NCBI GenBank assembly: GCA_004293445.1
Contig: RDYP01000003.1
Coordinates: forward strand, 186,001-250,000
Reading direction: 5' to 3'
Source of the DNA: Verrucomicrobiota bacterium
GTDB lineage: Bacteria > Verrucomicrobiota > Verrucomicrobiia > Verrucomicrobiales > Akkermansiaceae
Length of the DNA stretch: 64,000 bases
In this document: positions 1 through 64,000 of the stretch, piece after piece
Position numbering within the stretch: the stretch's first letter is position 1
How the letters are laid out: each line of letters begins with the position of its first letter
Translations under genes and position numbers: made by a program
Notes under the pieces: model-generated
The model's input: the letters and a program-made list of their open reading frames with translations, nothing else
Database searches by the model: none
Told to the model about the DNA's origin: nothing

Positions 1-207
1 ACACACAGGAGATGACGATGCAAGCAAGCAGGAGTTTTTTCATGGCGAGATGATGGGTTGAGCGAGATCGACGCACGGATCAACGCAACGTCGCATTGCA
101 ACTCATGCACAAAAAGAGCAGCGGGATCAACATTGATCCTCGCTTGAGAGCGGATGGCGAGGGGTCGGGGCTTGCGCGGATTCCCGGAAAATGTCCTTTC
201 TCGGGTC

Positions 208-1248
208 ATGGACGGCGAGGACCAGCGGTGGATGCGAAGAGCTCTCGAGGAAGCGCGGCGAGGAGTGGGTCGCACCTCACCGAACCCCGCAGTCGGAGCA
301 GTGATCGTCAAGAACGGGACGGAACTCGGCGCGGGATGGCATCGGGGTGCCGGCCTGCCGCATGCCGAGCGGGAGGCGATGGCGGCAGTTCGGGAACGCC
401 ATGGGGCCGAGGCGCTGCGGGGCGCGGACGTTTATGTGAGTTTGGAACCTTGCTCGACCCATGGAAGAACGCCGCCCTGCACGATGGGCCTGATCGAGGC
501 AGGGGTGGCGCGGGTCATTTATGCGGCGGAGGATCCGAATCCCTCCCATGCCGGGCGGGCGGACCGACTGTTAGAAGAAGCCGGCATTCAGGTCGTCCGC
601 AACGTCCTGGCGGAAGAAGCACGGCGCTTGATTCGGCCTTTCGCGAAGGTCCAGAGCAGCGGCTTGCCTTGGGTGATTCTCAAGACTGCGATGAGTCTCG
701 ATGGGCGGATCACGCGGCCGCCAGGCGAAGGCATGTGGCTGAGCGGGCCGGAGTCACGGGCGGAAGTCCAGCGCATCCGGGCGGAAGTCGATGCCGTGAT
801 GACGTCGGGCGAGACGGTGCGGAGGGATTTGCCGCGTCTCGATCTACGCGATCCGGAATTGGCTGTAGGCCGTCAGCAGCCATGGCGGGTGGTTCTGACT
901 CGAAATCCCGATCTCCTGCCTGCGGATGCGCCTTTATTCACCGATACCCATCGCGCGCGGACACTGGTTGAAACGCGCGATCACCCGGAGGAAGTCCTGC
1001 GGTCGCTCGTCAAAGAACGAGGAGTCTCAGCGGTGCTAGTCGAATGCGGTGGAAAACTTGCCGCCGTTCTACTGGAGGCGGGACTGGTCGACGAATGGGT
1101 CGGCTTCCTCGCGCCTCTTTTAGGTGGTGGACCGGTGCCGGCATTGGCTGGGAGCGGTCTACCTGAGGGGCTACGATTGAAAGATCCGCTGTTCCAGCGC
1201 TTTGGGCAGGACATCATGCTGCGCGCGGAAATAGAGCGCGCCGAATGA
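208..1248 (+). CDS. ribD: Bifunctional riboflavin biosynthesis deaminase/reductase RibD
   Basis: RibD performs the second and third steps of riboflavin synthesis in the cytoplasm: deamination of the diaminopyrimidine ribosyl phosphate, then NADPH-dependent reduction of the ribosyl side chain. The N-terminal half carries the zinc deaminase signature: HAE near residue 53 and PCSTHGRTPPC, which supplies the two zinc cysteines. The C-terminal half has the RibD reductase pattern (WVILKTAMSLDGRI, then VLVECGG). At about 346 residues it is near the usual length. I chose the ATG at 208 because the frame upstream of it (from 154) has low-complexity, non-homologous sequence. No other rib gene and no FMN riboswitch is visible nearby, so it seems to stand alone. 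Confidence 0.93.
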   Translation: MDGEDQRWMRRALEEARRGVGRTSPNPAVGAVIVKNGTELGAGWHRGAGLPHAEREAMAAVRERHGAEALRGADVYVSLEPCSTHGRTPPCTMGLIEAGVARVIYAAEDPNPSHAGRADRLLEEAGIQVVRNVLAEEARRLIRPFAKVQSSGLPWVILKTAMSLDGRITRPPGEGMWLSGPESRAEVQRIRAEVDAVMTSGETVRRDLPRLDLRDPELAVGRQQPWRVVLTRNPDLLPADAPLFTDTHRARTLVETRDHPEEVLRSLVKERGVSAVLVECGGKLAAVLLEAGLVDEWVGFLAPLLGGGPVPALAGSGLPEGLRLKDPLFQRFGQDIMLRAEIERAE

Positions 1249-1309
1249 GAATTTCACCAAAGTGGCATCACGACTTCATCCGGCGGAGAAAGAAGGGTCG
1301 TGCAATCCA

Positions 1310-1558
1310 ATGCACGAAATCATGAACATCCCATCCACCACCGTCAAAGTCCCCAACTGGCTTCTGCCCACAGCACGCTACGCCATCGCAGCCCTACTGA
1401 CGCTCTCCGGACCACTCGTCATGCTTGGTGCCATGGGTCTGGGTTTCCTCGTGGGTAGTCCGAGCCTTGGAGGATTCGGCCTCATCGCGGGCGCGCTGCT
1501 CAGCGCCTGCGGCGGACTCGGCTTGTTGTGGTCTCTGCCATGCGGTCGACGCCGCTGA
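1310..1558 (+). CDS. Small two-helix membrane protein, unknown
   Basis: A protein of about 82 residues with two predicted membrane segments: one around AIAALLTLSGPLVMLGAMGL and one around GLIAGALLSACGGLGLLW, followed by a short basic tail (CGRRR). No family was recognised. The start is uncertain: ATG at 1310 has an AGAAGGG-like element upstream, ATG at 1322 is also possible, and a GTG at 1262 opens the same frame. It follows ribD by about 60 bases and ends just before the terminator shared with the convergent gene. Confidence 0.5.
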   Translation: MHEIMNIPSTTVKVPNWLLPTARYAIAALLTLSGPLVMLGAMGLGFLVGSPSLGGFGLIAGALLSACGGLGLLWSLPCGRRR

Positions 1559-1584
1559 GGAGACATCCATCCAGCTGCGGTCGC

Positions 1585-1618
1585 AAAAAACCCGGCCATG
1601 CCGAATCGCAGGGCCGGG
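1585..1618 (-). terminator. Rho-independent terminator of the secreted-protein gene
   Basis: Arms CCCGGCC (1591-1597) and GGCCGGG (1612-1618) form a 7-bp GC stem. Reading the minus strand, it is followed by a run of T (AAAAAA on the plus strand at 1585-1590). Confidence 0.75.
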
Positions 1619-1640
1619 TGAAGCTTCAAGCCGAGGAATT

Positions 1641-1913
1641 TCAGCGGCAGCGGCGATAGCGAGCCGGGTGCTGATAGCGGGTCGAATACTCGTAGGAATG
1701 GCCGTGATGATGACGAACCGGTAGCACGCGAGTCCGGAACACCGGATGCCCGCAAGCATCATAGTAAGCGACATAGGTTTCCACCCAGGCCGGGCCACCG
1801 CAGGAACGATGGAATGACACGTAACTCCGCTCCCGACAGCCCCTGGCTTCTGCCAAAGGAGCAGCAAAAAGGGTTATGATCGCGATGCTTAGGACGGGTA
1901 TCAGTTTTTTCAT
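1641..1913 (-). CDS. Small secreted basic protein, unknown
   Basis: Ninety residues starting at MKKLIPVLS with a clear Sec signal peptide (hydrophobic stretch to about residue 20, cleavage near AEA|RG). The mature part has four cysteines and is rich in His, Tyr and Arg (RHHHGHSYEYSTRYQHPARY at its end). A longer open frame continues upstream to 2180, but the signal peptide fixes the start at 1913. It probably sits in the periplasm or outside the cell. The His cluster could bind metal, but that is a guess. The gene is divergent from the PEP-CTERM gene and has its own terminator. Confidence 0.6.
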   Translation of the reverse strand: MKKLIPVLSIAIITLFAAPLAEARGCRERSYVSFHRSCGGPAWVETYVAYYDACGHPVFRTRVLPVRHHHGHSYEYSTRYQHPARYRRCR

Positions 1914-2079
1914 GGGATGTGCTTTCAACGCACCCCCCTTCGACGTGCGGGGCTTCACGCTATTCGACGGAAGAGTAAATTTTTCGCTGCGGAAATTTCG
2001 GCGGCCGCGCGACTCAAGTGGAATTGATGATTTGTTCGCTTTGCGAAGAGCGATTTTCCGATACAAGCCGCCTGCCCGA

Positions 2080-2868
2080 ATGAATATCATCTCCACCCTC
2101 CCCTGCCTTATCTTCAGCATGGCTTCCGCCGCCCTCGGCGCAACAACCACCTTCTCCTTCACTGACGATATCTGGACCAATGGCGTCTCAACTCAAGTCG
2201 GATATCTCGATGGGGCGTTGGCGGGTTCGCTGACGAAGGCGGGAGTTACCGTCACCTTCAGCTCGTCCTTTATCGGAAGCTCCACCGCCGCAACGCGTAA
2301 TCTCACCTACGACACCGGCAATCCGAGTGGGTTCGTTTTCGGTTCAAATACCGATGCGAACGATCTGAATGGGAATCTGGCCAACTACCAGCGCTGGGAC
2401 TTCTCGTTTTCGCAGCCGATTCTGATTCAAAATCTAATCCTGGATGACGTGGATTCGGACAACCCCAACCCACTTCCGAGCACGGGTGGATTTCGCGATG
2501 CCATCGCCGGAGAAGGTTTCATCACCCAAACTCCTGGAACTCTCGGCAGCGGGCTTGCCGTCAGTCTCAACACGGAGACGCAGACCGACCTGATCCCTGG
2601 AACGATCTCAACGGCGAATGGAGGATCTCTGAACTATGTGATATCGGGCCCGGGCAATAATCCTAACAATTCTCCGCGCAATCGGGTTTCCATCAGCTTC
2701 GGAACCACACCTGTCTCGTCTTTCAGTCTCTACGGTTTCTCCGATCGCAATTCCCCACACCGGGTGACCATGTTTCAAGGCATGCTCGAGGTGGAGGCGG
2801 TGCCCGAACCCGCCACTGCAGCTCTCAGCTTACTCGGAGGACTTTTCCTACTGCGTCGGAGACGCTGA
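2080..2868 (+). CDS. PEP-CTERM sorting domain protein
   Basis: A secreted protein of 262 residues. It begins with a signal peptide (MNIISTLPCLIFSMASAALG) and ends with a PEP-CTERM anchor: VPEP motif, hydrophobic helix, then RRRR. PEP-CTERM proteins are exported and processed by exosortase, usually for exopolysaccharide-associated surface layers. The body is a Ser/Thr/Asn/Gly-rich beta-type domain with no recognised catalytic motif. The open frame runs further upstream from 1876, but only the ATG at 2080 gives a signal peptide. No exosortase or EPS gene lies in the window, so it is one of the scattered PEP-CTERM proteins typical of this phylum. Confidence 0.85.
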   Translation: MNIISTLPCLIFSMASAALGATTTFSFTDDIWTNGVSTQVGYLDGALAGSLTKAGVTVTFSSSFIGSSTAATRNLTYDTGNPSGFVFGSNTDANDLNGNLANYQRWDFSFSQPILIQNLILDDVDSDNPNPLPSTGGFRDAIAGEGFITQTPGTLGSGLAVSLNTETQTDLIPGTISTANGGSLNYVISGPGNNPNNSPRNRVSISFGTTPVSSFSLYGFSDRNSPHRVTMFQGMLEVEAVPEPATAALSLLGGLFLLRRRR

Positions 2869-2899
2869 GCCGCTTCTGAGCTGATATGTAGATGAAGGC

Positions 2900-3150
2900 C
2901 TAAGCCGCTTCTTCCAAAATGGAGGCGGCTTTCCCATCGCGAATCAAGGGGGAGGCGATATTGTCGTCCGCTGCGCCGACGCTGAGAACGCGTCCATGAG
3001 TCAGCGGAACGGCAATGCCCCATCCCTCGCGCGGGAGGCGGCCCCAAAAGCAGCAGCTGATGCCCTAGGCATCGCTCATGACCAGCTCGCGGGGCCGCCT
3101 TCGGCGCCATGAAGGCGTTGCGCTCTCGCTTGTAAGGATCGTCGTAGTTC
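2900..3150 (-). pseudogene. Possible degraded coding remnant
   Basis: This fills the 370-base gap between the PEP-CTERM gene and atpC. On the minus strand one frame reads like protein (ELVMSDA, then GISCCFWGRLPREGW and THGRVLSVGAADDNIASP, ending ILEEAA-stop), but a TAG sits in frame after MSDA. Another frame is open through the upstream part (WNYDDPYKRERNAF). This could be a decayed gene or a dispersed intergenic repeat. I recognise no family, and the low GC-independent evidence makes it weak. Its 3' end overlaps the terminator hairpin. Confidence 0.2.
2902..2934 (+). terminator. Terminator after the PEP-CTERM gene
   Basis: AAGCCGC (2902-2908) pairs with GCGGCTT (2925-2931) and is followed by a short T run on the plus strand. 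Confidence 0.55.
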
Positions 3151-3176
3151 CATGACAGGGCTCCTACGGGTACCAT

Positions 3177-3207
3177 AGAAAACCCGCCACGGGGAAACCG
3201 GGGCGGG
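3177..3207 (-). terminator. Terminator of the ATP synthase operon
   Basis: Read on the minus strand: CCCGCC, a loop of about 13 bases, GGCGGG, then TTTTCT. It lies 33 bases beyond the atpC stop. Confidence 0.75.
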
Positions 3208-3240
3208 CTGTGTGGTTGTTCTCGAAAAAAATGTGAGACC

Positions 3241-3654
3241 TCAGGGCCGCGGGCGACGCTTCAGATGAAGTTGAGCCATCGACTTGGCGATCAGCGCCTG
3301 AAGGTAGGCCACCTCTTCGGCATCGTGATCGTGCCCCATCGACTTGAGCTGCTCTTCGGCACGCTTCATCGCCGCCTCGACCTTCTCCTCATCGATCTGA
3401 TCCTCACCCATGGCCATGTCCGTCAGGACGCTGATCTGGTGCTGAGTGACTTCAGCAAAGCCGCTTCCCACCGCAAGCACGGTGGTCTTGCCATCTTTAT
3501 CGTAACGCAACTCACCGGGCTTGAGAGCCGTCACGAGAGCAGCGTGGCCGTCGAGAATGCCCAGCTCGCCATCAGCCCCGGGCAGATAGACATTGCCGAC
3601 GGTGTCGGAGAAAATCTTTTTCTCCGGGGTGACGATTTGAAGGTGGAGGGCCAT
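3241..3654 (-). CDS. atpC: F-type ATP synthase epsilon subunit
   Basis: Epsilon is the small central-stalk subunit that links gamma to the c-ring and can inhibit ATP hydrolysis. The 137-residue protein has the N-terminal beta-sandwich pattern (LQIVTPEKKIF, LPGADGELGILDGHAALVTAL) and a C-terminal helical hairpin (EEKVEAAMKRAEEQL, AYLQALIAKS). Length is normal. It is the last gene of the atp operon, 38 bases after atpD, followed by a rho-independent terminator. Confidence 0.95.
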   Translation of the reverse strand: MALHLQIVTPEKKIFSDTVGNVYLPGADGELGILDGHAALVTALKPGELRYDKDGKTTVLAVGSGFAEVTQHQISVLTDMAMGEDQIDEEKVEAAMKRAEEQLKSMGHDHDAEEVAYLQALIAKSMAQLHLKRRPRP

Positions 3655-3692
3655 GGAAAGGAGAAGCTGAAACGCTGAGCCGCTGGAATGAC

Positions 3693-6109
<2,417 letters not shown>

Positions 6110-6153
6110 AAGAATTTAAAAGCCAGAAACCAGAGACAAAATACTAGACCGCA

Positions 6154-7695
6154 TTACTTCCAGGACGCCTTGAAGTCAGCGATCGCTTGCTTGACGGCTT
6201 CGACCGCAGCAGCGTCCTTCTTGAGGTCGGGCTTCTCGTTGCGGATCTTGTCGAGCAGCTCGGTCTTGCGAGTTTCGAAGTACTCACCCATCGCATTTTG
6301 GAAGCGCTTCACGTCGGCGACCTTCACGTCGTCGAAGTAGCCATTTTGCATGGCGAAGAGGTAAACCGACTCCATTTCCATCGAAAGCGGGGAGTATTGG
6401 TTCTGCTTGAAGAGCTCCACGATCCGGGCACCACGATCGAGCTTCTTCTTGGTGGAAGCATCGAGGTCGGAGCCGAACTGGGCGAAAGCCTGGAGTTCCC
6501 GGAACTGGGCGAGGTCGAGCTTGGTGGTGCCGGCAACTGACTTGATCGTCTTGGTTTGTGCGGCGGAACCGACGCGTGAAACCGAGAGACCGACCGAAAT
6601 CGCAGGGCGGATACCTTGATAGAAAAGATCGGTCTCGAGGTAGATCTGGCCGTCGGTGATCGAAATGACGTTCGTCGGGATGTAAGCGGATACGTCACCG
6701 GCTTGGGTCTCGATGATTGGCAGTGCGGTGAGCGAACCACCACCGGCAGCATCGGTGAGACGCGCCGACCTCTCCAAGAGGCGGGAGTGGAGGTAGAACA
6801 CGTCACCTGGATAGGCTTCGCGGCCGGAAGGACGCTTGAGAATCAGCGACACCTGACGGTAGGCGACAGCGTGCTTGGAAAGATCATCGAATACGATCAG
6901 GCAGTCCTGACCTTGATCCATGAGGAACTCCGCGATCGCGCAACCTGCATAAGGAGCCAAGAACTGCATGGCGGCGGCATCGGAGGCGGAAGCAGAGACA
7001 ATGGTCGTGTATTCCATCGCACCTGCATCTTCCAAAGTCTTCTGAATACGGGCGACGTTCGAGAGCTTCTGGCCGATGGCGACGTAGATGCAATACATCG
7101 GCTTGTGGTTCTGCAGCTTGCCCTGCTCGGCGGCCTTGTTCTGCTTGGCCTGCGAAATGATGGTATCGACTGCGATCGTGGTCTTGCCCGTGGCGCGGTC
7201 ACCGATGATCAGCTCGCGCTGACCGCGGCCGACTGGAATCATCGCATCGATCGACATGATGCCGGTCTGAACAGGAACGGAAACAGACTTCCGCTTGATG
7301 ATGCCCGGAGCGATTTTCTCCATCGGGTAGAAAGCATCGGCAACGATCTCACCTTTGCCGTCCACCGGCTGTCCGAGGGCGTTCACCACGCGACCGAGAA
7401 CCTTGTGACCGACGGGAACGGAAAGAAGCTTTCCGGTGGTGGAGCATTCGGTTCCAGCGGTGATTTTGTCGTAGTTACCGAGCAAAACGACGCCGACTTC
7501 GCCTTCTTCAAGGTTCATCGCGAGGCCGATCACACCGCCTGGGAAGGCGATCATCTCGTTGAGCATGACGTCGGAGAGGCCTTCGACCTTTGCCACACCG
7601 TCACCGACTTCGCGGACGATGCCGACGTTCGACTGCTGGACGGAGGCCGTGACGTTGGCGATCTCCTTTTCGAGTTCCTGAAGGATGCTGCTCAT
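6154..7695 (-). CDS. atpA: F-type ATP synthase alpha subunit
   Basis: Alpha is the non-catalytic nucleotide-binding subunit of F1. It has the P-loop [15 protein letters not shown], the signature [17 protein letters not shown], and a 513-residue length normal for the family. The N-terminal helix that contacts delta ([19 protein letters not shown]) is present. It follows atpH and precedes atpG. Confidence 0.97.
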
Positions 7696-7752
7696 GGGGA
7701 AAAATTTGAGAGTTTGCGGTGTTCGGTTTTCAGCAAGAGGCGCTAGGCCGGA

Positions 7753-8145
7753 TCAAAAGGCTTGGGCGAGTCGATCGAGGCGACCTTTGACGGAGCCATC
7801 GAAAACATCGTTCCCGACGCGGATTTTAAGACCGCCAAGGAGTTCGGGATTCACACAGTATTCAAAAGAAAGATCGCCACCGTATTTGGCGACAAGGCCC
7901 GAAATGACACGATCTCGAGAAGCTTGGTCAAGTTCGGCGGCGCTTTCGACGACGACCCGGCGACGTTCCAACTCGAGACGAACAAGTCGCTTGAGCGCAG
8001 AAAGAATGCCGCGGTAATCGCGTGGCTTGCTTTCAGCGATCCTGCGCACGGCGGTGGAGAGCTTGGCCTCGTCAAGACGGTTGCCGCTCTGGCAAATCCG
8101 GAAAATGCGGCGGGCGGCAGCGTTGGCGACCTTGGAGATTTTCAT
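7753..8145 (-). CDS. atpH: F-type ATP synthase delta subunit, unusually short
   Basis: Delta joins the b stalk to the top of F1. The C-terminal half is typical: PELLGGLKIRVGNDVFDGSVKGRL matches the family signature. At 130 residues it is about 45-50 shorter than usual delta subunits (about 175-180). The loss falls in the N-terminal helical domain that binds the alpha N-terminus, and the frame cannot extend because atpF ends 23 bases upstream. Gene order and the C-terminal motif make the assignment secure. Whether the compact N-terminal domain still folds as the usual helix bundle is open. Confidence 0.88.
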   Translation of the reverse strand: MKISKVANAAARRIFRICQSGNRLDEAKLSTAVRRIAESKPRDYRGILSALKRLVRLELERRRVVVESAAELDQASRDRVISGLVAKYGGDLSFEYCVNPELLGGLKIRVGNDVFDGSVKGRLDRLAQAF

Positions 8146-8168
8146 GACGAAGCAAGAAGAGAGAGTGA

Positions 8169-8711
8169 TTAGCGCTCGACCGTAGCGAGAGCCTCCTGAT
8201 TGATGCGGGCCTGATCGTCGGAACTCAGGATCTTACCCGTCACCTGACTGGTGGTAGCAGCGACCAAGCGACCGAACTCTTGTTTGAGCTCTGCCTTAAT
8301 GGCAGCCCGCTCTGCCTGGGCTGCGGTCTCCGCATTGGCAAGGATTTGCTGAGCACTCGCAATGGCTTCTTGAGCCTTCTGCTCGGAAAGTGCTGCGGCG
8401 CTGACCTTTGCTTCATTGACCAAACGGGCAGCGTCTTCATTTGCCTTGGCAATCGCGGCAGCAGTCGTCGTTTCGGAATCGGCGAGTTGTTGCTCGATTC
8501 GCTTGAGTTTGGCTTCCCCTTCAGCGATGCGGCTACGGCGTTGCTCGAGCATCGCTTGGATAGGACCGAACGCGAACTTCTTGAGGACGAAGATCACCAA
8601 GAAAAAATTGATCACCTGCGCGATGAAGAGCGGACCGTTCAGCCCGAAGGTCTTCTGAATGGTTTCAAGAGGACTCGCTTGCTGGGCAACGGCGAGAATA
8701 GTCGTCATCAT
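8169..8711 (-). CDS. atpF: F-type ATP synthase b subunit
   Basis: Subunit b forms the peripheral stalk. The 180-residue protein has an N-terminal membrane helix (LFIAQVINFFLVIFVLKKF) followed by a long charged helix rich in Ala, Glu and Lys (RRSRIAEGEAKLKRIEQQLA onward). Only one b gene is present, so the stalk is probably a b homodimer. Two ATGs in tandem open the gene; either could be used. Confidence 0.95.
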   Translation of the reverse strand: MMTTILAVAQQASPLETIQKTFGLNGPLFIAQVINFFLVIFVLKKFAFGPIQAMLEQRRSRIAEGEAKLKRIEQQLADSETTTAAAIAKANEDAARLVNEAKVSAAALSEQKAQEAIASAQQILANAETAAQAERAAIKAELKQEFGRLVAATTSQVTGKILSSDDQARINQEALATVER

Positions 8712-8784
8712 GGCAGGGTGAAAGTCGGAGAGTGAGGAGAGAATGTCGCGCGCATCGTGACCGATGCGCGCGACGGAAACAAAA

Positions 8785-8982
8785 TCAGAATCCGCTGACA
8801 GCGAAGGCGGTCAGAATGAAGATACCTTCGATAAGCGCAGCCAAAATGATCGAGAGAACCAAGATCGGTGTGGCGGCACCTGGGTTGCGACCGGTGGCTT
8901 CAGCGGCCTTGGAGCCGAGGAGACCAATACCGATTCCACCGCTGATGGCGGCGAGGGCGACTGCAAATCCTTTCGTGAACAT
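8785..8982 (-). CDS. atpE: F-type ATP synthase c subunit (proton type)
   Basis: Subunit c is the two-helix proteolipid that forms the rotor ring. Helix 1 has the glycine repeat GGIGIG, the polar loop is GRNPGA, and helix 2 carries the ion-binding carboxylate Glu52 (LAALIEGIFIL). The Gln in helix 1 and the Glu-Ser pair typical of Na+-binding rings are absent, so proton coupling is expected. At 65 residues it is short for the family (usually 70-90). No second c gene is visible. Confidence 0.94.
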   Translation of the reverse strand: MFTKGFAVALAAISGGIGIGLLGSKAAEATGRNPGAATPILVLSIILAALIEGIFILTAFAVSGF

Positions 8983-9050
8983 GTTGTTGTATTTGGTTGG
9001 GGTTTCCGACGGCTCCCACAGTCTTTGCCATGGTCGAACCGACGAAATTC

Positions 9051-9929
9051 TTAGTGGTGACCGTCCTCGGCATGATCGCCGTGATCACAAATGAGCTTGA
9101 GGAAAATCGCGCAGAGCAAAGTGAAGACGAGTGCTTGGACGAAGCCGACCAAGAGCTCCATGAAGTAGAAAGGAAGGGCAGGGAGGAAGGCAAGCTTCTG
9201 AGGCACGAGCGCCATCAGGGATTCCAACGTTTGCTCACCACCGTAAATGTTTCCAAGAAGTCGGAAAGTCAGAGCAACCGGGCGGATCAAAATCGAAATC
9301 ACCTCGAGCGCACCGACGAAAAAGAACACTGGAATCATTACGAGCAGCATCACTCCCTTGAAAGATCCTTTGGGCGCAAAGATGTGAGCCAAGAAGCCCT
9401 TGATACCATTTTCGCTGATTGCCCAATAGAACCAAAGAGTGGCGAAGGAGAACGCCATCGCAGCTGTCATGTTGATATCCGCATTGGCACCACGCATCCA
9501 CGGAAGAAATCCGCTATGGCCGTGGCTATCGATTGTGTTCCAACCGAGGGTCCCAACTCCAGGGATCAAGCCCATGTAGTTGTTGGTCAGGATGAAAAAG
9601 AAGATCGAACCAAAGAACCAGAACGTGCGGGTCGCCAAATGGGAGCCCATCAAACCCGAAAGGAAATCATAGAGAGACTCCACTGCCCACTCGGCGAAAT
9701 TCTGGAGGCCCTGAGGAACGATGGTCATTTTCTTGGTCGCGATTCGTGCAAACAGCACGAGAACCGCAACCGCCAACCAAACCATGATCATGGAATTGTT
9801 GATCGGCAGGCTGTCACTCAAACGGGGAGCATCCAGAGGCAAGGCATGATGACCACCTTCGGCGGCATAAGCCGGAATCGCTCCCAGAACCAGGGCGAAG
9901 AGAGTTGGGAGATGCGAGCAACGGATCAT
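9051..9929 (-). CDS. atpB: F-type ATP synthase a subunit
   Basis: Subunit a is the integral membrane stator that supplies the proton half-channels. The essential Arg is visible in LTFRLLGNIYGGE, and the last helix has LVGFVQALVFTLLCAIF. I chose the ATG at 9929 (MIRCSHLPTLFALVLGAIPA, a signal-peptide-like start) over the ATG at 9992. It is the first gene of the operon. No atpI or atpZ gene precedes it; instead there is a 650-base leader region with a CRP-like dyad. Confidence 0.94.
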   Translation of the reverse strand: MIRCSHLPTLFALVLGAIPAYAAEGGHHALPLDAPRLSDSLPINNSMIMVWLAVAVLVLFARIATKKMTIVPQGLQNFAEWAVESLYDFLSGLMGSHLATRTFWFFGSIFFFILTNNYMGLIPGVGTLGWNTIDSHGHSGFLPWMRGANADINMTAAMAFSFATLWFYWAISENGIKGFLAHIFAPKGSFKGVMLLVMIPVFFFVGALEVISILIRPVALTFRLLGNIYGGEQTLESLMALVPQKLAFLPALPFYFMELLVGFVQALVFTLLCAIFLKLICDHGDHAEDGHH

Positions 9930-10000
9930 TCCGAAAGACGTTTGGGGCGAAAGCGCGCGCGGGCTGTAACAAATGGATTTGGAAAGGGGCAAGAGCTATT

Positions 10001-10016
10001 TGTGAAAAATTTCACA
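10001..10016. promoter_or_regulatory. CRP/FNR-family-like operator upstream of atpB
   Basis: TGTGAAAAATTTCACA fits TGTGA-N6-TCACA exactly, the consensus bound by CRP-type regulators. It is centred about 79 bases upstream of the chosen atpB start. No cognate regulator gene is in the window. Confidence 0.4.
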
Positions 10017-10136
10017 AGCTCGACTGTCGATTGATTCCGTGAGAGTTGCGACAATGCGAAGTGAGTGAGACAGGGATGAAGAGCTCGGGTCGATCCCATT
10101 TCATAATTGATGCATGAGCAAGCATCGATCGTGAGA

Positions 10137-10160
10137 GCAATCGATCGGTGAATCGATTGC
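10137..10160. repeat. 9-bp inverted repeat in atp/HU intergenic region
   Basis: Perfect arms GCAATCGAT and ATCGATTGC flank a 6-base spacer (CGGTGA). It could be an operator or an RNA hairpin; there is no T run, so it is not a standard terminator. Confidence 0.4.
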
Positions 10161-10387
10161 ACCTCACCAAGGGAAGCCCGCCCATCCATAGGGCTGCTTG
10201 GCGAAAAAGTACTATCCATCACAGGCTTAGCGTCCTGGAACTTGTGAAAGCAGTCTCAGCGTTTCTCCCAGTCCCTGCTAATTAGACCGCTTTTGTTCAG
10301 CAACGCATTGATGCTGGGGCTGCGTTGATTCGTATTGCTGCCCGGGAGAGGTGCTACTTGCCAGTCCATGGTTCCTGATGCTTCTAA

Positions 10388-10456
10388 ATACGATCACTCG
10401 TATGACCGTTCGCTTCTAGTCCAGCATCTGCTCATGCGACTACGATGTCCATCGTA
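10388..10456. promoter_or_regulatory. Paired TACGA...TCGTA dyads upstream of HU
   Basis: ATACGA-TCAC-TCGTAT (10388-10403) and TACGAT-GTCC-ATCGTA (10441-10456) share TACGA/TCGTA half-sites 53 bases apart, within 200 bases of the HU start. This arrangement suggests a transcription factor operator pair. Confidence 0.35.
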
Positions 10457-10581
10457 TGCAGCGCGTCATTTTCCGGTGGAAAATCGTGTGACCATGCCTT
10501 CCGTCCTTGGCGCTACAAGGAATCCCAGCCTTGTATTTTGGCTTGCCAAAGCAGGAAACGGCACGCAATACCGTCGTCGCC

Positions 10582-10860
10582 ATGAACAAAGCTGAACTTG
10601 TTGAAGCCATCCAAAAAGCCCTCGGTAAAGACGCTACCAAGCGTGCTGCCGAAGACGCTCTTGCCGCAGTCCTCGGTTCCATCGAAAAGGGAATCAAGGG
10701 TAAGGACAAAAAGGTCCAAATCATTGGTTTCGGAACCTTTGACGTCAAAAAGCGTGCTGCCCGCATGGGTCGCAACCCAAAGACCGGTGAAGCGATGAAG
10801 ATCGCCGCATCCAAGTCCGTGGGCTTCAAGGCTTCCTCCACCCTCAAAGCAGGTCTTTGA
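10582..10860 (+). CDS. HU-family nucleoid DNA-binding protein
   Basis: HU dimers bend and compact DNA. The 92-residue protein begins MNKAELVEAIQKALG and has the beta-arm signature GFGTFDVKKRAARMGRNPKT, essentially a complete HU/IHF domain. The frame is open upstream to 10507, but the ATG at 10582 gives the canonical N-terminus. A strong terminator follows, and codon use looks suited to high expression. HU and IHF cannot be told apart with confidence by eye; the N-terminus favours HU. Confidence 0.93.
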   Translation: MNKAELVEAIQKALGKDATKRAAEDALAAVLGSIEKGIKGKDKKVQIIGFGTFDVKKRAARMGRNPKTGEAMKIAASKSVGFKASSTLKAGL

Positions 10861-10924
10861 TCCTAGTGGAAACTGAAGCCGTGAAGGCGACGGTTTCCCT
10901 AGGGATGTGAAAAGCCCAAATGTG

Positions 10925-10956
10925 ACGACCCCGGCCTTTCGCCGGGGTCGTTGTTG
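10925..10956 (+). terminator. Strong terminator of the HU gene
   Basis: Perfect 11-bp arms (10925-10935 and 10941-10951) around the loop CTTTC, followed by TGTTGT. This is one of the clearest terminators in the window. Confidence 0.8.
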
Positions 10957-11021
10957 TACAGAAGACGGCAATTCTGATTGATCCACAAAAGGCCTAAGTT
11001 TTTTCAAAGCTCATCTAAACG

Positions 11022-11699
11022 ATGAAACCGCGATTGACCCTTGCTGAAACAACGCTGCCCGATGGCACCATCCTAAGCCTGCATGAACACGATGGCCGGC
11101 GGTACATTCAATGGGGAATCACCCAATTAGCAGGTCCTGCAACCCGTACCAGCGAACGAGAACTGGGTCGAATCGCCTGCCAGCCATTTCGGTCGATCAA
11201 ACAACCCAAAATTTGGATCACAGGATGTGCACTGGGTGAAGTGCTTGCGGGTGTGATGGAGACGCTCCCACAAAAACAAGCCACCTATCTGATCGGTGAG
11301 CCATGGTCGGCGATGGTTGAATGGCATCGAACATTCCTTAGCGACCAAGCAACGGTAAATGATTCAAGAGTAGAGATTCACGGCGATGTCGGATCAGCTG
11401 CCTTTCATGGTTTTCAGGAGGAGCTTCATGCGGTGTTGCTCCATGCAGATACAGCACCTCAGGGGGAAGGGAATCGTGGTTTGTTCGAAGATCGACGCTG
11501 GTTAGCTGCCGTGCATGGAGCACTGAAACCAGGCGGATTGCTTGCCATCGCTTCCGGACGAGCGCTGCCGCAGATCGAACGCCTGTTCAGCAAATCGGGT
11601 TTCGAAACCGTGAGGCAAGAAATTGACGCCACGCCGAATGCGCGACGGCCACGACGTCACTTCCTGTGGCTAGCTCGTAAAGGGGAACCAAATGCTTGA
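11022..11699 (+). CDS. Spermidine-synthase-like methyltransferase-fold protein
   Basis: A protein of 225 residues with the Rossmann-type pattern of spermidine synthase-like proteins. It has a strand-loop region after KIWITGCALGEVLAGV where the cofactor site would be, an acidic mid-region, ALKPGGLLAIASG as the strand 5 region, and a C-terminal RRHFLWLARKG. The classical spermidine synthase GGGxG motif is degenerate here. It may be a methyltransferase or polyamine-related enzyme of unknown substrate. It is monocistronic, downstream of the HU terminator. Confidence 0.6.
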   Translation: MKPRLTLAETTLPDGTILSLHEHDGRRYIQWGITQLAGPATRTSERELGRIACQPFRSIKQPKIWITGCALGEVLAGVMETLPQKQATYLIGEPWSAMVEWHRTFLSDQATVNDSRVEIHGDVGSAAFHGFQEELHAVLLHADTAPQGEGNRGLFEDRRWLAAVHGALKPGGLLAIASGRALPQIERLFSKSGFETVRQEIDATPNARRPRRHFLWLARKGEPNA

Positions 11700-11875
11700 A
11701 AGCGGACATCAGAACGACCGCTCAGGACGTGATGGAATCGTTGAAAAATTACGACGTTCGATTGTGTGTGAAATGTGGATAACAGGCGAACTCGATGAGG
11801 GAAAATCAAAGGGAGCTCGGTAGCTCAGAGCTTTCTGCCCATTGCTCGTGAAATTTTCCCCAGGTTTTTGCTAGC

Positions 11876-12049
11876 GTGGAATCACTGCTACAAAAGCGTG
11901 GAACGAGCATTCCAGAACTTTATTCACACCCTTACGATGAAGAGTTTCTTTCATTTGAAAAAGAGTCCTTCTTCAAGGTTGGGAACAAAATCACTCGGAG
12001 CAACGTGAGAGAAATGCAACGTCGTAATAATCGCTTGGAAACTTGGTGA
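11876..12049 (+). CDS. Possible small protein of 57 residues, unknown
   Basis: A GTG-start frame in the otherwise empty 440-base gap before pdhC. The product is polar and charged, with internal stretches such as IPELYSHPYDEEF and NVREMQRRNNRLETW that look like real protein sequence. There is no ATG in frame after the upstream stop at 11849, and no strong ribosome binding site. It could also be the 3' part of a decayed gene. The rest of the gap shows nothing else beyond isolated DnaA-box-like words. Confidence 0.3.
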   Translation: MESLLQKRGTSIPELYSHPYDEEFLSFEKESFFKVGNKITRSNVREMQRRNNRLETW

Positions 12050-12082
12050 GGTCTTCGATTTTAATGGACTGACGATCGAAGC

Positions 12083-12117
12083 AAAAAAAGACGCGCCTGA
12101 TTTCCACCAGGCGCGTC
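12083..12117 (-). terminator. Terminator of the pdh locus
   Basis: Perfect 10-bp arms GACGCGCCTG (12090-12099) and CAGGCGCGTC (12108-12117), followed on the minus strand by a run of seven T (12083-12089). Confidence 0.85.
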
Positions 12118-12138
12118 GCAAGGAGTTCGTAATGTCGC

Positions 12139-13440
12139 TCAGACAAGCATCAGAGCAGGCTGCTCGATGAGTTTCTTCACCTCTGCCAGGAAACTTGCGG
12201 CTACCGCACCATCCACGACACGGTGATCACAGCTGACCCCAAGGTTCATGCGAAGTCCTGCTACGATTTGACCGTTTTTCACGACCGGTTTTTCGATCGC
12301 TGCTCCAACAGACAAAATCAGAGCCTGCGGTGGGTTAACGATGGCGTCGAAGCTTTCGATGCCCCACGCGCCGAGGTTGGAAACGGTGATTGTTCCTCCA
12401 TCAAATTCGCTCGGTTTGAGTTTCTTGTTTTTGGCACGGCTCGCCATGTCCTTCACCTCTTTGGAGATTTGGAGAACGGATTTGGTTTCAGCCTGTTGAA
12501 TGACAGGAGTTACGAGACCGTCCTCAACTGCGATTGCCACGGCCAAGCCCACGTGCTTGAAGCTCACAATATGGTCTCCGGCAAATGACGCGTTGACTGC
12601 AGGAACGGCGACTGCAGCGTTGATCACAGCCTTGAGGACGAAATCGTTCACGGAGTATTTGTTCCCGTGCGTCAGCTCTGCCTGAGCATTGATTTGTTTT
12701 CTCAGTGCCATGAGCGGAGCGGCATCGGCTTCCACGTGGAGGTAGAAATGAGGAATCGTCTGTTTGGAGGTCAGTAGTCGCGATGCGATGACTTTCCGCA
12801 TGGATGAAAGCTCGATACGGGAGTCTTCTTCTTTTGCAGTGGGCAGCAACGCTTGGGGTGCAGCCGTTGTTACGTTTGTCTCGCTAGCGCGTGCCTTGAC
12901 GGCAGCAGCAAGACCTGCTGCGGCACTTGCAGCATTGGAAGTGGCTGGTTTCGCAATATTGGTCACCACGACGTCTTTGCTCACGATACGACCTGCAGGG
13001 CCACTGCCCGTGAGATTGCCAAGATCGATTCCTAGATCGTTTGCAACTTTGCGAGCGAGAGGTGACGCCTTAATTCGTTCGCCGTTTGTGCTCTGCAATG
13101 GCGTTGAAACTGAAGATGCGGGGCTGCTGACAGGTGCCGCTATGGCTGTCTGTGATGGTGCAATTGCGGTAGTTGGAGCGGTAGTTGGACCGGCATCAGC
13201 ATCATCGCCATCGAGCAAAGCGAGAACTGCTCCAATGGTGGCCTTGTCACCTTCTTGAACGAGAATTTCGCGGAGTGTACCTTCATCGAAAGCCTCCATT
13301 TCCATGGTGGCTTTGTCGGTTTCGACTTCGGCGAGAATGTCACCGATTTCGACCGAATCGCCGACTTTTTTGTGCCACTTGATGAGTGTGCCCTCGGTCA
13401 TGGTGTCCGAGAGCTTCGGCATTTCGATTTGAATGGCCAT
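12139..13440 (-). CDS. pdhC: Pyruvate dehydrogenase E2, dihydrolipoamide acetyltransferase
   Basis: E2 moves the acetyl group from E1 to CoA. The 433-residue protein has one lipoyl domain (lipoyl Lys in VETDKATMEMEAF, about residue 43), an Ala/Pro/Thr-rich linker, a peripheral-subunit-binding domain (KASPLARKVANDLGIDLGNL), and a C-terminal acetyltransferase domain with HHRVVDGA-type active site (CDHRVVDGAVAASFL). It is the third enzyme gene of the locus but is separated from the E1 genes by two small lipoprotein genes. No dihydrolipoamide dehydrogenase gene is in the window. Confidence 0.93.
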   Translation of the reverse strand: MAIQIEMPKLSDTMTEGTLIKWHKKVGDSVEIGDILAEVETDKATMEMEAFDEGTLREILVQEGDKATIGAVLALLDGDDADAGPTTAPTTAIAPSQTAIAAPVSSPASSVSTPLQSTNGERIKASPLARKVANDLGIDLGNLTGSGPAGRIVSKDVVVTNIAKPATSNAASAAAGLAAAVKARASETNVTTAAPQALLPTAKEEDSRIELSSMRKVIASRLLTSKQTIPHFYLHVEADAAPLMALRKQINAQAELTHGNKYSVNDFVLKAVINAAVAVPAVNASFAGDHIVSFKHVGLAVAIAVEDGLVTPVIQQAETKSVLQISKEVKDMASRAKNKKLKPSEFDGGTITVSNLGAWGIESFDAIVNPPQALILSVGAAIEKPVVKNGQIVAGLRMNLGVSCDHRVVDGAVAASFLAEVKKLIEQPALMLV

Positions 13441-13551
13441 GGATCTGTAAAAAGGAAGTGAGGCGCGGGGAGATTGGGGAATCGAACTGGCTTTTCCAGT
13501 CTTTTCCCGCAGAGGATGGATTCCTGTTGTTCTGATGGAGCTGTTGACTGA

Positions 13552-13582
13552 AAACGAAAACGGAGGCCGTCAGGGCCTCCGT
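13552..13582 (-). terminator. Terminator after the 130-aa lipoprotein gene
   Basis: Arms ACGGAGGCC (13560-13568) and GGCCTCCGT (13574-13582), followed on the minus strand by TTTTCGTTTTC. It lies between the lipoprotein gene and pdhC, so pdhC probably has its own promoter or depends on readthrough. Confidence 0.75.
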
Positions 13583-13610
13583 TCATTGTAGCAATGGAAT
13601 TGAATGAGAA

Positions 13611-14003
13611 TCAGTCGGTCGTGATTTTTCTCATCGTAGGGATCAATCCAAGATTTGGACTACCCGAGCTGCCTTGAGTTGAAGCCATTTTGCGGGCTGC
13701 TTCGGTTTTCGAACCACAGCAACCTTCTTCGAGGCAGTAGTAGCGAGTGCAGCTTTGGCATTTCACTGGTACTTTTTTGACGATCGTTTTGTAGCGGGGA
13801 ACCTTGGTTTCTTTGACCTCGGTCATGCCGCTTTTCGAATCAACGACGATTTCCTCGCGGACGGTATCGTAACCGCAGAGTTTGCGCTGGGTGACTTCCT
13901 CAGTGTAGCCGGCGTTTCTGCTCTTCCAGCCGAACATCGAGCAGCAGGATGAAAGGGAAAGCGAGAAGGCCATCAGGGGTAGAATCAGGAGCAGGTTTTT
14001 CAT
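13611..14003 (-). CDS. Cys-rich lipoprotein, unknown
   Basis: A protein of 130 residues with a lipoprotein signal peptide (MKNLLLILPLMAFSLSLSSC, lipobox LSSC). The mature part has a basic/acidic mid-region (DTVREEIVVDSKSG, VPRYKTIVKKVP) and a Cys-rich segment (KCQSCTRYYCLEEGCCG) that could bind a metal or form disulfides. It may be anchored to the outer membrane. The gene lies between pdhB and pdhC, 13 bases after a tiny lipoprotein ORF with a nearly identical lipobox region. No family was recognised. Confidence 0.65.
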   Translation of the reverse strand: MKNLLLILPLMAFSLSLSSCCSMFGWKSRNAGYTEEVTQRKLCGYDTVREEIVVDSKSGMTEVKETKVPRYKTIVKKVPVKCQSCTRYYCLEEGCCGSKTEAARKMASTQGSSGSPNLGLIPTMRKITTD

Positions 14004-14016
14004 AAGAGTGTAGATG

Positions 14017-14091
14017 TTAGAACATGCAGCAGCAAGAGCTGGAAACAAGGCAGAGGGCCATCAAACAGGCCGCGGCGATGAGTTTGATCAT
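14017..14091 (-). CDS. Tiny 24-residue lipoprotein peptide
   Basis: A frame of 24 codons whose product is almost entirely a lipoprotein signal peptide: MIKLIAAACLMALCLVSS, then SCCCMF. After lipobox cleavage only four or five residues, mostly cysteines, would stay attached to lipid. It resembles entericidin-type small lipoproteins in layout, and the end closely mirrors the SCCSMFG of the next gene, which suggests a duplication. Its size makes detection by eye uncertain. Confidence 0.45.
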   Translation of the reverse strand: MIKLIAAACLMALCLVSSSCCCMF

Positions 14092-14146
14092 GTAGAAGCA
14101 AGTTAGGAAAGCAGGCTCTGCTTGCAATGAAAAAGACGGTCGAGGC

Positions 14147-15133
14147 TCAGACCATTGCCAGCACTTTTTCGATGATACGTCGTGGATTGGGAAGCTGTTC
14201 GTTTTCGATGTGTGGCGAATAGATCGCGGGTGCGTCCATGGTCGTGACGCGTTTGATCGGCGCATCGAGATAATCGAAGGCGTGCTCCTGAATGAGGTGC
14301 GAAACCATTGCAGACACACCGCCGAAACCTTTCGATTCGTCCACGAGTAGGACGCGATTGGTTTTCATGACCGTTTTCAAGATGGCATCTTGGTCCAAAG
14401 GACGAATCGAACGGAGATCGAGTACTTCTGCGTTGATTCCATGTTCGGTCTGCAGGGTCTCTGCTGCAGCGAGAGCATGGATGACCGAGCGACCGTGAGC
14501 AATGATCGACAGATCGGTTCCTACGCGCTTCAGGTCGGCCACACCGAGGGGGATGGTAAAGTCGCCATCGGCGGGATCGGGCACTTCGCCGGTCATCCCG
14601 TAGAGAAGGGTGTTCTCCATGAAGTAAACCGGATCATTGTCGCGGATGGCGGTCTTGATCAGACCCTTTGCGTCTGCAGGAGTCGCAGGAGCGCAAACCT
14701 TGAGGCCAGGGAAGGCGGCGAAAAGTCCTTCGGGAATGTGCGAATGGGTCGCACCGACATTGGTTCCGCCGTTGGCAGGGCCGCGCATAACGATCGGGCA
14801 ATGAATCAGGCCGCCGGACATGTAGCGGACGCAGGCTGCGTTGTTGACCAATTGGTCGAAGGCGACGGAGTGGAAGGACCAGAACATGAGTTCCATCACC
14901 GGCCGGACGCCGAGCATTGACGCACCGATGCCCATGCCGATGAAACCGGCTTCGGAAATTGGGGTATCGACGATGCGCTTGTCGCCCCACTTCTTCCACA
15001 GGCCTTCGGTGACTTTGTAGGCACCATTGTATTGGGCGACCTCTTCACCCATAAGGACCACATTGGGGTCGCGGGCGAGTTCTTCGTCGAGGCCTTCGCG
15101 GAGAGCTTCGCGGTAAGTAAGCGTGCGGGACAT
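14147..15133 (-). CDS. pdhB: Pyruvate dehydrogenase E1 beta subunit
   Basis: With E1 alpha this forms the thiamine-diphosphate-dependent decarboxylase of the pyruvate dehydrogenase complex. The 328-residue protein begins MSRTLTYREALREGLDEEL and has VVLMGEEVAQYNGAYKVT, the GMAMRGARPVMEL-like region and LLVDESKGFGGVSAMV. Length and order (downstream of E1 alpha by 54 bases) are typical for two-subunit E1. Close branched-chain or acetoin E1 homologues exist, but the neighbouring E2 supports pyruvate. Confidence 0.92.
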   Translation of the reverse strand: MSRTLTYREALREGLDEELARDPNVVLMGEEVAQYNGAYKVTEGLWKKWGDKRIVDTPISEAGFIGMGIGASMLGVRPVMELMFWSFHSVAFDQLVNNAACVRYMSGGLIHCPIVMRGPANGGTNVGATHSHIPEGLFAAFPGLKVCAPATPADAKGLIKTAIRDNDPVYFMENTLLYGMTGEVPDPADGDFTIPLGVADLKRVGTDLSIIAHGRSVIHALAAAETLQTEHGINAEVLDLRSIRPLDQDAILKTVMKTNRVLLVDESKGFGGVSAMVSHLIQEHAFDYLDAPIKRVTTMDAPAIYSPHIENEQLPNPRRIIEKVLAMV

Positions 15134-15187
15134 GGGAGAGTGCGTGCGGAAAACTGTTGGAAAGACGGAGATGGATTTGGCTTCGAC

Positions 15188-16270
15188 TCAGTCGTTGAAG
15201 AAATGGCGGCCGATTTTTGAAGCTTCGGTATGATTATCAGTTTCCCAATAGACGTCATTCATGATGTCAGCGATGGCCGGTGCTGGCGATTCTTCGGCGA
15301 AACGGATCGAGGCGGCCGCTTCTTGTTTCGCCTCTTTGTCGATGGTCGCGGCTTGCTCCTCGGAGAGAACACCCTCGCCGATCAAGCGCTTTCGCCAGAG
15401 ATGGATGGGATCGTGGTGAGTCTTGTAATTTTCGATTTCCTCCGGTGTCCGATACTTTTTGTGATTCGCGTCCGCGACGCTGTGGCCGTAGTAGCGGTAG
15501 GTCGTAATTTCCAAGATCGATGGCTTGAACTGTTTGCGTGCCCGCTCCATCGCGATGTGGGTTTTGGCGCGAACCTCATAGATGTCAGAGCCGTCAACCA
15601 CGTCCCATTCCATGTCGTAAGCTTCGGCTCGTTGGGCGAGGCAACCACGATAGGCGGAAGATCGTTGCTGGGAGGTCCCCATCGAGTAGCCGTTATTTTC
15701 GATGATGTAGACCACGGGGATCTCGAAGAGGGCGGCGAGGTTGAGGGATTCGTGGAAAGCACCTTGGTTCACAGCGCCATCTCCAAGATAGCAGAGCGCA
15801 CAGCCTTCTTTTCCGAGGTATTTCAGGCCATAGCCCAGTCCGAGACCGAGAGGTGTTTGGCCGCCGACGATACCATGGCCACCCCAGTAATTCTTGTCTG
15901 GCGCAAAGAAGTGCATGGAGCCGCCCTTACCTTTCGAGCAACCGGTGGCTTTGCCATACATTTCCGCCATGCATTCATTCATGCCCATCCCGACGGTCAG
16001 AGCGTGACCGTGATCACGATAGGCAGTGATGGAATGATCGTTCTCGCCGCAAAGGGAGAGAGTGCCGACCGCAACGGATTCCTGTCCGATGTAGAGGTGG
16101 AGGAATCCGCCCATTTTGCCGGCGGTGTAGTATTGCAGCGCTGCTTGCTCGAAGCGACGAATGCGGACCATTTTCCGGAAGAGTTCGATCTTATCCGCGG
16201 CACTGAGAGCCTGGTTGATCGGGGAGCCGGCGAAATCGAGGCGGGGTGTATCGGCAAGGGCGGAGGACAT
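15188..16270 (-). CDS. pdhA: Pyruvate dehydrogenase E1 alpha subunit
   Basis: This subunit carries the thiamine diphosphate site. The TPP-binding motif is GDGAVNQGAFHESLNLAALF through ENNGYSMGT. The phosphorylation-loop-like region YRYYGHSVADANHKKYR is also present. The 360-residue length is normal. It is the first gene of the pdh locus, 44 bases downstream of a membrane-protein gene on the same strand. Confidence 0.93.
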   Translation of the reverse strand: MSSALADTPRLDFAGSPINQALSAADKIELFRKMVRIRRFEQAALQYYTAGKMGGFLHLYIGQESVAVGTLSLCGENDHSITAYRDHGHALTVGMGMNECMAEMYGKATGCSKGKGGSMHFFAPDKNYWGGHGIVGGQTPLGLGLGYGLKYLGKEGCALCYLGDGAVNQGAFHESLNLAALFEIPVVYIIENNGYSMGTSQQRSSAYRGCLAQRAEAYDMEWDVVDGSDIYEVRAKTHIAMERARKQFKPSILEITTYRYYGHSVADANHKKYRTPEEIENYKTHHDPIHLWRKRLIGEGVLSEEQAATIDKEAKQEAAASIRFAEESPAPAIADIMNDVYWETDNHTEASKIGRHFFND

Positions 16271-16314
16271 GGGCGGAGCGGAGATAGGGTCGGAATCGGG
16301 TCTCGGGCAAGAAC

Positions 16315-16899
16315 TTATCGGGTCCTAGCGACGACAGTTGAGGGTGTTGCGGCGGGCGACCAAGAATGACGAGCCAGCAGGAAAAGGGCCGTGAAGAGTA
16401 CGTTTGCCGCGGCGAGGTTACGGAAGAAAATCCAAGTGGGCATCGGGTCGCTTGGTCGGCCACTCCACAGCGCCTGCCAAAGACCCGTGAGGGACTTGGC
16501 ATAGAGAGGATCGGCCAGCCACACGGCGACATTGGTCACAAAGTGGAAGACCAATGCCATCGCTAGTCCACCCGTGAGGACGACGGCAGGAGAGGCTTTG
16601 CGACGGAGGCTGAGCCCCATGAAGCTGCTCGCCAGCAGTGCAATGAAAGCGACAATAATTCCGCCCCCTGCTTCGATGGGATTGTAGCCTTGGAGCCAGC
16701 TTGCCAGCGGACTACTGATCATCCAAGCGCCGACCGGAATAGCCCATGCACCCCGACCTCTGAGGAAAATCACACTGCAAAAGAAAAGTGCAGGCAGGGG
16801 TTGGAAGTTTGGCAGCTCATGTGAAAACGCCGCACCGAGAGTCCGGAAGCCGATGAGTAGGCAAAGCAGGACGAGCGCTGGCAGCCAAGGGCGTTGCAT
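16315..16899 (-). CDS. DUF6580-like integral membrane protein
   Basis: A protein of 194 residues with about five or six membrane helices. The start (FRTLGAAFSHELPNFQPLPALFFC) matches the DUF6580 family pattern of ECF-transporter-like small membrane proteins, of unknown substrate. It lies directly upstream of pdhA on the same strand and could be cotranscribed. Assignment to DUF6580 is from memory of the motif. Confidence 0.65.
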   Translation of the reverse strand: MQRPWLPALVLLCLLIGFRTLGAAFSHELPNFQPLPALFFCSVIFLRGRGAWAIPVGAWMISSPLASWLQGYNPIEAGGGIIVAFIALLASSFMGLSLRRKASPAVVLTGGLAMALVFHFVTNVAVWLADPLYAKSLTGLWQALWSGRPSDPMPTWIFFRNLAAANVLFTALFLLARHSWSPAATPSTVVARTR

Positions 16900-17039
16900 G
16901 CGCTTTCCTTGGCGGAATCGAAGGCCTCGGGCGAGTCGAAAATGCAGGAAGCCTTGAACGAACTGGAGTTTTTGGTATTCAGCGGGAGCCCTAGTCCGTC
17001 CGCGGATGTTGGGGCCTATGAGTTCAAATTGCGATCATT

Positions 17040-17055
17040 CGTTCCACGTGGAACA
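17040..17055. other. parS-type site 1 (upstream of mnmG)
   Basis: CGTTCCACGTGGAACA contains a perfect 14-base palindrome, GTTCCACGTGGAAC (17041-17054). It matches the ParB-binding parS consensus TGTTNCACGTGAAACA at 14 of 16 positions. It lies 51 bases before the mnmG start. Confidence 0.75.
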
Positions 17056-17105
17056 TTGCCGGGCCTTGTATCGCGGATGGGTTTCCGATAGGCTTCAAGT
17101 CTCTG

Positions 17106-18995
17106 ATGTTTCGCTACCCTACGAGCTACGATGTCCTTGTGATTGGTGCCGGCCATGCCGGTGTGGAAGCCGCGCTGGCTGCTGCTCGACTTGGAGCTCG
17201 GGTCGCGGTTTTAACGCAGAATCTGGATAGTATCGGCCAAATGTCGTGCAACCCGGCGATTGGTGGCTTGGCGAAGGGTCACATGGTTCGGGAGATCGAC
17301 GCTCTTGGTGGTGCGATGGGTTTGAATACCGACGCGACCGGGATCCAGTTTCGCATGTTGAATGCCTCCAAGGGGCCTTCGGTGCGGGCTCCACGAGCTC
17401 AGTGCGATAAGAAGGCTTATCAATTCCGCATGAAATGGATCCTCGAGTCGACGGAGGGGATCGAACTTCACCAGGGAAATGTCGCCGACATTTTGGTCGA
17501 AGGGGATGAAGTGCGGGGGATTCGAACTTCCTTGGGCATGGAGATTTTGGCGGCTTCGGTTGTTCTTTCCGCTGGGACCTTCATGCGCGGTCTCATGCAC
17601 GTTGGACTGAGGAATGAGAAAGGGGGTAGGATGGGCGATGCCAGCTCTACCGTTTCGGATTCGCTGAAACGACTTGGTTTTGAGGTCGAGCGGTTCAAGA
17701 CCGGAACTCCCTGTCGTCTCAATGCCCGGTCGCTAGATTTCAGCGTTTGCGAGGAGCAGGCCGGAGACACGCCGGTCCCGCTTTTTTCCTACATGGCAGA
17801 TCGTTTGGAGAGATCGTCGAATGATCTGTTCACTTTAAATCCCTGGGGGGATTCGGCGTTCCACGTGGAACAAATGTCCTGTCATGTCACTTACACAAAT
17901 TCCGCGACGCATGAGATTATCCGTGGGAACCTCGATCAATCGCCCATGTATTGCGGGGTGATCGAGGGGGTGGGGCCACGATATTGTCCTTCGATCGAGG
18001 ACAAGGTGGTTCGTTTCGCCGAGAAGGAACGGCATCAAGTGTTCCTCGAGCCGGAGGGGCGCCACACTCAGGAATATTATGTCAACGGGGTGTCGACTTC
18101 GCTGCCTTATGAGGTGCAGCTCGCATTTCTCCGCACCATTCCCGGCTTGGAGAAGTGCGAGATCTTGAGGCCGGGCTATGCGGTCGAATACGATTATTGC
18201 CCACCCACCCAATTGCTTTCGACTCTGGAGACAAAGAGGGTTTCTGGTCTTTATTTCGCAGGACAGATCAATGGTACTTCGGGTTACGAAGAAGCGGCGG
18301 GCCAGGGCTTGCTTGCTGGCGCGAATGCGGCCCTGAAGGTCGCTGGTAAGCCGCCTTTGATTTTACGCCGGGATCAGGCTTATCTGGGGGTAATGGTCGA
18401 TGATTTGGTGACCAAAGGCTGCATCGAGCCCTATCGGATGTTTACCTCCCGTGCGGAGTTCCGACTTTTGCTGCGGCAGGACAACTGTGATCTGCGTTTG
18501 ACACCTCTCGCGGCGGAATTGGGGCTTGCGACAGGGGAACGGGTACAGCGGATCAGAGAGAAAGAAGTTCAGCTGACCCGAGCGCTGCATTGGGGACGAA
18601 GCGCAGTGCACCAGGGGCTGAAAATCGATCACTGGTTTCGTAGAGTCGAAAACAGCTGGGATCAGTTACCTGCCGACTTGTTACGCGAGTTCCACGTGGA
18701 ACTTTGGCCCCTCATCGAGACGGAGTTGAAATACGAAGGGCATTTGCAGCGTCAGCAGGTCCAAGTGGATCGGATGGCTCGACACGAAGAAAAACGCATC
18801 CCTGCAGAAATGGACTACAGCTTGATTCGCGGTCTCAAAAAGGAAGCGCAGATCAATTTCGCTCGAATTCGTCCGACGACGCTCGGCCAAGCTGGAAGGA
18901 TCGCGGGGATTACTCCTGCAGATGTGGCGATTCTTGCGGTGTGGATGGAGAAAGGCAGCAGCAATCCTTCCCGAATCGATGAGGTCGACGAATGA
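17106..18995 (+). CDS. mnmG: tRNA uridine-5-carboxymethylaminomethyl enzyme MnmG (GidA)
   Basis: With MnmE, MnmG installs the cmnm5 group on wobble uridines of tRNA. The 629-residue protein has the FAD dinucleotide fold ([19 protein letters not shown]), the family signature [16 protein letters not shown], the middle signature [18 protein letters not shown], and [20 protein letters not shown]. Two parS-type palindromes are embedded in the reading frame, both read as Phe-His-Val-Glu (near residues 252 and 529). In many bacteria this gene sits close to the replication origin with rsmG and parAB, but those are not found downstream here. Confidence 0.96.
17857..17872. other. parS-type site 2 (inside mnmG)
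   Basis: CGTTCCACGTGGAACA, identical over 16 bases to site 1, inside mnmG and translated as AFHVEQ. The 14-base core (17858-17871) is a perfect palindrome. Confidence 0.75.
18689..18702. other. parS-type site 3 (inside mnmG)
   Basis: GTTCCACGTGGAAC, the same perfect 14-base palindrome as sites 1 and 2, translated as EFHVEL. The outer bases are A and T instead of C and A, which extends the symmetry to 16 bases. Confidence 0.75.
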
Positions 18996-19468
18996 ATCAC
19001 TATTTGATGCCCAAGTATTACCGTCGGCGAAAATACTGAGCGCTGAGACGGGCCACGTTGAAGTCCTGATCACCTATAGATAAGGGGGAGCCCTTATTTG
19101 ACAGCTCGGTCTGTTTTCATTCGAGAAGCCTCAATTGAGGGACTCGTGAGAGAGTTTGGTGGCAACAGCCAATGGCCGGGAGTGTTGCTGAAGGGGCCCC
19201 CTGTTTGCCTGGGCACCGCATCCGCGAGCACGGTTTGAGGCAATGATGAAAATTTTTGGGGATTCAGCCCCTCGCCCCGTCTTTGTCCTAGACCCCCCTT
19301 CACTTTCAGGCGCCGAACATTCGCGTCCCTATTTGAATGAGCTCAACGCTACTCATTGATACCTCCTGCGGTATCGCTGACTCTCCACTTTTTCTTGGCG
19401 AGTTCCAAGTCTCCCGCCCAGCGCTGGTTCCCTTTGATTGTGGGAGAGCGTGGTGGGAGACCCTTGGT
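18996..19468. other. Intergenic region after mnmG, no convincing gene
   Basis: About 470 bases without a supportable gene. The only structure noted is ATAAGGG-GGAG-CCCTTAT (19080-19097) followed by TTGAC, a weak candidate terminator for mnmG. Where rsmG or parA would be expected in a classical origin region there is no such frame. Confidence 0.4.
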
Positions 19469-19753
19469 TCAGGCTTCGCGTTTCTTGGGCTTTTTTGCCG
19501 CCTTGGTCTTCGATGGACGCGCTTGGGTCGCCTTTTCGCTTCCCTGTCGCACCGTCTGGACATCGGCGTCTTTTCCAAGTTGCAGGGGCAGCATCAGTCT
19601 TCCTCCGTTGCGTTCCACATGATCGGCCAGACCTCGCAGAGCCCAGCGGATGATGGTGGCGGAAGTCACTCGGTAGCGTTCGGCCAAGCCGTCCAAAACC
19701 TGCATCTCTTGGTTTTCAAACCTCACGGTTATCCCTGTTTTTCCACTCGCCAT
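19469..19753 (-). CDS. Ribbon-helix-helix DNA-binding protein with Lys-rich tail
   Basis: A protein of 94 residues. The N-terminal half fits a ribbon-helix-helix fold: a short beta strand (GITVRFENQEMQVLDGL) then two helices (AERYRVTSATIIRWALRGLADHVE). The C-terminus is a basic tail (RPSKTKAAKKPKKREA) that would bind DNA non-specifically. I chose MASGKTG at 19753 over an upstream ATG at 19822 that would overlap the divergent gene. It is divergent from a second RHH-like gene across a 67-base spacer containing a dyad, a layout often seen in autoregulated pairs. Confidence 0.6.
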   Translation of the reverse strand: MASGKTGITVRFENQEMQVLDGLAERYRVTSATIIRWALRGLADHVERNGGRLMLPLQLGKDADVQTVRQGSEKATQARPSKTKAAKKPKKREA

Positions 19754-19777
19754 ACCTGCTATTATGACCCCTGTTAA

Positions 19778-19796
19778 AAGATCTTGCAAGAATCTT
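19778..19796. promoter_or_regulatory. Dyad between the divergent RHH genes
   Basis: AAGAT-CTTGCAAG-A-ATCTT: an 8-base palindromic core with flanking 5-base half-sites, offset by one base. Its position between two small divergent DNA-binding proteins suggests a shared operator. Confidence 0.35.
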
Positions 19797-19820
19797 CTTG
19801 TCCCCGGTGCGCCTCGGTGC

Positions 19821-20039
19821 ATGGTGAAGCGCGTGAAATCGATCCGGCTTGAGCTATCCCCACAGGAGGCCGCAATCGTCGAAGAAATCAGCGCTTTGGG
19901 ATTCAGCAGTAAATCTGAGCTGATTCGCTGCGCAACCCTGGCGTGGATGGAACATCATGATGCTACGGGTGCGGCGGGAGAGACTGTTGGAACTTCGGCG
20001 GATGGGGGGGTGTGTGGGACAGAAGCCGGGAGCGTCTGA
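19821..20039 (+). CDS. Small ribbon-helix-helix-like protein
   Basis: A protein of 72 residues starting MVKRVKSIRLELSPQEAAIV, with a strand followed by two helices (ISALGFSSKSELIRCATLAWMEHH), the usual RHH arrangement for small transcription factors or antitoxins. The last 25 residues are Gly/Thr-rich and look unstructured. The ATG at 19821 is preferred over 19764, which would overlap the divergent gene start. No toxin partner is visible on either side. Confidence 0.5.
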   Translation: MVKRVKSIRLELSPQEAAIVEEISALGFSSKSELIRCATLAWMEHHDATGAAGETVGTSADGGVCGTEAGSV

Positions 20040-20131
20040 AGTTTTGAAGTTTTTTTCGGGCTGACGGAATTAAAGACATTTGTTTTTGGCAGGCTTGCTA
20101 GGTCTCCAGTGTGTCTTTGCGAACGTCAACC

Positions 20132-21844
20132 ATGCCGCGCGTTTCCGGTCGTCAGCCCGGGCTGATCGTGTTCGGTCTGATATGGACGGCTTTTAGTTCC
20201 GTCTTTGTGGTGTTGGGGCTGAGCGGGCTTTGGAAAGCGGTCACTGTCAGCGGTTGGGAGCGAGTCCCTTGTGAGATTGAGCGTTTCGAGATTCGCGCGA
20301 ACGCCGGCAAAACTCCAGCGTTCGCGGCGGATTTGCGGTTTCACTACGAGTTCGATGGACGCAAGTATCACGGCTCACATTTGTGGCTGGAGAAAGAGGA
20401 TGGTGATGATTACGAGGATTTGGCGGAAATTCGGGAGAAGTTTTTCCGGGGGGCGGCAGGGCGGCAGATCGAGTGTCGGGTGAATCCAGAACGACCTGTG
20501 GAATCCGCATTGTTGGGGAGCAATGCGGGCCAGATCTTGGGTGCGAGCTGCTTTGTCGTCTTTGGTTTGTTTTTCGTGATGATAGGCGTGGGACTCCTTC
20601 GGTTGGGCTTCAAATCGGGAGGGGCGCGGGCTAGGAGCGCTGGGTCGTCGAGTGATGCGCCACCCTTTGTAACGACGGTTTTCTTTTTGTTTTTTGCGGT
20701 GGCCGGGTTGGGCCTACTGGGTGGGTTGATCCTACCAAAGGCTTTGGACTGGGCGTCGATGCAGCGCTGGAAGTCGGTGGATGCCGAGGTGATTTGGAGT
20801 CGGGTGAAGCACAAGAGCGGCAGCGATGGCGCGACTTATGCGGTCGATCTTTTTTACCGTTACGAGTTCGATGGCCGGGAGTATCGATCCAATCGCTACG
20901 ATATTCTCGGTGGGAGTTCGTCCGGTCGATCGGGAAAGGAAGCGATCGTGAAAGCGCATCCTGCGAAGTCGCGGCTCGAGGTTTTCGTGAATCCTGTCGA
21001 ACCTTGGCATGCGGTGGTGAAGCGGGATCTCGGGTGGTGGGGGTGGTTTGCTTTGTTTCCCTTGCCCTTTTTAGGGATTGGGTTCGGCGGCTTGTGGTGG
21101 ATGCTGCGTCGTAAGGGGCGAAGTCCAGCGCGTTCTGAAACGACTCCGCCGTCTGGCCGCTTCGCTTCATCGGCACGGGGGCAGGGTAAGAGTTCCGCAG
21201 TGGCTGTGTCGGGTGAATGGATGGCCGTGGGAGGCGGCCGGGTGAAGGCTTGTTTGGGTCTGCTATTCGCCGCGCTTTTTTGGAATGGGGTGGTTTCTTT
21301 CGGCGTGCGAGATGCCTTTGGCGGCTTGGCGGGAGCCTCTTGGATCGATCGTATTTCAGGTGGAGGTCTCGGGTTGTTCATGATTCCGTTTGTCGTGGTA
21401 GGCTTTGGTTTGGTCATCGCGACGCTCTACACATTCGTGGCTATTTTTGGGCCGCGCTATGAGATCCAACTGGCGGAGGCTTCGTTAAAGCCCGGAAAAT
21501 CGACTATCGTCCAATGGCGGCGAGTTGGTGGCTGGGGGCAGCCGCGGGACTTCGTCTTGTTGCTGGTGGGTCGAGAGGAGGCCACTTGGTCGCAGGGTTC
21601 CAGTCGGTCGACGGCGCGATCGGTTTTCTACGAGCAACTGCTTTTCGAAACCACCGTGCCGCTTTCGATGCTTCAGGGTCGTGTGGAATTACGGATTCCT
21701 GACGATGGCGTGCCCGGATTCCAGGGTCGTCACAACAAGCTGTTTTGGCTGCTATCTCTTCGCGCTGGGGTGCCTTGGTTGCCCGACCTGCGGGCGGACC
21801 GGGAATTTGCGGTGGTGGCACCTACGAAGGAGGAACTTCCATGA
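20132..21844 (+). CDS. DUF3592-containing membrane protein
   Basis: A multi-pass protein of 570 residues. It contains two DUF3592 modules: each has a helix, a beta domain with the pattern RFHYEFDGRKYHGSH or LFYRYEFDGREYRSNR, a VNPERP / VNPVEP motif, and a closing membrane segment. A third part (from about residue 380) has two more helices and a beta-rich domain (SLKPGKSTIVQWRRVGG, VELRIPDDGVPGFQGRHNKL) that resembles arrestin-like sandwiches. The start is taken at the ATG at 20132; a GTG at 20111 is an alternative. Its stop overlaps the next start as ATGA, so the two genes are translationally coupled. Function unknown. Confidence 0.75.
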   Translation: MPRVSGRQPGLIVFGLIWTAFSSVFVVLGLSGLWKAVTVSGWERVPCEIERFEIRANAGKTPAFAADLRFHYEFDGRKYHGSHLWLEKEDGDDYEDLAEIREKFFRGAAGRQIECRVNPERPVESALLGSNAGQILGASCFVVFGLFFVMIGVGLLRLGFKSGGARARSAGSSSDAPPFVTTVFFLFFAVAGLGLLGGLILPKALDWASMQRWKSVDAEVIWSRVKHKSGSDGATYAVDLFYRYEFDGREYRSNRYDILGGSSSGRSGKEAIVKAHPAKSRLEVFVNPVEPWHAVVKRDLGWWGWFALFPLPFLGIGFGGLWWMLRRKGRSPARSETTPPSGRFASSARGQGKSSAVAVSGEWMAVGGGRVKACLGLLFAALFWNGVVSFGVRDAFGGLAGASWIDRISGGGLGLFMIPFVVVGFGLVIATLYTFVAIFGPRYEIQLAEASLKPGKSTIVQWRRVGGWGQPRDFVLLLVGREEATWSQGSSRSTARSVFYEQLLFETTVPLSMLQGRVELRIPDDGVPGFQGRHNKLFWLLSLRAGVPWLPDLRADREFAVVAPTKEELP

Positions 21845-22254
21845 CGACGATTACCTTACAACGCAAGGATCTCCGCCCATTTGAGACGGTGAGTGGTCGG
21901 GTCGAGTGGCGTTTGGAAAAGGCGCCGCGTGATTTGGAGTTGCGTTTGTGTTGGTTCACTCGCGGGCGTGGAACGGAAGAAGCGGGAACTGTGGCACAGA
22001 TCGCTTTGGGGGATCGTGCCGAGGGCGCGAGTGATTTTTCGTTCGAGCTACCCGCCGGGCCTTGGAGTGTTGAAGGCCGCTTGCTGGGCATTGGGTGGGC
22101 GGTGGAATTGGTTGCGAAGCGGCAAGGCGGGCTTGCTTTGGAGGAATTTGTCATGTCGCCGGACCGAGTATCCCGCAAGCTGAGGGAAGTTGCGGAGCCG
22201 CGCAGTGAGACGGGTGTCGGGCGATGGCTGAAGCGATTCTCCCGGAAGTCGTGA
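21841..22254 (+). CDS. Arrestin-like beta-sandwich protein, unknown
   Basis: A soluble protein of 137 residues without a signal peptide, starting MTTITLQRKDLRPFETVSG. The pattern of alternating strands (GRVEWRLEKAPRDLELRLCW, FSFELPAGPWSVEGRLLGI, WAVELVAKR) resembles an arrestin/SpoVM-type sandwich, and it ends in a basic helix (GRWLKRFSRKS). It overlaps the upstream DUF3592 gene by 4 bases and the downstream ATPase gene by 31, so the three form a tight operon. Family assignment is by eye only. Confidence 0.55.
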   Translation: MTTITLQRKDLRPFETVSGRVEWRLEKAPRDLELRLCWFTRGRGTEEAGTVAQIALGDRAEGASDFSFELPAGPWSVEGRLLGIGWAVELVAKRQGGLALEEFVMSPDRVSRKLREVAEPRSETGVGRWLKRFSRKS

Positions 22255-22841
22255 TAACGGCCCGCGAAAATCCCTTCGCGCCGGGTCGTTTGCGCAGGGT
22301 GCTCGGCTTTGATCCCGGGCTGGTTGGCAGTAGCTGGAAAGAGCTGGAGTCCCGCTGGCGTGCATTGGGCTGCCGGGCTGCGGTGACTGGGCATCGTGGA
22401 AGTGGCAAAAGCAGCTTGCTGGAGGCTTGGGCTGCGAGATTGGACGAAGCGCCGATGCATTTGTTTTTCAATGATAGCCGGCGGCGTCTCGATGCCGGGG
22501 ATCGAGCACTTTTGGCGGCTTGCGCGGGCAGAGTGGTTTTTGTCGATGGTGAGGATCATCTGCCTTGGTGGGAAATTCGTGAACTGCGTCGTGCTCTCGA
22601 TGCGGCATCGGCTGTGCTTGTTGTACGTTCGCGGCGGGGCTCATGGCCGGAATTGATTCGTTTGCATGGCGACGCTGCATTGGCCTCCGTTTTGATTTCG
22701 CGTGCCGCTCCGGAGTGGGTTGGGCATTTTCGTCCGCAGGTGGCAGCGCGGTTGAGAGCCAGCGGCGGGAATTTGCGAGAATTGCTGCTGGGTTGCTACG
22801 ACGAGTTGGCGCGGGGCGGTGACGATGGCTGGTCCGGGTAG
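22224..22841 (+). CDS. Small P-loop ATPase, unknown
   Basis: A protein of 205 residues with a Walker A motif GHRGSGKSS near residue 57, a Walker B-like VVFVDGEDHLPWWE, and a sensor-like strand SAVLVVRSRRGSW. It looks like a minimal AAA/STAND-type ATPase domain with no additional domain. It is translationally tied to the upstream arrestin-like gene. Function unknown; the operon with a DUF3592 membrane protein suggests a membrane-associated complex. Confidence 0.6.
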   Translation: MAEAILPEVVITARENPFAPGRLRRVLGFDPGLVGSSWKELESRWRALGCRAAVTGHRGSGKSSLLEAWAARLDEAPMHLFFNDSRRRLDAGDRALLAACAGRVVFVDGEDHLPWWEIRELRRALDAASAVLVVRSRRGSWPELIRLHGDAALASVLISRAAPEWVGHFRPQVAARLRASGGNLRELLLGCYDELARGGDDGWSG

Positions 22842-22883
22842 AAAATCTTTGGAAAGCATCGGCAAATCCTTAGGGTCGCCGCC

Positions 22884-23399
22884 GTGAGAGCTTTCTTCTG
22901 GCTTCTGCCCTTGGCCATGATGGTAGGCCTGAGCGCTTGCTCGAGCCAGGTGAAGGCGAAGCATCCGGTGGTCTATCGTTTTGAGAAGGGTCGCACGGCT
23001 CTCTTGCGCAATGGCCTTGCCTACGCGCCGAAGCGGGCACCCTTGGCGGTGAAGCGTGCGATCGCAGCTGGCAATCGCTTGCAGAGAAAGCCTTACAAGT
23101 GGGGCGGTGGGCATGCTCGGCATCATGACAGTGGCTACGATTGCTCGGGGACTGTCTCCTATGTTTTGAGGGAGGCGGGGCTGATGAAGGGATCCCTGCC
23201 GAGCAGTGGTTACTTCAGCTACGGAAGAAAGGGAGAAGGGGACTGGATCACCATTTACATCCGTCGGGGCCACGTCTTCATGACGGTGGCAGGGCTGCGT
23301 TTGGATACCGGCTGGGGAAGGGATCGGGGTGGGCCGCGATGGCATACGATGACGCGTCCGGGTCTGGGTCACGTGATGCGCCATCCCGCTGGGTATTGA
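22884..23399 (+). CDS. NlpC/P60-type lipoprotein, cell-wall hydrolase
   Basis: A protein of 171 residues with a GTG start at 22884. It begins with a lipoprotein signal (MRAFFWLLPLAMMVGLSAC, lipobox LSAC). The mature domain has NlpC/P60 features: YKWGGGH, the nucleophile Cys in YDCSGTVSYVL, and the His in GHVFMTVAG. Such enzymes cleave the peptide side chains of peptidoglycan in the periplasm. It follows the ATPase gene by 42 bases and may be in the same transcription unit. Confidence 0.75.
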   Translation: MRAFFWLLPLAMMVGLSACSSQVKAKHPVVYRFEKGRTALLRNGLAYAPKRAPLAVKRAIAAGNRLQRKPYKWGGGHARHHDSGYDCSGTVSYVLREAGLMKGSLPSSGYFSYGRKGEGDWITIYIRRGHVFMTVAGLRLDTGWGRDRGGPRWHTMTRPGLGHVMRHPAGY

Positions 23400-23601
23400 G
23401 GTCGGAATGATGCCTTTCCCGGGCTTCTTGCCGCAGTCCTCGAATTCGCTGCGATGGGACCCTCATTTCCGGGCTTGCCGTCGAACCGGGCTGCGTGTAA
23501 TGGGAAAAATGTCCGGGGCAATTTCCCGGTCGCCCTTCGTCCGGTCTCTGCGCCATCGACTGATGAAGTGGATTTGAAAATTGGCGTAGCGACTACAGAC
23601 A

Positions 23602-24078
23602 ATGGACATCTACGTGGGCAACCTGCCCTTCAGCGCCACTGAAGAAGAAGTGGCCGAGCTCTTCGCCGCCTTTGGTCCGGTGGAGAAAGTGAAAATCGTC
23701 ACGGATCGGGAAACCGGTCGCCCTCGCGGGTTTGCTTTCGTGACTCTGGCCGACGCCGAGCGGGTCAAGGAAGCCGCCGACGCGGTGGACGGGCAGGAAA
23801 TGGGTGGACGACCCCTGCGGGTCAATCCGGCCGAGCCTCGTGAGAAGAAGCCGGGCGGCTTTGGCGGCGGTGGAAATCGCGGCGGTGGTGGCTACGGCGA
23901 ACGCCGTGGTGGTGGTGGCGGCGGTGGCTACGGCGATCGTCGTGGCGGCGGTGGTGGTGGTGGCTACGGTGACCGCCGTGGCGGTGGTGGTGGCAAGGGC
24001 GGCTATGGTGGCGGTGGCTACGGCGACCGTCGTGGTGGCGGCGGCTACGGTGGTGGGAAAGGCAGCGATTGGGATTGA
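23602..24078 (+). CDS. Glycine-rich RRM RNA-binding protein
   Basis: A protein of 158 residues. Residues 1-80 form one RNA recognition motif: RNP2 IYVGNL (3-8) and RNP1 RGFAFVTL (about 42-49). The rest is a glycine-rich tail with repeats of GGYGDRRGGGG (about residues 93-155), like cyanobacterial cold-inducible Rbp proteins. Such proteins act as RNA chaperones, often cold-induced. The RGG repeats are also seen in the DNA as near-identical 30-40-base units. It is monocistronic, with a strong terminator after it. Confidence 0.9.
   Translation: MDIYVGNLPFSATEEEVAELFAAFGPVEKVKIVTDRETGRPRGFAFVTLADAERVKEAADAVDGQEMGGRPLRVNPAEPREKKPGGFGGGGNRGGGGYGERRGGGGGGGYGDRRGGGGGGGYGDRRGGGGGKGGYGGGGYGDRRGGGGYGGGKGSDWD
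23875..24066 (+). repeat. Internal RGG-type tandem repeat in the RRM gene
   Basis: The Gly-rich tail is encoded by several imperfect tandem units with the pattern GGC-TAC-GGY-GAY-CGY-CGT followed by a run of GGY codons. Such repeats are prone to slippage, so length may vary between strains. Confidence 0.7.
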
Positions 24079-24113
24079 ATTCCTCCGCGATCCTTTTCCT
24101 AACGATTCTCCAA

Positions 24114-24148
24114 GCCCTGCTCCCTTCATGGGAGCGGGGCTTTTTGTC
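24114..24148 (+). terminator. Terminator of the RRM gene
   Basis: GCCCTGCTCCC (24114-24124) pairs with GGGAGCGGGGC (24130-24140) around TTCAT, followed by TTTTTGTC. The convergent channel gene ends 30 bases further on. Confidence 0.85.
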
Positions 24149-24177
24149 ATGGATTGCAAACTTTCCCGTCGGGAGGA

Positions 24178-26505
24178 TCAGCGATGATCGGCGGTTGGCC
24201 GCGGGAATGGGTCGTTTCGCTGTTGGAAATCGCGTTGGCGAAAGGCGATCGGAATCCCCGCTTCGCTGAGCCGCTTCTCGATCATGAAGCGTAGGTCGCT
24301 GCCAACGACCATGGAATTACCACCGCCGCGCAGATCGATCCAAAAGTAGAGAGCGAACATGAGGGCATCCGTTCCGAAGTCTTCTAAGACAGCGAGGGGT
24401 GGTGGGTCTTGGGCGATTTGTCCATGGGTCGCGGCGCAGTCTGTGAGGATGTTCGTGACTTCGCGTAATGGTGCTCCATAGGCCACGCCGACTTTAACGA
24501 CGCGTCGGACCTTGGCGGTTTCGAGGGTCCAGTTGATGACCTTGTTTTCAAGCAGAAGCGAGTTCGGCACAATCACATCGACGCCGTCGAAGGATCGCAC
24601 GGTGGATGATCGGGTATCGATGGCCGTGACCTTTCCGGCGACGCCGTCGACGTCGAGGATATCGCCGACCTGCACTTTGCGTTCTGCGAGGACGATGATT
24701 CCGCTGATGAAATTCTTGAACAGGGTCTGGGTACCGAAGCCCACGCCAATGGCGAGCGCGCCGCCGAGAAATGCGAAAGCGGTGAGAGGGATTTTCAGAA
24801 AGTGAAGGGTGATCAGGGCGAGCATCACGGCCACCGCCATCATGATCCAGCGGCGCCAGGTTTCGGCCTGTCCGCGTTCCGCGCGACCTTTGGCCACCAG
24901 CGATTCCATCAAGCGCCGAACCAGTCGTGTGCCGATCCGATAGGCAACGACGAAGAGACCGATCGCTCCGAGGAACCAGCCGAGCACCAGTCCGCGTTTC
25001 ACGGCAATGACCTCGCCGCCGACTTCTTCGCGGTCGACGTACTGATAGATTTCGAAATTCCACGCTTTGAATGCCCAGCTTTTGAGTTTGGCCCAGATGG
25101 TGGTGGAGCGTTCGCGCCAGCTCATGGCCTTTGCCGTTTTTTCGGCGTCACCCATCCAGCGTCGAAGATCGGCAGCGATCGAAGCCATGTCCTGGCCGAA
25201 GCGCTCCACGGCATCGAGTTCGGCTCGGCGGGCGGCGAGCAGGCGGTCGGTCGCCACTTGCCGCGGGGATCCGGCTTCGGGAGGACTTTCACGGTTTTCC
25301 TGCTCGCGGATCCCGGTGACAAAGGAGCGGCGTCGAACATCGACCATCAGATCGAAGGCTGTGGCTCGTGTGAGAAGCTCTTCGAGTTGCTTGAGTGCGG
25401 CCGCCTTTTCTTCGTGGGATGCACGGCCAGCAAGGACTTGTCGTGCTTTTTGGACGTCGAGGTATTCTTCCCCGAAACGACGTCCGGCAGCGAGGATCTC
25501 GGCGCGATCCGCAAGGCTCTGGACTTCGTCTTCGAGGATTTTCAGCAATTCTCCAGCGGCTTCGCGTCGTGGCTTGTCCTCGTCTGCGGTGTTTTCGAGC
25601 ACCGCGATTTCTTCCCGCAATTTCAGGCGTTCTTGGACGAGTTGACGCTGACGTTTCTCGATGCCCGCACTTTCGCGATCGATCTCGCGCGCTCGTTCGT
25701 CGGAGCTTTGTTTGATTTTTTCGAGGTCGGCTTCCGGGAAAAGCACCTCCTTGCCCAGAGCGGCGACTTTGCGTTTGGCGAGAGCCATTTCGGCGATGGC
25801 GGTTGCCACGCGCAATTGAGTGTTGTCGCGAGACAACTGGTAGAGCGATGCGGTCGTTCCCAACACCTTGACTCGCTGCGCGGCCGCATCCAGCCGCCAA
25901 GTGGCGGCCACCTTTGCTCCATCGCTGGCACGCTCTGCGGTGTCCTTGGCGCGGCGCAGTGCTTCGTCGGCTTCGCGAATTTCATCCTGTCGATTCGCGA
26001 CCTGGCGGTCGATCATCGCTACGGCGGATTGGTGGGCAGAGACCCGGCCTGCCGCGGCCTCGAGCTGGCGGTGGAGCTCGTCGTGGAGGAGGAAAGAATA
26101 AGGTCCCGGCTTGTCAAAACCCTGCCATGTCGCATCGGCTTTCTTCGCGCGATCCAATGCTTCGAGCAAAGACGTGGAGGTCTCCATCACTCGCATCATC
26201 CGTTCGGCGCCGAAGACTCCGAGCAGAAGATTGGCCCTTCGTTCTGATACCTCGGTTCCGCTGATGCCTTCTGGTGGGACAAAGTCTTTGCCGAGGCGAT
26301 CGGCTTCGGCCTGCCATACGAGGGCCGATTCCGTGAGGCGTTTGCGGGTTTGTTCCGGGCCGTCGACGCTAGCTTTGGCAGCCTGATCGGCGGATTTTCC
26401 CGAGCCCGCAGCTTTGGCGAGGGCTTCCAACTGGGCTGGCAGTGGTGCCGATGACAAGAGCCCTAGGGCGAGTACGGCGGCGAGCGATCGGTTCAGCGTG
26501 TGCAT
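24178..26505 (-). CDS. Large MscS-family mechanosensitive channel
   Basis: A channel of about 775 residues. It has a signal peptide (MHTLNRSLAAVLALGLLSSA), a long periplasmic coiled-coil domain of roughly 420 residues rich in Ala, Glu and Arg, four or more membrane helices, and the conserved pore helix and vestibule of MscS (LAIGVGFGTQTLFKNFISG, then GDILDVDGVAGKVTAID). The layout is like MscK/YbiO, with an extended N-terminus. It protects cells from hypo-osmotic rupture. The start at 26505 is chosen for its signal peptide; the frame runs further upstream to 26619. Divergent from fdhD. Confidence 0.9.
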   Translation of the reverse strand: MHTLNRSLAAVLALGLLSSAPLPAQLEALAKAAGSGKSADQAAKASVDGPEQTRKRLTESALVWQAEADRLGKDFVPPEGISGTEVSERRANLLLGVFGAERMMRVMETSTSLLEALDRAKKADATWQGFDKPGPYSFLLHDELHRQLEAAAGRVSAHQSAVAMIDRQVANRQDEIREADEALRRAKDTAERASDGAKVAATWRLDAAAQRVKVLGTTASLYQLSRDNTQLRVATAIAEMALAKRKVAALGKEVLFPEADLEKIKQSSDERAREIDRESAGIEKRQRQLVQERLKLREEIAVLENTADEDKPRREAAGELLKILEDEVQSLADRAEILAAGRRFGEEYLDVQKARQVLAGRASHEEKAAALKQLEELLTRATAFDLMVDVRRRSFVTGIREQENRESPPEAGSPRQVATDRLLAARRAELDAVERFGQDMASIAADLRRWMGDAEKTAKAMSWRERSTTIWAKLKSWAFKAWNFEIYQYVDREEVGGEVIAVKRGLVLGWFLGAIGLFVVAYRIGTRLVRRLMESLVAKGRAERGQAETWRRWIMMAVAVMLALITLHFLKIPLTAFAFLGGALAIGVGFGTQTLFKNFISGIIVLAERKVQVGDILDVDGVAGKVTAIDTRSSTVRSFDGVDVIVPNSLLLENKVINWTLETAKVRRVVKVGVAYGAPLREVTNILTDCAATHGQIAQDPPPLAVLEDFGTDALMFALYFWIDLRGGGNSMVVGSDLRFMIEKRLSEAGIPIAFRQRDFQQRNDPFPRPTADHR

Positions 26506-26619
26506 GGTTGCGACTGCACAAAGATGGCCGCGTTGAGCTTCTTTGACCAGCCCGAGGAGGTGGCTCGGATTTGCCCAGGCAATCGGTGCTTTTCCGAACC
26601 GATATCCGCGAGTAACCAT

Positions 26620-27402
26620 ATGAGTATGATGGATCGACGGGTCATGGCGATCGATGCCGCCGGCCTACCAAGTCCCGACTGCGTGGCGGTCGAGGAGCCG
26701 CTGCAGATCGTGGTCGATGGTCATCCGATCGCGGTGACCATGCGAACGCCGGGTCACGACGAGGAGCTGGTGCTGGGCTTCTTGCTTAGTGAAGGTGTGA
26801 TTCGTGCGGCCCACGAGCTGCGGAAAATCGACTGCCACACTCGGGAGAATCACGCGTTGGTTTTTTTGGCCGATGGAGTGGAGATCGATCTCCAGCGGTT
26901 GACTCGGCATGTTTTCAGCGCTTCGTCCTGCGGGCTTTGTGGGAAGGCGACGATCGATGCGACCACCTGCTGTCGTGCGCCCTTGCCGAAGGGTCCGACT
27001 TTCTCTCGCGAGCTACTACTTGCCGCGCCGGAGCGCCTTGCGGCGGCACAGCCGGTTTTTACCCGCACGGGCGGGCTGCACGGTGTCGGCTTGTTCGGAG
27101 CGGATGGCAGTTTGCACGTCGTGCGCGAGGACATTGGTCGCCACAATGCGGTGGACAAGGTTTTGGGTCATGCATTGCGGACCGGCTTGGATTTGTCGCG
27201 TTGCTTCTTGTTGGTTTCCGGACGCGTGTCGTTCGAGATCATGCAAAAGGCCCTAACAGGTGGGATCCCGCTGGTCGCTGCGATCTCGGCCCCTTCATCG
27301 TTGGCGATCGAGTTCGCCGAGCGTGCGAACCAGACGCTGGTCGCGTTTCTCCGTCCACCGAAGTTCCGGGTGTATGCCGCCGGTGAAAGGCTGGCGATTT
27401 GA
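26620..27402 (+). CDS. fdhD: Formate dehydrogenase accessory sulfurtransferase FdhD
   Basis: FdhD transfers sulfur from IscS to the molybdenum cofactor of formate dehydrogenases. The 260-residue protein has the signature EEPLQIVVDG and HDEELVLGFLLSEGVI, the functional CxxC in SSCGLCGK, and the C-terminal HNAVDKVLG and VSGRVSFEIMQKAL. The ATG at 26620 is chosen; the open frame starts at 26500, overlapping the divergent channel gene. No formate dehydrogenase structural gene is in the window. It is convergent with rapA, with a 3-base gap. Confidence 0.92.
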   Translation: MSMMDRRVMAIDAAGLPSPDCVAVEEPLQIVVDGHPIAVTMRTPGHDEELVLGFLLSEGVIRAAHELRKIDCHTRENHALVFLADGVEIDLQRLTRHVFSASSCGLCGKATIDATTCCRAPLPKGPTFSRELLLAAPERLAAAQPVFTRTGGLHGVGLFGADGSLHVVREDIGRHNAVDKVLGHALRTGLDLSRCFLLVSGRVSFEIMQKALTGGIPLVAAISAPSSLAIEFAERANQTLVAFLRPPKFRVYAAGERLAI

Positions 27403-27405
27403 GCA

Positions 27406-30249
27406 TCAAGTCGCTGGTGCTTTCCATACCAGTCGCACGGCATCGATGCGGACGCGTGCGCCGCGGATCGCTTCCGCCAGCTCGCGCTCCCGGTTTTCCA
27501 GTGTGGCAATTTCATCCGGCCGGACATGGTCGTTGATTTCGGCCAAGTCTTTGAGTCGGGCGATTTCCGAGCTCATCTCGGCGTGCATCTGATCGTGCGC
27601 GTCGCCGATCATTCCGCGGCTTGCTGCCAGTCCCAACTCGCGCGCCCGGTCGAGCATCAGCGGCAGGACTTTGCGCTTCACGGACTCATTTCTCAGGAGG
27701 CCGCTCGGGTCGCCCCGGCGCAGTTTGGCTGTGGCGAGGGCGCTGTCTCCGCTCTGGTCTCCACCGGCGTGATCGACAGCGACCCGCAGTGGTGTTTGTG
27801 GTAGGAAGCGTTCGATGTGCAAGTGGGCCGGTGCCACGCATTCCACCACGAGCCAGGCTTCCAACAGCATGCGCTTCCCGCCGGGCGACTCCCAGAGGCC
27901 GAAGGCCGCGTTGCCTGACTCCGATCCGAGTTGCAGGTCGAGCGCGGCGCGAACCATCGGATGGTCCCAAGTCAGAAAGGCCTCGTGTTCCCGTTCCAGC
28001 GCGCGTTGGCGGTCGAGGGTCGCGGTTACTCCTTCGTTTGGCAGGGAGGGGAAGGCATCGGATTTCAAGTTTCCGGGCAGCAGGAAATAGCGGCGTCGTC
28101 CGAGTTCTTCGATGTGCAGTCCGCAGTGTTCGAAGAGTCGGAGCAGGAAGTCCTCGAACTCTGCGTCCTCATCCCAAGCGCGGATTTCGCCGACGATTCG
28201 CGCGGAGGCTTCCGGCCGATGCGAAGCGCGCTCAAGCAGCCGATCCCGACCGCGGGTGAGTCGTTCGGAAATCCTTGTTCGGCATTTGCGGGTCGCCGTG
28301 ATCAGGGCGTCGCTGGCATCGCGTTTTGCCAGTGCGCCGCGCAGCAGCGGCGCGACTGCGCGCTGAATCTCCGCCGCGCCCGGCGGGCTTGCGCGGAAGG
28401 CATCCAGCCCCTCGTTTACCCATCGCACCCGAGTTTCCTCGTCGCTGTCTTTGAGGTAAGGCACGTGAATTTGAATCGTTCCGCGTTGTCCGATCCGGTC
28501 GAGCCGACCGATGCGCTGTTCGAGCAAATCGATGTCCTCAGGCAGGTCGAAGAGCACCAAGTGGCGGGCAAATTGGAAGTTGCGTCCTTCGCTGCCAATC
28601 TCCGAGCAAAGCAGCACCCGAGCCCCGTCTTCCTCTGCGAAAAATGCGGCATTGCGGTCGCGCTGGAGCAGGGTGAGTTCTTCGTGGAAAAGCGCGGCCA
28701 CCCAACCGCTGGTATCGCGCAGCGATTCCATGATTTCCTCCGCCAATTCCCGGCTTCGCGCGATCACTAACACCTTTTCCTCCGGTGGTAGATTTTCCAG
28801 CAGTCCGGCTAGCCATTTCACTTTTGCCGGAACCTCTTTCTTTCCTGTCAGTGGTACTAGTAGCGGGAGCCGTTCTGGGAAACCTCCGAGTCGGGCGCGG
28901 GTGTTGCGGAACATCACGCGGCCGATGCCACAGCTGTCGAGCAGGTCGCGCAGCAAGCTTTCGCGGGCTTCCGGCCGATCATCGCGGAAGTCCTGCAGTG
29001 CGCGTTCCAGCCGCCTGCGACCGGCGACGATGCTTTCCAGCCCTTCGTCCGGCGTTTCTCCTTGGGCCAGACGCTCAACCAACTCGGCGACTTCTTCGTA
29101 GCGTTTGGTTTCTTCAAGATAGGTTGTGAGGTCGCCGTAACGCTCGGGATCGAGCAGCCGCAAGCGCGCGAAGTGACCCTCCGGACCGAGTTGTTGCGGA
29201 GTGGCCGTGAGCAACAGCACGCCCGCCGTCGTCTCGGCCAAAGTACGAACCATCTCGTAGGACGTGCCGGGAGCGTCCGGCGACCATTCCAAGTGATGCG
29301 CTTCATCCACCACCAAGAGATCCCAGCCGGCATCGACCGCTTGTGCCGCGCGCCGCGCATCTGATGCGAGAAAGTCCACTGCTGCGAGCACCCACTGGCG
29401 TTCGAGAAAGGGATTCGCTTCGGGATCCTCTTCCTCGATCGCCGAGCAGCGGTCTTCGTCGAAGAGGTCGAATGACAGGTTGAAGCGTCGCAGCAGTTCC
29501 ACAAACCACTGGTGGACCAAGGGCTCCGGCACCAGTACCAGAACACGGGCGGCTCGTCCTGTTAGAAGAAGCCGCTGGACGATCAAGCAGGCCTCGATCG
29601 TTTTGCCGAGACCCACTTCGTCGGCCAGCAGTACGCGTGGTCGCGGTCGTCTCGCCACCTCGTCGGCGATGAAGAGCTGGTGCGGGATGAGATCGACCCG
29701 TGCGCCTGCCAAGCCGCGTGCCGGGGACCGCCGCATGGCCGCCCGCCGCCGCAGCGACTCGCCGCGGAGGTCGAAGTCACCGGGATCGTCCAGTTTGCCG
29801 CCGAAGAGTCGTTCCTCCGGCTTGCTGAAAGACATCGAATCCGACAGTTGCGCCTCCGCCACCTCGCCGTCTTCGGTTTCATAGATCCTCAGTCCGGCTT
29901 CCTCGCGGACTTTCGCAACGGTCAGTTCGACGCCTTCGTGCGTTTTGATTCGGTCGCCCGGCAGGAACTTCACTCGGCGCAGTGGTGCGGAGTCCAGAGC
30001 ATAGCAGCGGTTCTCGCCGGCTGCCGGAAAAACGATCTCCACCCGGCCTTCGCCGCCGCTGAGAATGATGCCGAGCCCGAGTTCCGGCTCGCTGTCGCTC
30101 ACCCAGCGCTGTCCGCGCGTCCATGTGTTGTTTGGCATTCGATAAGGGGCGCGGAAACTATCCGCCTCCTCTGCGGGTGCAAGCCGAGCCTTGCCTTTAG
30201 CGGCAGGATCCGGTGAGTTCTCGGGACGATCATGCGAGGAGTCCGACAC
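27406..30249 (-). CDS. rapA: RNA polymerase-associated SNF2 ATPase RapA
   Basis: RapA is a Swi2/Snf2 ATPase that binds RNA polymerase and promotes its recycling. The 947-residue protein (about 968 in E. coli) has an N-terminal Tudor-like part (GQRWVSDSEPELGLGII), Walker A DEVGLGKTIEACLI, the DEAH box VVDEAHHLEW, LLLTATPQQLGPEGHFARLR, and helicase motif VI EQRIGRLDRIGQ. The C-terminus has the RapA domain. It starts within an 18-base overlap with the divergent rhomboid gene. Confidence 0.92.
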   Translation of the reverse strand: MSDSSHDRPENSPDPAAKGKARLAPAEEADSFRAPYRMPNNTWTRGQRWVSDSEPELGLGIILSGGEGRVEIVFPAAGENRCYALDSAPLRRVKFLPGDRIKTHEGVELTVAKVREEAGLRIYETEDGEVAEAQLSDSMSFSKPEERLFGGKLDDPGDFDLRGESLRRRAAMRRSPARGLAGARVDLIPHQLFIADEVARRPRPRVLLADEVGLGKTIEACLIVQRLLLTGRAARVLVLVPEPLVHQWFVELLRRFNLSFDLFDEDRCSAIEEEDPEANPFLERQWVLAAVDFLASDARRAAQAVDAGWDLLVVDEAHHLEWSPDAPGTSYEMVRTLAETTAGVLLLTATPQQLGPEGHFARLRLLDPERYGDLTTYLEETKRYEEVAELVERLAQGETPDEGLESIVAGRRRLERALQDFRDDRPEARESLLRDLLDSCGIGRVMFRNTRARLGGFPERLPLLVPLTGKKEVPAKVKWLAGLLENLPPEEKVLVIARSRELAEEIMESLRDTSGWVAALFHEELTLLQRDRNAAFFAEEDGARVLLCSEIGSEGRNFQFARHLVLFDLPEDIDLLEQRIGRLDRIGQRGTIQIHVPYLKDSDEETRVRWVNEGLDAFRASPPGAAEIQRAVAPLLRGALAKRDASDALITATRKCRTRISERLTRGRDRLLERASHRPEASARIVGEIRAWDEDAEFEDFLLRLFEHCGLHIEELGRRRYFLLPGNLKSDAFPSLPNEGVTATLDRQRALEREHEAFLTWDHPMVRAALDLQLGSESGNAAFGLWESPGGKRMLLEAWLVVECVAPAHLHIERFLPQTPLRVAVDHAGGDQSGDSALATAKLRRGDPSGLLRNESVKRKVLPLMLDRARELGLAASRGMIGDAHDQMHAEMSSEIARLKDLAEINDHVRPDEIATLENRERELAEAIRGARVRIDAVRLVWKAPAT

Positions 30250-30918
30250 GATGCCATCCGCGATTTGCTACGCAGCCAAGGCCACTTGCTCTCCTTGATC
30301 GCTGTGATTTTCGGCGTGTATCTGCTTCAGGAAATCCGAGGATCGGAGTGGTATAATCGCTACCTTGCGGTTCCCGGGCAGCTGGCGGAGGCGTGGCGTC
30401 TTCTGCTCGATGGAGAGTGCTCGATGCCTCAGCTCTACTCGTTTGGTACTTTGCTGAGCTGCGCGTTTTTTCACGGAGGTCCGGACCACCTCATCTACAA
30501 CATGCTTTTCCTGTGGATTTTCGCAGCACTTGCGGTCGAGCTGTTAGGGCGGCGTTGGATGTGGATCATCTTCGTAGTGACCGCCCTTTGCGCCTCCGCC
30601 TTCCATGCGCTGCTGAACGCTCGGGACTTCGTGCCGATGCTTGGCGCTTCGGGTGCGGTGATGGGTTTTGAAGGTGCCTATCTTGGTTTGGCGATGCGTT
30701 GGCGACTGCCGGACCCCCACATCTGGCCCATGTCGCGTCCGGTGCCTCCGGGCCGGCTTGCTTTGGTCGGCGTTGTCGGCGTGGTACTGGATTTCATGTC
30801 GTTGATGGAGCAGGCGGAGTCATTCGTCGCCTATGGTGCTCATCTCGGCGGCTTCGTGAGCGGCCTCGTCCTGGCCTCCCTTTTCGCTCCCAGGCCATCT
30901 TGTGCGACCCGGGCTTGA
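30232..30918 (+). CDS. Rhomboid-family intramembrane serine protease
   Basis: A multi-pass protein of 228 residues with rhomboid catalytic features: HLIYNMLFLWIFA (second helix), the catalytic Ser in GASGAVMGFEGAYLG, and the His in AYGAHLGGFVSG. Such proteases cleave other membrane proteins within the bilayer. The N-terminal region is longer and has a soluble insert between helices 1 and 2, as in the Verrucomicrobia/Planctomycetes type. The start overlaps rapA by 18 bases on the opposite strand. Substrate unknown. Confidence 0.85.
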   Translation: MRGVRHDAIRDLLRSQGHLLSLIAVIFGVYLLQEIRGSEWYNRYLAVPGQLAEAWRLLLDGECSMPQLYSFGTLLSCAFFHGGPDHLIYNMLFLWIFAALAVELLGRRWMWIIFVVTALCASAFHALLNARDFVPMLGASGAVMGFEGAYLGLAMRWRLPDPHIWPMSRPVPPGRLALVGVVGVVLDFMSLMEQAESFVAYGAHLGGFVSGLVLASLFAPRPSCATRA

Positions 30919-30962
30919 GGATTGCGGAGTCGATGCGGTGCGGCGATTTATCGGGAGCGCTT

Positions 30963-31388
30963 ATGAGCTCGTCACGAATGCTCTCGATTTTTGCGTTGGG
31001 GCTTTTCGCATGGAACTGCGGGGCATGCTCCGCGGTTTTTAGCGAAATGGATAGGGTGGAGCCGGTCTATCTTCATGGACAGGCGGTGGCCTCTGCCACG
31101 ACGCCCGCAGGCTTCGTGGTCACGGTGGATGAGATCTTCCAGACCATACCGCTGACGAAGTATGCCTGGAATATCTATGCCGATCGCGAGAACTATTACC
31201 TGTCATCCGCCATCCAAAAATTCAGCAGCAAGAGTGGCGACAATTCATGGCTCGCGAAGACCGGTGGCATCCGCATCCGCGGCTGTGATCGGAGCGATAT
31301 GGAGCAGCTTGAAAAATTCGGCGGTGGTGGTGCGAGGCGGCGAGTTTGGGATCCTTCGGCCCTGCGCGATGCCTTGAAGGCGCCTTAG
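30963..31388 (+). CDS. Putative secreted or lipoprotein, unknown
   Basis: A protein of 141 residues with an N-terminal hydrophobic segment (MLSIFALGLFAWNCGAC) that looks like a signal peptide; its lipobox is non-canonical. The mature part (SEMDRVEPVYLHGQAVAS, then a Lys/Ser-rich stretch) matches no family I know. It follows the rhomboid gene by 44 bases and could be cotranscribed. Confidence 0.5.
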   Translation: MSSSRMLSIFALGLFAWNCGACSAVFSEMDRVEPVYLHGQAVASATTPAGFVVTVDEIFQTIPLTKYAWNIYADRENYYLSSAIQKFSSKSGDNSWLAKTGGIRIRGCDRSDMEQLEKFGGGGARRRVWDPSALRDALKAP

Positions 31389-31554
31389 CAGCAAGTTGCC
31401 CGGTCCGATGAACTTCACGCTGTTTGCGTTCTTCGTGCTCGCTTTGGCCCAGGCCCAAGCCGCCGGATCTGCTCCGCTGAAAGTCTAGGCTTGCGCGTGG
31501 ATAAGAATCGTTCTCTTGATCGGGCCATCCGCAGTCTGTCCGCCCATTTTTGTT

Positions 31555-32751
31555 ATGCCCTCTTCGGAAACCATTCATCGCGCCCTTGAAACCTTCCGCA
31601 TCGAAACTCCGTCTTGGGGTTACGCGGATACTGGCACCCGTTTTGGTAAGTTCCACCAGCCCGCGTCGGCCATCGATCTTGACGACAAGCTCGCCGACGC
31701 CGCCCACGTGCATCGCCTGACCGGCTGTTGTCCGACGGTCGCGACTCACGTGCTATGGGACTTCGCTCCCGGCAGCGACCCGGCATCCATCGCACATAAG
31801 GCGGCCGCTTTGGGCATCCGCATCGGTTCGATCAATCCGAACGTTTTCCAAGATCAGCTCTACAAGCTCGGTTCGGTCGGCAGCCCCTTTGAAGCAGCTC
31901 GCGACCAGGCGCTCGCCCACATCATCGACTGCATCAAGCTCGGCCAGCAGACCGGCAGCAAGGCGGTCTCGCTGTGGTTTGCCGATGGCACCAACTACCC
32001 CGGCCAGGACAGCATCCGCGCCCGCAAGCACCGCTTCGAAGCCGCTCTCAAGGAAGCCCACGGCCACCTCTCGCCGGAGCAGGTCATGCTGGTCGAATAC
32101 AAGCCCTTCGAGCCCGCCTTCTACCAGACCGACCTCGCCGACTGGGGGATGTCCTTCCTCACCGCGAAAAAGGCCGGCCCTCAGGCCAAGGTGCTGGTCG
32201 ACACCGGCCACCACTACCTTTCCCAGAACATCGAGCAAATCGTCGCGTGGTTGCTCGACGAGGACATGCTGGGCGGCTTCCATTTCAATGACCGCCGCTA
32301 CGCCGACGATGACCTCACGCTCGGCTCCATCGATCCCTACCAGATCTTCCGCATCTTCCACGAGATCCACCTCTTCGCCTGGGAGCGCGGTGGCGTGTAT
32401 CCGGAGATCGAGTACATGATCGACCAGTCGCACAACCTGAAGCCGAAGATCGAGGCGATGATCCAGACCGTCTGCACCGCTCAGGAACTCTATGCCAAGG
32501 CCGCGCTCGTCGACCACGAGGCACTGCTCGCCGCGCAGAAAAAGGGCAACATCGTCGATGCTGAGCTTTGCCTGAAGAAGGCCTTCAACACCGACGTCAC
32601 CGCAGCCATCGCCCACTGGCGCGCCTCGAAAGGGCTCGAGGCCGACCCGCTGCTCGCCCACCGCGCTAGCGGTTACGCCGACAAGGCCGCCGCGGAGCGC
32701 GCCAAGCGGAGGCAGGAGCTGGGCATCGCGACGGAGCACAGCTACGCGTGA
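31555..32751 (+). CDS. rhaI: L-rhamnose isomerase, RhaI type
   Basis: RhaI interconverts L-rhamnose and L-rhamnulose (TIM-barrel, metal-dependent; the Pseudomonas stutzeri type also acts on other sugars). The 398-residue protein has the family pattern ETPSWGYADTGTRFGKF at the N-terminus, VSLWFADGTNYPGQD, EYKPFEPAFY, VDTGHHY, and GGFHFNDRRYADDDLT, which contain the metal-binding residues. It is followed, after a small gene, by a complete sugar ABC importer, which supports rhamnose use. Kinase and aldolase genes are absent here. Confidence 0.88.
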   Translation: MPSSETIHRALETFRIETPSWGYADTGTRFGKFHQPASAIDLDDKLADAAHVHRLTGCCPTVATHVLWDFAPGSDPASIAHKAAALGIRIGSINPNVFQDQLYKLGSVGSPFEAARDQALAHIIDCIKLGQQTGSKAVSLWFADGTNYPGQDSIRARKHRFEAALKEAHGHLSPEQVMLVEYKPFEPAFYQTDLADWGMSFLTAKKAGPQAKVLVDTGHHYLSQNIEQIVAWLLDEDMLGGFHFNDRRYADDDLTLGSIDPYQIFRIFHEIHLFAWERGGVYPEIEYMIDQSHNLKPKIEAMIQTVCTAQELYAKAALVDHEALLAAQKKGNIVDAELCLKKAFNTDVTAAIAHWRASKGLEADPLLAHRASGYADKAAAERAKRRQELGIATEHSYA

Positions 32752-32769
32752 GGCATGAAGCTCCTAACC

Positions 32770-32799
32770 AACCACAGATGAACAGGATGGACGCAGATT
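32770..32799 (+). repeat. Dispersed repeat, copy 1 (inverted partner at 33167)
   Basis: AACCACAGATGAACAGGATG and the following bases match, with about 4 differences, the reverse complement of 33167-33195 (AACCACAGATGGACAGGACG onwards). Such AACCACAGATG words are known as common intergenic repeats in Verrucomicrobia. Confidence 0.6.
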
Positions 32800-32821
32800 C
32801 AAGGCAGGATAAGAACGCGCG

Positions 32822-33124
32822 ATGCCACGGAAGAAGCGAGCGACTGTCTGGCGGAAGAAAGCGTTGATTCAGGATCTTGCCACGGGTGTCCCGTTCTCCG
32901 CATGCATGTTCGCCGGCAGCTTCCACTCTCGAATCTACCTTGGGGTGGGCTCGGTGTTCTGCGCGGTTGGAATCGCGCTGTTAATCCGTCGCTTTCAGAG
33001 CACGCTCTGCGAACGCTGCTGGCAACGTTTGCATCGCGACTTGAAAGATGGTTCCGAGATCTCATTTCACTGCGCAAAGTGCGATATCGTCTGGACGACA
33101 AAAGTTTTCCAAGATGGGTGCTGA
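32822..33124 (+). CDS. Small membrane protein with zinc-ribbon end, unknown
   Basis: A protein of 100 residues with a basic N-terminus (MPRKKRATVWRKKAL), one or two membrane segments (IYLGVGSVFCAVGIALLI), and a C-terminal pair of CxxC motifs (LCERCW and FHCAKCD) likely binding zinc. It is flanked by two inverted copies of a dispersed repeat and lies between rhaI and the ABC transporter genes. Family unknown. Confidence 0.5.
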   Translation: MPRKKRATVWRKKALIQDLATGVPFSACMFAGSFHSRIYLGVGSVFCAVGIALLIRRFQSTLCERCWQRLHRDLKDGSEISFHCAKCDIVWTTKVFQDGC

Positions 33125-33166
33125 GCCTCGAGCCGCACCTCTTCCTTCCGATTCATTCGGTTTTCT

Positions 33167-33195
33167 ATCCGCGTTCGTCCTGTCCATCTGTGGTT
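33167..33195 (-). repeat. Dispersed repeat, copy 2 (inverted)
   Basis: On the minus strand, reads AACCACAGATGGACAGGACG followed by AACGCGGAT, matching copy 1 at 32770. The two copies face inward and enclose the zinc-ribbon gene. Confidence 0.6.
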
Positions 33196-33221
33196 GAGAA
33201 TCTCCACCGTCGCTGACTTTC

Positions 33222-34724
33222 TTGAAACCCCTCCTCCAACTCTCAGACATCCGGAAATCCTTCGGCGCGGTCCGCGCGCTGAAGGGGGTGTCATTCGATC
33301 TCCAGCCGGGCGAGGTCCATGCGCTGCTCGGCGAGAACGGCGCGGGCAAGTCGACGCTGATCAAGGTCATCACCGGCGCCCATTCGCCCGACGACGGCAC
33401 CCTGACTGTCGACGGGGAATCCCTGCGCTCTCTCACCCCCTCGCACGCCCGCGAGCTCGGCATTGCCTGCATTTACCAGCAGCCCGCGCTCTTCCCCGAC
33501 CTCAGCGTCGCGGAAAACATCGGCCTGCGCCTGAAGAAAACCTCCGCCTTCGCCAAGGTGAAGCACGCGGAACAACGCGCGTTGGCCCTCGATCTCCTCA
33601 AGCGCGTCGGTGCCGAAATCTCGCCCGACGCCGAAGTCCGCGAGCTCTCGATGCCCGAGCAGCAGCTCGTCGAAATCGCCTGCGCCCTCGGCTCCGGCGC
33701 CAAGATCGTCATCATGGACGAGCCGACCGCGTCGCTCACCCAGAAGGAGCAGCACCTGCTTTTCGGCGTGGTCCGCGACCTCCGCGCGAACGGCGTCGGC
33801 GTGGTTTACATCTCCCACCGCCTCGAGGAAATCTTCGCCCTCGCCGACCGCGTGACGGTCCTGCGCGACGGCGAAAGCGTGGGCACTCATCCGGTGAAAG
33901 ACCTCACCGAAGCCGCGATGATTCAGCTCATGGTCGGCCGTGAGGTCGCCGCGCTTTACCCGCCCGCCGAAGGCGAACCCGGCGCGGTCGTGCTTTCGCT
34001 CAAGAACCTCGGCTGCTCCGCCAGCGGCGTCCGCGGGATCGACTTGGAAGTCCGCGCCGGCGAGATCGTCGGCATGGCGGGCCTGGTCGGTGCGGGCCGC
34101 ACCGAGCTCGCGCGGATTCTTTTCGGCATCACGCCGGCCGATTCCGGCCAGATCGTGCTCAACGGCAAAGCGCTCACGCTCACCTCGCCGCGCGAGGCGA
34201 TTTCCCGCGGTATCGCCTACGTCCCCGAGGACCGCCGCCGCCACGGGGTGATCCTTGAAATGCCGATCGCCCACAACATCACGATGGCCGTCCACCCGGT
34301 CCTCTTCCCCGGCACCTTGCTGCGCTTCAAGGCGGAGACGGCGATGGCCCGCGACTTCATCCGCGACCTCGGCATCAAGGCCTACGGCCCCGACGCGCCC
34401 GGCGGCAGCTTGTCCGGCGGCAACCAGCAGAAGGTCAGCGTCTCCCGCTGGTTGGCGACCAAGCCGAAGCTGCTGATCCTCGACGAGCCGACCCAGGGCG
34501 TCGATGTCGGCGCGAAGAGCGAGATTCATAAAATCATCCGCAATCTGGCCAAGGAAGGCCTCGCCGTTCTCATGATCTCCAGCGACCTGCCCGAAGTGCT
34601 CGGGATGAGCGACCGCATTGCGGTGATGCGCGAAGGTACGGTGACCGCCGTACTTCCCGGCGGCGCCGATGCCCACCAGGTGATGGCCGCCGCGCTCGGC
34701 CAATCCGGAAAGGAGGTCGCATGA
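33222..34724 (+). CDS. rhaT: Sugar ABC transporter ATPase (two-domain, RhaT type)
   Basis: This 500-residue protein has two fused ABC ATPase domains, as in RbsA/MglA/RhaT. The first has Walker A GENGAGKST and signature LSMPEQQLVEIA (degenerate LSGGQ) with VIMDEPTAS. The second has a degenerate P-loop (GLVGAGRTELA), SLSGGNQQKVSVSRWL, and LLILDEPTQGVDVG. It powers import of a monosaccharide, probably rhamnose given the adjacent rhaI. The start is a TTG at 33222. Its stop overlaps the next start as ATGA. Confidence 0.88.
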   Translation: MKPLLQLSDIRKSFGAVRALKGVSFDLQPGEVHALLGENGAGKSTLIKVITGAHSPDDGTLTVDGESLRSLTPSHARELGIACIYQQPALFPDLSVAENIGLRLKKTSAFAKVKHAEQRALALDLLKRVGAEISPDAEVRELSMPEQQLVEIACALGSGAKIVIMDEPTASLTQKEQHLLFGVVRDLRANGVGVVYISHRLEEIFALADRVTVLRDGESVGTHPVKDLTEAAMIQLMVGREVAALYPPAEGEPGAVVLSLKNLGCSASGVRGIDLEVRAGEIVGMAGLVGAGRTELARILFGITPADSGQIVLNGKALTLTSPREAISRGIAYVPEDRRRHGVILEMPIAHNITMAVHPVLFPGTLLRFKAETAMARDFIRDLGIKAYGPDAPGGSLSGGNQQKVSVSRWLATKPKLLILDEPTQGVDVGAKSEIHKIIRNLAKEGLAVLMISSDLPEVLGMSDRIAVMREGTVTAVLPGGADAHQVMAAALGQSGKEVA

Positions 34725-35656
34725 ACGGCAGATACTCCCGCGAGATCACCGTGGCAGCCGCCCTCGGCCTGCTGCTGGTGGCGCTGGCCGTCTTCGCGCC
34801 GAATTTCTTCGAGCTTCAGCCGCTGCTGTCGCGCTTCACTTCGCAGATGCCGGCGCTGGTCGCGGCGATCGGTATCACGCTGGTGATCATCACCCGTCAG
34901 ATCGACATTTCTCTCGGCGCGCAATTCAGCATGTGCGCGGTGGTCGCCGGACTGGTCGCCGCTGCCGGCATGCCGCTCGGCGTTGCCATCCTCGCCGCCG
35001 TTGGCACCGGGATCGCAATGGGTGCCTTCAATGGCATCCTCGTCGCCTGGCTCGGGCTGCCGAGCATCGTGGTGACCCTTGCCACCATGGTGACGTGGAA
35101 TGAAATGCTTCGTCTCTGGCAACAAGGCCGCCTCCTGCCTCTGCCCGATGGCATCCAGTGGTTCGGCCTCTCGCAAGCGGGCGGCCAAGGTTTGGTCATC
35201 GGCATCGCCGTGGTCCTGCTGCTGGCCGCCGCATGGGCGATGAGGCACCTCGCAGCAGGCCGCCATGTCTATGCCACGGGCACCGATGCTGAAGCAGCGC
35301 GCTTGGCAGGCATCGATCCCAAGCGCGTGACTCTCGGAGTCTTCGTTCTCATGGGCGGTCTCGCCGGGCTCGCTGCGGTGTTGAATCTGGTTCAGTCGCC
35401 GCAAGTCCAGCCGAACTCTGGCGACGGACTCGAGCTCAAGGTGATCGCCGCCGCGGTGGTCGGCGGCGTGGCCATCAATGGCGGCCGTGGTAATTTGTGG
35501 GGTGTCCTGCTCGGTCTCTTGCTGCTGACCAACGTGAACCCCGCGCTTACCCATTTCAAAATGGAGCCCTACTGGGAGCGCGCCATCCAGGGTCTCGTGA
35601 TCCTGCTCGCCGTGGTTGCCGATGGGATGAAGCGTTCGAAAAAATCCACCGCATGA
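34721..35656 (+). CDS. rhaP: Sugar ABC transporter permease 1
   Basis: A multi-pass permease of 311 residues, of the ribose/rhamnose type, with GITLVIITRQIDISLGAQFS and the EAA-like region. It is translationally coupled to the upstream ATPase gene (4-base overlap). With the second permease it would form a heterodimeric channel. Symbol by position. Confidence 0.85.
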   Translation: MNGRYSREITVAAALGLLLVALAVFAPNFFELQPLLSRFTSQMPALVAAIGITLVIITRQIDISLGAQFSMCAVVAGLVAAAGMPLGVAILAAVGTGIAMGAFNGILVAWLGLPSIVVTLATMVTWNEMLRLWQQGRLLPLPDGIQWFGLSQAGGQGLVIGIAVVLLLAAAWAMRHLAAGRHVYATGTDAEAARLAGIDPKRVTLGVFVLMGGLAGLAAVLNLVQSPQVQPNSGDGLELKVIAAAVVGGVAINGGRGNLWGVLLGLLLLTNVNPALTHFKMEPYWERAIQGLVILLAVVADGMKRSKKSTA

Positions 35657-35696
35657 ATCTCCAACCCCTAAGGAATGTCGACATGCTGTCGATACG

Positions 35697-35717
35697 GTGT
35701 GGACGAAACGTCCACAC
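35697..35717. repeat. 9-bp hairpin between permease genes (REP-like)
   Basis: GTGTGGACG-AAA-CGTCCACAC, with AAGGAATGTCGACATG just upstream. The words resemble dispersed intergenic hairpins found in Verrucomicrobia. It has no T run; it may modulate mRNA stability between the two permease genes. Confidence 0.45.
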
Positions 35718-35731
35718 TCCTTAATGCCGTC

Positions 35732-36742
35732 ATGACCGCCGCGAAACCATCTTTGAAAAGCCTGCTCGCCCGCCACGAGGTCGTGCTGCTGATCGTCATC
35801 GCGCTCGAGATTCTCCTCTTTCAGAGCCTCGGCCGCCGCTTTCTTGACGGGACGAATGTATCCAACATCTTCCGCCACTCGGTGGAGATCGGCCTCCTCG
35901 CGCTGGCGATGACTCCGGTGATCCTGACCGGAGGGATCGATCTTTCGGTTGGCTCGATGATGGGCCTTTGCGCGGTTTGTTTTGGGATCTTCGTCAATGA
36001 AGCCGCGATGTCGCCATTGCTCGCCGCGTTGCTGGCGGTGGGCATTGGGACCCTCGGCGGTGGCTTGAATGCCCTGCTGATCGCCCGCTTCCAGTTGCCG
36101 CCACTCATCGTCACCCTCGGTACCTTCTCGCTGTTCCGCGGTCTGGCCGAAGCTCTGACGAAGGGTTCGAAATCCTACTCCGGCTTTCCCGATTCCTTCC
36201 TTGCCTTGGGGAATTCCGACATCGCGGGCGTCCCGGCACAGATTTGGATCTTCCTCCTAGTTGCGCTCGGCATCTGGTTGCTGGTCCACCGCATGACGAT
36301 CGGCCGCTCGTTCCGCGCGATTGGTTACTCGCCAGAAGGCGCTCGCTATGCGGGCATCCCCGTTCGGCGGAATCTGGGTTTGGCCTACATTCTCGCCGGT
36401 GCGATTGCCGGTCTGGCGGCGGTGATCTTGGTCGCCCGTCTGGGTGAAGCCCGGGCCAATGCGGGCATCGGCTACGAACTCCTCGCCATCACCGCCGTGG
36501 TGCTGGGTGGCACCAGCATTTTCGGAGGCTCCGGCAGCGTCGGGGGCACCTTGCTCGGCTACCTCGCCGTGGCTGTCCTCAACAACGGCCTGAGCCGCAT
36601 CACTGCGTATCAGCTCTTCGACCAGCCGATCTCGAGCGTCGCCCGCGAGCTCTCCGGCATGCTCACCGGCCTCTTGCTCCTGCTCGCTCTCGCCGTCACT
36701 CCCCTTGCCAAGGCCCTTGCCGCCCGCCGGACGAAAACTTGA
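35732..36742 (+). CDS. rhaQ: Sugar ABC transporter permease 2
   Basis: A permease of 336 residues, with the ribose/rhamnose family motif MTPVILTGGIDLSVGSMMGL and LGGTSIFGGSGSVGGTLLG. The start at 35732 is preferred over a frame beginning at 35675. It follows permease 1 by 75 bases, with a hairpin in between, and precedes the solute-binding protein gene. Confidence 0.85.
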   Translation: MTAAKPSLKSLLARHEVVLLIVIALEILLFQSLGRRFLDGTNVSNIFRHSVEIGLLALAMTPVILTGGIDLSVGSMMGLCAVCFGIFVNEAAMSPLLAALLAVGIGTLGGGLNALLIARFQLPPLIVTLGTFSLFRGLAEALTKGSKSYSGFPDSFLALGNSDIAGVPAQIWIFLLVALGIWLLVHRMTIGRSFRAIGYSPEGARYAGIPVRRNLGLAYILAGAIAGLAAVILVARLGEARANAGIGYELLAITAVVLGGTSIFGGSGSVGGTLLGYLAVAVLNNGLSRITAYQLFDQPISSVARELSGMLTGLLLLLALAVTPLAKALAARRTKT

Positions 36743-36803
36743 AATCCGCGAAAAATTCGTGCCCATCCGGCTCCATTCGCATTTAAAAAAGTCTCCGAAA
36801 TCC

Positions 36804-37799
36804 ATGAAACGCATCCTCTGCACCCTCGCCCTCTGCACCGTTCCCTTTCTCTCCGCCTGCAAAAAATCCGGTGAAAGCGCTGGCGGGGAGGAGAAGTTGA
36901 CCATCGCCCTCCTGCCCAAAAGCAAGGGCAACCAGTACTTCGTCACCTGCGAAAAAGGTGCCCGCGTCGCCGCTGCCGAACTCGGTGCTGAGTTGCTCTT
37001 TGACGGCCCGACAAACTCTGACCCGGCCAAGCAGAACGAGATCGTGGAGAACTGGATCTCTCTGGGTGTCGATGTCATCGCCGCTGCCGCCGAGAACAAG
37101 GACGGACTCTCCACCGCCCTGCGCAAGGCCCGGGCTGAGGGGATCGAGGTGATCACCTACGATGCGGATGCCCAGACCGATGCCCGCTCGTTCTTCGTCA
37201 ACCAGGCCACCGCCAAGGGCATTGGCGATGCGCTCATGGACAATGCCGCCAGCCTGACCGGTGCGGAAGGTGAGTTTGCGATCCTTACCGCCAATCTCAC
37301 CGCCGCCAACCAGAACGAATGGATCGAGGTGATCAAGGCCCGTCAGGCTGAGAAGTACCCGAACATGAAGCTGGTCGACATCAAGCCCTGCGATGACCAG
37401 AAGGACAAGGCTCAGCAAGAAACCACCAACCTCCTGAGCGCCTACCCGAACCTCAAAGCAGTCGTCGCCGTCTGCTCGCCCGCCGTCCCCGGTGCGGCGG
37501 AAGCGGTCAAGCAAGCGGGTAAGACGGGCGCGGTCAAAGTGATCGGCCTCGGCCTGCCCAGCGAGAACAAGGCCTACGTCAAGGAAGGCGTCACCCAGGC
37601 GGTCATTCTTTGGAAAGTCGAAGACCTCGGTTATCTGACCATCAAGGCCGCCGCTGCCCTTGCCAAGGGTGAGCTCAAGGCGGGTGCCGCGGAGTTCGAC
37701 GCCGGGAAGCTCGGCAAGTTGGCAGTGGAAGGTGATAACATCCTGCTCGGCACTCCCTTTACTTTCAACAAGGAGAATATCGATCAGTTCGACTTCTGA
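36804..37799 (+). CDS. rhaS: Sugar ABC transporter substrate-binding lipoprotein
   Basis: A protein of 331 residues with a lipoprotein signal (MKRILCTLALCTVPFLSAC, lipobox LSAC) and a periplasmic-binding-protein fold of the ribose/rhamnose family (IALLPKSKGNQYF, GVDVIAAAAENKDGLSTAL, ITYDADAQTDARSFF). It delivers the sugar to the two permeases. It ends the importer operon before a strong terminator. Binding specificity is inferred from context. Confidence 0.87.
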   Translation: MKRILCTLALCTVPFLSACKKSGESAGGEEKLTIALLPKSKGNQYFVTCEKGARVAAAELGAELLFDGPTNSDPAKQNEIVENWISLGVDVIAAAAENKDGLSTALRKARAEGIEVITYDADAQTDARSFFVNQATAKGIGDALMDNAASLTGAEGEFAILTANLTAANQNEWIEVIKARQAEKYPNMKLVDIKPCDDQKDKAQQETTNLLSAYPNLKAVVAVCSPAVPGAAEAVKQAGKTGAVKVIGLGLPSENKAYVKEGVTQAVILWKVEDLGYLTIKAAAALAKGELKAGAAEFDAGKLGKLAVEGDNILLGTPFTFNKENIDQFDF

Positions 37800-37826
37800 A
37801 AAAGCGTTTCTCTTTTTCATAACATG

Positions 37827-37859
37827 ACCGGCACTCCAAAAAGGGTGCCGGTTTTTTTA
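37827..37859 (+). terminator. Terminator of the rhamnose importer operon
   Basis: ACCGGCAC (37827-37834) pairs with GTGCCGGT (37845-37852), followed by TTTTTT. Confidence 0.85.
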
Positions 37860-37962
37860 TCGCTGCGTCTGTCGGCAGGTCTATCGGCCGCGGAGCCCTA
37901 GAAAATCAGCATTCGACATTTTCCCGCCCTCCCCCATCGTGGCGCGGCTTTCACCTTTGCCC

Positions 37963-39330
37963 ATGCTGTTCCGTAGTCTCTGCCGCCACGCCGAAATCGG
38001 CTCCAATTCTTATCTTCTCGATTCCGGCAAATCCCGTGTCGTGCTCGATGCTGGACTTCATCCGAAGCACGATGGGCTTGAGAGCCTGCCGCGCTATGAC
38101 TTGTTGGAGGATGGATCGGTCGACTCGGTCGTGGTGACCCATGCCCACCTCGACCACGTGGGCTCCCTGCCGGTACTGATGGCCGCGCAACCCCAAGCCA
38201 AGGTTTTCCTTTCGCCCGCCGTCGCCGAACTTGGCAAGGCGATGCTCCACAACTCGGTGAACGTGATGCAGTCGAAGCGCACCGAGCTGGGCATCGCGGA
38301 ATACCCGCTCTTCACGCATCGTGAGCTCGATCTCCTGGAAGAACGCTTCGCGCCGCGCGCGCTCGAGCGTCCCTTCGACCTCGATCCCGAAGGCCACATG
38401 CATGGCGTCTTCCACGATGCCGGGCACGTTCTCGGCTCCACCGGCATCACGATCCGTGGCAACGGCCACACCGTCATGTACACCGGCGATGTGAATTTCG
38501 AGGACTCCACCCTGATCAAGGGTGCGAGCTTTCCCGAGCAGCATGTCGACAACCTAATCATTGAAAGCACCCGTGGCGATAGTGCTCGTCGCCCGGATTA
38601 CACCCGCGAAGCCGAGGAGCTTCATTTCGCGGAAAGCATCGCCGCCGCCTTGGATCGTCGTGGTGCCGTGCTGATCCCGGTCTTTGCCATGGGCAAGACG
38701 CAGGAGGTGCTGACCATGATCCATCGCTTCAAACAGCGTGGCTTGATCCCGAAGAAGACCCCGGTCTTCATCGGCGGCCTCAGCACCAAGATGACGGTGA
38801 TCTACGACAAGTTCGCCAAGGGCCAGACGCGCCGCAGCGACGATGGTTTCCGCATTCTCGAAGACATGCACTTGGAAGCTGGCAATAAGAAGCGCAAGGG
38901 TCCGCTGCCACTCCACGCGGGCGCGATCTACTGCCTGTCCAGCGGCATGATGAGCGAGAACACGGTGTCCAACCAGTTCGCACGCATCGGCTTCCTCGAA
39001 AATCCCAAGAATGCTTTGTTCTTCGTTGGCTATGCCGATCCCGACTCGCCGGCCGGTCATATCCGCGCTGCGGCGGAGGGAGAAAAGATCGTGCTCGATC
39101 GCCGTCATCCGGCCGTCGCACGGCGTTGCGAGATGAAGATCTTTGATTTCAGCGGCCACGCGACCCGTGACACGCTGCTCGACTACATCCTCAAGGTGAA
39201 GCCGAAGAAGACTTTCCTGGTTCACGGCGATCCTCGTGCCTGCGAATGGTTCATGGGCCAGCTCAAGGAGAAGCTGCCCTCGACCGAGGCCATCATTCCG
39301 GAGCCGGGGCGCGACTACAAACTGGCCTGA
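37963..39330 (+). CDS. Metallo-beta-lactamase/beta-CASP RNA nuclease-like protein
   Basis: A protein of 455 residues. The metallo-beta-lactamase part has the metal motif THAHLDHVG and a later HAFDAGHVLGST-like stretch (DAGHVLGSTGI) and YTGDVNFEDS; the beta-CASP part has PVFAMGKTQEVL, and the end has DFSGHATRDTLLDYI and LVHGDP. This is the architecture of CPSF73/Ysh1-type RNases. It may take part in RNA processing. A GTG at 37939 could add 8 residues; the ATG at 37963 is preferred. Confidence 0.85.
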   Translation: MLFRSLCRHAEIGSNSYLLDSGKSRVVLDAGLHPKHDGLESLPRYDLLEDGSVDSVVVTHAHLDHVGSLPVLMAAQPQAKVFLSPAVAELGKAMLHNSVNVMQSKRTELGIAEYPLFTHRELDLLEERFAPRALERPFDLDPEGHMHGVFHDAGHVLGSTGITIRGNGHTVMYTGDVNFEDSTLIKGASFPEQHVDNLIIESTRGDSARRPDYTREAEELHFAESIAAALDRRGAVLIPVFAMGKTQEVLTMIHRFKQRGLIPKKTPVFIGGLSTKMTVIYDKFAKGQTRRSDDGFRILEDMHLEAGNKKRKGPLPLHAGAIYCLSSGMMSENTVSNQFARIGFLENPKNALFFVGYADPDSPAGHIRAAAEGEKIVLDRRHPAVARRCEMKIFDFSGHATRDTLLDYILKVKPKKTFLVHGDPRACEWFMGQLKEKLPSTEAIIPEPGRDYKLA

Positions 39331-39402
39331 TCCGGCATCGAGGTTCAAGCCACTGGTTCGCGCGGCATTGACCGGACCCGGGGCGCGGGTGAGTCTCCCG
39401 CC

Positions 39403-41196
39403 GTGACCGGCGAATTGATTTTAGGCATCGATCTGGGGACCACGCATTCCGCGGTGGGTGCGGTGGATTCGGGCTTTCCCATCCTACTTGCCGATCGCGA
39501 TGGCCGTCGGATCACGCCGAGTGCGGTGTGGTTCGGCGAGGACGGTGCGATCGAGGTCGGACGCCGCGCCCTGCGTCGGCGCAGTACGGAGCCGGGTCGG
39601 GTGGTGACCAGTATCAAGCGGCTGATGGGTCGCCGCTATGGCGAGGAGTTGGACTTTTGCGTGCCGATGGGAGTCTCGGCCGATGGGCGGTTGATGGTGC
39701 TCGGGCGGACGCCGGAGGAGGTCAGCGCGGAGATTTTGCGAGAGCTCAAAGGCATCGCCGAGAACCGCTTGGAACGGAGTGTCGACAAGGCAGTCATCAC
39801 CGTGCCGGCTTATTTCAATGATGCCCAACGCGCGGCGACCAAGCGCGCCGGCGAACTGGCGGGTATGGAGGTGGTGCGCATCCTGAGTGAGCCGACCGCC
39901 GCGGCGCTGGCCTACGGCCTCGACAAGCTCGGCGAGCGGGCACGGGTTGCGGTGTATGATCTCGGTGGCGGGACCTTCGATCTTTCGGTGCTGGAGATGC
40001 AGGACGGCGTTTTTCAAGTGCTGGCGACCCGTGGCGATACGCGACTGGGCGGCGACGACCTCGATCTCGCGCTGGCCCGCCATGGTGCTGCGCGCGGTGG
40101 GGTGGACTTCGATCGCTTGAGCGATGCCGCGAAAGTCCGGTTGATCGAGGAAGCGGAGCGGGTGAAGCGCGTGCTCTCGGAGCGGGATACCGAGAGCTTC
40201 CTCGCCCCTTTTTACGACGGTTCTAGTAGTTTGGAAATCGAGCTGACCCGCGCAGAATTGGAATCCTTGGCGCGGCCCTTCATTGCCCGCAGCCTGAACT
40301 GCTGTCGTCAGGCGCTGGCGGATGCCGGATGCACGGCGGCGGAGCTCGATGCGGTGGTGCTGGTCGGAGGCAGCACCCGGATCCCTGCGGTTCGCCATGC
40401 GGTGGCGGAGCTCTTCGGTCGCGAGCCGGACCTTTCCCAGCATCCGGACGAGGCCGTGGCGCTCGGCGCAACCATTCAGGCCGGTGTGCTCGGCGGCACC
40501 CTGCGCAAGATGGTGCTGCTCGACGTCACGCCGCTGAGTCTCGGGATCGAGACCTTCGGCGGGCTGATGAATGTGATCATCCCGCGGAACACGACCATTC
40601 CCTGCAAGGCGGGCGAGATGTTCACCAATGCGGCTGCGGGCCAAAGTTCGATGCGGGTTCGGGTGCTCCAGGGCGAGCGCGAGATGGCCCGCGACAACTG
40701 GGAGCTCGGCAACTTCGAAGTCCCCTTCGAGGCCGCCCCGAAAGGTCAGGCGAGGGTTGGAGTGCAGTTCCGCATCGACGAAAACGGCATCCTCGAAGTG
40801 CTGGCTCGCGACGTTGCGACCGGGCGCGATACGGTGATCGAGATCCGTGACGCGGCGGTCGATGTCGATGACGAGGAAGTGGGGAAAATGGTCGGCGAGT
40901 CGGTCGAGCACGCCTTCGACGACATGGCGGAGCGGATTTTCACCGAGGCTCGATTGAAGGCGGAAGAACTGCTGCCCGCTGTGGAGCAGGCCTTGGCCGC
41001 TGCCGGCGACTTGGTGTCGGAGACCGAGCGGGAGGAAATTGTCGCCGCCGCGCGGGAAGTGCGTGTGGCGCTGGAGGGTGGGCTGCCGAATCCACTCAAG
41101 GCGGCTGTCCAGCGGCTGGATCAGTCGACCGAAGCCTTCGCCGCCGCGCTGGTCGAGCGGGCGATGGCCGAGGCGCTGGAGCGGCGTTTGTCGTGA
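39403..41196 (+). CDS. Hsp70/DnaK-family chaperone paralogue
   Basis: A protein of 597 residues with GTG start. The ATPase domain has GIDLGTTHSAVG, AVITVPAYFNDAQRAATKRAG, and VYDLGGGTFDLSVLEM; the peptide-binding domain has VTPLSLGIETFGG. The C-terminal lid is shorter than in DnaK (about 640), similar to HscA-like and other paralogues. It stands alone without dnaJ or grpE and without iscU/hscB neighbours, so it is probably a second Hsp70 with a specialised role. Confidence 0.88.
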   Translation: MTGELILGIDLGTTHSAVGAVDSGFPILLADRDGRRITPSAVWFGEDGAIEVGRRALRRRSTEPGRVVTSIKRLMGRRYGEELDFCVPMGVSADGRLMVLGRTPEEVSAEILRELKGIAENRLERSVDKAVITVPAYFNDAQRAATKRAGELAGMEVVRILSEPTAAALAYGLDKLGERARVAVYDLGGGTFDLSVLEMQDGVFQVLATRGDTRLGGDDLDLALARHGAARGGVDFDRLSDAAKVRLIEEAERVKRVLSERDTESFLAPFYDGSSSLEIELTRAELESLARPFIARSLNCCRQALADAGCTAAELDAVVLVGGSTRIPAVRHAVAELFGREPDLSQHPDEAVALGATIQAGVLGGTLRKMVLLDVTPLSLGIETFGGLMNVIIPRNTTIPCKAGEMFTNAAAGQSSMRVRVLQGEREMARDNWELGNFEVPFEAAPKGQARVGVQFRIDENGILEVLARDVATGRDTVIEIRDAAVDVDDEEVGKMVGESVEHAFDDMAERIFTEARLKAEELLPAVEQALAAAGDLVSETEREEIVAAAREVRVALEGGLPNPLKAAVQRLDQSTEAFAAALVERAMAEALERRLS

Positions 41197-41208
41197 TGGG
41201 CGGGCACG

Positions 41209-41240
41209 AAAAAGGGCGGCCTGGTCTGGCCGCCCTTTGA
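41209..41240. terminator. Bidirectional terminator between Hsp70 and MFS genes
   Basis: AAAGGGCGGCC (41211-41221) and GGCCGCCCTTT (41228-41238) form an 11-bp stem with A and T runs on either side, between two convergent genes. Confidence 0.75.
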
Positions 41241-41259
41241 GGAATGGATCGGGATCGCC

Positions 41260-42828
41260 TTAGTGGGCGGACCCGCCGAGGTTGACGGGCTTGTAGCCGC
41301 CGCGAGCCTTGAACCAGAGGATCAGGCCGATGTAGCAGGCGAGCATGAAGATCGGGAACATCGCGATACGGCCGAGGGCGCTTTGGTTGGCGCTCTTGCG
41401 CGCTTCGCTGATCTTGGTCGCAGCGGCCTCGTCGGTTTTGGCCAGTTCGGCCACCTTGTCGGCATCAACCGCCTGGTAAGAGCCGAGGATGTATTTGCCG
41501 TCCTTGGCGACGCTGGCGTAAGCCTCGGCCGACACTTTTTCTTCGATCGCTGCTTGGGCGGTTTTTTCCGTGATGGCACCGATGACCGGGCCACCGAGGA
41601 TGCCGACGGCAAGCATACCGATGCCGCCGATGGCATTGAGAGTAAGCGCGCCGCCCTTGGGGGTCTGTTCAGAAACCACGCCGAGGGTGGTGGGCCAGAA
41701 GAAGGTCTTGCCGAAGCCGTAAACCGTGGCGGCGATGAAGATCGCGGCCAGCGAGGAGGCCTTCGAGAGGGCCAGCAGGCCGACCACTGCGAGGACTGCC
41801 GACATGGCCAGCAGGCCGAGCGGGGAGATGCGGTTGATGATAGAACCGGCGAAGAAGCGCAGGACCATCATGATGGCGGAAGTGTAGATCAGAACCCAGA
41901 GACCGTGGGCGCCGATTTCCTTCATGCGCTCTTCCATGATGCCGGAGATGGCACCATCGGTACCGAGCTCGGTGGTGGCGAGTGGGATCATCACCAAGCA
42001 GAGGAAGAAGAGGATGCCACGGCCGAGCGAGCGGCAATAGGCACCGAAAGCGACGACAGCGACGGCGAAGACACTCCACATCACGACGGGCGTCCAAGCG
42101 AAGACTTGTGCCAGCTGGGCGGTGATCAGGTAGCTGGCAATGGCGGCTCCGAGGATACCGAATTCGGCGAGCATTTCGCGATAGCTGGTGCCGGAGGCGA
42201 CGCGCTCGTTGACCGGGAAGGCGGCCTTGGCGAGCATGACGACGTAGATCACGGCGGGGATGGCGATGACGTAAACGAGGACGCGCCAGTCGGAGTGGGC
42301 TTTTTCACCGAGGGCGAGGGTGATCAGGCCGCCGATCACGAGGCCACCGGGCCATCCGGCGTGGAGAATATTGAGCCACTTGGTCTTGTTGCGATGGAAG
42401 ATCGTCGCGACCACCGGGTTGATGTAGGCTTCCACGGTGCCGTTACCGAGGCCGAGGATGATGGAACCCCAGTAGAGGAGATTGTAGGCCTCTTTTTTGG
42501 CGTCCGGATTGGCTTGGATCACGCCGTGTGCCTTCAGCGCCAAAGTCGCGTAGAGCGCGTAGCAGATGAAGGAGAACCACATTGCGGTCTTGTAGCCGAT
42601 GCGGTCGATAATTAGCGAGAAGACGATGATCGAGATGGCGAAGGGCCAAATACCCGCGCCGAAAAGCTGCTGAGCTTGGACCTGGTCGAGGCCGAAAGCC
42701 TTGGGCCAGAGGGTTGGATCGTTGACTAGGAAGGCCCGGGTGATGAACGCGAACGCGGTCGTGATCAGGGCGATGAAACAGCCCCAGAAGAGGGCCATAT
42801 TGGGTTTTTCGGGGTCTGCGTGGCTCAT
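41260..42828 (-). CDS. MFS transporter, substrate unknown
   Basis: A transporter of 522 residues with about 12 membrane helices, starting MSHADPEKPNMALFWG. It has MFS-type loops and a charged insert near residues 440-480 (EKTAQAAIEEKVSAEAYASV). Substrate cannot be read from sequence; the sugar-permease-like helix pattern (GNGTVEAYINPVVATIF) suggests a carbohydrate. An ORF extending far upstream was rejected because the first part is low-complexity and lacks helices. Confidence 0.8.
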   Translation of the reverse strand: MSHADPEKPNMALFWGCFIALITTAFAFITRAFLVNDPTLWPKAFGLDQVQAQQLFGAGIWPFAISIIVFSLIIDRIGYKTAMWFSFICYALYATLALKAHGVIQANPDAKKEAYNLLYWGSIILGLGNGTVEAYINPVVATIFHRNKTKWLNILHAGWPGGLVIGGLITLALGEKAHSDWRVLVYVIAIPAVIYVVMLAKAAFPVNERVASGTSYREMLAEFGILGAAIASYLITAQLAQVFAWTPVVMWSVFAVAVVAFGAYCRSLGRGILFFLCLVMIPLATTELGTDGAISGIMEERMKEIGAHGLWVLIYTSAIMMVLRFFAGSIINRISPLGLLAMSAVLAVVGLLALSKASSLAAIFIAATVYGFGKTFFWPTTLGVVSEQTPKGGALTLNAIGGIGMLAVGILGGPVIGAITEKTAQAAIEEKVSAEAYASVAKDGKYILGSYQAVDADKVAELAKTDEAAATKISEARKSANQSALGRIAMFPIFMLACYIGLILWFKARGGYKPVNLGGSAH

Positions 42829-42966
42829 GGTGGTTTCTGAAGTGGCGGGTGGTCTAACCAGTTTTTTCCGCCATGGCAAGCATGCGGAATGGCAGTGCAA
42901 AACGGCAGGGAGCCTCGGATTCTTTCGCTCATGTCGCGATCGCACCTGTCGCAATCCGATGCCCAC

Positions 42967-43000
42967 GAAAAAGCCCGGCTCCCTCGCGGAGGCCGGGCTT
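42967..43000 (-). terminator. Terminator of ilvC
   Basis: AGCCCGGC (plus strand 42972-42979) and GCCGGGCT (42992-42999) pair, followed on the minus strand by TTTTTC. Confidence 0.75.
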
Positions 43001-43018
43001 GGGGAAAAGCGGTCGCTT

Positions 43019-44068
43019 TTACTTGGAGGACGAAACGTAGCTGGCTTGAGCGGCACCCTTCTTGAGCTTGGTCTGCTTGATCCAGCTCATGGTGGAGCGG
43101 AGGCGCTCGCCGACCTTTTCGATCTGGTGGGCGGCCTCGGCCTTGCGGATGGCGTCGAATTTCTTGTAGCCGCCGGTGGTCGCTTCAGCGATCCACTCCT
43201 TAGCGAACTTGCCGGATTCGATCTCCTTGAGCTGCTTCTGCATGCGCTTCTTGACGGAGGCGTCGATGATCTTGGGTCCGACGGTGACGTCGCCCCACTC
43301 GGCGGTCTCGGAGATCGAGAAACGCATGCCGGCGATGCCGGCCTCGTTCATCAGGTCGACGATGAGCTTGAGCTCGTGGAGGCACTCGAAGTAGGCCATT
43401 TCGGGCTGATAGCCGGCTTCGACGAGGACTTCGAAGCCTGCCTTGACCAAGGCGGAAGCGCCGCCGCAAAGGACGACCTGCTCGCCGAAGAGGTCGGTGA
43501 CGGTCTCTTCGCGGAAGTTGGTTTCGAACACACCGGCACGGGTGCAGCCAACGCCGCGGGCCCAAGCGAGGGCGATGTCCTTCGCCTTGCCATCGGCGTT
43601 GTTGTGCACGGCGATGAGGCCGGGAACGCCCTTGCCATCTACGAACTGGCTGCGGACGGTGTGGCCCGGGCCCTTCGGTGCGACCATGATGACGTTGACG
43701 TCCTTCGGTGCTTCGATGGTTTTGAAGTGAACGGCGAAGCCGTGGGAGAAGAGGAGGGTCTTGCCCTTGGAAAGATTGGCGGCGATGTCCTTGTTGTAGA
43801 CTTCGGCGATCTTGGTGTCGGGCACGGCGACGAAAATCACGTCGGCGGCTTTCACGGCCGCGGCGGTGTCCATCACTTCGAAGCCGAGCTTCTTGGCGAC
43901 TTCACGGGACTTCGACTTCGCGTAGAGGCCGATGATGACCTTGAGGCCACTGTCCTTGAGGTTCAGGGCGTGGGCGTGTCCTTGGGAACCGAAGCCGATG
44001 ACGGCGAGGGTCTTCTTCTTGAGCGGCGTGAGCGTCGCGTCCTTGTTGGTGTAGATCTTCGCGGCCAT
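43019..44068 (-). CDS. ilvC: Ketol-acid reductoisomerase (class I)
   Basis: IlvC catalyses the isomerisation and NADPH-dependent reduction in valine, leucine and isoleucine synthesis. The 349-residue protein has the Rossmann motif [27 protein letters not shown], the magnesium-site region [13 protein letters not shown] and ETAEWGD. Length fits class I. The ATG at 44068 is chosen; a longer frame begins at 44323. The gene is alone, without ilvBHD or leu genes nearby. Confidence 0.94.
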
Positions 44069-44358
44069 GGCGATGAGGTGGTCTGATGGTGGAATGCCGG
44101 AGCCTCTTGGCCGCGGCGGGCGGACAGGCTGGACGCTTGATAACGAAGGGTCAAGCGCGCGATTTGCGGCAAATCGGGCCTTCGGCAGGGCGGTCGGTGG
44201 GCGCGGGAGCTTCGGGTCGAATGGCGGCCGGGGGCGAAAAATGGGGCTTTGCCGATGATTTTCAGCGTCCCGTGGCGGAATCCCCACGCGCTTCCCCTTG
44301 CCATTCTGGAAAAAAGCGGCCATAGCGCCGCCCGCCCGTGTCCCGGGCCCACGCCGCC

Positions 44359-46203
44359 ATGTCTCTCAAGATCCGTAACCTCGCCATCATCGCCCACGTT
44401 GACCATGGGAAAACCACCCTCGTCGACCAACTCCTGCAAGCCGGTGGCACCTACCGCGACAACCAGGCCACTCAGGAGCGCGCCATGGATTCGATGGACC
44501 TCGAAAAAGAGAAGGGTATCACCATCAAGGCGAAGAATACCGCCATCCATTGGGAGGGCTACACGATCAACATCGTCGATACCCCGGGTCACGCCGACTT
44601 CGGTGCCGAGGTGGAGCGTGTGATGAAGATGGTCGACGGCGTGCTTCTCGTCGTCGATGCCTCCGGCGGCCCTCAGGCGCAGACCCGTTTCGTGCTCCGC
44701 AAGGCGATGCAGGAGGGACTCAAGCCGATCGTGGTGGTGAACAAGATCGACCGCCCGCTTGCGACTCCTGAAAAGGTCCACGACCAGGTGCTGGAGCTCT
44801 TGCTCGACCTCGATGCCGATGAGGAGCAGTTCAATGCGCCATTCTGTTACGGTTCCGCTCGCGACGGCTACTTCATGGATCACCCGAACGATGAGCGGAA
44901 GGACTGCATCCCGCTGCTCAAAAAGATCGTCGAGCACATCCCGGCACCTAAGGCTGATCCCGACGCGCCTTTCCTGATGCTGGTCTCCAACATCGAGTGG
45001 GACGATTACGTCGGCCGCGTCGCGGTGGGCAAAGTCCTCGGCGGCAGCGTCAAGAAGGGCGACAATGTCTGGCTGCTCCGCGAGGATGGCAGCAAGGTGC
45101 AGTCGAAGGTGATGAAGACCTTCACTTACTCCGGTCTCGCGACTGCCGACTCCGATGGCTGCAGCGCGGGCGGGATTGTCGGCGTCGCCGCGGGTATCGA
45201 AAACGTGAACATTGGCGAGACCCTCGCCGGTTCGTCGGAACAGGAGCCGCTGCCCTTTGTCGCCATCGATCCGCCAACAGTGTCGATGCAGTTCTCGATC
45301 AACGACGGCCCGCTGGCTGGCAAGGAAGGCAAGCACGTGACTTCCCGTGCGATCCGCGATCGCCTGATGCGCGAGTTGAAGACGAATATTTCGATCACCG
45401 TCGAAGACACGGACACCTCCGGTGTTTTCAACGTTTCCGCTCGTGGTGCGATGCAGATCGCGGTGCTGGTCGAGCAGATGCGGCGCGAGGGATTCGAGGT
45501 GCTGGTTTCCCGTCCGGTGGTGATTTTCCGACGCGATGACAATGGCAAGGTGCTGGAGCCTTTCGAAACCCTCTACGTCGAAGCGCCCGGCGACTACACT
45601 CAGGGGATTCTCAAGATTTTGATGAACCGCAAGGGCATGATGGAGCACATGGACACCGAGGCCAGCGGCCGTGTGTTCATTCAGGCCAGCATCCCGACCC
45701 GCGGCCTGATTGGCTTCGAGACCGAGCTGGTCAACCTGACCTCCGGTCACGGGATCATGAGCCACTTGTTCAAGGAATACGGCCCCCATGCCGGCGAGAT
45801 CCAGAACCGGACTACCGGCACTCTGGTCTCGATGGATTCCGGTGCTGCCACGCCTTATTCTTTGCAGATGCTTGAAGAGCGCGGCGTGCTTTTTGTCGCT
45901 CCCGGCGATGCTGTCTACGAAGGCATGCTGGTCGGTGAAAACCCACGCGTGGGCGATCTTCCGGTGAACCCGGTCAAGGAGAAGCATCTCGACAACATGC
46001 GCTCCGCTGGCAAGGACAAGACCTCCAAGCTTACTCCGGCCATTCGCTTCTCACTTGAGCGTGCGATCGAATACATCGATGCCGATGAGCTGGTCGAGGC
46101 CACGCCGCAGAACATTCGCCTGCGCAAGCGGATCCTTGATGCCAATGCCCGTAAGCGCGCGGCGAAGGGCCTCACGGTTGAGGATCGTAGCAACCGCGGT
46201 TGA
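44359..46203 (+). CDS. typA: Ribosome-associated GTPase TypA (BipA)
   Basis: TypA is a translational GTPase that binds ribosomes under stress and aids 50S assembly. The 614-residue protein has G1 [15 protein letters not shown], the switch 2 motif [20 protein letters not shown], and the EF-G-like domains. The C-terminal TypA-specific domain is present ([28 protein letters not shown]). An upstream frame start at 44338 is possible but the ATG at 44359 gives the family N-terminus. Confidence 0.94.
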
Positions 46204-46237
46204 TCCTGCGGCGTTGGCCTGAATGGTTTCCTCACAT

Positions 46238-46272
46238 GGGCCGCTTCTTGCGAAGCGGCCCGTTGTTTTTTT
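46238..46272 (+). terminator. Terminator of typA
   Basis: GGGCCGCTT (46238-46246) and AAGCGGCCC (46253-46261), followed by GTTGTTTTTTTT. Confidence 0.8.
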
Positions 46273-46282
46273 CCGTTAGGAA

Positions 46283-46735
46283 TCAGGGTCGTGGTCGCAA
46301 GGCTTCGTAGAGAGTGATCGCTACGGCGGTGGAAAGGTTCAGGCTCCGCGCCCCGCCATCGACCATCGGGATACGGATCGCACGATCGCCGGCAGCCCGC
46401 AGCATCGTCTCGGGCAGCCCGCGACTTTCCCGGCCGAAAACGAGGTAGTCGCCATCGCGAAAGTCCGCATCCCAGTGGTCGCGTGTCGCCTTGGTGCTCA
46501 GCATCCAGAAGCGAGCCGTCGGATCGGCCGCCGCCACGAGTTCATCGAAACTTTCCCAGACCCGCAGATCGACTTCCGGCCAGTAGTCCAAGCCGGCGCG
46601 CCGGACTTGTTTGTCATCGAGCGAAAACCCGAGCGGCTTGACCAAGTGCAGCCGGGCACCGGTGGCTAGGGCCAAGCGGCCGGCCGCACCGGCGTTGTGC
46701 GGGATTTCGGGTGCGACCAGTACGACGTGGATCAT
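46283..46735 (-). CDS. trmL: tRNA (cytidine/uridine-34 2'-O)-methyltransferase TrmL
   Basis: TrmL methylates the wobble nucleotide of tRNA-Leu isoacceptors. The 150-residue protein has the SPOUT fold with its knot: VLVAPEIPHNAGAAGRLA at the start, DYLVFGRESRGLP, and IPMVDGGARSLNLSTAVAI at the end. Length is typical. It is convergent with typA and has no close partner. Confidence 0.93.
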   Translation of the reverse strand: MIHVVLVAPEIPHNAGAAGRLALATGARLHLVKPLGFSLDDKQVRRAGLDYWPEVDLRVWESFDELVAAADPTARFWMLSTKATRDHWDADFRDGDYLVFGRESRGLPETMLRAAGDRAIRIPMVDGGARSLNLSTAVAITLYEALRPRP

Positions 46736-46806
46736 GTCGGCCCGATCATGCCGACGCGGTGCGCGCCTTCGCGAGCAGTTTCATTTCGGCCGGTGACGCG
46801 TTGCGT

Positions 46807-47067
46807 TTATGGGAGCTTGGCGAGGTACCGTTGCGGGTCTTTTTCGAATTTGGCGATACAGGGCTTGCAGCAGAATTTCACTTCTTGATCCGCGTAAACC
46901 CGGGTGATTGGCGTGCCCATCGAACCAAGGCGGTTATCGCTGACGATGCAGATTTTTTTCGGGTAGGGTTTCACGTCGCCCGTGCTGCCCGAGCCACCGA
47001 CATGGGTGGCGCTGCTGGTGCAGGATACGAGGAAGGCGGTGGCGAGGAATGCTAATGTCGTTTTCAT
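46807..47067 (-). CDS. Cys-rich lipoprotein with YHS/TRASH-like motif
   Basis: A protein of 86 residues with a lipoprotein signal (MKTTLAFLATAFLVSC, lipobox LVSC). The mature part ends with a motif like those of metal-binding YHS/TRASH domains: VKFCCKPCIAKFEKDPQRYL, with three Cys. It is the last gene of the copper operon, 19 bases after the oxidase gene. It probably binds copper on the periplasmic side; that is inferred from motif and context. Confidence 0.7.
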   Translation of the reverse strand: MKTTLAFLATAFLVSCTSSATHVGGSGSTGDVKPYPKKICIVSDNRLGSMGTPITRVYADQEVKFCCKPCIAKFEKDPQRYLAKLP

Positions 47068-47086
47068 TGTTGCCGTGGTTTGTGTG

Positions 47087-49117
47087 TTAGAAGCGGAAGC
47101 TGATGCCTCCACCAAAGCCGTGTTCGGAATGATACTGGGTGATCAGGGAGAAGGGTTTGGTCAGCAGCCAGTCGGCACCGGCGCTCCATTCCCAATCGCT
47201 ACCGGTATCGTAGCGGAGTTCGCCGAAGACTCCGAGTCGTTCGGTGATTCGCAGCGACTTGCCGAGTCCGGCACGCAGATCGCCTTCGCTGTCCAGTTGC
47301 ACTGAGCTTTCGACGAGAAATGGCAGACGGTATTCGATGCCCGCGAAGGCCCGGTCCTCCTCGTTCTCGCGATTCGTGAAGCGCCCGCCCAGGAGGGTTG
47401 AGAAGTTCGGGTTGAAGTAACGCTTCCAGCCGAGGTCGATCTCGGAGGTGACGTCGTGCTCGTGATCGATGTCTTCGTTGTGGTGGAAACCGAGATCCCA
47501 GCTCGCGAACCAGTCGTTGTGCGAGTTCATCAGAGTGAGCATGCCCATGCTCATGTGGTTCTGCAGTGTGCCGTCGGCCATGAAGTAAAGCGGATCGCTG
47601 GCGTGCTCACCGAGCTTCGGTTGATGGTTCGGACCTTGCTCTTCGTAGGAAAAGACCCGCGCCATGCCGGAGTGCATGTGGTAGAGCAGGTGGCAGTGGA
47701 AGAGCCAGTCGCCGCTCTCGTTTGCCTCGAACTCAATCGTCCGCTTGCCCATGGGAGGGACGTCCACGGTGTGCTTCAGCGGCGCGGCATCTTCTTGGCC
47801 TTCGATGACCCGGAAAAAGTGGCCGTGCAGGTGAATCGGGTGATGCATCATCGTGTCGTTGATCAGTTCCAAGCGCAGCACCTCGCCGCGCTTGATCTTG
47901 ATCACGCCGTCCTCGGCCATGGTTTTGCCGTTGAAGGACCAGATGTAGCGTTCCATGTCGCCGGTCAGGCGCAGCTCGATCGCGCGCCGTGGCAAGGACG
48001 CGGGTAGCGCGGTGGATTTCAAGGCGCGCAGCTTGGCGTAGGGCGAAAGCGGCCGTTCGGGCTCGTGGTGGGTCGACGACTGGAGGCTTTCGTCCATGGC
48101 CGCCGTGAGGTGAGCGTCCATCGAGTAGATCTCTGGTCGCGGAATCTCGGGAGCGGGGTGGGAGGCTCCCTCGCCCAGCAGGATGGACGCGTGGCCTGAC
48201 CCGTCTTGCGCGGTGGCCCGAACTTCCCACTGGCCGGAGGGAGGGACGGTGATGAGGACATCGTAGGTTTCCGCCATGCCGATCAGCAGGCGTTTCACTT
48301 CGAGCGGGCGGACCGGGGGGCCGTCGGCGGCGACGATGTTCAGCGGCCCGGTGGCGGACTCGAGATAGAAGTAGGTGGAAGCGCCCGCATTGATGAAGCG
48401 CAGCCGGACTTTTTCCCCGGGTTTTGCTGGCAGAGAGATGGACTTGCGGCCGTTGGCGAGGAAGGCGTCGTAGGCGACGTCGGACACATCCATGGCCGGC
48501 ATTCTCGATCGTTCGCGGTCCCAGAAATCGCCGAGCGCGTTGGCCTTCATCGCGCCTGTTAGGCTCTGGGCGCTGCCTTTGCGCAGCGGGTACCAATCGC
48601 CGCCGCGCATCAGCGTGCGCATCACTTCGTCCGGATGCTCGCGAGTCCAGTCGGAGAGCACGATCACGTGGTCGCGGTCGGCCTTGGCGGATTCGCCGCT
48701 CTTCGGTTCGACGACGATCGAACCGTAAACGCCACGCTGTTCCTGGAGGCCGCTGTGGCTGTGATACCAGTAGGTGCCCGCGTGCTTCAGCGGAAATTCG
48801 AACACGTGCGTTTTGCCTGCTTGGATCGGCGGCGTATTGAGATCGGGGACCCCGTCCTGGATGTTCGGCAAAAGAAGGCCGTGCCAGTGGATAGAGGTTT
48901 CCTCTTTCGCAAGGCGGTTGTGGACGCGGATCCGTGCGACATCGCCTTCGCGGAAGCGCAGGGTGGGGCCGGGGATGCTGCCGTTGATGGTGAGGGATGG
49001 GACCGGCTTGAGCCCGTCGCCGGGAGTCCATGGCTGTTCGGCGATCGAGAGTTCGACATCGACCAGGCGTCCGTGCAGGGCACCCAACGGCAGCAGCAGA
49101 TAGAGGAAGGCTTTCAT
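47087..49117 (-). CDS. Multicopper oxidase fused to a CopB-like outer-membrane barrel
   Basis: A 676-residue protein with a signal-peptide start (MKAFLYLLLPLGALHG). Residues 20 to about 500 form a CopA-type multicopper oxidase: HWHG (77-80), YHSHSG (118-123), HPIHLHGHFF and HCHLLYHMHSGM, which supply the type 1, 2 and 3 copper ligands. Residues from about 530 to 676 look like part of a CopB-type barrel: alternating amphipathic strands (FNPNFSTLLGGRFTNREN, LGVFGELRYDTGSDWEWSAG) ending in FGGGISFRF with terminal Phe. The oxidase and CopB proteins are usually separate; here they are one frame with no internal stop. It overlaps the permease gene by 4 bases. Confidence 0.85.
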   Translation of the reverse strand: MKAFLYLLLPLGALHGRLVDVELSIAEQPWTPGDGLKPVPSLTINGSIPGPTLRFREGDVARIRVHNRLAKEETSIHWHGLLLPNIQDGVPDLNTPPIQAGKTHVFEFPLKHAGTYWYHSHSGLQEQRGVYGSIVVEPKSGESAKADRDHVIVLSDWTREHPDEVMRTLMRGGDWYPLRKGSAQSLTGAMKANALGDFWDRERSRMPAMDVSDVAYDAFLANGRKSISLPAKPGEKVRLRFINAGASTYFYLESATGPLNIVAADGPPVRPLEVKRLLIGMAETYDVLITVPPSGQWEVRATAQDGSGHASILLGEGASHPAPEIPRPEIYSMDAHLTAAMDESLQSSTHHEPERPLSPYAKLRALKSTALPASLPRRAIELRLTGDMERYIWSFNGKTMAEDGVIKIKRGEVLRLELINDTMMHHPIHLHGHFFRVIEGQEDAAPLKHTVDVPPMGKRTIEFEANESGDWLFHCHLLYHMHSGMARVFSYEEQGPNHQPKLGEHASDPLYFMADGTLQNHMSMGMLTLMNSHNDWFASWDLGFHHNEDIDHEHDVTSEIDLGWKRYFNPNFSTLLGGRFTNRENEEDRAFAGIEYRLPFLVESSVQLDSEGDLRAGLGKSLRITERLGVFGELRYDTGSDWEWSAGADWLLTKPFSLITQYHSEHGFGGGISFRF

Positions 49118-50205
49118 GAGTTCAGTAGCCAGGCGATGAGGAGGACTTGGGGTACGGTGATCAGAGGCAGGGCCAGGGTCGCTTTCCAGGAGCGGGTGGT
49201 TTCCCGCAGGACCAGGATCTCGGTGTAGTCGGTGGCGACGCCGGCCATGAGGAAGGTGAAGGCGTTCCCTGGCGCGCCTGCTCGGTTCAGGAGGTCCGCG
49301 GCGATCGGGCTGGAGCCCTCCGAGCAGACCTCGATCAGGGTCGTGGCGAGCAGGGTCAGCGCGAGTCCCGCCAAGCTTGGGCCGAAGTACTGTAAAAATA
49401 GTGGTTCCGGGACGAAGGCGCGGATGGCTGCGGCGAGTGCCACGCCGAAGAAGATCCAGCGCAGGATCATCCGGGAATCCCTGAGGCCGCCCCGCGCAAT
49501 CGCGCCGAGGTTGGTGGCGTTCGGTTTCAGATCATGCAGCGCTTCCCGAAACGCCGGTCCGAAGCGGAAGTCGGCGGGAAGTTCTCGGGTGTTCGGGTTT
49601 TCCGGAAGAACGCCGCGTCGCACCAGCAGCTCCACCAGCCAGCCGCCGAGGATGCCGACGAGCATCGACAGCCCGATGAAAGCGAGCATCCATTTCCAGC
49701 CGATGAGTGTGGCGAGGATGAAGGTCAGCGAGAGCGAGTTCCATGGGCTGGAGATGAGGAAGGCGATGGTCTGGCCGAGTGAGGCGCCTTTTTTGTAAAG
49801 TTGTGCGCCGACCATCAGGATTCCGTGGCTACAGAGATCGAGCAAGGTGCCTGCAAAGACCGCGCGGAGTATCCCGCCGATGCCACCGCCCGTTCCCAAC
49901 AATCCGGTGACGAGCGTTTGCGGCATCCGGCCGATCACTCCGACCGCGACGATCCCAGCCAGCAGGCCCCATGTGGATTTGGCCATGAACTCGGCGGTGC
50001 CGTGGGCGAAGGTCTGCCACCACAGCGGCCCGGGAAGTTGACCCAGATGCCCGGCCATTCCGGCGATGATCAGCGCGAGTGAACCCCATAACAGCCAATC
50101 GATCTTGCGGCCGGGCTTCTCGCAAGGTGCGGAAGCCGGGCCTCCTCCACAGCAGCAGCGCGAAGTCGCCGGGGCGGAGGTCGATTTGGCGGAATCGTCG
50201 TCCAT
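49114..50205 (-). CDS. DUF318-type permease, probable Cu/Zn efflux transporter
   Basis: An integral membrane protein of 363 residues, with a Cys-rich cytoplasmic start (SRCCCGGGPASAPC) that could bind metal. It has about eight helices and the family motifs CSHGILMVGAQLYKKGASLGQ, SSPWNSLSLT and EVCSEGSSPIAADLL. It resembles the SO_0444-type Cu/Zn efflux family. It lies between the HMA protein gene (6-base gap) and the oxidase gene (4-base overlap). Confidence 0.78.
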   Translation of the reverse strand: MDDDSAKSTSAPATSRCCCGGGPASAPCEKPGRKIDWLLWGSLALIIAGMAGHLGQLPGPLWWQTFAHGTAEFMAKSTWGLLAGIVAVGVIGRMPQTLVTGLLGTGGGIGGILRAVFAGTLLDLCSHGILMVGAQLYKKGASLGQTIAFLISSPWNSLSLTFILATLIGWKWMLAFIGLSMLVGILGGWLVELLVRRGVLPENPNTRELPADFRFGPAFREALHDLKPNATNLGAIARGGLRDSRMILRWIFFGVALAAAIRAFVPEPLFLQYFGPSLAGLALTLLATTLIEVCSEGSSPIAADLLNRAGAPGNAFTFLMAGVATDYTEILVLRETTRSWKATLALPLITVPQVLLIAWLLNS

Positions 50206-50211
50206 GGCCGT

Positions 50212-50550
50212 CTAGGGTTTGGAGCCTTTTGCCGTGGCGAAAGAATCGGTGGTCCGCTCGACCTTCTGTGGATCGAAGCCGGACTTCCGGATGAAGTCGG
50301 TGATTTCCCGGTCGCTGATCGACGAGCCCTTTTTTTCTTCGAGGATGACGAGCTTGCGGGTCAGGTCGACATGCACTTGGGAGATCGCCGGGTGCTTCTT
50401 GAAGTGGGCGATGATGCCTTGTGCGCAAAATGAGCAGACCATGCCGTTGACAGAGGTCTTGACGGTCATGACGCGGTCGCTTGCGGCATGGGCTGGGGTG
50501 GTGGCGAAAAGCCAGGCGGCGAGAAGGCCGAGCTTGATGGAGTGATTCAT
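50212..50550 (-). CDS. Periplasmic heavy-metal-associated (HMA) protein
   Basis: A protein of 112 residues with a signal peptide (MNHSIKLGLLAAWLFATTPA) and one HMA domain whose metal motif is GMVCSFCAQG (CxxC). Such domains bind Cu(I) and pass it on. It sits upstream of the permease in the copper operon, so it likely acts as a periplasmic copper chaperone. Its C-terminal tail is Ser/Thr/Lys-rich. Confidence 0.85.
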   Translation of the reverse strand: MNHSIKLGLLAAWLFATTPAHAASDRVMTVKTSVNGMVCSFCAQGIIAHFKKHPAISQVHVDLTRKLVILEEKKGSSISDREITDFIRKSGFDPQKVERTTDSFATAKGSKP

Positions 50551-50563
50551 ACGAGTGGTTCTG

Positions 50564-51184
50564 TTAGAAATGCATCATGAACGAGAGCTGCGGATCGCCA
50601 TCGAGCGAGCAGCCGATTTCCAAGAAGTGCCTTCCTTGGAAGAGGCGGATTTTCGGGATGATCGTGAGCGCGTCGTCCATCCCGCCGATGTGTTCGAGCT
50701 GGACGATGAGCCAGGTGTTGAGCTCCTCGAATTCCGCTTGGTAGGGTGCGACGCCAAGCGAGACGCTGGTGACGTCGCGCGCGAGATCCGCCGAGCCGAC
50801 CAGCTTGCTGTCGAAGGCGGCGTAAATCCGACGGGTTTCGTAGTCGGCTCTGAAAAAGCCGAGTCCGGCGGGGATGGTGGATTCGTCGTTCTCTTGCGCG
50901 AGGCCGGCTGCCACGCCGAGGTAGAGATTGGCTTGGGCGTCGGGCAGGTTCCAACGTTTGAGCAGCCAGTTGTGCTGGAGACCGGCGAAGTGGTCCTCGT
51001 GCGCTCCCTCGTTGAAGCGCATGGCATGAAGGCCGAATGCGGTGCGCGGGGTGTAGGAATGATAGAGCTCGAGATTTTGAATCGATTCGTTGCCGCCCAG
51101 CATCCATTGCCATGCGCCTTCGAAGGCGACGGGGTGGGCGGCGGCGGTGGCACTCAACAGAGTGGAGAAAATGAGTGGTTTCAT
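50564..51184 (-). CDS. Outer-membrane beta-barrel protein, copper operon
   Basis: A protein of 206 residues with a signal peptide (MKPLIFSTLLSATAAA) and an alternating-strand pattern (NLELYHSYTPRTAFGLHAMR, FAGLQHNWLLKRWNLPD, QANLYLGVAAGLA) ending in LSFMMHF with terminal Phe, the usual mark of outer-membrane barrels. Its start at 51184 is chosen for the signal peptide. It probably forms a small pore or sensor. Family unknown. Confidence 0.65.
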   Translation of the reverse strand: MKPLIFSTLLSATAAAHPVAFEGAWQWMLGGNESIQNLELYHSYTPRTAFGLHAMRFNEGAHEDHFAGLQHNWLLKRWNLPDAQANLYLGVAAGLAQENDESTIPAGLGFFRADYETRRIYAAFDSKLVGSADLARDVTSVSLGVAPYQAEFEELNTWLIVQLEHIGGMDDALTIIPKIRLFQGRHFLEIGCSLDGDPQLSFMMHF

Positions 51185-51282
51185 CGGGTCGGGACGTTGT
51201 GATTCGAAGCCACGGCGGTTCGTCGCGGACATGCCGCGGCCGTGAGCAGGGATGAGGATGCGGCATCAAGGGCCGCATCTTG

Positions 51283-51645
51283 TCACAGGGTCCGACGGAC
51301 CAAGAGGGCGCGGCGCTCGCTTGGCGGCGCATGCCAGGGGCTCGATGGAATCCAGCGCGGGCGCGCGGCCCTAGCGGATTCCGTTTGTCGGGCGAAAGAC
51401 TGCAGGGACGAGGGTGCGGAAAGATCCGGGGGGGTGTCCGTGCGGATTGGTAGCAGATCGGTCTGCGGGAAGTCCGCAGGCGACTCCTGCGCGCAGGGGC
51501 AGTGATGATCGAAGCTCGGCTCGTCACCTCCGGGAGCGCCGCAGCAGGAGTCCGCTACGACGGTGGGTGCGGCATCGCAGCAACAGGCGCGACTATCGGT
51601 CACAAAGACCAAAAGCAGGGCGAGCAGGATGGGGGCGAGCGGCAT
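51283..51645 (-). CDS. Secreted Cys/His-rich protein, copper operon
   Basis: A protein of 120 residues with a signal-peptide start (MPLAPILLALLLVFVTDSRA). The N-terminal third has clusters of Cys and His (CCCDAAP, ADSCCGAPGG, DHHCPCAQES), which would bind Cu(I). The rest is Pro/Ser/Arg-rich and appears unstructured. It is the first gene of the copper operon and starts 10 bases downstream of a dyad. No family was recognised. Confidence 0.6.
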   Translation of the reverse strand: MPLAPILLALLLVFVTDSRACCCDAAPTVVADSCCGAPGGDEPSFDHHCPCAQESPADFPQTDLLPIRTDTPPDLSAPSSLQSFARQTESARAARPRWIPSSPWHAPPSERRALLVRRTL

Positions 51646-51654
51646 CGGGGTGGA

Positions 51655-51672
51655 CGTCGTTATCAGACGACG
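51655..51672. promoter_or_regulatory. Dyad between the copper operon and prfB
   Basis: CGTCGT-TATCAG-ACGACG, perfect 6-bp arms, just upstream of the Cys/His-rich gene start. It could be an operator for the copper operon. Confidence 0.35.
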
Positions 51673-51756
51673 GAATCAAGCTACACGCCTTCCTCGGAAG
51701 ATCAAGTTCCGCCCCTTGACTCTCTTCTCCGTGGTCTCCACGGTGCGGCCCCACCT

Positions 51757-52897
51757 ATGGCAGAAATTCACACCGCCGACCTCTCGTCGCTGGACACGGA
51801 CGCTCTCAAGAGCCGTCTGACCCAGCTCGGGAGGTATCTTTGACGTCCCGAACCTTGAACGCGAAATCGGCTCCCTAGAGGCCGCGATGGGCGATCCGGA
51901 GTTCTGGAACAATCAGGAGAAAGCCCGCGCGACCAACACCCGGATCTCTTCCCTGAAGAAGAAGCTCAGTGCCTTTGAAAAACTGGAGGGGCGCTATCAG
52001 GACCTGCTTGCTGGCATCGAGCTCGCGAAGGAATTTGACGACGATCAAGCCGCGGCCGAGGCCTTTGTCCAAGCGGAAGAGCTGGATCGGGACATTGCGT
52101 CCTTCGAGCTGATCACGCTGCTCGACAAGCCGGGCGACATGTCATCGTGCTACCTCATCATTCAGGCTGGCGCTGGTGGCACGGAGGCCTGCGACTGGGC
52201 TCAGATGCTTTACCGCATGTACCAGCGCTGGGCGGAGCGCAAAGGTTTCACCTGTGAGACGATCGACTGGCAGGACGGCGACGGCGCCGGTCTGCGTGGT
52301 GCGACGATGAAAATCACCGGCGACTACGCTTACGGCTATCTCAAGAACGAGCGTGGCGTTCATCGTCTGGTCCGCATTTCGCCCTTCGACTCCGCTGGCA
52401 AGCGTCACACCTCCTTCGCGTCGGTGGACGCCACGCCTGAGGTCAACGATGAGATCAAGATCGAGATCAACGAGAAGGACATCGAGATTCAGACCACGCG
52501 TTCGGGCGGCAAGGGGGGGCAGAACGTCAACAAGGTGGAGACCGCGGTCATCCTGCGCCACCTTCCCACCGGCATTCTGATCCGCTCGACCAATGCCCGA
52601 TCGCAGGGTGCGAACCGCGAGTTGGCTTACGAGATTCTCAAGGCGAAACTCTTCCAGTTGGAGGAGGACAAGCGCAAGGCGGAGTCCGAGCGCGCCTACG
52701 GTGAGAAGGGGGACATCGGTTGGGGCAATCAGATCCGGTCCTACGTGTTCCAGCCCTATCAGAAGGTGCTGGACCTTCGCACGGGCCACGAGTCCGGAAA
52801 TATCCAGCATGTGATGGACGGCGACATCGATGCCTTCATCGAGGCGAAGCTGCGCGGCAAGGTGCGGGTCAAGGGTGCCAAGGACGACGACGATTGA
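51757..52897 (+). CDS. prfB: Peptide chain release factor 2, programmed +1 frameshift
   Basis: RF2 terminates translation at UGA and UAA. The gene is in two frames: codons 1-28 ([11 protein letters not shown] to GRYL) end at an in-frame TGA at 51841-51843, and the rest continues in the +1 frame as [10 protein letters not shown]. The shift site is CTT TGA C, preceded by a Shine-Dalgarno-like GGGAGG, the conserved autoregulatory RF2 frameshift signal: low RF2 lets the ribosome pause at UGA and slip. The full protein has about 379 residues with the SPF motif (RISPFDSAG), which recognises UGA, and the GGQ motif ([13 protein letters not shown]). It is divergent from the copper operon. Confidence 0.95.
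51830..51845 (+). promoter_or_regulatory. RF2 +1 programmed frameshift site
   Basis: An internal SD-like GGGAGG followed by TAT CTT TGA C, the canonical RF2 recoding signal. Translation continues from GAC at 51842. Confidence 0.9.
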
Positions 52898-52978
52898 CGC
52901 TTCCGGGGCGCCGGGAGAATCCGCCGTTGCAAGGTGGGTTCCCGGCTGCTTGATTTTGATACCCAGCTCATCAGCGTC

Positions 52979-53344
52979 ATGATCAAGGAATTCAGGGACT
53001 TCATTCTCAAAGGCAACATGATTGACCTCGCGGTCGGTGTGATCATCGGCGCGGCCTTCGGCAAGGTCATCACCGAGTTCACCGGGGTACTGCTGAAGAC
53101 GATCACCGCGATCGCCAAGGTGGAGGAGGTCGGTGCGGTGATGATCGGCGTGGTGGACGTCGGCCCGCTGATCAATTCCTTGGCGAGCTTGCTGCTGGTC
53201 GGATTCGCCCTCTTCATCGTGGTCAAGGCGTATGGTGCGGCGAAAGCGCGTTTTGAAAAGCCGGTGGAGTCCGGTCCCGCGAAGCTGAGCGCGGAGGAGA
53301 AGCTGCTGACCGAGATCCGCGACCTCCTCAAGAACAAGCCCTGA
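52979..53344 (+). CDS. mscL: Large-conductance mechanosensitive channel MscL
   Basis: MscL is a homopentameric channel that opens under extreme membrane tension. The 121-residue protein starts MIKEFRDFILKGNMIDLAVGVIIG (N-terminal helix and TM1), and TM2 is SLASLLLVGFALFIVVKAY, followed by a charged C-terminal helix (EEKLLTEIRDLL). Length is normal. The start at 52979 is chosen over the frame opening at 52934. It follows prfB by 81 bases and precedes an acyltransferase by 7. Confidence 0.94.
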   Translation: MIKEFRDFILKGNMIDLAVGVIIGAAFGKVITEFTGVLLKTITAIAKVEEVGAVMIGVVDVGPLINSLASLLLVGFALFIVVKAYGAAKARFEKPVESGPAKLSAEEKLLTEIRDLLKNKP

Positions 53345-53351
53345 GCGCGCT

Positions 53352-54188
53352 GTGCGACCTGCGGGCCATGAGATGATGCCGGAAGAGCGGGAAGCTTTCG
53401 ATGTGGCTGCGGCCCTGCCTTGTTTGGCAGGTGCGGGCTGGCGGGCGGTGCTGCGCGGAGGGCTCGAGCGGCTGCTGGGTCTTGATGCGACGCGACGGAA
53501 TTTCCGGTCTGCGGCCGCCCTGCCCGATGGCGAGGATTTCGCAAAGGCGCTGCAGGCCTTTGGCGTGGGGCTCGATGCGCCTTGCTTCGCTGCCGCGTTG
53601 CCGAAAGAAGGTCCGGTTGTGGTCATGGCAAATCATCCATTTGGCGGGGCCGATGCCTTGGCGCTAGGTGCTCTGTGCCGTGGGTGGCGTCCGGACTCTC
53701 GGGTTTTCGCGAACGCGCTGGCGACTGCGCTACCGGGGATCGGTCGACATCTCATCCCGCTGGCCATTTTGGGCGAGGAAGATGCCGCCCGAACGAATGC
53801 CATGGGCCTGCGTCAGGCTGTGGGCCACCTGCGAGGTGGTGGCTTGATCGCCGTTTTTCCGTCCGGTGAAGTCGCCCGTCGGCGGAACGGGGTGGTGGCC
53901 GAGGGGCCTTGGTTGCCGCAGGTAGTGGCTCTAGCGCTCAAGCTCGGCGCGCAAATCGTGGTCGTTCGTTTCAGCGGCGGCTGTCCGGTTTGGTGGCATT
54001 TCGTTGGTGCGATTCATCCCATGCTCCGCACTGCGCTGCTGCCGCGGGTGCTGTTGGCGATGAGGGGCGCATCGGTGAAATGCAGGGCCTTGAGGATCGA
54101 TCCCGCCACCTTGGTCGGGCTCGATGCCGAGGCTGCGGCGGTCGAGCTGCGGGCTCGGATGCTGGCACTCGGAGTGGACGGTCTGTGA
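53352..54188 (+). CDS. PlsC-type lysophospholipid acyltransferase-like protein
   Basis: A protein of 278 residues with acyltransferase motifs: NHPFGGADALAL (NHxxxxD box with His and Asp) and FPSGEVAR, like the FPEG motif. It matches the OlsA/hemolysin acyltransferase group that adds the second acyl chain to aminolipids or lysophospholipids. It follows mscL by 7 bases and precedes a GNAT-type acyltransferase gene. A GTG start at 53352 is assumed; ATGs at 53373 and 53376 are alternatives. Confidence 0.75.
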   Translation: MRPAGHEMMPEEREAFDVAAALPCLAGAGWRAVLRGGLERLLGLDATRRNFRSAAALPDGEDFAKALQAFGVGLDAPCFAAALPKEGPVVVMANHPFGGADALALGALCRGWRPDSRVFANALATALPGIGRHLIPLAILGEEDAARTNAMGLRQAVGHLRGGGLIAVFPSGEVARRRNGVVAEGPWLPQVVALALKLGAQIVVVRFSGGCPVWWHFVGAIHPMLRTALLPRVLLAMRGASVKCRALRIDPATLVGLDAEAAAVELRARMLALGVDGL

Positions 54189-54295
54189 CGAGAATGTCGT
54201 CGAGGGAAGGTCGACGGAGGCGCGGCTTTGTTCGTTTTTGTCCGCTCTCTCGTGCGACTTCGGTGGAAATCCCACGCGCCGGGAGTCGTCCGCTC

Positions 54296-55231
54296 ATGAA
54301 CGCTCCGTTCCAACCCATTGCGGCACCCGCCGATCCGGCGCAGGTGCTCGCGGAAATCGGCCAGCTCGGGCATCGTGGTGTCTATGCCTCGCAAGGTCGC
54401 TTCGATGTCTTTCTCGCCGCCGCCTGGGAGATTCCTGCGGTGCTGCATGAGATCGGCCGCCTGCGCGAGGTGGCTTTTCGGGCGGTTGGCGAAGGCAGTG
54501 GCAAAGCGCTGGATTTGGATGCCTTTGATGCCAGCTACCTGCATCTTTTTCTCTGGGATCGCGAGGCGCGACAAGTTGCGGGAGGGTATCGTCTGGGTTG
54601 CACGGACATCCTTTTACCCGCCGGTGGGCCGGGCGCGCTTTACACTTCCACTCTGTTCCGTTTCGAGCAGGCGTTCCTCGATTTCCTAAAGCCGGGTCTT
54701 GAGCTCGGGCGTTCTTTTGTCGCTCCTGATTACCAGCGTTCGATCCACCCGCTTGGTCTGCTTTGGCGGGGGATCGGCCGATTCGTTGCCGAGCGGCCTC
54801 GCTATGCCCGCCTGTTCGGGCCGGTCAGTATCTCGCGCGACTATTCGGCGGTTTCACAGGATCTGATGGTTCGCTTTCTTCGCGATCGTCGGCAAAATCC
54901 GGCGATGGCGGGCTGGGTGCATCCGCATCACCCGTACGGCGGCCTGCCGGATGGCCAGGGAATCAGCCGTCACTTGCAATCGATCGAGGAAGTATCGGCG
55001 GCGGTGGCCGATGCCGAGCCGGACCGCAAAGGAGTGCCGGTTCTATTGCGTCAGTATCTCAAGCTGAACGCGACCTTGCTGGAGTTCAGTGTGGATCCGG
55101 CTTTTTCGGACGTGCTCGACGCGCTGGTGATGGTGGACCTGCGGGAAGCACCGTCCGGGGTCTTGGCCCGCTACATGGGGGAGGAAGGGCATCGTGCCTT
55201 CATCGCTGCTACTGCCCGCAGTGCGGCTTGA
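54296..55231 (+). CDS. OlsB-like GNAT N-acyltransferase (hemolysin-like)
   Basis: A protein of 311 residues resembling OlsB / hemolysin GNAT-like proteins: it has EIGRLREVAFRAVGEGSG, LHLFLWDREARQVAGGYRLG, and ELGRSFVAPDYQRSIHPLGLLW, the acyl-ACP-binding core. OlsB-type enzymes form the N-acyl amino acid that OlsA then O-acylates. The pair here suggests an ornithine- or glycine-type lipid. A frame opens further upstream (from 53909) inside the previous gene; MNAPF at 54296 is the likely start. Confidence 0.75.
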   Translation: MNAPFQPIAAPADPAQVLAEIGQLGHRGVYASQGRFDVFLAAAWEIPAVLHEIGRLREVAFRAVGEGSGKALDLDAFDASYLHLFLWDREARQVAGGYRLGCTDILLPAGGPGALYTSTLFRFEQAFLDFLKPGLELGRSFVAPDYQRSIHPLGLLWRGIGRFVAERPRYARLFGPVSISRDYSAVSQDLMVRFLRDRRQNPAMAGWVHPHHPYGGLPDGQGISRHLQSIEEVSAAVADAEPDRKGVPVLLRQYLKLNATLLEFSVDPAFSDVLDALVMVDLREAPSGVLARYMGEEGHRAFIAATARSAA

Positions 55232-55235
55232 AACA

Positions 55236-55679
55236 TCAACGCGGCTTCACCGTGATCCGGCCCTGCATTTTGTCGAAATGCCCGGGCGATGAGCAGAAAA
55301 AAGGATAATCCCCCGGCTCGCCTGCGGTGAAGGTGAGGCTGGCGCTTTGCCCGCCACTGATGAGGCGAACGTGGCCGACCATTTGCTCACGCGAGGCCGC
55401 ATCGGTCGGCACGTAGCCGCTTGCGGCGGCTGCATTGCACTTCACCGCGAAGCCGATGATGGTGTTGCCCGGCTTGAGCAGCACCACGTTGTGCTTCATC
55501 GACTTCTCACCTTTCGCGCCCTTGTTGCTGAAGACCAGCGTGACTTTCTGGCCGCTGGTCACCTCGAAGCTGCCGGGGCTGAAAACCATGCGGTCATCAG
55601 CACTCAGCTCCAGTTTCACGGCATCGGCCGCGTGGGCCGTCGCGATCGCAAACAACAAGGGTGCAAGGAAGGCGCGCAT
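55236..55679 (-). CDS. Azurin/plastocyanin-like cupredoxin
   Basis: A periplasmic electron carrier of 147 residues with signal peptide (MRAFLAPLLFAIATAHA). The type 1 copper ligands are visible: His in MKHNVVL, then Cys-His-Met in FFCSSPGHFDKMQG. It is 5 bases after the cytochrome c gene, so both are likely cotranscribed and exchange electrons. Confidence 0.88.
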   Translation of the reverse strand: MRAFLAPLLFAIATAHAADAVKLELSADDRMVFSPGSFEVTSGQKVTLVFSNKGAKGEKSMKHNVVLLKPGNTIIGFAVKCNAAAASGYVPTDAASREQMVGHVRLISGGQSASLTFTAGEPGDYPFFCSSPGHFDKMQGRITVKPR

Positions 55680-55684
55680 GGGAC

Positions 55685-56152
55685 TTACTTGGCGGCGGCG
55701 GTCTTTGCGAGGTCGGCGCGCAGCACGGGTGCCTTGATGTCCTTGAATTGTTCGCGGAACTTCTTGGCGTCTTCCGGCGTGACTACCGAGGCGCTGTTGC
55801 CGAAGGAATTGCGGACATAGGTCATCACGCCGGCCAGTTTTTCGTCGTCGAGGGCCATCTCCAAAGGTGCCATCACGCCGAGGATCTCGAGGTTGGCAGG
55901 ATCTTTTTGGATGCCTTTGAGCACGGAGAGCGCGAATACCGCCGGATCGCCGGTGGCAATGCTGGATCCGGCGAGCGAGGGTGCCATTTTCTTGTCGCCG
56001 ACCGCCAAGCCTTGGCCGTCGGCACCATGGCAGGCCATACAGGTGGCAAAGTTGGCCTTGCCGATTTCGAGGAGCTTGGCCTTCTGGGCCTCATCGGCGG
56101 AGGCGCTCAGGACGGATGCGGCGAGCAGCGGGATGATGAGATTCTTGATCAT
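55685..56152 (-). CDS. Class I cytochrome c
   Basis: A secreted protein of 155 residues with signal peptide (MIKNLIIPLLAASVLSASA), a heme c site CMACH (about residues 38-42) and a candidate axial Met in GVMAPLEM. The C-terminal tail is long and charged. With the adjacent cupredoxin it forms a small periplasmic electron-transfer unit. Partner oxidoreductases are not visible. Confidence 0.88.
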   Translation of the reverse strand: MIKNLIIPLLAASVLSASADEAQKAKLLEIGKANFATCMACHGADGQGLAVGDKKMAPSLAGSSIATGDPAVFALSVLKGIQKDPANLEILGVMAPLEMALDDEKLAGVMTYVRNSFGNSASVVTPEDAKKFREQFKDIKAPVLRADLAKTAAAK

Positions 56153-56364
56153 ACGATGGGCAGTGAAGTCGGGCGACCATGGAGCAGTCCGGGGCGATTC
56201 GCAACCGCTCAGACACTTTCGGATAGGAAAATTGCGGAGACCGGTGAGAAGGGTCGTCGACCGCGCACTGCCTTGGCGAACTTGGCAAGTTGACGGGTTT
56301 TAGACTGGCCAAAAGATCGTGCGGGACTACTCTTCATTAGTTTTTAAAAATTCCCTGTCGTTTT

Positions 56365-56380
56365 TGGCACGGGCATTGCT
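56365..56380 (+). promoter_or_regulatory. Sigma-54 promoter of glnB
   Basis: TGGCAC-GGGCA-TTGCT matches the sigma-54 consensus TGGCAC-N5-TTGCW, with GG and GC separated by exactly 10 bases. It lies 29 bases before the glnB start, so transcription would begin about 18 bases before the ATG. This explains nitrogen-responsive control of glnB. Confidence 0.75.
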
Positions 56381-56393
56381 ACTCGCTCACTGA

Positions 56394-56756
<363 letters not shown>

Positions 56757-56775
56757 GCCATTTCTCTCTTTCATC

Positions 56776-56808
56776 ACCCGGCTTCCCTCGAGGGGAGTCG
56801 GGTTTTTT
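56776..56808 (+). terminator. Terminator of glnB
   Basis: ACCCGGCTTCCC with GGGGAGTCGGGT (56776-56803) as arms around a short loop, followed by TTTTTTG. Confidence 0.8.
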
Positions 56809-56818
56809 GTGTCGCGTT

Positions 56819-59065
56819 TCAGGGCACGACCAACAGCGCGGTCGCGGCTGCCCGTGGGTCCAGGCGTTCTTCCAAGCTTTGGCGGATCGCTTCGACGCTG
56901 CGGACGGCTTTCGTCGAAAGTCGCTCCTTGCCATTGACCTGCACGATGAGTGTCTGGTCGAGATCCAGCAGCGAGTCGGACAGTCTCAATTCCAGTCCCG
57001 GTGGAACATCCCCATCCAAGCGGATCGTCTGTCCGTCGATTTGCGCGACGATCTTGTGGCCGGCCTTCGCCGCCTGTTTGTCAGGAATTTTTAGCCAATA
57101 GAATCGGTCGTGGGTGATGTCGTCCTGCAGCCAGACGATTTTTTTCGGCCACGCATCCCGTTTGAATTGCGCCATCCATGGCAAAGCCTCCGCGTCCTTG
57201 AGATTCATCCAGTGGCCGCAGCCCGGGTAGATGCGCGACAGATGGCGATAAGCGCCGGGATCTTGCTTCGCGAGTGTCGCGAGTTCTGCCGACCTTGTTA
57301 CGGCGATTTTGTTGCGATCGTAGGCGCGATCTTCCGCTCCCATGAAAATGGCGAAGGGTAGATTGCGCAGTCCGAGCAGCGATGCCTCGTTCGGGTGGCC
57401 GGCCATCATGGCTGCCGCTGCGAAGCGATCCGCCATGCGCGGGGCAAGCTGCCAGACGCCATCACCGCCCGCCGAGTATCCGAGAAGATAAATTTTATCC
57501 GGATTCACACCGCGCAGTGCAACGTGGGTGTCGATCAGCTGCTGGAACATCGGGTCGATGTGGGCCTCATGCCAGAGATTCCAGGTGTCGGTGGGGGCTC
57601 GTGGTGCGAGGTAAATTCCTTCAGCTGGCTCGTAGAGCTGAATCTGGTTGCGCCATTGCTGATCGTTGATTTCGGATGGGGCGTTGCCGCCTCCATGCAT
57701 CGAGATCCAGAGGCTGCGGCCATCCGCTGGGAGCGCGCCAAAGCTGCGTTCCAGCCAGCGCAGGGTTTTGCCGTTGAGACTCAGTGAGCGGTTTTCGATC
57801 TCGTCGGCTCGCTCGCGTGCGAGGGTGGCGATGCGGTCGGCGGCCAGCAGGCCGGTGATCCGTGCGGCGTCGATGGCATTGAGATCGCCTGGAAGATCGG
57901 CGGCTTGACGATCCGTGACCGGAGCGGCGAGCCATTTTTCCACCGTCGCGACGGCGCAGGGTACGGGTGCGAGCCGCAGCCAGTCGGCATCGATGCTTGT
58001 GTCTTCGAGATCCGGGGTTTCGAAGGGCAGCTCGCGGACTTGTCCCGAGTAGCGGAAGCGCAGCCAGCCGCGGGTGCCCGGTGGGAGCTTGAAGCGTGGC
58101 ATGTCATTGAGGTCCGCCCGCCCGGCGCGGGTCTTTCCTTTTCCGAGAATGCTGCCATCGGTCCCGATCACTCGGAGGTCGGCGACGATTCGCTCGCCAT
58201 CTTTGCCGTCGAACAAGCGGACGCCCACCCGTGTCGTTCCGGTCGTGGGCGAGGTCCCCACATAGCGCGCGGTGACTTCTTCCGCTGCGACTTCTCGGCT
58301 GGCAGGTGCCCAGACCAGCGGAAAGGCGAGCCCTTTCCGTCGCCAGGATGTCGCGTAGATCCCATGCCGCGGATCGCCGGACTTCGCACGTGCGGCGTCG
58401 GCGACGAACCATCCGCGATTCAATCCGTTCCGGTCGTACTCGTCGGCACCGGTGAAATGCCAGGCGCGGTCCCAGATTTCCACCCAAGTGTGGTTGCCTT
58501 GACCGCCGACCCACATCGGTGTGCCCACCGCGCGGGCCGGGATGCCGACGGCGCGGCAGGCATCGACGAGCAGGATCGATAAGCCCGTGCAGGTCGCGCG
58601 GCCGAGTGCGATGGACTCCGCCGGACTCTGGTTGGGTCGCTTGCGGCCGAGGTGGTAGTGCACCTTCACGATTTTGAAAAATTCGCGATTCAGTGCTTGG
58701 GCCGCCTCGCTGGCGGACTTCGCGTCCTTTACGATGGGCCGTGCCTTGGCGAGAAAGTCCGCCCGCCACGCCTCGCGGGTTTCGTCGAACACGGCATAGG
58801 GAAGCACGTCGTTGAGGAAGATTTCCTCCGGAACTGACTTTGCCCAGGGGAACTCCGTGCGGGCTTGGAAAGCGAGGTCGAGATTCTCCTGCAGGAAATC
58901 GGATGACAGCGTGGAGCGGTCTCGCGCGGGCATGTGTTCGGTCAGGAATCGCGCCGCCCGCTCCCCTGCCGCGCCGTGCTTTGCTCGCGCTGCCGAAACA
59001 AAGTCGTCGGCCGCCGCGATGATGGCCGGCCAGGCCACCAGCAGAGTGGTTAGAAGCATCCTCAT
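56819..59065 (-). CDS. Secreted transglutaminase-like / alpha-beta hydrolase fusion
   Basis: A secreted protein of 748 residues starting with a signal peptide (MRMLLTTLLVAWPAIIAAA). Domain 1 (about 90-250) is a transglutaminase-like domain: Cys in GRATCTGLSILLVDACRAVG, His in GNHTWVEIW, Asp in FTGADEYD. The middle (about 260-420) is beta-rich. Domain 2 (about 430-660) is an alpha/beta hydrolase of the esterase type: HGGGN, the nucleophile Ser in GYSAGGDGVW, and the His in GCGHWMN. The combination suggests processing of an extracellular polymer or peptide. The start at 59065 is chosen for the signal peptide. Confidence 0.8.
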   Translation of the reverse strand: MRMLLTTLLVAWPAIIAAADDFVSAARAKHGAAGERAARFLTEHMPARDRSTLSSDFLQENLDLAFQARTEFPWAKSVPEEIFLNDVLPYAVFDETREAWRADFLAKARPIVKDAKSASEAAQALNREFFKIVKVHYHLGRKRPNQSPAESIALGRATCTGLSILLVDACRAVGIPARAVGTPMWVGGQGNHTWVEIWDRAWHFTGADEYDRNGLNRGWFVADAARAKSGDPRHGIYATSWRRKGLAFPLVWAPASREVAAEEVTARYVGTSPTTGTTRVGVRLFDGKDGERIVADLRVIGTDGSILGKGKTRAGRADLNDMPRFKLPPGTRGWLRFRYSGQVRELPFETPDLEDTSIDADWLRLAPVPCAVATVEKWLAAPVTDRQAADLPGDLNAIDAARITGLLAADRIATLARERADEIENRSLSLNGKTLRWLERSFGALPADGRSLWISMHGGGNAPSEINDQQWRNQIQLYEPAEGIYLAPRAPTDTWNLWHEAHIDPMFQQLIDTHVALRGVNPDKIYLLGYSAGGDGVWQLAPRMADRFAAAAMMAGHPNEASLLGLRNLPFAIFMGAEDRAYDRNKIAVTRSAELATLAKQDPGAYRHLSRIYPGCGHWMNLKDAEALPWMAQFKRDAWPKKIVWLQDDITHDRFYWLKIPDKQAAKAGHKIVAQIDGQTIRLDGDVPPGLELRLSDSLLDLDQTLIVQVNGKERLSTKAVRSVEAIRQSLEERLDPRAAATALLVVP

Positions 59066-59102
59066 CGCGGCGAAACTAGCGAACGCCGCTCTGGCGTCCA
59101 CC

Positions 59103-59837
59103 TTACAGAGCGGGGTGCCCTGCCAGCGCGGCCCGCACGGCGGCCATCTGCGCCGCAACCCTGTCGTTCAAGGCCATGGCGCTGGGCGTCTCGTAGGTGA
59201 ACGATAGCGGGCAGCCGCGCTTGGCCAGAAAGATGGCTTCGGGCCAGTCGTCGGGCAGATCCGCTTCGGCTGCGTGGTAAATCCAGCCCGGCGCGCGGAT
59301 TTCATGGCCGTCGATCAGGGTGGAGGCCTCGGGCGCGAACCAGGGGGCCACCGCGTTGAAGATCGATGCCACCCGGTCGGGCCGATCCTCCGCGAGATTG
59401 ATTTCGTAGAGGTAGAATCCGCTGCTTTCCCAGTCCTCGTGCAGCGAGCAAAAAAGCTGCGGGCAGGGCAGGGACTCGAGCCAAGCGGCGTGGGCGCGGA
59501 CTTCCTTACTACGACGGTTCCAGTAGTCGCGGTTGAGGTCGATCCCTTCCGCATTGTCGCGGGTTCCGGCCGCCAGACCGGTGGGGTTGAGTGCGGGGCA
59601 TAGCAGCCAATTTCCGGTATCGAAGTGCCCTTCCCGCAGCAGCTCCAAGGCGGCAAGCGGGCCGGCGGGCTCGTCGCCGTGCATGCCAGCCGAAAGGTAG
59701 GTCGCAGGCGCGTTTTCACCGCGCTCCCAAGCCATCATCGGGCCTGCCGCAGTTTCGCAGAGCACCCGGGCAACAAAGCCGCGTTCGCGGGCGAGCGCGC
59801 CGAATGTGTCGAGGAATGGAATGAGCTCCAGAGCCAC
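59103..59837 (-). CDS. M14-family zinc carboxypeptidase-like protein
   Basis: A protein of 244 residues. The zinc site has His and Glu in SAGMHGDEPAGP; further motifs are PALNPTGLAAGTRDN, GIDLNRDYWN, and SLHEDWESSGFYLYE, with the later His as third ligand. This resembles the succinylglutamate desuccinylase/M14 type of aspartoacylase-like enzymes. No signal peptide is visible. It lies between gpx and the transglutaminase fusion on the same strand. Confidence 0.75.
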   Translation of the reverse strand: MALELIPFLDTFGALARERGFVARVLCETAAGPMMAWERGENAPATYLSAGMHGDEPAGPLAALELLREGHFDTGNWLLCPALNPTGLAAGTRDNAEGIDLNRDYWNRRSKEVRAHAAWLESLPCPQLFCSLHEDWESSGFYLYEINLAEDRPDRVASIFNAVAPWFAPEASTLIDGHEIRAPGWIYHAAEADLPDDWPEAIFLAKRGCPLSFTYETPSAMALNDRVAAQMAAVRAALAGHPAL

Positions 59838-59909
59838 GGCCGAAGAAGCTTCCGCCGCCGGAAATTCGCAACCCCAAATCGTGCCGTCGCAGCGTGGTCC
59901 GCGCGGAAC

Positions 59910-60446
59910 TTACTTCAGCGCTTGTTCGATCGCCGTGACGACTTCCGGGCTGTCGGGTTTCTGGGCGGGTTCGAAGCGGGCGAGCGGCTTGCCGTCCCTG
60001 CCGATGAGGAACTTGCCGAAGTTCCAAGTCACGTCGCCCGGGAAGGCCGCGCCTTCGCCGCTGAGGGCAGTGTAAAGAGGATGCCGTTCGGGGCCCTTCA
60101 CGTGAATCTTGGCCATCAGGGGAAAGGAGACGTCGAAGCTCGTTTTGCAAAATCGCTGGATCTCGTCGGAGCTGCCGGGCTCTTGGTTGCCGAAGTCGTT
60201 GCAAGGAAAGCCGAGCACGACCAGACCTGCCGCTTGGAAGCGATCGTGCAAGGCCTCCAGCCCCGCGTACTGCGGCGTCAGTCCGCATTGCGAGGCGGTG
60301 TTGACGATCAGTACGGCCTTGCCCCGGTAGTCGGCGAGAGAGGTCTTTTTGCCATCGATCGTTTCGAAGGGGATGCCGCCTAGCTCGACCGCTTTGGCGT
60401 TGGCAGTGACGGCGGCGAGCGAAACAAGAAGAGCGGCGGTTTTCAT
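59910..60446 (-). CDS. Glutathione peroxidase-family protein, secreted
   Basis: A thiol peroxidase of 178 residues with signal peptide (MKTAALLVSLAAVTANA). The catalytic Cys is in NTASQCGLTPQY, followed by GFPCNDFGNQEP with the second Cys and TWNFGKFLIG with Trp. It probably uses thioredoxin-like reductants in the periplasm. A start at 60491 is possible, but the ATG at 60446 gives the signal peptide. Confidence 0.88.
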   Translation of the reverse strand: MKTAALLVSLAAVTANAKAVELGGIPFETIDGKKTSLADYRGKAVLIVNTASQCGLTPQYAGLEALHDRFQAAGLVVLGFPCNDFGNQEPGSSDEIQRFCKTSFDVSFPLMAKIHVKGPERHPLYTALSGEGAAFPGDVTWNFGKFLIGRDGKPLARFEPAQKPDSPEVVTAIEQALK

Positions 60447-60487
60447 GATGGCGCAGGCTAGCTGCGAATCATGGCCGTGCAATGCGT

Positions 60488-61585
60488 TCAACGGTGGATT
60501 CGCACGACGCGCGGGGTGATGCCTGTGAGCACTTCCCAGGCAATGGTGCCGGCCTTTGCCGCAACTTCGTCGACCCGGACATGGGCACCGAACAGTTCCA
60601 CCTCGTCGCCCTCCGCGACCTCGCTGTCGGTCACATCGATCATGATCTGATCCATGGTCACTCTTCCGATCAGCGGGAAACGTCGGCCGCGGATGAAGAC
60701 TTCCGCCCCGTGGCCCGAAACGTGGCGCGGGTAGCCATCGCCGTAGCCGATGCCGACGGTGGCGACGCGGGTTTCGCGGGTGGTGACAAAGGCGCGTCCG
60801 TAGGAGACGCCGTGGCCAGCGGGTAGGGTGCGGACGAGGGTGACGCGCGATTTGAGGCTCATCACATTGACGGGCCGCAGCGGATGGCCGGGCAGCGGCG
60901 AAATTCCGTAGAGCATCAGCCCGGGGCGGGCCAGGTTGCAGGTCTCGCGATCGTAGCCGAGCAGTCCGGCGCTGTTGGAAAGATGTCGCCAGCGGAAGCG
61001 CTCCGGCCCGCCGAGGGCCTTGAGGATTTCGGCGAAGCGGGCGAACTGGGCGCGGGTGAACTCCTCGTCCTCGTCGGCGGAGGGAAGATGCGAGCCGATG
61101 CCCTCGATCTCGAGGTTCGGCAGGGCTTCGAGCGCTTGCATCCGCTCCGGCAATCCCTCCGCGACGAAGCCACCGCGGCCCATCCCGGTATCCACGGCGA
61201 GGTGGACTTTCAAGCGGCGACCCGCATCCGCGGCAAGTCGGTCGAAGTGGCGTGCCTCATCGAGGGACGAAATGCAGGGCGTCCAGTCGCGACCGACGAT
61301 TTCCGCCCGTTCTTCCGCCCAAGTTGCCCCGAGTAGATAGATCCGCGTGCCGACTCCGGCATCGGCGATTCGACGCGCTTCGCCGACGTTGGCGACCCCG
61401 AAAAAAGCGACTTCTTCCGCGGCCAAGGTTCGCGCGACTTCTTCCAGTCCGTGGCCGTAGGCACCGGCTTTGACCACAGCCATGAGCTCGCAGCCCGCGG
61501 CGTTGCGAGCGGCGCGGAAGTTGTCGCGGAGCGCGGAGAGATCGATTTCCGCCCAAGCGCGGGGCGGGGATGGCGGCGGTGTCAC
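60488..61585 (-). CDS. alr: Alanine racemase
   Basis: Alr converts L-alanine to D-alanine for peptidoglycan, using PLP. The 365-residue protein has the PLP lysine in AVVKAGAYGHG (usually AVVKANAYGHG, so one Asn is Gly), the catalytic Tyr in GVSYGRAF, and VGIGYGDGYPR. It uses a GTG start at 61585. It lies just upstream of gpx on the same strand. Confidence 0.92.
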   Translation of the reverse strand: MTPPPSPPRAWAEIDLSALRDNFRAARNAAGCELMAVVKAGAYGHGLEEVARTLAAEEVAFFGVANVGEARRIADAGVGTRIYLLGATWAEERAEIVGRDWTPCISSLDEARHFDRLAADAGRRLKVHLAVDTGMGRGGFVAEGLPERMQALEALPNLEIEGIGSHLPSADEDEEFTRAQFARFAEILKALGGPERFRWRHLSNSAGLLGYDRETCNLARPGLMLYGISPLPGHPLRPVNVMSLKSRVTLVRTLPAGHGVSYGRAFVTTRETRVATVGIGYGDGYPRHVSGHGAEVFIRGRRFPLIGRVTMDQIMIDVTDSEVAEGDEVELFGAHVRVDEVAAKAGTIAWEVLTGITPRVVRIHR

Positions 61586-61686
61586 GAGCCAAGCAAAGCC
61601 CGCCGGAGCCTCGTCCGCAAGAACCGCCTCGCAGCGCCTCGCATCCGGAGTTGCGGGGCGGCGCGGCGGCCGACTAGGCTTTCCCT

Positions 61687-62250
61687 GTGTCCGGGAAAAA
61701 CATCGTTTACTTCGACCTCGAAACCCAGCGCAGCTTCGGCGACGTCGGTGGTGCCGCCCACAAGGACAAGATGGGCGTCTCCGTCGCGGTGACCTACAGC
61801 ACGGCCCGCGGCGGCTACCGGATCTACGACGAAAGCACCATCAACGAACTGGTCGACGAACTGGTCCGCGCCGACCTGGTGGTCGGTTGGAACCACGTGG
61901 AGTTCGACTACCCGGTGCTCCAAGGCTACACCGTCTATGACTTGCCGGCCCAGACGGTCAACTTGGACATGATGCTCGATCTCCAGGCGAAATTGGGCTT
62001 TCGCCTCAAGCTTGACGCCGCGGCCTCCGCTTCGCTGGGTACCGGCAAGTCGGCCGATGGATTGGACGCTCTGCGCTGGTGGCAGGAGCATAAGAAAACC
62101 GGCAGCAACGAACCACTGATGAGGATTGCCGAATACTGCGCTTTCGACGTGAAGGTCACCAAGTGCGTTCACGAATTCGGCATCGCGAACGGACACGTGA
62201 AATTCCACGACCGCGGCGGCCACTTGCAAGAAGCGGTCGTGGGCTGGTGA
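61687..62250 (+). CDS. RNase H-like DEDDy exonuclease domain protein
   Basis: A protein of 187 residues with the DEDDy 3'-5' exonuclease pattern: YFDLETQ (Asp and Glu), VGWNHVEFDYPVL (Asp) and AEYCAFDVKVTK (Tyr and final Asp). It matches the YprB-type ribonuclease-H-like domain that is often linked to DEAD/DEAH helicases, but here it is alone. A GTG start is used at 61687. Substrate unknown. Confidence 0.8.
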   Translation: MSGKNIVYFDLETQRSFGDVGGAAHKDKMGVSVAVTYSTARGGYRIYDESTINELVDELVRADLVVGWNHVEFDYPVLQGYTVYDLPAQTVNLDMMLDLQAKLGFRLKLDAAASASLGTGKSADGLDALRWWQEHKKTGSNEPLMRIAEYCAFDVKVTKCVHEFGIANGHVKFHDRGGHLQEAVVGW

Positions 62251-62364
62251 TCAGCCGACGATCCCGATCAGGCCGAGCACGCCCCAGACGGCGGTGACGA
62301 AGAAGCCGATCAGGAGCACGATGAAGATGTAGACGGTGAGGTCGATGTGCTTGCGCTTGGTCAT
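62251..62364 (-). CDS. Tiny 37-residue membrane protein
   Basis: A frame of 37 codons giving a short basic N-terminus (MTKRKHIDL), one strong membrane helix (VYIFIVLLIGFFVTAVWGVL) and a short tail. The ATG at 62364 is the start. It lies downstream of coaC on the same strand. It resembles one-helix small membrane proteins; function unknown. Below normal gene-finder length, so it could be missed. Confidence 0.5.
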   Translation of the reverse strand: MTKRKHIDLTVYIFIVLLIGFFVTAVWGVLGLIGIVG

Positions 62365-62431
62365 GCGCGGCGCTTTTAGGGTTCCGGAGCCCGGCTTGCC
62401 AAGGAGAGAAAAGCGCGAGGGAGGGATTCGC

Positions 62432-62953
62432 TCACAGAGCGGCGAGGATCTCGGCGACCTCTGCCATGCGTCCGATGCCTTGGTAGCCGCAGGCCAGTTC
62501 GCCTTCCGCCGGGCCGATGAATCGGCAGTCGTCCGCGGCGAGGCGTGCGACATTGCGCTGCACCGCCGGGTGCTGCCACATCTTGCCATTCATTGCGGGC
62601 GCGAGGATCACCGGTGTGGTCCTTGGCAGGGCGAGGTAGATGGATGCCAAGGGATCAGGTGCCAGCCCTTGGGCGAAGTGGCCGATCATATCCGCACTGG
62701 CGGGTGCGACGAGGAAGAGATCGGCGCGGTCGGCCAGCTCGATGTGGCCGGGTTTCCAGCTTTGTTTTTCATCTTCCAGACTGACCAGCACCGGGTTCCG
62801 CGTGAGGACCTGCAAGGTCAGCGGGGTGATGAATTCGGTCGCGGCGCGGGTCATCACCGCGTGGACCTCGTGGCCCGCCTTGACCAGCTGCGAGGCGAGG
62901 TCGGCGGCTTTGTAGGCGGCAATGGAGCCGGTGATGCCGAGGATGATGGTCAT
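62432..62953 (-). CDS. coaC: Phosphopantothenoylcysteine decarboxylase (CoaC only)
   Basis: CoaC decarboxylates 4'-phosphopantothenoylcysteine with FMN in coenzyme A synthesis. The 173-residue flavoprotein has GITGSIAAYKAADLASQL, PGHIELADRADLFLVAPASAD with the active-site His, PAMNGKMW, and the Cys in LACGYQGIGRM. Most bacteria fuse CoaC to CoaB (about 400 residues); here only the decarboxylase half is present and no CoaB follows. The start at 62953 is 43 bases after gmk. The gene rpoZ, often found between gmk and coaBC, is absent. Confidence 0.88.
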   Translation of the reverse strand: MTIILGITGSIAAYKAADLASQLVKAGHEVHAVMTRAATEFITPLTLQVLTRNPVLVSLEDEKQSWKPGHIELADRADLFLVAPASADMIGHFAQGLAPDPLASIYLALPRTTPVILAPAMNGKMWQHPAVQRNVARLAADDCRFIGPAEGELACGYQGIGRMAEVAEILAAL

Positions 62954-62996
62954 GGCGGAGAATGAAGTGCCAAACGGAGGAGTGCCAAGTGCCAAG

Positions 62997-63593
62997 CTAA
63001 TCCGCGGAAAGGCGGGAAACGCGGAGTCGCTCGCCGATCAGCAGCGACTTGAACTTCGCGTAATCCTCCTCGTGGCTGCCGGATAGCAGGCGGAAGCGGT
63101 AGTCGGGCCAGTGGCGCATTTCTCCGATCGCGTTGTGCAGGCGCAGGGCGATGACCTCGTCGCTATCGGTGCCGCGACCCCGCAGGCGGGTTTCAAGCTC
63201 GGCCTCGTCGGGCGGCATCACGAAGAGGTCGACCAGCGCCTGCCGGATGGTCGGGTCGGCGCAGGCGCGGACTTGAGCAGCACCCTGGACATCGATGTCC
63301 ATGACCACATCGCGGCCGAGCGCGAGGTGCTCGATGACTTCCGCGCGCAAGGTGCCGTAGCGGTTTCCATGGACTTCGGCGTGTTCGAGGAACTCGCCGG
63401 CACCCACTTTGGCGGCGAACTCGTCCGGCGTGAGGAAATAGTATTCGCGGCCGTGGGTCTCGCCCGGTCGCGGCGCGCGGGTGGTGCAGGAGACCGAGAA
63501 GCGTGCCTCGCCCTCGGCAGTCAGGCGACGGCAGAGCGTGGACTTCCCGGAGCCGGAAGGGCCGGAGACGAGGTAAAGAATGCCGGAGCGCAT
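62997..63593 (-). CDS. gmk: Guanylate kinase
   Basis: Gmk phosphorylates GMP to GDP. The 198-residue protein has the P-loop SGPSGSGKSTLCRRL, the GMP-binding region VSCTTRAPRPGETHGREYYF, and VVMDIDVQGAAQVR. Length and motifs are typical. It lies between the M3 peptidase and coaC on the same strand. Confidence 0.95.
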   Translation of the reverse strand: MRSGILYLVSGPSGSGKSTLCRRLTAEGEARFSVSCTTRAPRPGETHGREYYFLTPDEFAAKVGAGEFLEHAEVHGNRYGTLRAEVIEHLALGRDVVMDIDVQGAAQVRACADPTIRQALVDLFVMPPDEAELETRLRGRGTDSDEVIALRLHNAIGEMRHWPDYRFRLLSGSHEEDYAKFKSLLIGERLRVSRLSAD

Positions 63594-63635
63594 GGGAAAA
63601 GGCCGATGGAAGATGGTTGTTCGGGTCCCGCCCGT

Positions 63636-64000
63636 TCAAGCGATGGCGGATTCTTGCAATCGGCCATCGCTGAGTCCCGAGCGGATGAGCAGTGGTTCGA
63701 GTTCCGGATCGCGGCCCATGAAGCGGCGGAACAATTCGTCGACGGGCGCGGAGTTGCCTTTGGAAAGGATGTGTTCGCGGAAGGCGGCTCCGGTTTCGGG
63801 ATCGATCACCCCGTTTTCTTGGAAGCGGGTGAAGGCGTCGGCGTCCAGTACCTCGGCCCATTTGTAGGAGTAATAACCCGCGGCATAGCCGGTGGGCGAG
63901 CTGAAGAGGTGGTTGAAACGGCGGGCCATGCTCGGCGAGTCGGTTTTCAGCGGCACGCGGTAGCTGGCAAGGATCTCGCGGTCGACTTCATCGAGGTCGC
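63636..64000 (-). CDS. M3-family oligopeptidase, partial (3' end)
   Basis: The frame is open to the right edge of the window; only about the last 121 residues are present. They match the C-terminus of M3 zinc peptidases (Dcp/PrlC type): [14 protein letters not shown], then [20 protein letters not shown] and [20 protein letters not shown]. The catalytic HExxH lies beyond the window. The 3' end lies 42 bases before gmk. Confidence 0.85.

Follow-up and report, generated by a model that had tools for sequence, protein, structure and literature searches.

A Pco-like gene cassette in a Verrucomicrobiota genome with a PF03773 permease as candidate copper exporter

A clustered six-gene set

Six genes, A to F, lie on the minus strand between prfB and a trmL-like gene (Table 1); positions are those of the window, the 64,000-nucleotide stretch of DNA that was analysed. 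The open-reading-frame list confirms all six as real, with the coordinates and tight spacing described in the earlier note: gaps of 98 bases between A and B, 13 between B and C, 6 between C and D and 19 between E and F, and a 4-base overlap of D and E. The starts of B and F are ATG codons chosen inside longer reading frames. In a gene-neighbourhood comparison, all six genes were clustered in 5 of 18 genomes of the genus, at a prfB-flanked locus, and parts of the set also stay clustered in relatives, so that the grouping is more than chance. Gene identities and this clustering support the proposal that the set is a copper-handling operon, whose most likely task is to rid the cell of excess copper and to oxidise that copper at the outer membrane.

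Table 1 Features of the cassette and its flanks
Feature	Positions	Strand	Description	Basis or remark
A	51283..51645	-	120-aa secreted Cys/His-rich protein	Signal peptide; CCC, CC and HxC motifs
B	50564..51184	-	206-aa predicted outer-membrane protein, orphan family	Signal peptide
C	50212..50550	-	112-aa periplasmic HMA protein	Motif GMVCSFC; signal peptide read from sequence
D	49114..50205	-	363-aa PF03773 (DUF318/ArsP_1) permease, proposed Cu exporter	Pfam
D, N-terminal Cys tail	50104..50205	-	Residues 1-34	Longer in most genus relatives
E, whole gene	49117-47087	-	Oxidase-barrel fusion	
E, N-terminal part	47633..49117	-	PcoA/CopA-like multicopper oxidase, Sec-type leader	Pfam Cu-oxidase_3, Cu-oxidase, Cu-oxidase_2
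E, C-terminal part	47087..47596	-	PcoB/CopB-like 12-strand outer-membrane barrel, to stop codon	hhalign, AF2, Foldseek
F	46807..47067	-	86-aa lipoprotein with YHS/TRASH-like FCCKPC motif	Pfam YHS below cut-off
prfB	51759..52897	+	Release factor 2, cassette flank	Start approximate; flank common to relatives' cassettes
trmL-like (name presumed)	46283..46735	-	Other flank	Also near the cassette in relative locus L140

The oxidase-barrel fusion

Gene E encodes three Cu-oxidase domains with four copper motifs (HWHG, HSH, HPIHLHGH and HCHLLYHMHSGM) and scores 413.3 bits against TIGR01480, the model of PcoA/CopA oxidases, under the curated cut-off of 478.95; we read this part as a diverged relative of that family. 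The barrel part gave no match to PF05275 (PcoB/CopB) at E ≤ 1. A single hhalign comparison with CopB returned a probability of 95.1 (E = 3.2e-8), the AF2 model places a 12-strand barrel after the oxidase (pLDDT 91.8), and Foldseek ranked PcoB (7pge) first for the barrel (E = 3.2e-6); its VIA Z of 15.5 was tied with other outer-membrane barrels. The oxidase-barrel fusion of the earlier note is a PcoA-PcoB (CopA-CopB) fusion. Such fusions are known and widespread, and two papers describe them in five Legionella species (PMC3548706) and in Bizionia argentinensis (PMC11213822). Like E, those proteins combine an oxidase and a PcoB-like barrel in one chain; here the fusion stands alongside B-C, D and F, the comparison being one of the proteins.

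The set also resembles the pco/cop operon (PcoA and PcoB in E. coli, CopA and CopB in Pseudomonas), a copper locus with a multicopper oxidase and a 12-strand outer-membrane barrel. It differs in that both are joined in one apparently Sec-type protein and that no PcoC, PcoD, PcoE or PcoRS was recognised among the six genes; in place of these the set has an HMA protein and a permease of PF03773. A Tat leader is the rule for PcoA/CopA. The window's E has no RR motif, which is found in 1 of 97 fusions (a set that takes in close relatives and one truncated reading, L067) as opposed to all seven intact stand-alone oxidases (eight rows, less L103, which is a piece of a broken fusion). Sec, not Tat, thus appears to be the export route of E, in which case the oxidase would fold and acquire its copper in the periplasm. 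The only RR match among the fusions (L167) may stem from a start called too far upstream. No description of such a Tat-to-Sec contrast between stand-alone and fused oxidases was found in the accessible portions of the open-access literature.

The barrel bears on the direction of transport. PcoB has been reported as an importer that facilitates copper uptake (PMC9210255), which would suit an operon serving copper acquisition or supply, with import through the PcoB-like barrel and loading of cuproenzymes; the window's own genome lacks CsoR, and the genes need not be expressed in response to excess copper. We regard this reading as quite improbable, because an oxidase, a permease and Cys-rich proteins are present together, relatives' cassettes hold CsoR, CopA-type ATPase or CusCBA-like genes, and the PcoB of Caulobacter is described as an efflux channel (PMC12509749).

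Small envelope genes around the fusion

Of the genes with the 'unknown members' of the earlier note, A and B matched no Pfam or NCBIfam model at E ≤ 1; C, D, E and F are of known kinds. Homologs of A, 36-44% identical, adjoin B in six genus relatives. In all 15 genomes with B, a C-type HMA gene comes next after it and the B protein ends in F; this terminal residue and the signal peptide make an outer-membrane barrel plausible. An AF2 model of B built from two sequences had a pLDDT of 43, too low to confirm a barrel fold. Comparisons of B with CopB and with the barrel of E each gave an hhalign probability of 0.6, and both assignments were rejected. For a small membrane protein that follows B-C in distant relatives, there was no match in Pfam (L195, L197) or in NCBIfam (L195).

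Gene C encodes an HMA-like protein below the cut-offs, with 19.8 bits for Pfam HMA (cut-off 24.8) and 26.5 bits for the NCBIfam CopZ model, also below. On plasmids, B had no match at E ≤ 1e-3 and C one weak match, inside an ATPase. Gene F is likewise YHS-like at 21.2 bits against a Pfam cut-off of 30.3. It follows E in 20 of the 21 relative loci that extend far enough downstream (2 of 23 rows did not) and adjoins E in only 12 of 70 in a wider genome-contig set (2 of 72 rows without room), both counts being drawn only from loci returned by homology search; one locus, L018, was scored as lacking F although F is about 0.9 kb away.

Permease D as candidate exporter

D matches PF03773 (ArsP_1) with 103.2 bits, over the gathering cut-off of 32.3. 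Its best NCBIfam match is the SO_0444 model NF033936 at 88.6 bits, under the equivalog cut-off of 300, and the SaoE model comes close to this at 84.5 bits; by sequence, no relative of solved structure was found at E ≤ 10. C125-x-H127 is present in 26 of 26 aligned rows (L101 and L113 belong to a single gene, of which L101 is a fragment), and E292-x-C294-x-E296 is also conserved in this alignment. SO_0444 is a Cu/Zn-efflux member of the permease superfamily that is required under Zn stress as well as under Cu stress (PMC3219624); it shares with D a proposed role in copper efflux. D differs from it in a first motif with C-x-H in place of CxC (a family trait deduced from the UxC selenoprotein form, PMC13188914), in its Cys-rich N-terminal tail, and in relatives with CsoR where SO_0444 has a ZntR-like partner. 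Plasmid matches of D comprise 15 records, 22-27% identical; both of those inspected (L202, L203) carry a CSCS motif, and one is accompanied by genes of the ArsR and thioredoxin families.

The earlier note had observed no P-type ATPase or CusABC pump in the operon. This holds, and by motif no copper P-type ATPase or CusABC was found anywhere in the genome, which is 97.4% complete. Three P-type ATPase places were found, one of them a P1B enzyme with an SPC, not a CPC, motif; the other two have PEGLP/PELLP and so are of other types. SPC ATPases are of the P1B-4 type, usually for Co, Fe or Zn, and this one was set aside as a copper pump on account of its motif. One of four full RND pumps passes TIGR00914. 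Read from the alignment, it has S, V and H at M573, M623 and M672, the Met triad of CusA (0 of 3), and it too was set aside; as a control, the CusA in the cassette of a relative (G006) keeps 3 of 3. With neither type of copper pump recognisable in the operon or the genome, the best candidate for the inner-membrane exporter is D.

D and CopA-type ATPases alternate behind CsoR in relatives

In CsoR-CopA (P1B-1 ATPase) operons, CsoR precedes the exporter gene. The same order is found in all 12 genus genomes with CsoR, which there precedes D (8 genomes) or a CopA-type ATPase (4), the exporter in the former being a permease. CsoR was not found in the window's own genome, which leaves copper regulation of this copy unsupported. 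Among the 18 genus genomes, 11 have D only, four D and a CopA-type ATPase over the cut-off, three the ATPase only and none neither (hypergeometric 35/816 = 0.043, calculated by hand and ignoring shared ancestry). The tally counts as 'D only' two genomes (G004, G006) whose CPC ATPase belongs to a class under the copper cut-off, leaves FixI-like ATPases (~250 bits) untyped, and includes genomes of 72% (G010) and 61% (G004) completeness. L002 and G010:C3 are one contig and were counted once. G009 and G012 carry D and the ATPase as neighbours, a pattern other than exchange.

Outside the genus, D and E were on different contigs in all four genomes with strong matches to both, and no other cassette gene was matched in any of ten stretches around D. 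Five proteins adjoining D outside the cassette yielded one Pfam match, a generic OMP barrel. The separation of D from E there, with the few E-F pairs in the wider set, would be expected of a loose neighbourhood of envelope genes without joint function. We give that view very little credence in light of the tight spacing, the B-C pair in 15 of 15 genomes, E-F in 20 of 21 relative loci, CsoR-exporter in 12 of 12 and the common prfB flank.

A Cys-pair tail common to permease and ATPase in some relatives

Permease and ATPase are unrelated proteins, and in some relatives they have an N-terminal tail with Cys pairs in common. The tail of the G008 ATPase matches that of the G006 permease with z 25.5, and the tails of the G010 and G005 ATPases match that of the G007 permease with z 14.6 and 14.2. 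For 38 of 96 tail pairs, 0 of 1,000 shuffles reached the score; 120 control pairs had a maximum z of 3.3. The P1B set takes in one genome outside the genus (G048) and the D set three (G027, G029, G047); two D tails were cut by length. At the DNA level, identity is 84-89% in the CsoR stretch and 80-88% in the aligned part of the tail, and the bodies are unrelated. G006 and G008 are sisters in the prfB tree (100/98); the G011 tail matches theirs, though prfB puts G011 in another clade. The window's own D tail has no significant match to the ATPase tails: its best z is 3.9, with 1 of 1,000 shuffles reaching the score against the G010 ATPase and 23 to 651 against the other five.

It is as if exporter bodies had been exchanged behind a common tail in some relatives. 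An internal deletion in a tandem ATPase-permease pair could also leave such a tail, without the two being equal in function. No description of the exporter exchange or of the shared tail was found in the accessible portions of the open-access literature, and no open-access paper was found that brings together CsoR, the permease, a P-type ATPase, copper and Verrucomicrobia.

These observations also bear on what D transports. D might instead export arsenic species, Zn or a broad range of soft substrates and be only co-located, copper leaving through the SPC-type P1B ATPase or the RND pump, both of which the genome has. PF03773 is named for ArsP, the SaoE score is about that of SO_0444, and SO_0444 is needed under Zn as well as Cu stress (PMC3219624). 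We consider this unlikely, if worth keeping in mind, since D directly follows CsoR in eight genus genomes and in some has the tail of a CopA ATPase, the RND pump is without all three CusA methionines, and the SPC motif marks a P1B-4 enzyme. The suggestion in the earlier note that the DUF318 permease may be the exporter thus gains from the missing ATPase and CusABC, the alternation in the CsoR slot and the shared tails of some relatives.

Discussion

We favour, at somewhat better than even chances, a Pco-like copper-detoxification operon in which permease D replaces the missing CopA-type ATPase. Gene identities, domains, clustering in the genus, the lack of another recognisable Cu exporter, the alternation and some shared tails were computed; from these we infer the metal, the direction of transport, the order of hand-over and the roles of A, B and F. 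The Cys tail of D would collect the ion at the inner face, and D would move cytosolic Cu(I) into the periplasm along a path lined by the C125-x-H127 and E292-x-C294-x-E296 pairs. The periplasmic HMA protein C may then carry Cu(I), which would be converted to Cu(II) by the oxidase half of E, a protein anchored in the outer membrane through its PcoB-type barrel. Binding or buffering of copper may fall to A and F, and B could be a second outer-membrane element working with C; the B-C pair suggests that periplasmic HMA proteins have an envelope partner not yet described.

Cytosolic copper export is generally ascribed to P1B-1 ATPases. That a Verrucomicrobiota clade of PF03773 truly replaces them, with bodies interchangeable behind CsoR and a Cys-pair tail and a carrier without an ATPase domain as sole Cu(I) exporter, is a tentative proposal that we rate at rather less than even. 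A genome in which no P1B-1 ATPase was found, and in which D occupies the operon slot that relatives fill with either D or the ATPase, makes it cheap to test whether a carrier can take over from the ATPase. If true, this would assign a function to one clade of a permease family with few assigned roles.

Gene content and conserved units

Reading of the open reading frames bore out the six genes and the spacings that the earlier note had described as a copper operon.

Features of the window and of relatives' loci (L, each in its own coordinates; G, genome)
Feature	Position	Description	Pfam/NCBIfam
A–F	window 46807–51645	six genes, minus strand, flanked by a trmL-like gene and prfB
A		120 aa, secreted, Cys/His-rich	no match
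B		206 aa, predicted exported	no match
C		periplasmic HMA protein, motif GMVCSFC	below Pfam cut-off
D		PF03773 permease, Cys-rich N-terminus	above Pfam cut-off
E		multicopper oxidase with C-terminal barrel	oxidase domains above Pfam cut-offs
F		lipoprotein, motif FCCKPC	below Pfam cut-off
prfB	window ~51825–51845	CTTTGA stretch; resembles the site at which release factor 2 genes undergo programmed frameshifting
L138 (G006)	7048–13370	CusCBA-like set inside the same cassette; CusA keeps 3/3 key methionines
L167 (G007)	6555–11405	two more oxidase–barrel fusions in tandem, separate locus, CusA-like gene nearby
L195	6218–7864	B–C, small CC-containing membrane protein; CsoR-type gene also after B–C
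L158	6528–8205	as L195
L197	6213–7566	B–C, small CC-containing membrane protein
L136	7444–7806	A-like Cys-rich secreted protein directly before E
L140	10569–10931	as L136
L144	8505–8879	as L136
L142	6951–7334	as L136

The clustering of these genes held in the genus, where the cassette (the A–F type gene set) adjoins prfB and all six genes occur together in 5 of 18 genomes (the window, G003, G007, G009 and G015). Outside the genus, D and E lay on separate contigs in all four genomes with strong matches to both, and ten stretches fetched around D contained no other cassette genes. Of the 21 relative loci with room, F follows E in 20 (all but L105, whose oxidase stands alone), whereas it does so in only 12 of 70 genome-contig loci with room, none from Bacteroidota. 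Twelve of 57 relatives have B, as do three more genomes among 387 of the phylum, and a C-type HMA gene comes next in all 15 (in the three distant genomes it was Pfam-checked in one and read by eye in two). On these counts we regard E–F, B–C and, within the genus, CsoR–exporter as conserved units. The small CC-containing protein that follows B–C in distant Verrucomicrobiota gave no family match in the copies that were scanned; with B–C, and in some cases the CsoR-type gene, it is possibly a minimal form of the B–C system. The A-like proteins found before E end in LQRFLI or FQRFLI, and the window has no A-like gene at that place.

Candidate copper exporters

C125, H127, E292, C294, E296, D326 and E329 are invariant in 26 aligned D rows. 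Among the named families that have a role in efflux, SO_0444 comes closest; D scores 88.6 bits against its model (cut-off 300) and has C-x-H in place of the family's inferred CxC, and we therefore do not file it as a member. By analogy, D may work like SO_0444, which is required under copper and zinc stress (PMC3219624); a Nitratiruptor family member is Cu- and Cd-induced (PMC10092412).

The window's own genome encodes one P1B-type ATPase, of the SPC type, two other P-type ATPases with PEGLP/PELLP motifs, and four full RND pumps, one of them a heavy-metal type that lacks the CusA Met triad; CsoR was not found in this genome. Across the 18 genus genomes, D occurs in 15 and a CopA-type ATPase above cut-off in 7 (D alone in 11, both in 4, the ATPase alone in 3, and no genome lacking both), and two of the genomes with D alone (G004 and G006) encode a CPC ATPase whose class does not reach the copper cut-off. 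Each of the 12 genus genomes with CsoR has one CsoR gene inside the cassette, and the exporter that comes next is D in eight of them and the ATPase in the other four; G009 and G012 carry permease and ATPase in a row. All 11 CsoR sequences examined (of 12) contain the C-H-C residues that we take to be the fingerprint of a copper CsoR, and the best NCBIfam match of the three scanned was RicR, below cut-off.

Proposed exchange of exporter bodies at one locus

The permease and the ATPase, whose bodies are unrelated, share one kind of N-terminal Cys-pair tail in some relatives. The ATPase tail of G008 pairs best with the permease tail of G006, its sister in the prfB tree (z ~25, versus ~20 with the G010 ATPase), the G007 permease tail pairs best with the G010 ATPase tail (z 14–16), and the ATPase tails of G005 and G010 are each other's best match. 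DNA identity is 84–89% in the CsoR stretch and 80–88% in the aligned tail part, with no match between bodies; in a control with ten ATPases of loci outside the genus, z was at most 3.3 in 120 comparisons. The simplest reading of these sequences is that exporter bodies were repeatedly exchanged or lost at one locus. The G011 permease tail also matches the G006/G008 type, although the prfB tree puts G011 in a different clade, so the locus has no simple line of descent. The window's D has a tail of only 34 residues, without convincing match. In the window six bases separate C from D, where six of the seven other genus genomes with C hold CsoR (G002 has none), so CsoR and some of the tail were apparently lost from this copy.

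The oxidase–barrel fusion

E, read in the earlier note as an oxidase joined to a barrel, is a PcoA–PcoB fusion. The model of its last 195 residues has 12 strands (pLDDT 91.8). PcoB (7pge) was the top Foldseek match to this barrel in the PDB (E 3.2e-6), and VIA-align placed PcoB level with other outer-membrane barrels. A 98-domain profile of E-type barrels matched four proteobacterial barrels with probability 95; both of the two scanned with Pfam are CopB, for which a direct Pfam search of E gave no match. Fused reading frames occur in genome-contig loci of Verrucomicrobiota, Bacteroidota, Planctomycetota, Nitrospirota and others, and such fusions have already been described in Legionella (PMC3548706) and Bizionia (PMC11213822). 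An RR motif lies upstream of the oxidase in 1 of 97 fusions versus 7 of 7 intact stand-alone oxidases, a contrast confounded with phylogeny except for L105, which is from the window's own genus; we saw no report of it in the open-access literature consulted. An outer-membrane barrel must cross the membrane unfolded, and the fused oxidase therefore presumably uses Sec and acquires copper in the periplasm.

As judged from sequence, copper would pass from D to E by way of C; A and F are putative copper binders and B a putative second outer-membrane part. The direction of copper across the outer membrane via PcoB is disputed, with reports of uptake (PMC9210255) and of efflux (PMC12509749). E, C and F are ordinary parts; what is unusual is the apparent exchange of exporters and the B–C pair.
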